Shown one piece after another: positions 1 to 30,392 of a stretch of 30,392 bases of DNA. Numbering within the stretch: the first letter of the stretch is position 1; each line of letters opens with the position of its first letter. Source of the stretch: a virus. The notes under the pieces are model-generated. The model did no database searches, was not told where the DNA came from, and saw nothing but the letters and a program-made list of their open reading frames with translations. Location: positions 1 to 30,392 of IMG/VR virus record IMGVR_UViG_3300032288_006023; one strand, given 5' to 3'. The translations under genes were made by a program, and so were the position numbers.

Positions 1-61
1 TAGCTCCGTGAAAACCTATTTTAAATAAGTTGTCACCATCTACCAACAATGTCTTTCCCAC
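1..61 (-). CDS. 5'-3' exonuclease / NYN-PIN-like nuclease, N-terminal fragment
   Basis: Only the first 20 codons are inside the window; the gene continues past position 1. The reading frame begins at a GTG (59-61), 20 nt after the uvsX stop, and reads MGKTLLVDGDNLFKIGFHG. The LLVDGDNLF strand with its Asp residues resembles the first beta strand and metal-binding Asp of FEN-type 5'-3' exonucleases (T4 RNase H, Pol I 5' nuclease) and of NYN/PIN-fold RNases. A nearby ATG (61-63) is out of frame and meets a stop after seven codons, so GTG is the best start visible. Its place after uvsX and ssb fits a replication/recombination nuclease. The family split (FEN versus NYN) cannot be settled from 20 residues. 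Confidence 0.5.
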   Translation of the reverse strand, partial: MGKTLLVDGDNLFKIGFHGA

Positions 62-81
62 ATTTAGTTTTTATAGGGTTA

Positions 82-1083
82 CTAATCTTCTCTTTCTTCT
101 TTCAAATCAAAATCACCATCTGTACCGATAATATCTTTCCAATATTCGGCATATTCTTTTTTGTACTTCTCAATTGAAACTTTTTCTTCTGTGGATTCTT
201 TACCCGCAAGGAATCCGTGAGGTGTAACGATAATCTTTCCATCATCAAATCCCAAACCGTTAATATGGTTTTTCAATACAGATACTTTACTTCTGACTGC
301 AAACTTAACACTTCTTTTGTCTTTTGTCGCAGTTATTTTTGTTGTACCCGCACCTTTTTGATTACCAAACAAGAATACCAATGATGAGTTCAACCACACC
401 GCGTTACCACCTTTAGCCATAATCTTTGGCTGTCCAAATGGATTATCAGGCAGTTCAACCCAAGGTTGGTTAATAATAACCAAAGTGTTTTCAAATTTTG
501 AATCTGATTTCCTTGAACCTGAAATCCTTTGGTTGATTCCCATTCCAATCTTATCAGATAATGCAGATGCATTGTGTTGCTTACCTCCCTTACCTTCATA
601 GGTCATCTTACAAGGTACTGAACCAACAGAATCCCAAATGAAACACAAACTGTATTCGAGTTCACCTTTTTCTTGAGCATCAATAAGTGAGTTGATATAA
701 TCAGTGATTTGTTCGATATAACTGAAGTTGTTATTGAAGATGAAAAATCCATCCCAATCCAACTCTCCTGTTTCTTCGTCAACAGTTTCTTCACACTCAA
801 AACCCATTAACCTTGCGTGTTCAAAGGACCACTTTTGTTCTGTGATAATAAACACAGGAAGAATACCTTTCTTCTGTGCATCCACAGCAGTTTTAATCGC
901 CGCAGTTGTTTTACCTGTATCAGAGTGACCCAAGAACATATTCAAGTGTCCAATTGCAGGACCAGGTAGTCCAACCGCATCCAAGAAATCTTCACCTAAA
1001 TCAAAGAATCTTTGCGGTTTATATTTTGCAGAAGTAGAAAACTTCTTTTTAATATCACTGAATTCGTTTTTCTTAATTGCCAT
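82..1083 (-). CDS. uvsX: UvsX-like RecA-family recombinase
   Basis: This is a 333-aa RecA/UvsX-type strand-exchange ATPase that would form filaments on single-stranded DNA and drive recombination-dependent replication and repair. Visible motifs are Walker A GHSDTGKT (residues 52-59), a probable catalytic Glu in IITEQKW (E82), Walker B hydrophobic strand LCFIWDS ending in D151, and the L2-like INQPW (N205, Q206) after a Lys/Gly/Ser-rich loop. The length is shorter than T4 UvsX (about 390 aa) but contains the whole ATPase core. The C-terminus is acidic (DGDFDLKEERED), as in T4 UvsX and RecA. The start ATG (1081-1083) overlaps the upstream gene's end by 11 nt, which suggests translational coupling. 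It lies just downstream of the gp32-like gene, its expected functional partner. Confidence 0.93.
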   Translation of the reverse strand: MAIKKNEFSDIKKKFSTSAKYKPQRFFDLGEDFLDAVGLPGPAIGHLNMFLGHSDTGKTTAAIKTAVDAQKKGILPVFIITEQKWSFEHARLMGFECEETVDEETGELDWDGFFIFNNNFSYIEQITDYINSLIDAQEKGELEYSLCFIWDSVGSVPCKMTYEGKGGKQHNASALSDKIGMGINQRISGSRKSDSKFENTLVIINQPWVELPDNPFGQPKIMAKGGNAVWLNSSLVFLFGNQKGAGTTKITATKDKRSVKFAVRSKVSVLKNHINGLGFDDGKIIVTPHGFLAGKESTEEKVSIEKYKKEYAEYWKDIIGTDGDFDLKEERED

Positions 1084-1423
1084 TTTGAATTAATTTAATA
1101 AACGGTATTTTATTATCTGATTTAGTTTGACTCATTAGTTCATCTTCTTGATATATTGTACCAAATTCTTCAGAATGAAATCTAATCATTTCTAATTCTT
1201 TACCTGGAACTGATTGAAAATCTCCTGTAAATCCTGAATAGGTTGCTCCTATATTTGTTACTTGGGTTCCGTTGTTTTTTACCAAGAATCCTGAAATGAT
1301 AGTGTCTCCAATAATAATTTCTCTACCGGACTTGTAATATTTGTTAATTAGTTTACTAAGAAATTCTTCAGTTACAACAGGATTTTCTTGTTGTTGTAAC
1401 ACTATTGCCTGTAACGATGTCAT
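1073..1423 (-). CDS. Hypothetical protein between ssb and uvsX
   Basis: This 116-aa protein has no family I recognise. It has a Gln-rich N-terminus (IVLQQQENP), a central predicted beta-rich part (GREIIIGDTIISGFLVKNNG) and no membrane segment or cysteine. Its ATG (1421-1423) sits 12 nt after the stem of a strong terminator-like hairpin that follows the SSB gene, so expression probably depends on read-through. Its 3' end overlaps the uvsX start by 11 nt. Position between gp32-like and UvsX genes makes an accessory role in recombination possible. In T4 the mediator UvsY works with both proteins, but I see no sequence resemblance to UvsY and do not assign it. Confidence 0.8.
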   Translation of the reverse strand: MTSLQAIVLQQQENPVVTEEFLSKLINKYYKSGREIIIGDTIISGFLVKNNGTQVTNIGATYSGFTGDFQSVPGKELEMIRFHSEEFGTIYQEDELMSQTKSDNKIPFIKLIQNGN

Positions 1424-1457
1424 AATAAAAAATTAAAGGGTGGCTTTCACCACCCTT
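1424..1457 (-). terminator. Rho-independent terminator/attenuator after ssb
   Basis: An 8-bp perfect stem (arms AAGGGTGG at 1436-1443 and CCACCCTT at 1450-1457) with a 6-nt loop is followed on the minus strand by TTAATTTTTTATT. It lies 10 nt past the SSB stop codon. The downstream gene's ATG begins only 12 nt after the stem, so the T-run doubles as its leader. Confidence 0.85.
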
Positions 1458-1467
1458 GGTTATAAAA

Positions 1468-2322
1468 TTAGAACGGTAAATCAGAATCAGCCTCAGCGTC
1501 TGCTTGAGGGTCAACATACTTTGATGTTGCTTTTTTGGTTCCACCGATAGTTTCTTCTGAAACGGTTGCGTCACCATAAACATAACCACCTTTGTCAGAA
1601 TCCCATTTCGGGGTTTCACCTCTTGCAATTGCTTCAAGGTATTCGACAGGTTTTTTGGAATATACATCCAACCAAGTCAACTCGTCGTTAATCCAAGTTT
1701 TACCTTGCTCTTTGTCTGTGTGAACAGGAGCTGGGTCATCATACATAATCGCAGAAACGGTTGTGTATTCTTTACCCTTAGGTGTTTTTGATTTTGCCAA
1801 TTCGATGACAAGGTCACGACCAATTTCAGGGTCGGTGATATCACCTTTGTTTCTCCAAATCGGAATGATTTTGTCAAGGATACCTTCGTTCTTGTAGTTG
1901 TGTTTAAAACGCCAAAACTTTGGTCCATCTTGTTCGTTATCACGGTCGATAACCTTCACGATATAAAATTTACGTGACTTATACTGTTTTGCCAATTCTT
2001 TATCAGAATCTTTTCCTGTTGACATCAACTCTTCATAAACCTCATTCAAAGGTGAACGTTCGTTGTCATTTTTTCCTGGGTCATAGAACTTTTGCCATTG
2101 ACCACCTACTTGGATTTCGTGATACCAAGCTTCTTTAAATGGTGAAGAACCATCTGATGTAGGAAGAATACGAATTCTTCTTTGTCCTGATTTCTCTTTA
2201 TCCCCAAGGATTAAAGCGAAATACTTTTTCATTCTTTCGTCTTGCGACATTTTGGATTGGGCCCCGCCCCCAAATTGATTTTTTTCATACTGTGCCAATA
2301 CGGCGTCTAATACATTACTCAT
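1468..2322 (-). CDS. 32: gp32-like single-stranded DNA-binding protein
   Basis: This 284-aa protein resembles T4 gp32 in order and spacing: a basic N-terminal segment, then an OB-fold-like core with the strand and helix pattern YKSRKFYIVKVIDRD...GPKFWRFKHNYKNEGILDKI (about residues 115-155), then an acidic flexible tail. It would coat single-stranded DNA and recruit replication and recombination proteins. It contains no cysteine, so the zinc ribbon that T4 gp32 carries inside its OB fold is absent. The protein ends in DSDLPF, close to the DDDIPF tip of bacterial SSB. ATG 2320-2322 is preceded by an A-rich leader without a Shine-Dalgarno sequence and by the best promoter of the window; a strong terminator follows. 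Both point to a highly transcribed single-gene unit. Confidence 0.85.
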   Translation of the reverse strand: MSNVLDAVLAQYEKNQFGGGAQSKMSQDERMKKYFALILGDKEKSGQRRIRILPTSDGSSPFKEAWYHEIQVGGQWQKFYDPGKNDNERSPLNEVYEELMSTGKDSDKELAKQYKSRKFYIVKVIDRDNEQDGPKFWRFKHNYKNEGILDKIIPIWRNKGDITDPEIGRDLVIELAKSKTPKGKEYTTVSAIMYDDPAPVHTDKEQGKTWINDELTWLDVYSKKPVEYLEAIARGETPKWDSDKGGYVYGDATVSEETIGGTKKATSKYVDPQADAEADSDLPF

Positions 2323-2344
2323 TTTTAAGTGTTTTAGTGTTTAT

Positions 2345-2375
2345 TAAATATAGTTGGGAAATCCCTTTATGTCAA
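2345..2375 (-). promoter_or_regulatory. Promoter of the SSB gene (TTGACA-17-TATATT)
   Basis: On the minus strand TTGACA (2370-2375) is separated by exactly 17 bp from TATATT (2347-2352), which continues as TATATTTA. This matches the sigma70-type consensus and also the Bacteroidota TTG / TAnnTTT pattern. The spacer carries a GGGA-TT-TCCC inverted repeat, a possible operator. The ATG lies 22 nt past the box. Confidence 0.7.
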
Positions 2376-2401
2376 ATAAAAAAGGTCATCTTTTGATGAC
2401 C
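2376..2401 (-). terminator. Terminator after the 121-aa gene, upstream of ssb
   Basis: A 7-bp perfect stem (GGTCATC / GATGACC, 2384-2390 with 2395-2401) and 4-nt loop are followed on the minus strand by TTTTTTATTT. It lies 11 nt after the stop of the 121-aa gene and immediately before the SSB promoter, so it insulates the SSB transcript from the baseplate operon. The plus-strand side also has an A/T flank, so it may work weakly in both directions. Confidence 0.8.
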
Positions 2402-2412
2402 CTTTAAAAAAA

Positions 2413-2778
2413 TTATAGTTGTTCCGTACAATCGGAAATCCTTGTTAGTGCATTTTCACCACCTCTTCTTACTTCAACCATCTTATTATCATTTAATAAA
2501 TAAAGTACCTGTTCACTGTTGTAAGATGAAAAAACACCATCCAAATTAATATATTCTATATTTGAACAGAACTCATAATTTAAACCCATAACCTTAAATC
2601 TTGAAACCTGTGACATGATATCACTTGGGGTTTCTGAAATTACAACATCAAAGATATAATACGTTGGTTCTGAAACTGGTGGTGGGGGTGGTGGTATAAC
2701 AACAGTTTTCTTTTTCTTTAAAACAAAAACTAATGTGATAACTATAGCAAAAACTAAAAATACAATTAAACTTGTCAT
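2413..2778 (-). CDS. Small membrane-anchored protein with polyproline linker
   Basis: The 121-aa product starts with a clear single transmembrane helix (residues 4-20, LIVFLVFAIVITLVFVL), followed by KKKK, a PPPPPP stretch and a soluble domain of about 85 residues. The positive residues after the helix favour an N-out, C-in signal anchor. Function is unknown. Its place at the end of a baseplate gene run could suggest lysis (spanin or holin-like) or a membrane-contacting tail factor, but no lipobox or second membrane segment is seen, and no gene for an endolysin is adjacent. The ATG is 12 nt after the stop of the upstream proline-rich gene. Confidence 0.75.
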   Translation of the reverse strand: MTSLIVFLVFAIVITLVFVLKKKKTVVIPPPPPPVSEPTYYIFDVVISETPSDIMSQVSRFKVMGLNYEFCSNIEYINLDGVFSSYNSEQVLYLLNDNKMVEVRRGGENALTRISDCTEQL

Positions 2779-2790
2779 AAATAAAATTTA

Positions 2791-3495
2791 TTATCTTAGA
2801 TTTTCAAATCCCGTTTCGTCATTAAAACCAGGTTTGAATGAATTTTTTATGTCATTAACATTTAAATCTTCAACTTGGTCAGTTGTTAAAACATATTCAT
2901 GTTTTCCTGTTTTTTGTAAATCTTCTTGTTTGTCGTCGAAGAACTGTGACAGTTTTTGATTAAAAGGATAAGAATCTAAAGACCTTAATTCAAGTTTTTC
3001 TTGTGGTGTCTTTTCTCTATACTTTTCAATCTTATTTTCAAGGGTATTAAGTTTATCCATGATTTTATCCATTTCATTTAATTTGGATGTTAAATCATTT
3101 AGTTGTCCAAATAGATTATTGAAATACTCTTCTTGCTTTTGTTCGATGTTTTTTTGCGAATCCACCAAATCTGTAATTTCTAATTCTTCTGTTGAAGAAC
3201 CTTCTTCACCCTTTTCATCTTCTTCCGATTTTCCCTCGTCGTCGATTTTTTCAACGTCAGGGTCATTCTCCACATCAATTTTTTCTGGTTCAGCTCCTTC
3301 AGCACCTGGTGCTGGTGGTGGAGTTGCTTCAGCAGGTGCTGGTGGTGGGGGGGCTCCTGCACCAACTTCACCTGGTGCTGGTGCTAATGCTCCCAAATCT
3401 GGCGGGGGTGGTGGTGCTGCCGCTTGCTCTAAGATATAGTTATTTATTTTTCTATATCTTTCAATTTCGCTTAAAATTTTTTTATCTAAACTCAT
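2791..3495 (-). CDS. Pro/Ala-rich, acidic, coiled-coil protein
   Basis: The 234-aa product has four zones: a short helical N-terminus (KILSEIERYRKINNYILEQ), a Pro/Ala/Gly-rich disordered stretch with PPPPP and PPPP runs (about residues 25-75), a very acidic Glu/Asp zone (about 75-110), and a long predicted coiled coil with leucine/isoleucine heptads (about 110-170, ending in ENKIEKYREK), then a mixed C-terminus. It is probably a virion or assembly (scaffold/chaperone) protein, but no family is recognised. The N-terminal YILEQ resembles the hydrophobic-x-Glu sites used by T4-type prohead protease. It lies 4 nt after the 74-aa gene. The repetitive GGT/GGC codons in antisense produce long false open frames on the other strand. 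Confidence 0.8.
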   Translation of the reverse strand: MSLDKKILSEIERYRKINNYILEQAAAPPPPPDLGALAPAPGEVGAGAPPPPAPAEATPPPAPGAEGAEPEKIDVENDPDVEKIDDEGKSEEDEKGEEGSSTEELEITDLVDSQKNIEQKQEEYFNNLFGQLNDLTSKLNEMDKIMDKLNTLENKIEKYREKTPQEKLELRSLDSYPFNQKLSQFFDDKQEDLQKTGKHEYVLTTDQVEDLNVNDIKNSFKPGFNDETGFENLR

Positions 3496-3499
3496 TTTA

Positions 3500-3724
3500 T
3501 TATCCGTTTAATAATGTTTTTATACCTCTTGCAGTTTCTACTCTTACTTTTTTATTTGCAGTTTGAATGTGACCTGCTCTTTCGATAAGACCATCTCTGT
3601 CTCTTACCGTATAACAATCGCCTGTGTCTAAATCACAAACTTGTCTTGTTCCGTCTCCGTTATCTTCCTCAGAATATCTTACTGATTTTCCAAGATAATT
3701 GTTTAAAGTTGATTTTAAATCCAT
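3500..3724 (-). CDS. Small hypothetical protein, baseplate operon
   Basis: A 74-aa mostly hydrophilic protein with two cysteines six residues apart (QVCDLDTGDCYTVRDRDG). The alternating pattern suggests a small beta-sheet domain. No family recognised. The ATG (3722-3724) lies 13 nt downstream of a TATTTATA box, so this gene may head its own transcript with the 234- and 121-aa genes behind it (4- and 12-nt gaps). Confidence 0.7.
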   Translation of the reverse strand: MDLKSTLNNYLGKSVRYSEEDNGDGTRQVCDLDTGDCYTVRDRDGLIERAGHIQTANKKVRVETARGIKTLLNG

Positions 3725-3737
3725 AAAATTCTTTTTA

Positions 3738-3747
3738 TATAAATATA
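3738..3747 (-). promoter_or_regulatory. TATTTATA box upstream of the 74-aa gene
   Basis: The minus strand reads TGTATATTTATATAAAAA here, with the TATTTATA core at 3738-3745, 13 nt before the ATG. The longer leader is nearly the same as the one before the tape-measure gene (both contain TTTATATAAAAA followed by AATTTTAT). It is one of ten sense-oriented boxes in the window and a candidate late promoter. Confidence 0.5.
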
Positions 3748-3763
3748 CAATTGTTTAGTTAAG

Positions 3764-6700
3764 TTAAAGTTTTAATGTTACTGTGAAATTGAAGTTTTGA
3801 TATGAGTCAGGTATCACGTCTTTTGTGTTTTTTGTTTGGTTATATTTTGTATATTTTTCTTTACTAGTTGCAACTAATTGGATATTTGATTTTATTGTAG
3901 AAATAGAATTCCAATCTTTTAATTCATCTTCGGAACCAGTAACCACAATATCATCTTTAACTAAACTAGCAATATTAGTACTACTAATATAAAAGCTTTG
4001 TTTATCTGTGGATACGTATTTCTCTAAATCCCTACTATCAACTCGGCTTTCTAAAACTACTTGTTTCTTTTGATTGTTAACATATACATCAGTAAGTGCC
4101 TGCCAAGTCCATTCTGTGAATTCAGAAATAATTTCCCACGGTCCAACAACCTCAGGATTTATAGTTATACTCAAAGACATATCACCACTTGAAAATCCAT
4201 TTTTTGTATATTTTGCAAGTAAAGGTATTGGTCCTGTTTCTTGTGGTTGCGTATTTGCCACAGTCACCGCTTGTTGTTGTGCTGTGTTTGTTGGTTTTGT
4301 TTCATTTAAATTACCAGGTGAAGATGTTTGTCCAGGATTTTGTTGGTTCAAGTTATAAACAAAGTCACTTGATGGTGAAATTGTTTCATCTGATGTTTCC
4401 ACTAAAATTTTTAATTTTGTTGTTTGATTCGCAATTGTTGTTTTTGGAACTGTAATTCTAAATGTTTCTGAATCAATTTTTTGGAATGTTTTCATTTCCG
4501 CAAAATTTGAACCAAATTTAACAGATTTAACATTTTCTATGTTTACTCCTTTGAATTGAACTATTGTTCCTTCAATACCACTTGATGGTGTGAATGATGT
4601 TATTTTTGGTAGGCAAATTGCTGACGTTCCTGAACTACCACTAGACCCTGAACTACCGCTAGACCCTGAACTACCGCTATTTATTTCCTTTATTAATTTA
4701 TTAAGCTCTTCAATAACTTTTTTAAATTTATCAGACGATTCTTTTGGTAAAAGTCCAACCGATTGAGCGGAACTTAATCCACTTTCAATTGTCTTTTGCA
4801 ATGTTGCGTAATCATTAACATGTGTATTAAAGTATTCAACTGAAACACCATTATTTTTTGGCCAATTACAAACGTAATATTTTAATAATCCATCTTGTAA
4901 AATTCTTGGTACGTTTGCCTGTAATCTTGAGCCCATGAATTTAATGTATTCATCTAAGTTGGCAAACGATACTAATGGTTGTGATTTTCCGTTTGGTGAT
5001 GAATCTTTAACATTAATACAACAATAAGTTTTGGTAAAAAATTGTTGTGATGGATTCCAATTTAAATAAAGAGATATTAATCCAAAATTATTATTCCAAC
5101 CTTTGAATTTACCTGTACCTGTAGTATTGGAATCTTGTTGATAACTTGAAACATAAGAAATTGCATATATTGAAGCTTTTAAAGCTTGTGTGTTGTCGTC
5201 TGCTCCTGGGAATATTCTATTTAATGCGTTTGAAAATTCTTGCGCATTTACTTCTGTTAGATTAGCTGTCGTATTTGTATATTCACGATATTGACCAACA
5301 TCAACATTAGATACACAACTATTTGACGTATCTTTGGTATTATCTGCTTTCTGAACCACATTGTTACTTTTTTGTTGATTTGATGACGCAGGAACAATTG
5401 GTGAATCTTTTTTAATTTTTAATAACGATTCTAATCTTGTTAGTAAATTATTATTAATACTTTGTAATAACGAATCAATAGCTGGTAGGTCATAAATACC
5501 TTGTCTAACACCTGTAAATGTTGTTTGGAAATTTCCAGGTTGTACTGTATGTTGAACATCCATAATCATATAAGGACCGTTAAACATTGGTACGTGTCTT
5601 AAATTAAAATACATTGTTGGTTGTAATAGTGCATTGCCCAAACAAGTTGCAGTTGCTTTATAACTTCTTTGTTTATAAAGGTTATATAAACCAACGTTTT
5701 GTGTTGCAGTATTTCTACCTGTGGCTTGGTCAACCATGTTTAATTGGGTGTTGATTGCTTCGGAAGTTGCAACCCCATTATCCTGAGAAACTGAAAAAGA
5801 ATAAAATATATTTTGGTTTCTTATACCTAAGTCAACATTAAAACCAACACACTTATTAGATAATGACCAATCTTTTTTTCCTTGTTGATTTTCAATCAAA
5901 GGATTTTCTGATGACCTTCTTAGTTCAAAAGAATCATCCCTAAATCTAAAATTACCTTTAGGTAAATCTAAATATGAAGATGGTTTACCAACATAAAAAC
6001 AAACCATCTTTGGTGATGATTTTCTATAATCCACATCTAAAAATGTTCCCCACATACTATTTGCAAATTCTAAACTACCTTCAGGTTGTGGTATTGTCGT
6101 ACCATCAACATCTTGTACGTTATAGAAATTAACATAGGCAGGAAGGTTCATTACAGTGAAATTATTTTTTATTAAAATTCCACTTATAAATGTGAATACA
6201 CTCATCGCTTGGTTTAAAGAGTATTCACCTTGTTTTCCTCCAATACCAAACATATTTTTTAAATCAAAAATATCTAACAATATTGTTTCACCAATGTTTC
6301 TTGAAGCCCTGTCTAAAAATAGAATATCTTCAAATAATGTTTGGTTTTTAAAATCCGCACCTGCAATCCATTTATCATTCAATGCTTTGAAAACTTCATA
6401 ATTTTCTACTTTACTTTGTTCACCCGAAATGGCACTTGATATTACTTTTTCAGGTAATTGTTGTTGGTCGGGAAGTTTTTTTCTAACCCCATTCATAACC
6501 TGATTAAGAAAATTATTTTGTATACTAGCTTCTTGTTGTAGGTAATTATTTATTTGTGCTTTGAATTGTGTTGGAGTTGTTGATGGTATTTCAAGTTTTG
6601 CTGTTGCATACATTTTAATTAATGGTGCCAACAAAGTAATGTTCCTACTACTAAATTCTATATTATTGTCCACAAAAAAATCTGTAATATAACTTCCTTG

Positions 6701-9700
6701 TGAAGTATAAACTAAATTAGGTATCGTTGAAAACCCAACTTCTGTTTCCAAACTTAACCAAGCCCCTGGGTTTTGTGTTTTTGATTGTTGTAATGTTACA
6801 TTACCTGTTGTTGTAGGTAAAGAACCCGCAACATATGGTTTAAACTGTATTGGGTCTACAACTTTTGCAGTTGTTAGATAAGATAAATAAGAATCAAAAA
6901 TTCTTCTTTTATATTTTGACGGGTTACCAATTCTTAGAATTATATCATATTCCAAAAAGTTTTTAAGTAGAGTTTGTACATTAGTAAACTGACTTGTAAT
7001 TGTTGAATTGAAAAATTCAGAATCAGTTTGAGTTGATGTTGGCGCTGGAACCGACATCATTGTTTTGAATAAAGATTGGAAGTTTCTGAAATTTGCATTT
7101 TGATTAACTGTTGACGTATTGTATTGTGCTTCTGGTTGTGAATAATCAGCATCTGTGATTGCCTTTGAAAAATTCAAAAATTCATTTTCAAATGTATCCA
7201 AATCTCTTTTTTCAAAAACTGAAAAAATTTCTTCTATTCTTGAATAGCTGTCGTCAGTTAAAAGTTTAAATGGTGATTGTTTTGATTTGTCTGCAGATAT
7301 TTTATTTATATAACTGTCTGGTTTTGGCATCACAAGTTGATTACTATCAAAATAACCAAAGTTAGGTGACGACCATAAAGCTCTAACTGAGCCATTATAC
7401 ATGCTATTGTTATTTGTTAAATTAACTGAAAGAGTTGTATTGGCATAAGAGTTGGCAATACATTCGTATTTTGTTTGATTAATATTAGTACCAAATGAAG
7501 GTATGATAAAATGCTCTGTTCCTATTGCGTTACTTGTAGTGTTACAATCTTGAATTACAGGTGTATTACTAAAATTAGGTAATGTTATTGACCAAGTATT
7601 TAATCTTAGATTATTGTTATTTTGATTTGCATTAAATGCTGAATTTGGAAAATTATAAACCTTCATTCCCAAATCGATACTTTTTTGCATTTCTGTATTA
7701 TTATAATTTACATACAAATCAAACGAGTTGTAAAAATAACAAAAGTCATTAATAACTTTTGGGTAAAATCCTGTGTTTATTTTAATATCATCAGGATTTA
7801 TTGATTCTAAAACAATCGATACTGGCGTTTCAACAATTTGTGAACTTTGTAGTTGTTTATATTTGAAATCGTACTGTTGTGTTGTGGAACTTAAAATTGG
7901 GCTGTAATTTGTTAAATAGTCAAAATTACTCCAAGCACTTGATAATATATCAACTCCACTCTCTTTATATTTTTTGTACCTATGCCATACCGACCCCATC
8001 TTCAAAATCCAAGCATACGGTAACTTGTGTACCGCCCCGAATTTATTAAAACAAGATGCTATGTAATCTAAATCGGTAGTATTAGTGTCACTTAATGATT
8101 TATATTTTTCTCTAAGTGATGCCAATGGTAATGAATTAATAAAAATATAAGCAGATTGTATGTAAGGATATTTAGATTTTCTTCTAGAATTATAAACACC
8201 ATTTAGAATGGAATTAATAAAGTAAGGCGTATTCAAAAGTGATGTTGTTGTTTCATATGGCATGTTTGATGTTGGTGGTGTTGCATACACATATCCTTCT
8301 GTTGTTGTAAAAGATACTGGTTTTCTTACATCATAGAACGCCTTTAGTCCTGTTTGATTACTTTCAATATTTGAAAGTTCTAATGTTGGGTTAGTGTAAT
8401 TTGTATATGAAAAATTTGTTACTGGCCTGTTTGTTGAAAAATCAAATATGTCAGTAAAATTGGCAATTACTTTTCTTTGTTCAAAAACTTTTAATGTGTT
8501 TATTGTATTATAAACATCGTTTCCTGCCGATTTAATTCCGTCACTCATATTTGAGTTTACCCAAGTTGGGTTTGTAAACGGAATTGTATCTACAACAAAT
8601 TTATCATTTGTGGCATTTTTAATCAACTTACTTAATGCATCAGAACTAGCATTCGATTGTGGAATTTTACCAATTTCAAAAACACTTAACAACGCGGTTG
8701 GGTTTTCGGTAATTGTTTTTATATATGGTGTAACAAAAAAATCTCTAATAAAATCTTGATACGCTCTTCCTGTTCCGTTATTAGATATTGATTCCAAAAA
8801 TTGGATATAGTTGTTTGCCGTTATATCGTAATTTTTAAGTTTAAAACTTAAATAAGGCGCACTAACATTAATTGATTCATAGATGTTATTAACTTCTGTT
8901 TCAATATTAAGTTTAATTAAATCTTGTATTTGATTTATGTTTGACCTAATTAATCCTGAATAATGTGATGTAAGAAATTGTCTTTCCCATATTTCATAGA
9001 AGAATTTTATTTCTTCTTTGTTTGCATATGCCAATCCTAATGACGGAAATTCTATAGCGTTTATCGTAATTGTGTTAGTATCCCTTTCGTTTGCCAAAGG
9101 TTCTGGTGCTTGTGGAGCATCAAACTTTTTGGTAATACCCTTCATATATTCTTCAACAAACTCAACTTCAGGCCACTTGTCATACAAATATCCTTTTGTC
9201 AAATCAACAACAGATGGGTCACCAATATATTTTAATTGGAACCTTCCTTTTTTATCTTCGGGTGATTCCACAAAAAATTGTGGCCATGGATAAACAGGGA
9301 TTTCTGCAGTTTTTAATTGGCTATCTCCCAATGGTGCAATAACTAAATGGTCTTGGCTTTCTGTATTTGGAGCCGAGCTAGTGTTATCTAAGATTGCAGA
9401 TTTTCTAACAGGGTCATACTTAACATTCCATGCGTTTGTATGTACATCATCCAACAACCTTAAAAAAGCTTCCGCAGAAGCCATAATAACTGCAACAATA
9501 TTTCTAACTGTCGGTCTAAATCCAATTCCTGTTGCCTTATCTTCAATTTTTCTTAATAGTTTTGCACTTATTTCTGTTTCATAAAAAGATAATTTCTTAT
9601 TGGCTTGGGCCTCTAAAGATGAAATTTGTTTATCAAATCTTCCTTCACCTTCAAAAATAAAAAATAATGGTTTTCCATCTATAAGGTTACCATTTTTATC

Positions 9701-11191
9701 ATACGTAAAATAAGGTTTAATCGAACTATTATAATCTGAAATTACTTTATCAATTTGTATTTGAGTTACTGATGGTACCCCTAATTGATATTTTGCAGTT
9801 TCTTCCCAATTAATATCAGTAAATGATGTAGTACTTACTAAAATATTTTTATATACAATTGGATTTTTTATTTCATCTGGTTTTCCCTTGCCTAAGGTCG
9901 CATTTTGGGATAAAGTGTTATTATAATTTTCAATTATGGATTTTAATCTATTATTCGCGTCATCCATAACTTCAAGGTCTAACTTTTTGAATGTATAAAT
10001 TCTTTCTCCGTCTTTTTTGATTAAAGGTTTTGGGTCGAGATATGTACTAAACCAAGAACCACTACCTCTAACACTTTCAAAATAATTTTTTAATGTTTCT
10101 CTATAATTTCTAATATTTGTTAAAGGTTCAACCTCTGCTTTCGGAAAAGAACTTTCAATATTTTTTTCAAAGTTTTCTAACTTATTCATCAATTGAAGAA
10201 GTGTTAGTTCCGGTAAGTCATAAGGTATTAATCCTTTAGCCTTATACTCACTATAAACTTCAAATATTTTTTGATATCCTTTTTCTGAAGTTATTTGTGA
10301 AACAACATTTGTGGTACTTATCGAACTATTGACAGCACTTACGTTTTGTGTTTTTGATTGGCTTTCCGCAGTTTTTGATGTTGTCTGTGAACCAACTGGT
10401 GAACTTGCAACATCAAAAGTTTGACTATACATGTGAGGTAATGCCAATAGGTTACCCATTGCCACCTCGTTTAAGACATTGAATTTATACCCTTTAAATT
10501 CCAAACTAACTTGATAATTTCCACTAAACGAATTAAACCTGGCATTGAATTTTTCTAAATTTAGCTGATATCTAATTGCCTGCCCGTAATAACCTTTTAG
10601 GGTTAAATAAAATGGTGGGTACGGTAAATTAAAAAATGCAGCATATGGTGAATTGTTCCCTAATTGAAATAATGCTCTTCCTTGTACATCTTCCAATTCT
10701 ATTCTAACCGATGGTATAAAAGAAGTATTTGTTTGGATATTAATCTGTGTAATACCTAAAAGTCCATTATCCATAATGTTATTTAGGTCTGCAGGAGAAT
10801 CCACAACATATGGTTTACTACCGTCTTTAGGGACTTGAACAGATGACATCATTTGGTTTTCGCCTTTGAACTGTGTTGTATTTTCACCTGTTATTTCATC
10901 ATAATATCCTGTACCTAAATAAGAATTTTTTGTTGGTTTCAAAAAATTCATTTTTGCAACAGATATTGTTCTAATTCTATCGTTAGGTGCGGCACCAACT
11001 GCAAGTTTTGTTCTGGGTAAAAGTTCGGCTTCTAAGTTTGCATACATTACAAGATTTTCGTGGTCAACAAGGCGTTCTTGTATATTACCAAAAGCATCTA
11101 TAGTTCTATTTGGGTCTACAACAATAATGTTATTATAATCAAATTCACATAATATGTTGCCACTGTTGTCTGCTTGTAAGTTACCTGCCAT
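3764..11191 (-). CDS. Giant baseplate/tail-hub protein with IPT/TIG domain
   Basis: This 2475-aa protein is the largest in the window. Residues 1-250 look like a beta-rich tail-hub fold (PSVRIELEDVQG, then FYLTLKGYYGQ and YQVSLEFKGYKF). Residues about 1860-1900 (NLRHVPMFNGPYMIMDVQHT, then FTGVRQGIYDLP) resemble the closing part of baseplate hub proteins. Residues about 1985-2150 (YAISYVSSYQQ..., GWNNNFGLISLY) weakly resemble a cell-wall hydrolase core. A Ser/Gly linker (about 2172-2187) leads to an IPT/TIG immunoglobulin-like domain (about 2190-2285; ITSFTPSSGIEGT, then IVQFKGVNI) and a final beta-rich part. The role is inferred: a central baseplate component that contacts the cell wall. The ATG overlaps the LysM-like gene by 11 nt. 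It is far longer than any T4 baseplate protein; individual domain limits are approximate. Confidence 0.72.
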   Translation of the reverse strand: MAGNLQADNSGNILCEFDYNNIIVVDPNRTIDAFGNIQERLVDHENLVMYANLEAELLPRTKLAVGAAPNDRIRTISVAKMNFLKPTKNSYLGTGYYDEITGENTTQFKGENQMMSSVQVPKDGSKPYVVDSPADLNNIMDNGLLGITQINIQTNTSFIPSVRIELEDVQGRALFQLGNNSPYAAFFNLPYPPFYLTLKGYYGQAIRYQLNLEKFNARFNSFSGNYQVSLEFKGYKFNVLNEVAMGNLLALPHMYSQTFDVASSPVGSQTTSKTAESQSKTQNVSAVNSSISTTNVVSQITSEKGYQKIFEVYSEYKAKGLIPYDLPELTLLQLMNKLENFEKNIESSFPKAEVEPLTNIRNYRETLKNYFESVRGSGSWFSTYLDPKPLIKKDGERIYTFKKLDLEVMDDANNRLKSIIENYNNTLSQNATLGKGKPDEIKNPIVYKNILVSTTSFTDINWEETAKYQLGVPSVTQIQIDKVISDYNSSIKPYFTYDKNGNLIDGKPLFFIFEGEGRFDKQISSLEAQANKKLSFYETEISAKLLRKIEDKATGIGFRPTVRNIVAVIMASAEAFLRLLDDVHTNAWNVKYDPVRKSAILDNTSSAPNTESQDHLVIAPLGDSQLKTAEIPVYPWPQFFVESPEDKKGRFQLKYIGDPSVVDLTKGYLYDKWPEVEFVEEYMKGITKKFDAPQAPEPLANERDTNTITINAIEFPSLGLAYANKEEIKFFYEIWERQFLTSHYSGLIRSNINQIQDLIKLNIETEVNNIYESINVSAPYLSFKLKNYDITANNYIQFLESISNNGTGRAYQDFIRDFFVTPYIKTITENPTALLSVFEIGKIPQSNASSDALSKLIKNATNDKFVVDTIPFTNPTWVNSNMSDGIKSAGNDVYNTINTLKVFEQRKVIANFTDIFDFSTNRPVTNFSYTNYTNPTLELSNIESNQTGLKAFYDVRKPVSFTTTEGYVYATPPTSNMPYETTTSLLNTPYFINSILNGVYNSRRKSKYPYIQSAYIFINSLPLASLREKYKSLSDTNTTDLDYIASCFNKFGAVHKLPYAWILKMGSVWHRYKKYKESGVDILSSAWSNFDYLTNYSPILSSTTQQYDFKYKQLQSSQIVETPVSIVLESINPDDIKINTGFYPKVINDFCYFYNSFDLYVNYNNTEMQKSIDLGMKVYNFPNSAFNANQNNNNLRLNTWSITLPNFSNTPVIQDCNTTSNAIGTEHFIIPSFGTNINQTKYECIANSYANTTLSVNLTNNNSMYNGSVRALWSSPNFGYFDSNQLVMPKPDSYINKISADKSKQSPFKLLTDDSYSRIEEIFSVFEKRDLDTFENEFLNFSKAITDADYSQPEAQYNTSTVNQNANFRNFQSLFKTMMSVPAPTSTQTDSEFFNSTITSQFTNVQTLLKNFLEYDIILRIGNPSKYKRRIFDSYLSYLTTAKVVDPIQFKPYVAGSLPTTTGNVTLQQSKTQNPGAWLSLETEVGFSTIPNLVYTSQGSYITDFFVDNNIEFSSRNITLLAPLIKMYATAKLEIPSTTPTQFKAQINNYLQQEASIQNNFLNQVMNGVRKKLPDQQQLPEKVISSAISGEQSKVENYEVFKALNDKWIAGADFKNQTLFEDILFLDRASRNIGETILLDIFDLKNMFGIGGKQGEYSLNQAMSVFTFISGILIKNNFTVMNLPAYVNFYNVQDVDGTTIPQPEGSLEFANSMWGTFLDVDYRKSSPKMVCFYVGKPSSYLDLPKGNFRFRDDSFELRRSSENPLIENQQGKKDWSLSNKCVGFNVDLGIRNQNIFYSFSVSQDNGVATSEAINTQLNMVDQATGRNTATQNVGLYNLYKQRSYKATATCLGNALLQPTMYFNLRHVPMFNGPYMIMDVQHTVQPGNFQTTFTGVRQGIYDLPAIDSLLQSINNNLLTRLESLLKIKKDSPIVPASSNQQKSNNVVQKADNTKDTSNSCVSNVDVGQYREYTNTTANLTEVNAQEFSNALNRIFPGADDNTQALKASIYAISYVSSYQQDSNTTGTGKFKGWNNNFGLISLYLNWNPSQQFFTKTYCCINVKDSSPNGKSQPLVSFANLDEYIKFMGSRLQANVPRILQDGLLKYYVCNWPKNNGVSVEYFNTHVNDYATLQKTIESGLSSAQSVGLLPKESSDKFKKVIEELNKLIKEINSGSSGSSGSSGSSGSSGTSAICLPKITSFTPSSGIEGTIVQFKGVNIENVKSVKFGSNFAEMKTFQKIDSETFRITVPKTTIANQTTKLKILVETSDETISPSSDFVYNLNQQNPGQTSSPGNLNETKPTNTAQQQAVTVANTQPQETGPIPLLAKYTKNGFSSGDMSLSITINPEVVGPWEIISEFTEWTWQALTDVYVNNQKKQVVLESRVDSRDLEKYVSTDKQSFYISSTNIASLVKDDIVVTGSEDELKDWNSISTIKSNIQLVATSKEKYTKYNQTKNTKDVIPDSYQNFNFTVTLKL
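4631..4678 (-). repeat. 18-bp tandem repeat encoding Ser/Gly linker
   Basis: Two full copies and one partial copy of an 18-bp unit (plus strand 4631-4648, 4649-4666, 4667-4678; one base differs between the first two copies) encode alternating Ser and Gly. The unit joins the hydrolase-like part of the giant hub protein to its IPT/TIG domain. Being a multiple of 3, copy-number change would keep the frame. Confidence 0.85.
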
Positions 11192-11504
11192 AATAATAAA
11201 AATGATTTTCTATTGCCGCTTTATAGTCCTGTAGTGAAGGTAGAAGCGGAAATGGAATAATCAATATTGCTCCATCATAGATATTGTTTTCCAACCCACC
11301 AAACTGTGGATTTGCTTGTAAAATCAACCAACCAAAATAAGGTGTATTATAATACTCTTGGGAAACTTTATCTAATCTACTTCTAGCAACTTTATAAATG
11401 TAAGCCTTATCTGAAGCCTTTTGCGGTAATTGCACAAAAGGAACTACAGTTTGCTCACCGTTAATTAAAAATTGACTATATCTGTTCCAATACTGAAATG
11501 CCAT
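11181..11504 (-). CDS. LysM/gpX-like baseplate protein (gp53-like)
   Basis: The 107-aa product has the pattern of a LysM-like fold used by P2 tail protein X and T4 gp53-type wedge proteins: DKAYIYKVARSRLDKVSQEYY (residues about 32-52), FGWLILQANPQF, then a turn and GAILIIPFPL. In such phages the domain sits at the baseplate hub and stabilises its attachment to the tube. The start codon overlaps the stop of the 1694-aa gene by one base (TAATG) and its end overlaps the 2475-aa gene by 11 nt, so the three giant-baseplate genes are translationally coupled. It may also bind peptidoglycan, but tail LysM-like domains often do not. Confidence 0.65.
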   Translation of the reverse strand: MAFQYWNRYSQFLINGEQTVVPFVQLPQKASDKAYIYKVARSRLDKVSQEYYNTPYFGWLILQANPQFGGLENNIYDGAILIIPFPLLPSLQDYKAAIENHFYYYGR

Positions 11505-14500
11505 TAGTTAAGTTTTACTTTTGATATGTATATGTCCGCAACATTTCCATTACTATCACACCAAGTTTTTGTGTTTGTATTTTGATTTGTTGATGCCCCC
11601 AATCCCTTTATTAGATTTTGTTGGGAATCTTTTGTATTTGTATTGGCTTGGTTATCTGTACTATAAGTAAATTCCCTTGATTTTGAATCGAATGGTGTAA
11701 ACTTTACAAAGTTTTTCAATTCATTCTTTTCAAGATAATCTATAAAGTTTTTAGTAATTGTATTTTCTTCATTGAAGAGTGGTTTTGCGGTTCCAATCCA
11801 ATATTTGTCAAATTGTATTTCAATATCTTGTTGTCCGTCTGCCAATAATTTAGTATTTCCAATTATATTTCCAATCATGTCTTTTTTAAATGTTTCATAC
11901 TTTTTATCATCAACAACTTCATTGGATAAAATCATGTACACTTTTTTAAAGCTTGGGCTTGCAAATGTTTCATTTTTACTAAATGGTACAAATGTTTCTG
12001 TTGCGGTTATCTTATTTAATGGCGAATTACCGTCACCAACAATTTCATAAATTAATTTTCCCGTATATTCTTTTTTATCACTTGGATTCATAAAAGTTAC
12101 AGGATTATTTGTTATTGTATTAAATTCAATAATTTTGTTTTGTAAAGTTTTTACATCATTAACCAATTCAACAAGTGTATCTGAAGCGCCATTTGAAGAT
12201 GCGGAAACTTTTGATGTTCCTGAAGTAACATATATAACAACAGGACCATTTTTCTTTTGATAACCATCCGTTCCTGTATTAACAGTACCATCATAAGTAA
12301 TGGTATTTACCCTTCCTAATGTTTGAATATACGATTGTTGCACTGTTGTCATATCTTGTATGATTTTAGTAACAGCGTTTTGATAAATACCTTTTTTACC
12401 GTTTAATAAATTAACATAATTTTCTTTAATTACCTTTTTCGCCTTTTCAGAAAAGTTTTGATTATTTATAAACTTAACAAATCCTTCATCACCATTATTA
12501 ATATCTTTAATTAACAAATCAAAAATTTCATTTGTTACTTTTTGTATGTTTGTTGGTTTTCCAAAAAGAACAGTTTTTTTACCAGAATCTACTGACATAG
12601 TTCCCCCAACATAATTTCTTTCCATTTGCCATTGTTGTCTCATGGCATTGTTATATTGTGAAACAACTTCTTTGTTTTTATTTATAACATTTGTAAAATA
12701 AGTTTGAGTTTCGTTTACAACTTTTGTCATGAAATCACCATAACTTATAGTTCCTGTTTCTCCTGATGTTGTTGCCGAATTTGTAAGTATGGTACCTATA
12801 GTACTATTATTATCTTGTCCACTTGCTGGTTGTGACTGATTAAGAGCAGGGGCACCAGGAGGATTTGCCATAGATAAAAATTCTTTATCTAATGATTTTA
12901 AAAATTCTGAATTTTCTGTAACATCCGCTCTATCGTCGTATATTTCAGTATTGGCATAATAATTAAACGTTAATGCATTTTGTAACTTATCAATTGATTC
13001 TTTAAGACCACTACCACCAACAAAATTAAATGCCATTGTAATATTTGCAATCATTGGTTGAACTCCAATACCTTCGGGGTTTAAGTCAAGGTCTTCATAA
13101 GTAATGTTTAGTGATGTTGGAATTATTTTTGTATTATAAAAGTCCCCAACTCTTAATACCAAAACAGGTGGAGCTCCGAAAGATGTATTAGTTGCATTAT
13201 TATACTGTAATACAGGTGTACCTCCAATATCTTTAATTGTTGGTATTGTATCACCAGGTCTCATACATTGTTGTAAAAATGTTAACCTTCCATTTAACCC
13301 TTCAGGAGTCATCGAATGAAAAGCTGGTTGGAAAAACTTAAGTTTTTGTCTTAAATTATCATAAACCATTGGAGTTTCTTGTTTAATGGTTTCAAAATAA
13401 TCACATTCAGAAAGTAATGACCTTAACACTCTTTTAGTGATATTATCTCTTGGTGTCCATCTTTGCTCTACTTTTTGTGTCTTTACTGTTTCCGTAACAA
13501 CATTTTGTGTAACAACTTCAACGTATTGAGGTTCTGGTGTTGGTGTAGTTGCTTGTGGCTGTGATAAATTTCCTGTAATTTTAAATGTACTTCTTCTACA
13601 AGCCATTGCTCCGTATGTAAAAATTTCATCAGCATCAACGGTAACATCACCTCCCTTTACGTTAGGGTCTTGGTCTGTGCAATTAACTACCTGTCCTGTA
13701 GTTTTTTTATCTAAAGAATATTTTCCATCAACCGCAGTAAAATTTGTTGGTTGTGATAAGGTGCTTTCTCCGAAATTTTTTCCAGCAATTACACTCAATC
13801 TTTGTGTCTTAATCGCATCTTGAAGTTCTGGACTTTCATTAAAGAATTTTATCGCCGAATCAATTCTTCTTTGTGATAGTTCTTTATTATAAGTAACACT
13901 TGCGGGTGCAGAACAACTTGAGTCCACGGTTATTACTAAATTACCCTGTGGGTAATCGTTTAATTGTTTTGCAATATCTTTTACCATTTCTTGTATAAGT
14001 TGGTAATTTCCTGTTACAACATCATTAAAAAACTGACTTGTTTGATTTGCGGTAGATGGACTTTTTTTGGCATAATATTGTTTATTTGAATCTGATGTGT
14101 ATCTAGTATATTCAACATTATAATTTGGGACATTACCTTTTTTAGGATAATCATTACCGAAATAAAATGCCAAAGTACTGTTGTATTTGTTAAAATAATC
14201 ATTACCTAATGGTGTTGCCTGTGCAGTTACAGAACCAGAACCATCTGGTGAATTATTACCTGTTTGAATTGTTGATTTTGCAAACTGTATCTGTTCTTTA
14301 GTCATTTCTTGTGACGTAATTGCTTGCTGTAACTGATACAAGTCATTTGGATTTATTGTCCAATATTTTTTAGCTAATTCATATAAATCGTATTTTAGAC
14401 ATCCTGCAAAGAATGCATCAATCATACTATTAATTCTTGTGTTATTAGTTTCGTTATTAAGAACTTTATTAACTATAACATTCAAAACTGATGGGTGGTC

Positions 14501-16588
14501 AACAACTATCTTCCAACTTAAAGAGCCAGTTCTTTGAGTTGACTTGTATGTGTATATCGGTTCTGGTCTTCCCAAGAATTCACTTTGGTTCCAATTCGTA
14601 GATACTGATTCACTGAATGTTAATCCATAAGGAGGGAACCACATAACTCTTCCTCCGTTAGGACCTCTTTCGCAAATTGGTAGGTCTGCAACTGATGAGC
14701 CCCCACCACCTGGAGTACTCGCTGTTCTCCAAGCTAAGTTTTCAAGTGAAAACATGTATTTTTTGGCATAACCTATATTGGTACTTGTTCCACCAGGACC
14801 ATTGATAAGGTTTGTTGAATCTTGCCCTCCTTCTTGTTTGTTTGGAGCAATATTAAGATTATATGTGTTATCCAACACAGAATATGAAAATCTTCTACCT
14901 TGTGTTGTAATACCATCAGTTTTTTGTAAATCATTGTATTGAAGGTATGGAATATCTTTTGCAAAAACTCTACAATATTCCGTTCCCACTTCTTGTCCAA
15001 TACTTCCTGTGTACTTGATAACTCTAGAACCCTTTGTGAGCTCTTTGTACCCGTCATTAAAGACCTTACTTACTTGGTCTATGGCGTTACCAACATGTTG
15101 TAATCTTTTACCTCCTTGAGGTTGGCTATCAATAATTCTTTGGGTGTCGTCCAATATTGAACCTCCCTTGAATGTAATGTTTGTTGACTCGGTTGTATTA
15201 TATGAAGATGGTTTAAAATCTTCATCATCGTTTGTTATTTCACCACCAATACCAACTCTCTTACCTGCATTTCCTCTATACTTTGGTGACACCCAAGTCA
15301 TTCCACCTTCAATACCACCACCGCTACTATATGTTGGTCCGTTAGCCCCTAACTTAATTTCTTTACTTGGTCCTTCATATAATTGGGCCAATTCTTGTGG
15401 ACCATACACCGCAGTTTGTTGTTCAATACCAAACGAATTTACAGGTATTTCTCCCGCAGGGGAAAATACTCTTGATGGGTCGGATGATGTTGAACCAACA
15501 TAAAAATCAGAATTATTGGTAGTTGAACCAACAATGGCTCCTCCCAATCTATCAAATAAAGTTCTATCAAAACTTGGCTTATATCTGTTATAATCTATGT
15601 TGGCAAACAAACGTGACTTTTGTCCACCACCCATATTGTTATACATTATCTGCGAACCCGTCTGTCCACCACCTAATAATCTATTAAAGAATTTACCAAC
15701 AGTACTTTTTCTGAACGCATTGTTCATTTGTTGTATTGTTGTTGGCTGTCCAAGTTGTGTGTTTGTATCCCAATACGAACCAGGAATTGTAGAAACAGGT
15801 AATATACTTCCCGCTAATCTTAAAGCGAAATCTGTTGCAGCTAATACAGGATTTGATGGTACTGTGATTGTATAATTTGGTTCAATCAAAGGAACCATTC
15901 CTGTCACAATATTTAAAATATCTGTACCACTTCTTACATTAAAAACATTGGCTCTACCAATTGTATTTCTTCTTATTTCACTTGCAATTCTTTCTTCAAA
16001 ACTTTTCTTAAGTGTTTGAGCACCTAATCTAGCAATGAACGAGTCATTACTCAAAAGACCGTTACTGCCTTGTGGGTCAGGATTTAATAAAATTGAAATT
16101 GGCGAATATGACGAAGAATTAAATGTTGGATATGGTTGATTGTTATAAATTCCTTGTGAATTTGGTCCAACCAAATCTATACTATTAAAAAAGTTTGCAC
16201 TATCCAATAAAGTATCAGTACCATTAGAATAAGCGTTAACCGATTTCCATCTTTGAGATTCAGGTAATGCTTCATCAATAATCTTACCGTCCATATACCC
16301 ATATTCACCATCATTTGAATGGGTATTCATTAGCCCATTAGGGTCAGGAACTTGTTTGTACCCACCTTCTGAACCCCATTGATTTAATGGATAGAGTTTG
16401 TTAGCAAAACTTGGTTCGTCAATTAATTGGTCGGGACTATCTAAAACGGACGTATCTGATTGAATGTATTCGTAATTAGTTGGGGGCGTAGGTTTGTTTG
16501 GAGATTTGGCATATGGTGTCAAATTCCTCGTTATCAATTTTTTTCTAAATCCTTCTGAATTTACAAAATCTAGTGGACTATTCCCCAT
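11504..16588 (-). CDS. Giant baseplate protein with OmpA-like domain
   Basis: A 1694-aa tail protein. The N-terminal 600 residues are Asn/Gly/Ser/Tyr-rich with no clear family. Residues about 640-700 (WFPPYGLTFSESVS..., YKSTQRTGSLSWKI) and about 1133-1193 (PVLVLRVGDFYNTKIIPTSL, then NITMAFNFVGGSG) are beta-rich modules I associate with phage baseplate proteins. Residues about 866-1010 resemble an OmpA C-terminal peptidoglycan-binding domain: IAKQLNDYPQGNLVITVDSS, YNKELSQRRIDSAIKFF, RLSVIAGKNFGES and, after an insert, MACRRSTFKITG. The usual GHTD segment is changed. The C-terminal 450 residues are helical and Asn/Lys-rich. It lies between the tape measure and LysM-like genes, the normal place for baseplate hub or wedge genes. 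Function is inferred from context. Confidence 0.7.
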   Translation of the reverse strand: MGNSPLDFVNSEGFRKKLITRNLTPYAKSPNKPTPPTNYEYIQSDTSVLDSPDQLIDEPSFANKLYPLNQWGSEGGYKQVPDPNGLMNTHSNDGEYGYMDGKIIDEALPESQRWKSVNAYSNGTDTLLDSANFFNSIDLVGPNSQGIYNNQPYPTFNSSSYSPISILLNPDPQGSNGLLSNDSFIARLGAQTLKKSFEERIASEIRRNTIGRANVFNVRSGTDILNIVTGMVPLIEPNYTITVPSNPVLAATDFALRLAGSILPVSTIPGSYWDTNTQLGQPTTIQQMNNAFRKSTVGKFFNRLLGGGQTGSQIMYNNMGGGQKSRLFANIDYNRYKPSFDRTLFDRLGGAIVGSTTNNSDFYVGSTSSDPSRVFSPAGEIPVNSFGIEQQTAVYGPQELAQLYEGPSKEIKLGANGPTYSSGGGIEGGMTWVSPKYRGNAGKRVGIGGEITNDDEDFKPSSYNTTESTNITFKGGSILDDTQRIIDSQPQGGKRLQHVGNAIDQVSKVFNDGYKELTKGSRVIKYTGSIGQEVGTEYCRVFAKDIPYLQYNDLQKTDGITTQGRRFSYSVLDNTYNLNIAPNKQEGGQDSTNLINGPGGTSTNIGYAKKYMFSLENLAWRTASTPGGGGSSVADLPICERGPNGGRVMWFPPYGLTFSESVSTNWNQSEFLGRPEPIYTYKSTQRTGSLSWKIVVDHPSVLNVIVNKVLNNETNNTRINSMIDAFFAGCLKYDLYELAKKYWTINPNDLYQLQQAITSQEMTKEQIQFAKSTIQTGNNSPDGSGSVTAQATPLGNDYFNKYNSTLAFYFGNDYPKKGNVPNYNVEYTRYTSDSNKQYYAKKSPSTANQTSQFFNDVVTGNYQLIQEMVKDIAKQLNDYPQGNLVITVDSSCSAPASVTYNKELSQRRIDSAIKFFNESPELQDAIKTQRLSVIAGKNFGESTLSQPTNFTAVDGKYSLDKKTTGQVVNCTDQDPNVKGGDVTVDADEIFTYGAMACRRSTFKITGNLSQPQATTPTPEPQYVEVVTQNVVTETVKTQKVEQRWTPRDNITKRVLRSLLSECDYFETIKQETPMVYDNLRQKLKFFQPAFHSMTPEGLNGRLTFLQQCMRPGDTIPTIKDIGGTPVLQYNNATNTSFGAPPVLVLRVGDFYNTKIIPTSLNITYEDLDLNPEGIGVQPMIANITMAFNFVGGSGLKESIDKLQNALTFNYYANTEIYDDRADVTENSEFLKSLDKEFLSMANPPGAPALNQSQPASGQDNNSTIGTILTNSATTSGETGTISYGDFMTKVVNETQTYFTNVINKNKEVVSQYNNAMRQQWQMERNYVGGTMSVDSGKKTVLFGKPTNIQKVTNEIFDLLIKDINNGDEGFVKFINNQNFSEKAKKVIKENYVNLLNGKKGIYQNAVTKIIQDMTTVQQSYIQTLGRVNTITYDGTVNTGTDGYQKKNGPVVIYVTSGTSKVSASSNGASDTLVELVNDVKTLQNKIIEFNTITNNPVTFMNPSDKKEYTGKLIYEIVGDGNSPLNKITATETFVPFSKNETFASPSFKKVYMILSNEVVDDKKYETFKKDMIGNIIGNTKLLADGQQDIEIQFDKYWIGTAKPLFNEENTITKNFIDYLEKNELKNFVKFTPFDSKSREFTYSTDNQANTNTKDSQQNLIKGLGASTNQNTNTKTWCDSNGNVADIYISKVKLN

Positions 16589-16600
16589 TTAATTGTTTTA

Positions 16601-16609
16601 TAATAAATA
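16601..16609 (-). promoter_or_regulatory. TATTTATTA box upstream of the 1694-aa gene
   Basis: The minus strand reads CTATTTATTATAAAAC, with one base inserted relative to the TATTTATA core, 12 nt before the ATG at 16588. It lies in the 38-nt gap after the tape-measure stop, together with only a weak 5-bp inverted repeat. Confidence 0.4.
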
Positions 16610-16626
16610 GGTGGTCTATTATTTTT

Positions 16627-18498
16627 TTATTGATATGATGCCGTTTTTGGTGCCTTAGTTGGGTCCCCCTTACTTGCAACATTTATTATCCAATCTTTAA
16701 ATCCTATTTCATTAAACTTGTCAGTTAAAGCTTTTGACATTGCAGTAATTTGTTCTTGTGTGAAAGGTGCACCATTTGGATTAGTGTTATTAATATTAAC
16801 ATCTAATTTTGGATTTGGTCCATCCCAACTAATTTTCATATCACCCTTAGACATTGCAGTTGTCAATTGAGTATTTAGACCGTCTTTACCATATAACATT
16901 GAATTTATTTGTTCTGCTTTGGCACCTTTTTGTGTATTTAATGAACTTGGCTCCATACCTATAGATTTTAAAAGTGCTTCCAAAGATTCTTTAATTGCAC
17001 CACCAACCGCAGTCTTATCACTTATTTTTTCAGCAGCATTAACACCTGATTTTTTTAATGCATCTGCAATTCCTGATTCTGACCTATTAAGTAACCCTTG
17101 TATTTTTTCTAAAAATTCTGCACCAGCAATATTTGGTTCTTTTTTACCTTTTGATAAATCTTTAACTAAATCAACAATAGCACCATATGCATCACTTGAA
17201 ACACCTCTTACATCTTTAGTTGAAAATGATTTTGATAACTCACTTAATATTGTTGATATTCCTTGTCTTCCACCTTCAAATTCCCCTAATACCTTTTGTG
17301 GCGATACTGTACCAAAAACAACTTTATCTTTAATTGCATTCAAATCACTCGCCATAAGTTTATCAAAATTCAATTGGGACCTTTGTATGTCTTCTAAAGT
17401 TTTTGGTCCTTCTTTTTGTTCTTTTAAAGTTGCATCTAATTGTTGTTGTGATATATTACTTATTTTTTCATAATATTCTTGACCCTTATCATCTTTAACT
17501 TTAATTTCATATTCACCGCCATCTCCCATTCTTGAAATGTTGGATAATAACATATTGTCTTCTTCACTTAAATTACGTCCAATACCCTTTATTGCAGATA
17601 TTCTTTTATCTGCTTCTGCAGCGGCTAAACCTAATTTTGACATTTCAGCAGCACTAACACCTGTTTGTTTTTCCATTTCTCTCAATGTCAAAACACCTTG
17701 TGGGTTTATTTTGAATGTTTTTGTTTCTTCATCAAAATATGTAAATTGTTTTGCAACATCTTTCAAACTATTTTGGAGACCTTGTGGGTCATTAATAGAT
17801 TGATTCATTAATTGAAATGGGTCTACAAGATTTCCTGCAGAAACCCCCAATCTTTGAAACGCCGCCGCTGTTTCTATTGCACCTTCAGGGTCTAACACTT
17901 TTTCGGCCAATCTGAATGTTTCGTTCATGTTAAACCTTAACATCGACGCTTGTGCAGCCATCTTTGTTAATCCTTGAACACCACCTTCAAACTGATAACG
18001 ATTGAGTTGGTCCATGTTATCACTAACAGTTTTGAAAACTTGTTTTGTATTACCTCCAATACTTTGAATATAATTTACAGAATCTTGAATTTGTTTCGAC
18101 ATTTGTCCAACGCCAACCCCAACATCATTAAATCCTTCAACTAAATTTGAAACCTCAACACCAGTAACTTTAGCAGCCGCGTATAATTTTTCTGTTTGTT
18201 CGGTTGTTATTATAACGTTTCTTCGACTAGCTTCTGCAGCATCTTCAATTACTTTAACCGTATTTTCAAAATTACCACCTAATTTTCTAACTTCAGGAAC
18301 TGCGTCTGCAATTGCGGTTTGAATTTCAACAATCCTCTGTCTTGTTTGTCCAAAAAGCCCGTTGATTTCTGTCGCAGCGTCACTTAAACCTCCAATGGCA
18401 CTTTGGATATCATTAAAAAATTTTTCTTTGTAGTTGGGGTCAGATAAATTTAAGATACCTAATCCATCCAATCCACCAGTTTTGCCGTCTTGTAACAT
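16627..18498 (-). CDS. Tail tape-measure protein
   Basis: This 623-aa protein is mostly alpha-helical, rich in Ala, Gln, Lys and Glu, and starts with a long helical section (FNDIQSAIGGLSDAATEING, then GQTRQRIVEIQTAIADAVPE). It has repeated helix blocks typical of tape-measure proteins, which set tail length inside the tube and leave through the baseplate on injection. T4 gp29 has a similar length (590 aa). No clear transmembrane segment is seen. The decisive argument is position: tail tube, chaperone pair, tape measure, baseplate, as in most tailed phages. The ATG (18496-18498) lies 18 nt after a perfect TATTTATA box and 28 nt after a terminator-like hairpin, so it likely starts its own late transcript. 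A role as T4 gp29 equivalent is inferred. Confidence 0.8.
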   Translation of the reverse strand: MLQDGKTGGLDGLGILNLSDPNYKEKFFNDIQSAIGGLSDAATEINGLFGQTRQRIVEIQTAIADAVPEVRKLGGNFENTVKVIEDAAEASRRNVIITTEQTEKLYAAAKVTGVEVSNLVEGFNDVGVGVGQMSKQIQDSVNYIQSIGGNTKQVFKTVSDNMDQLNRYQFEGGVQGLTKMAAQASMLRFNMNETFRLAEKVLDPEGAIETAAAFQRLGVSAGNLVDPFQLMNQSINDPQGLQNSLKDVAKQFTYFDEETKTFKINPQGVLTLREMEKQTGVSAAEMSKLGLAAAEADKRISAIKGIGRNLSEEDNMLLSNISRMGDGGEYEIKVKDDKGQEYYEKISNISQQQLDATLKEQKEGPKTLEDIQRSQLNFDKLMASDLNAIKDKVVFGTVSPQKVLGEFEGGRQGISTILSELSKSFSTKDVRGVSSDAYGAIVDLVKDLSKGKKEPNIAGAEFLEKIQGLLNRSESGIADALKKSGVNAAEKISDKTAVGGAIKESLEALLKSIGMEPSSLNTQKGAKAEQINSMLYGKDGLNTQLTTAMSKGDMKISWDGPNPKLDVNINNTNPNGAPFTQEQITAMSKALTDKFNEIGFKDWIINVASKGDPTKAPKTASYQ

Positions 18499-18516
18499 GC
18501 TATAAAATTATTTTTA

Positions 18517-18524
18517 TATAAATA
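18517..18524 (-). promoter_or_regulatory. TATTTATA box upstream of tape measure
   Basis: An exact TATTTATA in the sense of the tape-measure gene, 18 nt before the ATG, directly after the hairpin at 18527-18550. Its leader is nearly identical to that of the 74-aa gene. Confidence 0.5.
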
Positions 18525-18526
18525 CA

Positions 18527-18550
18527 AAAGGACTGAGTTTTCAGTCCTTT
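18527..18550 (-). terminator. Terminator overlapping the gp51-like stop
   Basis: A perfect 10-bp stem (AAAGGACTGA / TCAGTCCTTT) with a 4-nt loop is followed on the minus strand by TTTTGTATTTAT. The stop codon TGA of the 59-aa ORF lies inside the first arm. It would end transcripts of the tube/chaperone unit just before the tape-measure box. Confidence 0.75.
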
Positions 18551-18720
18551 GAATTCATTTCTATCCATTTGTTCATCAGATATTTTCTAACAAATAGTGG
18601 CATTCTTTCGAAATCTGACCAAGTAACTTTCATTAAAGTGTTCAAATAATAGAATTCATCTATTTGTCCTTTTCTATAATCAGAAGAAAGGACGAAAAAA
18701 GTCGACCCCAAAACCAACAT
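18541..18720 (-). CDS. gp51-like small ORF, tail-assembly chaperone partner
   Basis: This 59-aa ORF overlaps the last 41 nt of the gp26-like gene in the +1 frame and ends at TGA 18541-18543. Its own ATG is at 18718-18720, inside the upstream gene. The non-overlapping part reads DEFYYLNTLMKVTWSDFERM then PLFVRKYLMNKWIE, a short helical unit with the W-S-x-x-E/F-x-x-M-P and R-x-Y pattern I associate with T4 gp51-type and T-part tail-assembly chaperones. Its place between chaperone and tape measure is exactly where such second ORFs occur. Expression could be by re-initiation at the internal ATG or by a +1 shift on TTT TTT C near the end of the gp26-like gene. The proline, tryptophan and aromatic content argue that it is real; the exact family is an inference. 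Confidence 0.6.
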   Translation of the reverse strand: MLVLGSTFFVLSSDYRKGQIDEFYYLNTLMKVTWSDFERMPLFVRKYLMNKWIEMNSKD

Positions 18721-19423
18721 TCACCGTTAGTCTTTCTCCTGATGGGGCAATTACTTGTCTTTTCATATCCAATCTTGGTTCGTTTTCTTCCATAAATTTC
18801 TTTAAGAATTTTGAATCCGATATTGGCATTTGTTCGATGAATTTAGCTATTTCAGATTTATCAGTACTACCATTAAGTTCAACAATTTGTTTATTCAACT
18901 TCCATGTAACTTTTGGTATTACTCTTCCTTGTGGATAAGTTTCGGCCATTGCTTCAATATCCATTAATTCACCATAAGTTAAAGGTCTCACCTTTATTGG
19001 TGTTTGTGACTTTGGTAAAGTAACTGGGAAAGTACCGTCTTCCAATGGTTCTTGTCCTTTCAAAATTGAAAGTTCATCTAAAGTAACAGTTGCTTGAAAA
19101 GGTTTTTTTGTTAAAGGGTCAACTACATTCAAAAGTATTTCTGGTCCAAACCCTGTATTTCTTAAAAATACTAAAATAGCTTCAACGTCACCTTCCAATA
19201 AATCTTCAACCCTAACGTCAGGTTCATATATTTTATTTCTTAATAATGCGATGGGGGCATTACCTGACCCACCCATTAAAATATTTTCATCAGCCGCGGT
19301 TAGATATCCAACCTTGACTGATTTTTTCTTGTTTTTATAAAAAACCCCACCTGAAGGTAATGGTACCACATCGTGTGGTAAGGTGAAATTCATTTGCCCG
19401 TATTCTCTTGATTGGTCTTGCAT
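18680..19423 (-). CDS. 26: gp26-like tail-assembly chaperone/baseplate protein
   Basis: A 247-aa protein that matches the T4 gp26-type baseplate family by its layout: VVPLPSGGVFYKNKKKSVKV near the N-terminus (about residues 16-35), LTAADENILMGG, LLRNKIYEPDVRVEDLLEGD (about 60-79) and AILVFLRNTGFGPEI. T4 gp26 is needed for hub assembly, and its genomic position matches the tail-assembly chaperones that hold the tape measure in other phages. Here it lies between tube and tape measure, followed by an overlapping +1 ORF, which strongly supports that role. Its ATG (19421-19423) sits 9-11 nt after a strong hairpin and T-run that follow the tube gene, so its level is probably set by read-through, as expected for a catalytic assembly factor beside a very abundant structural protein. 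Confidence 0.78.
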   Translation of the reverse strand: MQDQSREYGQMNFTLPHDVVPLPSGGVFYKNKKKSVKVGYLTAADENILMGGSGNAPIALLRNKIYEPDVRVEDLLEGDVEAILVFLRNTGFGPEILLNVVDPLTKKPFQATVTLDELSILKGQEPLEDGTFPVTLPKSQTPIKVRPLTYGELMDIEAMAETYPQGRVIPKVTWKLNKQIVELNGSTDKSEIAKFIEQMPISDSKFLKKFMEENEPRLDMKRQVIAPSGERLTVNVGFGVDFFRPFF

Positions 19424-19463
19424 ATAAAAAAATTAACCGTAAAGTTTATGTCTTTACGGTTAA
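19424..19463 (-). terminator. Terminator/attenuator between tube and chaperone
   Basis: A 12-bp perfect stem (TTAACCGTAAAG at 19433-19444 with CTTTACGGTTAA at 19452-19463) and 7-nt loop is followed on the minus strand by seven T (19426-19432) and then directly by the chaperone ATG at 19423. The stem base overlaps the TATATTTA box at 19461-19468. Confidence 0.85.
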
Positions 19464-19492
19464 ATATAGTTGATATTGACTTTTAATAAATA
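19461..19492 (-). promoter_or_regulatory. Two TATTTA-type boxes between tube and chaperone
   Basis: The minus strand has TATTTATTA at 19484-19492 and CAACTATATTTA ending at 19461. The second is the same string as in the SSB promoter (AACTATATTTAA), but no -35-like TTGACA lies 17 bp upstream. They could start a chaperone transcript, but the hairpin would then lie at the very 5' end. Confidence 0.35.
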
Positions 19493-19495
19493 GTA

Positions 19496-19984
19496 TTAGT
19501 AAACTAACACACATCTGTCCATTCTCATTGTTGCTGCAATTGTTGCCAATCCGTCTTGATTGTAAGCTAATGCATTAAAGTTAACATCTGTTAAGAACGT
19601 ACCATATAAAATCCATTTTTCAACAACCACACCAGTTGGGTCCAACATTTCGATGTCCACGTCTTTTTTGTATCCCGCAGCATAACCCATACGACCTGTA
19701 ACTGATTCTGCACAAAGACGAACCCACTCCATAAGAGCCTGAGACGCTGAAGGTCCGATTGGGTCTCTGAAAACAACGTTAAGTGTTTGCCAGTTAAACC
19801 TACCTGCAACGAATGTTGACGTATTAAGGAAAGGAATTTCTGTTGCATTGATTGTAATATGTGGTCTTGCAGCACTTTCTACAAACCATTCATTTATTCC
19901 TAAGCTTGATGGGAATCTAACGATAAAACGGTTTTGACGTTTTGGTTCGTAAGGTATCGGCATTTTCATCAGTAAATCAGCCAT
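19496..19984 (-). CDS. 19: Tail tube protein (gp19-like)
   Basis: A 162-aa protein, almost the same length as T4 gp19 (163 aa). It has the family's N-terminal pattern (PYEPKRQNRFIVRFPSSLGI, residues about 11-30), a central hydrophobic beta section (FNWQTLNVVFRDPIGPSASQ followed by ALMEWVRLCAE) and a C-terminal strand pair (VEKWILYGTFLTDVNFNAL, then ATIAATMRMDRCVLVY). It polymerises into the inner tube inside the sheath and conducts DNA on injection. The ATG is 31 nt downstream of a perfect TATTTATA box and the gene is closed by a strong terminator, consistent with very high late expression. The HAD gene lies between it and the sheath, unlike the T4 order 18-19. Confidence 0.92.
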   Translation of the reverse strand: MADLLMKMPIPYEPKRQNRFIVRFPSSLGINEWFVESAARPHITINATEIPFLNTSTFVAGRFNWQTLNVVFRDPIGPSASQALMEWVRLCAESVTGRMGYAAGYKKDVDIEMLDPTGVVVEKWILYGTFLTDVNFNALAYNQDGLATIAATMRMDRCVLVY

Positions 19985-20015
19985 ATTATTAAATTTTTGT
20001 TTCTTTGTTTATTCT

Positions 20016-20025
20016 TATAAATATA
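20016..20025 (-). promoter_or_regulatory. TATTTATA box upstream of tail tube
   Basis: The minus strand reads ACTATATTTATAAGAATAAAC, with the exact TATTTATA at 20016-20023, 31 nt before the ATG. It is in the 90-nt gap between the HAD and tube genes. The string ACTATATTTA is shared with the SSB promoter. Confidence 0.55.
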
Positions 20026-20074
20026 GTATGTTGAAAAATTTTTCTATTTACTTTTTTTATTAAAAAAATTATTC

Positions 20075-20905
20075 TTAATTAACTTCCTTCTTAGTGCCTC
20101 CAGCAGTAGAATAAGTTTTAACTATATTATCTGGTTTATCTTTAAAATGTTTCTTCATTACTTCTACATTTCTTGGGTCATCATCTGAAAATCCTATAGA
20201 TGGCTTACTAGGTACAAATTTATTTCCTATATCATTTTTTAACCATGCTCTCTTATTCAGTAATGATGCCATACCCTTTATGTAATCCACAAAATCATCC
20301 ATCGCACGAACTTTAGCTTCTTCGGGATTTTTTGCCCCTTTTTCATCATTAAAAGAAACGGGGTGGTATTTGTTCATTGATAGATAAGATTTTATTAATT
20401 CATTATCTGACATTTCATCTTCACCTGTAAAACTTCTATACTTTTTCAAATTTTTTACAAGTTGGTCCTTATCAATACCATTGTAATTATTAACAATGTA
20501 ATTATACACCGCTTGTTTTAATGTGTTCGGATTATGACCTCTTGCTGTAATGATTGAAAAAATTGAACCGTTATTTAACGCTTCTTTAAAATCTTCAAAC
20601 GCAGGACCTTCTTTAGCTCTCATTGCATCAATTAAAAAATCTTTGTCACCTAAAGTACCAAAGTTTCTGAACGGATTTTCTGCAAATCCAACTATAGTGT
20701 GTCCATTATAATCAAAATCTTCTTTACCTATATCGTGTCTATATTTGGCAAAATCATCCGTAGACATACCAACCTCATCACCATCAGAATCCTTCAAAAT
20801 AATTTTTGTTGGCATATGAACAATATTATCATCCCAATCGAACGCATAATATTTCATATCTGGTGTTTTGTCGTCTCTAAATCCTTCTAAAATTATTCTT
20901 TCCAT
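20075..20905 (-). CDS. HAD-superfamily hydrolase-like protein
   Basis: A 276-aa protein with the HAD signature: motif I FDWDDN (D23 nucleophile, D25 acid/base, Asn27 where Thr/Val is usual), motif II SIITARG (Thr120), a candidate motif III Lys near 192-198 and motif IV GFSDDDPRN (Asp241-243). HAD enzymes use an Asp nucleophile to remove phosphate; the substrate here is unknown. It lies between the sheath and tube genes, so it may act on virion assembly or be packaged. The N-terminus MERIILEGF holds an ILE-G site like those cut by T4-type prohead protease. The ATG lies 12 nt after the sheath terminator, so expression is likely low. The C-terminus is Lys-rich. Confidence 0.8.
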   Translation of the reverse strand: MERIILEGFRDDKTPDMKYYAFDWDDNIVHMPTKIILKDSDGDEVGMSTDDFAKYRHDIGKEDFDYNGHTIVGFAENPFRNFGTLGDKDFLIDAMRAKEGPAFEDFKEALNNGSIFSIITARGHNPNTLKQAVYNYIVNNYNGIDKDQLVKNLKKYRSFTGEDEMSDNELIKSYLSMNKYHPVSFNDEKGAKNPEEAKVRAMDDFVDYIKGMASLLNKRAWLKNDIGNKFVPSKPSIGFSDDDPRNVEVMKKHFKDKPDNIVKTYSTAGGTKKEVN

Positions 20906-20936
20906 TTGGCTAAAAATGGGGGGATTTCTCCCCCCG
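20906..20936 (-). terminator. Terminator after the tail sheath gene
   Basis: A 7-bp stem of GGGGGGA (20918-20924) with TCCCCCC (20929-20935) and a GAAA tetraloop on the minus strand, followed by ATTTTTAG. It lies 6 nt after the sheath stop. On the plus strand the A/T flanks also pair, so it may act in both directions. The next gene's ATG begins 12 nt after the stem. Confidence 0.88.
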
Positions 20937-20941
20937 TTTTA

Positions 20942-23900
20942 TTAGATATTTTCAAACGATGCTCCTGTAGGTGTGATAAAGAATTCAATATCAATAAATT
21001 CAAGAGCCTTCGTTGGTTTAAGGTAAATCTTACCTGTAAGTGTGTTTCTGTCCAAATCTTCAGGTGTTGATGAAACCGTTACACGGAAATCATACAAACC
21101 TCTATCTCTTCTGATAGCATCTAAGATTGGGTTTACACTATCCAAGAATTGTTGTCTAACGATTTGGTCGTTTTGTTCGAACAACAATCTTACAGCTACA
21201 GCTGAAATCAACTTACGAGCTTGTAACAACAATCTTCTAACATTCAATCTGTTAAGAGCTGTGTCAGCAACTTGAAGTGTTTTGTTACCCCAAATTACAG
21301 TTCCAACATCAGAGAAAGTTGCGATAGGGTTAATTCTACCTTGATACAATGTATCTCTATCTTCTTGTGTTAGTTTAATTCTTGCTTTAACTGAATTAAC
21401 AAGACCTCTTGTGTAACCCGCTGATGCGAACCAAGGGAATGCAATGTTATCAGTCAACGCTAAGTTTCTACAAACTTCACCTGTTGGTGGTAGATAGATT
21501 TGTGTGTTATTTACAGTATCTCTTGTTAAAATCCAAGGATAGTAAGTTGCTGTGTAGTTAGAATCAATTCCTGTGTTATCAAGATTGTCAACCGCTTCTT
21601 GTGGGTAGATAATTTGTTGAGGGTCAGTTGCGTCTGGTAAGTACATGTTGTAGTCAGGTGTTGTTGCGATATAAACTGAATCTGCTCTTTGGTATTGTAC
21701 CATATCAATTGCTTCTTCAACAAGATTTGAGTTGTTAACATAATCAATACTTGAAGTTGCAAAAACGTTAATGTTTGTCGCTTCAGGATTTGAATAAGTT
21801 AAAATACCAAGTAAGTAAGCGTAATAGTCAGTGTTTGCAAAATCTTGTGTGTTGTTTTGTACAACAATTCTTTTGAACAAACCGTCACCAGTTGCTGTTG
21901 GGTATCTTGTTGATGGTGCAGCTCCTGCTAAATAACCTGACGCTCCAAGTTGGAATCTATCTTGGTTAGTTCTGAATTCTCTATAGATATCCCATCCATC
22001 AAATCCTCCTGCAAAACATACTGTATATTTTCTTGAATATATAAAGTAGTAAGGATTATCTTGTGTTTCAGGGTCATTTCTGAAATCAGCAACTCCACAT
22101 TCAAATGCAGTTTCACCACTTGTTCCGTAGATATCACTAATTGTTACAACAGTTGCACCTGAGTCCATGTGGAAACCTTTACTTAAAACGTTCCAAGGAG
22201 CTGATTCGGTTACTAATTCCCAGTTAGATTGTGGGTTTTGTTTTCCTTTGTAAGTAAGGAAAGATTCATCAATACCAAATTGTGTTGAAAATCCTAAGTA
22301 GCTTCTTCTTATAATATCACCACTAGACTCAACTGTATTAGTTCCTCCAAAAGGACTATCAAAAGGTGGGTTAGCGATAACTTCACCAGGATAGTAGTAT
22401 TTAGTTTTAAACTTAGGATATGGTGATGGATTTGTTAGTGAACCATATTCTCTTTGTGTGTATCCATAGAAACCACAAGGTAAAGCATCTACTGGTGCTT
22501 CATCCGCCATCTCAACCATAATATATTTTGAAATTAAAGCGTATTCACCATTAGAAGTACCAATCTTAACACCAATGAAACTGTTAGATAGAGGGTCTAA
22601 AGTACAGTTTGTGAATTTTTCAATTACTACAGGATTTGTATCTGTATCATAGAAATTTCTAACTAATACATCAAAAGTCATATTATTAAATGAAAGATTT
22701 GCAATTGAAACTTTAATTTCTGTATTTGCAGAATCACCATCAGAAATTGATATGAATTTGAATAATTTATAAACTTTATTACCTCTCAATTCAGAAACTA
22801 AATAAGGTGTTTCAGGTGATTGATATTTTTCTAAATTCCATGCAATTGATTGACTACTTCTACTTCTTGCACTTGGTAATGCAACCAATTCACAATTCAA
22901 ACCTTTAATATAACTTTGATTATAAGCGTAGTTTAATGCTCCAGGATAAATTTCTTCAACAAAGATAGGAACTTCAAATCTTGATTTACCAAAATTATCA
23001 ACACCTAAAACTTTAGTGATATACTTTGATGAAGACGCCGATAAACTTGATTCAAAACTAAAGTTATTACCATTCTTAGTAACACCCGATAATAAGAATG
23101 TTGCGTATGGTGAACTTGTAACTCCTGAATATTGACCTGAACATACCATGTTTAAATCAGTCAAACCACTAACTTCATAAATAGGTCCATGGTCATCACT
23201 ACTAGCACTATTAGAATATAAAGAAATACCTCTTGAACGAAGAGTTGCAATTACCATGTTATTAAACTCTGAATACGCAGTACCTGAGTAAGTATATACA
23301 TTACCTGAAATAGTACCTGTAAAATTACCTGAACCGGCATTAGTTAAAGATACAACAGAGTAATATGCCGAATAACCTGAATAGTCATTATCATTGTAGT
23401 TATTAAAGTTTGCATAATACCAAGCGTCATTACTACCTGAACTTAGGTCATTAGTTTCTAAATTAACACTATCACAACCATATTGATTAATAATATTTGA
23501 ATATTGCGAATATAATGCCCAATAATCGTTAGTTAAAATCGCACCGTATGCAGATGCTGTAGTTGCGGACAATGAATTATCATCTAATATTGTACCAACA
23601 TTAAAAGCCACATCATCATATATTGTTGATGTACTCCCATCCTGCATTCTATACTGTGTATATAAATTAGGTAAAATATAATTTGTAAAACCAGCATCAT
23701 ATGATTGGAATTGGAAAGTATTTCCTGAAGCGTTCCCTGAAAAAGTTGCAGACCAAGGAATTCCATTAGCAACGTTTGGACCTACAGTGGTAGGGTCAAC
23801 GTTCGCGGTTACCCTAATACTCCAAGAAGGACCCGCATCATAACCTGACAATCCTAATACTCTAGTTACAAATAACTGATTAGATTGTTGAAGATATGAT

Positions 23901-24154
23901 TTAGCAATGTATGCTGCTTCATATTTTGGGATTTGTGTATTCACAAATTTAACAGGTTCAGTGCCACCGAAGTATGCCTGAAACTCATCGTAATTTGTTA
24001 TAAAAACGGGTTCGAATGCTGGACCTTTAATTGTCTCACCAACTAGACCTAATGTGGTAACACCCACACTCTGTGCGACGAACGATAAGTCCGTTTCAGA
24101 AGTGTATACTCCAGGTGATACATAAACTTTTTGATTTGCTTGTGCTGTTGCCAT
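20942..24154 (-). CDS. 18: Contractile tail sheath protein (gp18-like)
   Basis: A 1070-aa sheath protein. The N-terminus shows the sheath pattern VYVSPGVYTSETDLSF, GLVGETIKGPAFEPVFITNY and EFQAYFGG (residues about 10-65). The conserved C-terminal assembly domain is also clear (about 880-1070): TLQVADTALNRLNVRRLLLQ, RQQFLDSVNPILDAIRRDRG and YLKPTKALEFIDIEFFITP. It forms the outer sheath whose contraction drives the tube into the host. T4 gp18 has 659 aa, so about 400 extra residues lie in the middle, mostly in a Ser/Gly/Asn/Tyr-rich section (about residues 110-410), likely surface domains. Upstream a GATAAATA-type box (sense TATTTATC) lies 32 nt before the ATG; a strong terminator follows. Confidence 0.92.
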   Translation of the reverse strand: MATAQANQKVYVSPGVYTSETDLSFVAQSVGVTTLGLVGETIKGPAFEPVFITNYDEFQAYFGGTEPVKFVNTQIPKYEAAYIAKSYLQQSNQLFVTRVLGLSGYDAGPSWSIRVTANVDPTTVGPNVANGIPWSATFSGNASGNTFQFQSYDAGFTNYILPNLYTQYRMQDGSTSTIYDDVAFNVGTILDDNSLSATTASAYGAILTNDYWALYSQYSNIINQYGCDSVNLETNDLSSGSNDAWYYANFNNYNDNDYSGYSAYYSVVSLTNAGSGNFTGTISGNVYTYSGTAYSEFNNMVIATLRSRGISLYSNSASSDDHGPIYEVSGLTDLNMVCSGQYSGVTSSPYATFLLSGVTKNGNNFSFESSLSASSSKYITKVLGVDNFGKSRFEVPIFVEEIYPGALNYAYNQSYIKGLNCELVALPSARSRSSQSIAWNLEKYQSPETPYLVSELRGNKVYKLFKFISISDGDSANTEIKVSIANLSFNNMTFDVLVRNFYDTDTNPVVIEKFTNCTLDPLSNSFIGVKIGTSNGEYALISKYIMVEMADEAPVDALPCGFYGYTQREYGSLTNPSPYPKFKTKYYYPGEVIANPPFDSPFGGTNTVESSGDIIRRSYLGFSTQFGIDESFLTYKGKQNPQSNWELVTESAPWNVLSKGFHMDSGATVVTISDIYGTSGETAFECGVADFRNDPETQDNPYYFIYSRKYTVCFAGGFDGWDIYREFRTNQDRFQLGASGYLAGAAPSTRYPTATGDGLFKRIVVQNNTQDFANTDYYAYLLGILTYSNPEATNINVFATSSIDYVNNSNLVEEAIDMVQYQRADSVYIATTPDYNMYLPDATDPQQIIYPQEAVDNLDNTGIDSNYTATYYPWILTRDTVNNTQIYLPPTGEVCRNLALTDNIAFPWFASAGYTRGLVNSVKARIKLTQEDRDTLYQGRINPIATFSDVGTVIWGNKTLQVADTALNRLNVRRLLLQARKLISAVAVRLLFEQNDQIVRQQFLDSVNPILDAIRRDRGLYDFRVTVSSTPEDLDRNTLTGKIYLKPTKALEFIDIEFFITPTGASFENI

Positions 24155-24186
24155 TATTAATAATTTCTTTGCAGATTTATTTTATT

Positions 24187-24194
24187 GATAAATA
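24187..24194 (-). promoter_or_regulatory. TATTTATC box upstream of tail sheath
   Basis: The minus strand reads AATATTTATCAATAAAAT, one base from TATTTATA, 32 nt before the sheath ATG. The longer string TATTTATCAATA is shared exactly with the box before the neck gene at 26404. It lies in the 118-nt gap that also drives the plus-strand ribbon-helix-helix gene. Confidence 0.5.
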
Positions 24195-24231
24195 TTCATA
24201 ATTGAATGAAAAAACTTGACTTTTGAATATC

Positions 24232-24239
24232 TATTTATA
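24232..24239 (+). promoter_or_regulatory. TATTTATA box upstream of the RHH gene
   Basis: An exact TATTTATA on the plus strand, 33 nt before the ATG at 24273. It is in the sense direction of this lone plus-strand gene, while the box for the sheath gene in the same gap is in the minus-strand sense. A TTGACT at 24217-24222 precedes it. Confidence 0.5.
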
Positions 24240-24242
24240 AAC

Positions 24243-24267
24243 GGTATGAATTAATTCTACCTTTTTT
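24243..24267 (+). promoter_or_regulatory. Palindromic hairpin/operator before the RHH gene
   Basis: The plus strand has GGTA, one bulged T, the perfect palindrome GAATTAATTC (24248-24257) and TACC, then six T, ending 11 nt before the ATG. It may be an operator for the ribbon-helix-helix protein encoded next, or a leader hairpin like those before three minus-strand genes. Confidence 0.45.
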
Positions 24268-24272
24268 CTACC

Positions 24273-24434
24273 ATGAAAACGAAGAAAGAAATAAAGAACA
24301 TTAAAATTGACCCTGCAGTACACGAAACCTTAAAAAAATACTGCGACAAACGAGGATTAAAAATTTATAAATTTCTTGAAAGTTTGATATTAGAAAAGTG
24401 TAAAGAAAAGAAAGATATCTATGGCGAGGGTTAA
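24273..24434 (+). CDS. Ribbon-helix-helix (CopG/Arc-like) small protein
   Basis: A 53-aa protein read on the plus strand, opposite to all other tail genes. The pattern KNIKIDPAVHETLKKYCDKR, G-L-K, then IYKFLESLILEKCKEK is a typical ribbon-helix-helix fold: one short basic strand, then two helices with the turn at RGLK. Members bind DNA as dimers and often repress their own promoter. It is convergent with the gp15-like gene (4-nt overlap of the ends) and divergent from the sheath gene with a shared 118-nt gap. It has its own TATTTATA box and a palindrome just before its ATG. The assignment as a DNA-binding regulator is by fold only; its target is unknown. Confidence 0.72.
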   Translation: MKTKKEIKNIKIDPAVHETLKKYCDKRGLKIYKFLESLILEKCKEKKDIYGEG

Positions 24435-25471
24435 ACTAACTTGCAATCAAACTCAATAGTTGCTTCCTGACTATTGTTATCTTTTACTATTTCGACCCTT
24501 AAAATATCATTTGTTGTTATCTGTATTTTTTGAACATCACTACCATAATAGTCATCATTAATAAAAACATCGTAGGTATCGACATTATTAGATTTAAGAA
24601 AAGTTAAATCTGCGGTAAAATCAATTCGTTCATTCAAAATAGTATTACCCGAAACAAATAAAAAGTTTCTTAAAAACTCATCAGGATTTTCAGGATATTG
24701 TTTTCTTTTTTTCTTTAACAAAGAAGTATCTAATTCCATAAGTTGTACCACTCTGGAAATTGCTGGTTTAACCTCAAATTCTTCTTCATCAATAAGATAA
24801 CCTAACATTGTAAAATCATAATTTTGAATAAAATATTTTCTTGATTCTAAAGTTGTTTGAGATTCGTCTGAAATATTATTTAAAATAATTGGAACATATT
24901 GTCCTTTAATAAAAGTATATGCTTGTCTAGATGAAAACTTTTGCATAATTACTTTGTTAAGTTCATTAAGTTCTCTCATTCTATTGCAAATAATTTTTAC
25001 ACTATAGTTAATATCTACAGGAACTGGTTGTGGAATGGTATATATGTCCATTCCCTGTTCGTTACCATCCCAAGTTGGGACCGATGCATAATAAAATTGT
25101 TTTCTGTTTGGTATTGTATATTGTAATGATGGGTTTGTTCCAAACTTAACTTCGGGCTGTCTAACAACTGTAATAAATGGAGGTTCAGGATTGTAATCAA
25201 GATTTGTGAAAAAAGCTGTTTCAGAATATTGAGCCCAATTCTGAGTTGTGATAATAATATCCAACATAGGAATAATCTTACCAGCAGTAACAACTTTCAA
25301 ATCATCCTTAACAAAATCCAACATCCCCCTATCCAAATCAGCATGAAGAACCGATTTAGGAAGATAAGTACCATCTTCATTAATATATTCCAATAACTGT
25401 TCTCTCCTTGCAGAAAGTGTTTTCTTAGGAACTAATGGTAATGTTGGTTTAACTTGTTTTGGTAATGGCAT
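24431..25471 (-). CDS. gp15-like tail completion/sheath-stabiliser protein
   Basis: A 346-aa protein. The centre has the order seen in T4 gp15-type tail-terminator proteins: IPMLDIIITTQNWAQY (about residue 88), a beta hairpin ending in LQYTIPNRKQF, a long helical segment VKIICNRMRELNELNKVIMQ (about 158-177), YVPIILNNISDES (about 191-203) and a strand-loop FIQNYDFTMLGYLIDEEEF. gp15 caps the tail tube and sheath top and joins tail to neck. In T4 gene 15 also lies near 13, 14, 18 and 19, and here it is next to the sheath gene in the same direction. The C-terminal 100 residues look like an added beta domain. The start (25469-25471) follows the upstream stop by one base. Assignment is from pattern and order, not from strong identity. 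Confidence 0.55.
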   Translation of the reverse strand: MPLPKQVKPTLPLVPKKTLSARREQLLEYINEDGTYLPKSVLHADLDRGMLDFVKDDLKVVTAGKIIPMLDIIITTQNWAQYSETAFFTNLDYNPEPPFITVVRQPEVKFGTNPSLQYTIPNRKQFYYASVPTWDGNEQGMDIYTIPQPVPVDINYSVKIICNRMRELNELNKVIMQKFSSRQAYTFIKGQYVPIILNNISDESQTTLESRKYFIQNYDFTMLGYLIDEEEFEVKPAISRVVQLMELDTSLLKKKRKQYPENPDEFLRNFLFVSGNTILNERIDFTADLTFLKSNNVDTYDVFINDDYYGSDVQKIQITTNDILRVEIVKDNNSQEATIEFDCKLV

Positions 25472-25472
25472 G

Positions 25473-25886
25473 TTATTCTTTAACTATGAATAATTTATTT
25501 TTTGAATTTATCATATCAACTTCTGATGCCCCAAAAATTGGTTCTTTTGTTGATTTAATTACGAAAGAATCATATTTGTATGGGTCATATGTAACAATCA
25601 TATCATTTGGTTCTTCTGGCAGATTTTCACATGGATATTCACAATATTCTAACAAATCACCAATTACAAATGCATGAACATTTTTTCTTTGTTCCCCTCT
25701 AACTTTTTCCTTACCACCCTGCCTAACTCTAAATTCAACATCTCCCAATTTTACGTAATCAGCATGCATAATAACCTTACCTTGGTAACTTACCGAAAAA
25801 GTGTGTTTGTGTAAGTTATAATAAACCATAACCCTTTTACCCAAAAACAAATTTTCAAATTGCGATTCCGTAATTAATATATTCAT
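25473..25886 (-). CDS. Small protein with N-terminal LITES tag
   Basis: A 137-aa protein starting MNILITESQF, a short N-terminal tag also hinted at in other products of this window. The body has VYYNLHKHTFSVSYQGKVIM, then DVEFRVRQGGKEKVRGEQRK and NVHAFVIGDLLEY. I recall this pattern from uncharacterised phage proteins but cannot name a function. Two cysteines lie close together (EYCEYPCEN). It sits between the neck-like and gp15-like genes with a 1-nt overlap and a 1-nt gap, so it is co-transcribed and co-translated with head-tail joining proteins. It may be a virion protein; the tag could be a prohead protease site. Confidence 0.68.
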   Translation of the reverse strand: MNILITESQFENLFLGKRVMVYYNLHKHTFSVSYQGKVIMHADYVKLGDVEFRVRQGGKEKVRGEQRKNVHAFVIGDLLEYCEYPCENLPEEPNDMIVTYDPYKYDSFVIKSTKEPIFGASEVDMINSKNKLFIVKE

Positions 25887-26398
25887 TATATTCCTCTAAA
25901 TTCATTTTCACTTACCCATGTGGCAGTCACCGTTCTATAGAATGGTTTATAACCAGCATAAGTGTGTTTATTATCCGATTTAACGTATCCATCGTCACTG
26001 ACAACATAGTATCTAACTCTACTCTCACTTTCGTAATACCCCAAATAATCTCCCAAAAATATTTCAACACCCAAATCATCAAGAGTTTTTTGATATAAAC
26101 TAAATTTCATATTACCTGGCTCTTGTTGTTCTACCTTAGAAGTACCTAACAATTTATTAGTTGGTGCCATTACTTGAACCAGTCCTTTTAATTCAATCGG
26201 TGCTAAAAATTGTATTCCGTCTTCCAAAACCTCACCATATACCTTATCAGTTTCTGTTTTCCTTCTATCAATACGATAAAGAACAACGGTGAAGTTCATA
26301 TCACCTAATAACCATTCTTCACCCATACCAATATCTAAAGCATAATCTTCCCCACCAAAGAATTTACCAAGACGTGTTATCGGAACTAATTTTTGCAT
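25886..26398 (-). CDS. Neck/head-tail connector-like protein
   Basis: A 170-aa protein with FTVVLYRIDRRKTETDKVYG (about residues 36-55), a central beta-rich part, DDLGVEIFLGDYLGYYESES (about 111-130) and YAGYKPFYRTVTATWVSENE near the C-terminus. This pattern, with a linear stretch of YRID and EIFLGDYLGYY, resembles neck or connector proteins (gp13/gp14-like) of T4-like phages. It is the first gene of the leftward late block, with a TATTTATC box 5 nt before the ATG. The downstream gene begins on its last base (TAATG). The neck role is inferred from position before gp15-like and sheath genes. Confidence 0.5.
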   Translation of the reverse strand: MQKLVPITRLGKFFGGEDYALDIGMGEEWLLGDMNFTVVLYRIDRRKTETDKVYGEVLEDGIQFLAPIELKGLVQVMAPTNKLLGTSKVEQQEPGNMKFSLYQKTLDDLGVEIFLGDYLGYYESESRVRYYVVSDDGYVKSDNKHTYAGYKPFYRTVTATWVSENEFRGI

Positions 26399-26403
26399 AT
26401 ATT

Positions 26404-26411
26404 GATAAATA
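26404..26411 (-). promoter_or_regulatory. TATTTATC box upstream of the neck gene
   Basis: The minus strand reads GTATTTATCAATATATG, so the box ends only 5 nt before the ATG. If it is a -10 promoter element the transcript would be leaderless or nearly so. The same TATTTATCAATA is found before the sheath gene. It lies in the 48-nt divergent gap that also precedes the SET gene. Confidence 0.45.
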
Positions 26412-26446
26412 CATTATAGTTTATTATATTTTCACCAAAATAGTTT

Positions 26447-26845
26447 ATGGTTATAACAACTCCTATCAAAATTTATTTGGATAAAAGCCCAATTCACGGG
26501 TGGGGAGTGTTTGCAAATCAATCAATTGCTGAAAATGAAATAATTGAGATTTGTCCCGTGATTGATATGGGGATATATTTTGGTGATGTTTCACATATCT
26601 TAATTGACTATAGATTTAATTGGCCACAAGGTACTCCAAATTATGAAAAACAAGTTGTTTGTTCGGGATATGGTATGATGTATAATCATAGTGAAAACCC
26701 AAATGCCGCTTGGCGTTCAAATGAAGAAAACAATACTTTTGAATTTTATAGTATCAAACCTATTAGACCACAGGAAGAAATTTTTATTTGGTACGGTGAT
26801 ATGAATTATTGGAATGACGGCAGGACCCATACAAATGTAATATGA
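26447..26845 (+). CDS. SET-domain protein (lysine methyltransferase-like)
   Basis: A 132-aa compact SET domain. The signature parts are present in order: HGWGVFA (residues 17-23, the GWG loop that binds S-adenosylmethionine), YNHSENPNA (79-87, the NHxxxPN core motif) and IRPQEEIFIWYGDMNYW (106-122) with the closing Tyr. SET proteins transfer a methyl group from SAM to lysine side chains of proteins. There is no pre-SET or post-SET zinc region, so it is a minimal SET like the chlorovirus vSET. It diverges from the neck gene with a 48-nt gap and overlaps the SNF2 helicase by 4 nt (ATGA), so the two are translationally coupled. The substrate is unknown; phage or host DNA-binding proteins are candidates. 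Confidence 0.85.
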   Translation: MVITTPIKIYLDKSPIHGWGVFANQSIAENEIIEICPVIDMGIYFGDVSHILIDYRFNWPQGTPNYEKQVVCSGYGMMYNHSENPNAAWRSNEENNTFEFYSIKPIRPQEEIFIWYGDMNYWNDGRTHTNVI

Positions 26846-28599
26846 CTTTTGAAGCTCCATTAGAATCTAAGGCATTAACAATACTTGAAACCTATGAAGG
26901 TGCAAACAATTATTTGCTTGAACTAAAAAGAAAATCACAAGTTAATAAGAAGTTCTACCCAACAAGAAATCAGGCGGAATATATTATAAACAACCACGAC
27001 AAACAGCCAAAGGTTGCGAAGAAATGGGTAATACTTGATGCATATTTCGCTCAGAAATTGGCTGATGATAAGTTATACACCGAAATACCTGAAAAGGTTT
27101 GGGTGGAAAAATTACTGGCGGAAAAAGATAAAGCGTTTCATATTTGGGGTAAGGTTTTTGAATCAGAACAACTACATGATTTTTGGCTTCCAAAAGCTTC
27201 GATAATTAAAGATAACACGGTTAAAGACGTGGTTATCAGTTATGAAAAATATTCTAAAAGACCTCCCTTATCTCATCAAAAAGAAGCCATCCAAAAGTTG
27301 GTTGAAAACAAAAAATTCATCTTGGCCGATGATATGGGTCTTGGTAAAACTACATCCACTATTATCGCGGCTCTTGAAACAGGCGCAAAAAAAATCTTAA
27401 TTATTTGTCCAGCAACATTAAAAATAAACTGGAAGAGGGAAATTGAAAATTATTCGGATAGGTCTGTTTATATTGCCGAAGGAAAAAACTTTGACGGTAA
27501 TAACGACTTTGTAATAATAAATTACGACATCATAAAAAACTTTCACGATGCTAAGAAAAAAGATGAATCGCAAATTCTTGCTGCCAATTTTGATTTGGTG
27601 GTCATTGATGAAGCACACTATATCAAAAATGCTCAAGCCCAAAGAACAAAACTGATAAATGATATTGTTAAAAATATTGAACGACTTTGGTTGTTAACAG
27701 GAACTCCCATGACTTCCCGTCCAATTGATTATTATAATCTACTTAGCTTGATAGATTCGCCAGTTGCCAAAAATTGGATGGCTTATGTCATAAGATATTG
27801 TAGTGGATACCAATTCAAAGTTGGTCCACGAAAAGTATGGAACGTCATGGGGGCTTCCAATTTGGAAGAATTGCGTGACAGAACATTAGGACTTACCTTA
27901 AGAAGATTAAAAGAAGATGTTTTAGATTTACCTGATAAAATTATCACTCCTGTTTATTTGAGATTAAAGTCAAAAGAATATGAAGAGGTGATGGGTGAAT
28001 ACTATAATTGGTATGATAAAAATCCTGACGAATCTAAATCTTTGACGGTTCAGTTTACCAAACTAACAAAAGTTAGGCAAATCATTGCAGATGAAAAAAT
28101 CACACAGACAATTGAACTTGCGGAAAACATTTTAGAACAGGATAAAAAAGTTATTATATTTTGTAACTTCACAGATTCATTAAATAAAATTTGTGAACAC
28201 TTTGGAAAATCTGCAGTTAAACTTGACGGCTCCATGTCCAAAGCAGAAAGACAATTTTCTGTTGACCAATTCCAAGAAAACGAAAAGGTAAAAGTTTTTG
28301 TCGGGAACATTAAAGCTGCTGGTGTTGGTATTACACTTACCGCAGCAGAAGCTGTTATTATGAATGACCTATCGTTTCTTCCATCAGACCATTCCCAAGC
28401 TGAAGATAGAGCATACAGATACGGACAGAAAAATAATGTATTGGTTTATTACCCAATTTTTGAAAATACAATCGAAGGTGTTATCTACGATATTCTAGCA
28501 AATAAAAAACAAGTTATCTCAACGGTGTTGGGAGATAATCTAAATAGTGGTGACGCAGCAGAAGAAATACTAAAAAGAATTAACGAACTTCGGCCTTAA
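26842..28599 (+). CDS. SNF2-family DNA helicase/translocase
   Basis: A 585-aa superfamily 2 ATPase of SNF2 type. Motifs in order: Q-like HQKEAI (residues 145-150), Walker A DDMGLGKT (163-170), DEAH (256-259), LTGTP (285-289), the C-terminal lobe IIFCNF (439-444), GVGITLT (495-501) and QAEDRAYRYGQ (520-530). The DEAH plus RxGQ motif VI is diagnostic of SNF2/SMARCAL1-type double-stranded DNA translocases, which remodel protein-DNA complexes or fork structures. The N-terminal 140 residues are unassigned. It overlaps the SET gene by 4 nt. It lacks zinc fingers or nuclease domains. In bacteria SNF2 proteins occur in defence systems, and in phages near replication genes; its job here is unknown. 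Confidence 0.92.
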   Translation: MTFEAPLESKALTILETYEGANNYLLELKRKSQVNKKFYPTRNQAEYIINNHDKQPKVAKKWVILDAYFAQKLADDKLYTEIPEKVWVEKLLAEKDKAFHIWGKVFESEQLHDFWLPKASIIKDNTVKDVVISYEKYSKRPPLSHQKEAIQKLVENKKFILADDMGLGKTTSTIIAALETGAKKILIICPATLKINWKREIENYSDRSVYIAEGKNFDGNNDFVIINYDIIKNFHDAKKKDESQILAANFDLVVIDEAHYIKNAQAQRTKLINDIVKNIERLWLLTGTPMTSRPIDYYNLLSLIDSPVAKNWMAYVIRYCSGYQFKVGPRKVWNVMGASNLEELRDRTLGLTLRRLKEDVLDLPDKIITPVYLRLKSKEYEEVMGEYYNWYDKNPDESKSLTVQFTKLTKVRQIIADEKITQTIELAENILEQDKKVIIFCNFTDSLNKICEHFGKSAVKLDGSMSKAERQFSVDQFQENEKVKVFVGNIKAAGVGITLTAAEAVIMNDLSFLPSDHSQAEDRAYRYGQKNNVLVYYPIFENTIEGVIYDILANKKQVISTVLGDNLNSGDAAEEILKRINELRP

Positions 28600-28612
28600 A
28601 TAACTTTTGGAT

Positions 28613-28620
28613 TATTTATA
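28613..28620 (+). promoter_or_regulatory. TATTTATA box upstream of the SOD fusion gene
   Basis: An exact TATTTATA on the plus strand, 20 nt before the ATG at 28641, in the 41-nt gap after the SNF2 gene. Same sense and similar distance as in the minus-strand late genes. Confidence 0.5.
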
Positions 28621-28640
28621 TCTAAATAGATACTCCAAAT

Positions 28641-30179
28641 ATGAAGAGATTAGAGAAGAAAATTCAACAAGTCGAAAAACAAATTATCGAAACCCACATC
28701 ACCAAAGAAAAAGAATTGTTGATTACAGAAATGAAAAAAATCGGAATAGAAGAATTACCTTATTCCTACTCAGCCCTTAGACAATTTATTGACCCTGAAA
28801 CAATGAACATCCATTATAATAAACATTATAAGGGATATGTCGATAAATTAAATAACGCCCTGTCCAAGAAAAAATATGGTGATTTAGAATTAGAACAGAT
28901 TATCAAAACAATTTCACGTTTTGATAAAACAATAAGAAATAATGCTGGTGGTGCATTTAATCACGCATTGTTTTGGAATATGTTAACCCCAAAACCAAAA
29001 AAACTTGAAGGGGAACTTTATAAAAAAATTACAAAACAATTTGGAAGTTTTGCCGAATTCAAAAAGAAATTCGAAACAATATCCAAAGAAAGATTTGGTT
29101 CAGGATGGGTATGGCTTATCCTTACGGCAAAAAATACCTTGAAAATTATGTCGACCCCAAATCAAGATAATCCTTTAATGAACGTAATTGAAGGTGGGGG
29201 ATTTCCAATTCTTGGATTGGATTTATGGGAACACGCCTATTATCTAAAGTACAGAAACAAAAGAGACGAATATATTTCCAATTTTTGGAAAGTTGTTAAT
29301 TGGGATTTTGTTTCTAAACTATATCAAATGAAAACAGAAACAAAACTTTTAGAATCAATTGAAATGGGTAAAGTAATAACAGAATCGGTAGACGCTAAAT
29401 TTTGTGACTCAAAAGAAGTTTTATTCTATAAAGATTTAATAAACAACAGTAGAGTTAAAAAAATATATCAGGACGGAGTTACGGATGTATTAAAAAATGT
29501 GTTTAGTCAGTTTTGGGTTGAAGGTGATACAAAAGAAATGTCAGGATTTTATGGTGTTGAATCTAAAGAAGGAAGGTCCCTACTAAATAATTTAAACACA
29601 AATTTTAATGCATTTTGTTTATTAGTTAGAGCAGTGAATAAAGAAATTGAAAAAATCGATAGACAAGATAAGATATTTGATTTTAGTAAAAAAGAAAATA
29701 GAACACCCAAAGAAGTACAAAGGTTCATAAGTGCATTAAATCATTTCAAAAAGAATGTTTTTACAAAAAATAATGAAGATTTTATCAATATTATAAAAGT
29801 ACTTAAAAAATTGTGGGATAGAGGTCAAAAATCTGAAAACAGTGTTCATAAAAAATTAGAAGATTATTTTGAAGGTAATGCTGAAATTGAAAAAATTGGG
29901 GGTCATGGTCAAAAAGAAGACGCGTTTAAAGGTGTGGACATGTTGATAAAGATGGGCGGTAAAGTTTATACATCACAAATCAAACCATTTTCAACCGTGT
30001 CAATTGCTGATAATAAAGTTGAATTGTTTGATACTGGTAATGTTAAACCATATAATGTTGATTGGTTAATATTTATACAACCCAAAACAAACAAAATTTT
30101 AATTTTTGATAATAAACCTATCAGTGACAAGGGCCAATATATATTTAATTTGGATTCACTTAAACACGAAATAGAATAA
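28641..30179 (+). CDS. Mn-type superoxide dismutase fused to PD-(D/E)XK-like region
   Basis: A 512-aa fusion. Residues 1-35 form a charged helical extension with LITE (27-30). Residues about 36-235 are a complete Fe/Mn superoxide dismutase: metal ligands His58 (NIHYNKHY), His108 (FNHALFW), Asp194 and His198 (LDLWEHAYY), gateway His62 and Tyr66. Gly104 and Gln175 (PNQDNPLM) at the metal-specificity positions indicate the Mn type. It would turn superoxide into oxygen and peroxide. Residues 236-512 are extra. The C-terminal part shows a Glu-rich helix HKKLEDYFEG (403-412), GVDMLI (431-436), a Q-x-K strand VYTSQIKPF (442-450) and YNVDWLIFIQ (471-480), the order of a PD-(D/E)XK nuclease. MGKVITESVD (242-251) looks like an internal tagged start. 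The gene has its own box; the nuclease call is an inference. Confidence 0.85.
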   Translation: MKRLEKKIQQVEKQIIETHITKEKELLITEMKKIGIEELPYSYSALRQFIDPETMNIHYNKHYKGYVDKLNNALSKKKYGDLELEQIIKTISRFDKTIRNNAGGAFNHALFWNMLTPKPKKLEGELYKKITKQFGSFAEFKKKFETISKERFGSGWVWLILTAKNTLKIMSTPNQDNPLMNVIEGGGFPILGLDLWEHAYYLKYRNKRDEYISNFWKVVNWDFVSKLYQMKTETKLLESIEMGKVITESVDAKFCDSKEVLFYKDLINNSRVKKIYQDGVTDVLKNVFSQFWVEGDTKEMSGFYGVESKEGRSLLNNLNTNFNAFCLLVRAVNKEIEKIDRQDKIFDFSKKENRTPKEVQRFISALNHFKKNVFTKNNEDFINIIKVLKKLWDRGQKSENSVHKKLEDYFEGNAEIEKIGGHGQKEDAFKGVDMLIKMGGKVYTSQIKPFSTVSIADNKVELFDTGNVKPYNVDWLIFIQPKTNKILIFDNKPISDKGQYIFNLDSLKHEIE

Positions 30180-30185
30180 TTAAGA

Positions 30186-30193
30186 TATTTATA
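30186..30193 (+). promoter_or_regulatory. TATTTATA box upstream of the gene at 30199
   Basis: An exact TATTTATA on the plus strand, ending only 5 nt before the ATG at 30199 and 6 nt after the stop of the SOD fusion gene. As for the neck gene on the minus strand, the short distance suggests a leaderless transcript or a role in translation. Confidence 0.45.
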
Positions 30194-30198
30194 TCATT

Positions 30199-30392
30199 AT
30201 GGCAGTAATTCCAGAACCAGAAAGAAGTAAAATTTATACGAGAGTTAAACACCTATTAGGTGCTCCGTTAAGAAGTGTAGAACTTGAAGATGAAATGATG
30301 GATTCCTTAATGGAATTATCTATTCAGGACTACGAAGAATATATTTTACAGTGGTTAATTGACTCTCAGTGGGTTAACCTTGTAAATCTTAA
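30199..30392 (+). CDS. Structural-like protein, N-terminal fragment
   Basis: The first 64 codons of a gene that continues past the window end. The protein starts MAVIPEPERSKIYTRVKHLL, then GAPLRSVELEDEMMDSLMEL and SIQDYEEYILQWLIDSQW. This N-terminal helical pattern, with a short domain ending in WLIDSQW, recalls phage structural proteins found near portal and neck genes, but I cannot name the family with certainty. It would place a second, rightward block of virion genes after the SET-SNF2-SOD cassette. The ATG is 19 nt after the SOD fusion stop codon. Confidence 0.6.
   Translation, partial: MAVIPEPERSKIYTRVKHLLGAPLRSVELEDEMMDSLMELSIQDYEEYILQWLIDSQWVNLVNL

Follow-up and report, generated by a model that had tools for sequence, protein, structure and literature searches.

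Superoxide dismutases (SODs) encoded by phages are commonly taken to support host metabolism. Free-standing Fe/Mn-SOD genes are found in jumbo phages, including sodB of Pseudomonas phage Callisto and a gene of Vibrio phage 2.275.O (182 and 189 aa, respectively, both without a nuclease), and the SODs of freshwater phages have been interpreted as protection against oxidative stress (PMC6802176). Among phage nucleases of the restriction endonuclease (REase) fold, gp4 of phage T4 is a head-completion nuclease required for morphogenesis, and jumbo phages are said to employ REase-fold proteins as resolvases (PMC7824862).

In the viral DNA analysed here (the window, 30,392 nt, IMG/VR record IMGVR_UViG_3300032288_006023), which comes from a jumbo T4-related phage, an SOD and a predicted PD-(D/E)XK nuclease are encoded together by a single open frame of 512 codons (28641..30179, + strand). 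Both halves are members of known superfamilies; the attached nuclease family is unnamed. An initial annotation of the window had read the gene as a phage SOD fused to a PD-(D/E)XK-like nuclease region, a reading now upheld by family profiles, a predicted structure with fold search, conservation of both sites and the presence of the gene on at least 80 contigs. It also knew of no SOD joined to a nuclease, and searches of open-access papers likewise turned up no description of such a fusion.

Architecture of the fusion gene

The protein begins with an extension of 35 residues (28641..28745, + strand) that is conserved among relatives and predicted by AlphaFold2 (AF2), at low confidence, to form a helix over residues 2-33. 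This is followed by the Mn-type SOD domain, residues 36-230 (28746..29330, + strand), as defined by Pfam, PDB sequence matches and invariance in 25 relatives. The 282 residues after the SOD (231-512) are referred to as the C-terminal module. Its first part, residues 231-385 (29331..29795, + strand), is a linker and helical region recognised from the AF2 model and from alignment with SOD-less homologues. It contains the conserved motif EMSGFYG..S.LNNLNTNFN and, in the same alignment, is part of the module that also occurs alone. The second part, residues 386-512 (29796..30176, + strand), is the PD-(D/E)XK nuclease domain, identified with Foldseek and VIA-align and from residues that do not vary among 15 diverse sequences.

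An internal start at M230, which would give a free nuclease, is unlikely because the Met is replaced by Leu in one fusion (L340) and by Ile in another (L355). In the full-length AF2 model the SOD part was of low confidence because the alignment was shallow, and this model was set aside.

The SOD domain and its probable origin

Both Pfam domains of the Fe/Mn superoxide dismutase family exceed their gathering scores and place the N-terminal half in that family: Sod_Fe_N (PF00081) covers residues 36-115 (7e-22, 78.1 bits, cut-off 27) and Sod_Fe_C (PF02777) residues 123-226 (2.2e-40, 137.3 bits, cut-off 20.9). Top matches to the SOD half in a PDB sequence search are Mn-SODs (6gsc, 2.9e-59). The four ligands of a Mn-type SOD named in the initial annotation, H58 (28812-28814), H108 (28962-28964), D194 (29220-29222) and H198 (29232-29234, all on the + strand), are at the positions claimed, as are the Mn markers G104 and Q175, and all six are invariant in 25 relatives. 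H62, Y66, W196, E197 and Y201 are likewise invariant in this set. Judged from its sequence, the SOD domain is complete and has an intact active site.

Compared with bacterial Mn-SOD (SodA; PF00081/PF02777), the domain is the same complete one, with all ligands and Mn markers, and it groups with Bacteroidota SODs; however, the fusion is phage-encoded and adds the 35-residue N-terminal extension and the C-terminal nuclease module. In a tree of 59 SODs, which was a quick analysis with long branches and a cellular sample drawn by pattern matches, 15 fusion SODs form one group (SH-aLRT 94). This group adjoins Fluviicola, a member of the Bacteroidota, with support of 97, and falls within a larger Bacteroidota set with support of 90. 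The Callisto and Vibrio phage 2.275.O SODs, which are 26-29% identical to the fusion SOD, are placed away from the fusion SODs in the tree. Only one SOD copy is present in each phage record searched. The SOD most likely came from a Bacteroidota-like bacterium. The host is also likely to belong to the Bacteroidota, given the placement of the SOD in the tree and the nearest cultured phage by recombinase, which is a Flavobacterium phage (43%).

Predicted fold and active site of the C-terminal module

The C-terminal module has no match in Pfam, NCBIfam or the defence families, and phmmer and hmmsearch against PDB gave no match to solved structures at the sequence level. An AF2 model of the module was built from 25 homologues, with a mean pLDDT of 80. 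Leading PDB matches to this model with Foldseek are I-Ssp6803I, the SPARDA effector nuclease, Hjc, EcoT38I, NhoI and RecU (best E 5.7e-3). VIA-align gives Z of 5-6.6 for Hjc, NhoI, I-Ssp6803I, SPARDA, RecU and PvuII, with a matched span of model residues ~158-282, that is, protein residues ~388-512. This region is predicted to adopt a PD-(D/E)XK fold, the matches being remote and of modest Z, and the leading rows belonging to one superfamily. I-Ssp6803I, the SPARDA effector nuclease, archaeal Hjc, RecU, NhoI and PvuII share the fold of residues ~388-512, but are remote (8-17% identity) and have other partners and functions. For resolvases of the Hjc and RecU type, fold matches have Z of 4.5-6.6, and there is no sequence match to the module.

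In the model, the residues occupy the elements expected for this fold: a long helix contains E399, D433 is located at the first of the core strands, and Q446-x-K448 on the strand that follows. The model shows the order of elements that had been read from the letters alone (a helix Glu, a GVD strand, a Q-x-K strand, then more strands), and the structure prediction and fold comparison proposed for the C-terminal part give a predicted alpha-beta-beta-beta nuclease core with PD-(D/E)XK proteins as the leading matches. E399 (29835-29837), D427 (29919-29921), D433 (29937-29939), Q446 (29976-29978) and K448 (29982-29984, all on the + strand) are invariant in 15 diverse sequences, both fused and SOD-less, at ~28% identity. 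As this set includes two SOD-less homologues, a chance residue pattern is excluded. The alignment points to a PD-(D/E)XK site made up of acidic residues and a Lys, in the QxK variant.

Over the nuclease part there is also a weak match to phrog_5018, a family of unknown function (18 of 25 members, best 7.9e-5). Weak but repeated, this match suggests a PD-(D/E)XK type for phrog_5018 as well.

Distribution and conservation of the fusion

A search for the same fusion in other phages, as the initial annotation had advised, was positive, with at least 80 contigs carrying it as one uninterrupted gene. In one scan of viral contigs, 80 were found with the fusion, from many metagenomes, and nearly all match residues 1-512 without indels at 71-81% identity. 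Fusion length is constant at 512 aa in the non-redundant set, with L340 at 510 aa and L355 at 511 aa. Among the fetched viral loci, several of which can come from one contig, SOD and module occur together in 240 of 240 ORFs, each way round. The longest records that carry the fusion are 317-326 kb. An assembly error or chance join is ruled out by the 80 independent contigs, the constant length and the conserved gene order.

A more distant relative was found by structure matching in BFVD: A0A6J5L953, a 501-aa protein of an uncultured Caudovirales phage, matches nearly the whole module at 28% identity and is clearly a diverged version of this fusion. It was deposited as 'superoxide dismutase', with no mention of a nuclease. 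A cellular origin of the fusion was considered and rejected: within the reach of exact-pattern seeding, two scans of cellular genome contigs were negative for the C-terminal module. An SOD fragment in a MAG (L215, 60% identical) ends without the module.

Median dN/dS rises from ~0.04 in the SOD to ~0.11 in the helical region and ~0.17 in the nuclease domain; synonymous sites are close to saturated. These values indicate that all parts are under purifying selection, which is strongest on the SOD.

The module without SOD

A weak tblastn match (E 0.3) led to P0002, a 290-aa protein encoded in LR756501, a 735-kb phage record. The entire C-terminal module can be aligned with P0002, at 97% and E 3.5e-11 by hhalign and at 5e-8 in a single BLASTP comparison, and a search for an SOD across the LR756501 record was negative. 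The gene for P0002 lies next to a SET-domain gene with homology to the one close to the window's fusion (phmmer 1.3e-35). A second SOD-less copy (L297) is 288 aa long, 66% identical to P0002 and located in a 53.9-kb viral contig. A search with P0002 alone returned no further viral contig, and a profile of the two standalone members returned only the L297 contig. Searches for the module in Flavobacterium phage immuto, Microcystis phage Mel-JY01, Stenotrophomonas phage RAS14, Vibrio phage 2.275.O, Callisto and T4 did not find it. A match in MT836370 (E=10) was discarded as noise.

Another BFVD structure match over most of the module's length, A0A8D9CCA0 from an uncultured marine phage (1113 aa, 22% identity), has a different partner region, and thus the module may join several partners. 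From these alignments, the nuclease module appears to be older than the SOD fusion, or at least separable from it. Since the module occurs alone with the same active-site residues, an existing phage nuclease most likely gained an SOD. The simplest history would be that a free phage nuclease came first and a Bacteroidota-type SOD was added later. The C-terminal module represents an unnamed nuclease family of huge phages, occurring with and without SOD.

Gene neighbourhood and upstream motif

Directly upstream of the fusion is an SNF2-type helicase gene (26842..28599, + strand; Pfam SNF2-rel_dom 3.6e-29, Helicase_C 3.9e-19), which is itself preceded by a gene for a SET-domain protein (26447..26845, + strand; Pfam SET 3.6e-16), the one with a homologue beside the SOD-less nuclease of the 735-kb phage. 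SET-domain proteins are mostly known as protein methyltransferases. The gene downstream of the fusion, a homologue of T4 gp13 and head-tail adaptor Ad2, starts at 30199 and is cut by the window end (30199..30392, + strand); its orthologue in another locus (L054, 375 aa) matches phrog_211, head-tail adaptor Ad2, at E 1.1e-9. In the four loci that were read, the order is SNF2 helicase, fusion, gp13-like neck gene, a 111-aa gene and a DNA polymerase on the opposite strand, and three of the four have the SET-domain gene ahead of the helicase. To the left of the fusion, the window carries sheath, tube and baseplate genes on the minus strand.

An imperfect inverted repeat, GGATTAT...ATAATCC (28609..28636, + strand), lies just before the start codon of the fusion and may form an RNA hairpin. 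Compensatory changes are seen in two pairs, and 93% of cells are paired. Variants of the arms are GGATTA/TAATCC, GAGTTA/TAACTC and GGGTTA/TAACCC, and the repeat is absent in a few relatives. The repeat holds TTATTTATA (28612-28620), which overlaps the 5' arm and shows little or no variation among 21 relatives.

The motif TATTTAT was counted in eight loci whose gene content overlaps: 42 of 116 genes have it in the sense direction no more than 70 nt upstream, against an expectation of 2.5 and an antisense count of 7. It precedes the sheath, tube, gp13-like neck and fusion genes. In the window it is located 13-40 nt before 11504-16588, 16627-18498, 19496-19984, 20942-24154, 25886-26398 and 28641-30179. 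From this distribution, TATTTAT or TTATTTATA is a putative late promoter of the fusion-bearing phage group, unlike the T4 sequence TATAAATA, and its being common to virion genes and the fusion suggests late expression of the fusion.

Possible roles of the fusion protein

While the architecture, an SOD with a nuclease-fold module, is well supported, the function of the protein is something we infer. As a whole explanation, a nuclease for packaging or head completion that carries a tethered superoxide scavenger is the reading preferred here, and is put forward tentatively. The protein would be bifunctional, with a Bacteroidota-like SOD joined to the N-terminus of an old nuclease module and the fusion then fixed. 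Its nuclease would cut DNA at a late stage, most likely to trim or free the ends when DNA is packaged or the head completed. Mn-SODs form dimers or tetramers, and SOD dimers would hold two nuclease units together; the SOD would also scavenge superoxide at places where DNA and the metal-bound sites of the nuclease lie exposed in the dying cell. That the tethered SOD shields DNA ends and the nuclease metal site during assembly or, if packaged, during entry into the next cell is a possible but doubtful extension of this role. If true, it would make the protein a DNA-directed antioxidant enzyme of a virus.

The nuclease role is likened here to that of T4 gp4 (phrog_218), as an analogy. The fusion gene adjoins a gp13-like neck gene, and the nuclease module sits where T4 uses gp4. 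However, T4 gp4 is a protein of 150 aa without the helical module or an SOD, and the two appear related in fold but are not detectably homologous: hhalign with a single gp4 sequence found no similarity to the module (probability 0.2%, 7 columns), and a PHROG scan of the fusion protein gave no phrog_218 match. The fusion is therefore not assigned to the gp4 family, although it may work in a similar way. The gp4 family was also not found in three jumbo records (G001, G002 and G007) in a search without a positive control; this absence is weak evidence because the search gave no match anywhere. The T4 DNA end protector gp2 was considered as well, and a single gp2 sequence has no profile similarity to the module.

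With an SNF2 helicase upstream on the same strand, a recombination role would fit equally well. The nuclease could act in recombination or replication, for instance by resolving junctions, in partnership with this helicase while the SOD protects replicating DNA; such a role is considered possible, if improbable. It agrees with the presence of Hjc and RecU among the best fold matches, with the immediate proximity of the helicase in the loci read and with the reported use of REase-fold proteins as resolvases in jumbo phages (PMC7824862). However, many nucleases of other function have resolvase-like folds, the 49 kb read in the 735-kb phage contain, with the SOD-less homologue, the SET gene but no counterpart of the window's SNF2 helicase, and the upstream motif shared with virion genes points to late expression.

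It is rather unlikely that the two halves have loosely tied jobs, with the SOD acting as an auxiliary metabolic gene against host oxidative stress and the nuclease acting independently, for example on host or rival-phage DNA. The interpretation of the freshwater phage SODs, the existence of free-standing phage SODs and the much slower evolution of the SOD than of the nuclease are consistent with such a division. Nevertheless, oxidative-stress protection would not explain the fusion: a free SOD needs no permanent partner, yet the 240 ORFs all retain it at constant length, and the nuclease matches no known defence family. The SOD is here locked to a DNA-cutting-enzyme fold inside a virion gene cluster, with no exception among the copies checked, and a testable question arises as to whether some viruses guard DNA handling locally against superoxide.

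Many PD-(D/E)XK nucleases act as dimers. An SOD that acts chiefly as a scaffold to dimerise the nuclease, with catalysis secondary, would suit this habit and that of Mn-SODs, as well as the invariance of the dimer-interface residues E197 and Y201. It is nonetheless quite improbable, as none of the metal ligands or of the second-sphere residues, Q175 and Y66 among them, varies either, and a pure scaffold would not need them. Least probable, to the point of being barely tenable, is a dead nuclease that tethers the SOD to DNA, the initial annotation's 'DNA-binding leftover', which is in keeping with a QxK rather than (D/E)xK site but is weakened by QxK sites in active members of the superfamily and by the persistence of the full catalytic residue set to ~28% identity, SOD-less copies included.

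Other features of the window

The tail sheath gene (20942-24154) encodes 1070 aa, of which sheath profiles match the last ~230 residues, leaving ~800 extra residues on the N-terminal side. Between the sheath gene and the SET-domain gene, 25473-25886 encodes a homologue of mycobacteriophage L5 gp82 (PF25735, 5.3e-31), here in a jumbo phage.
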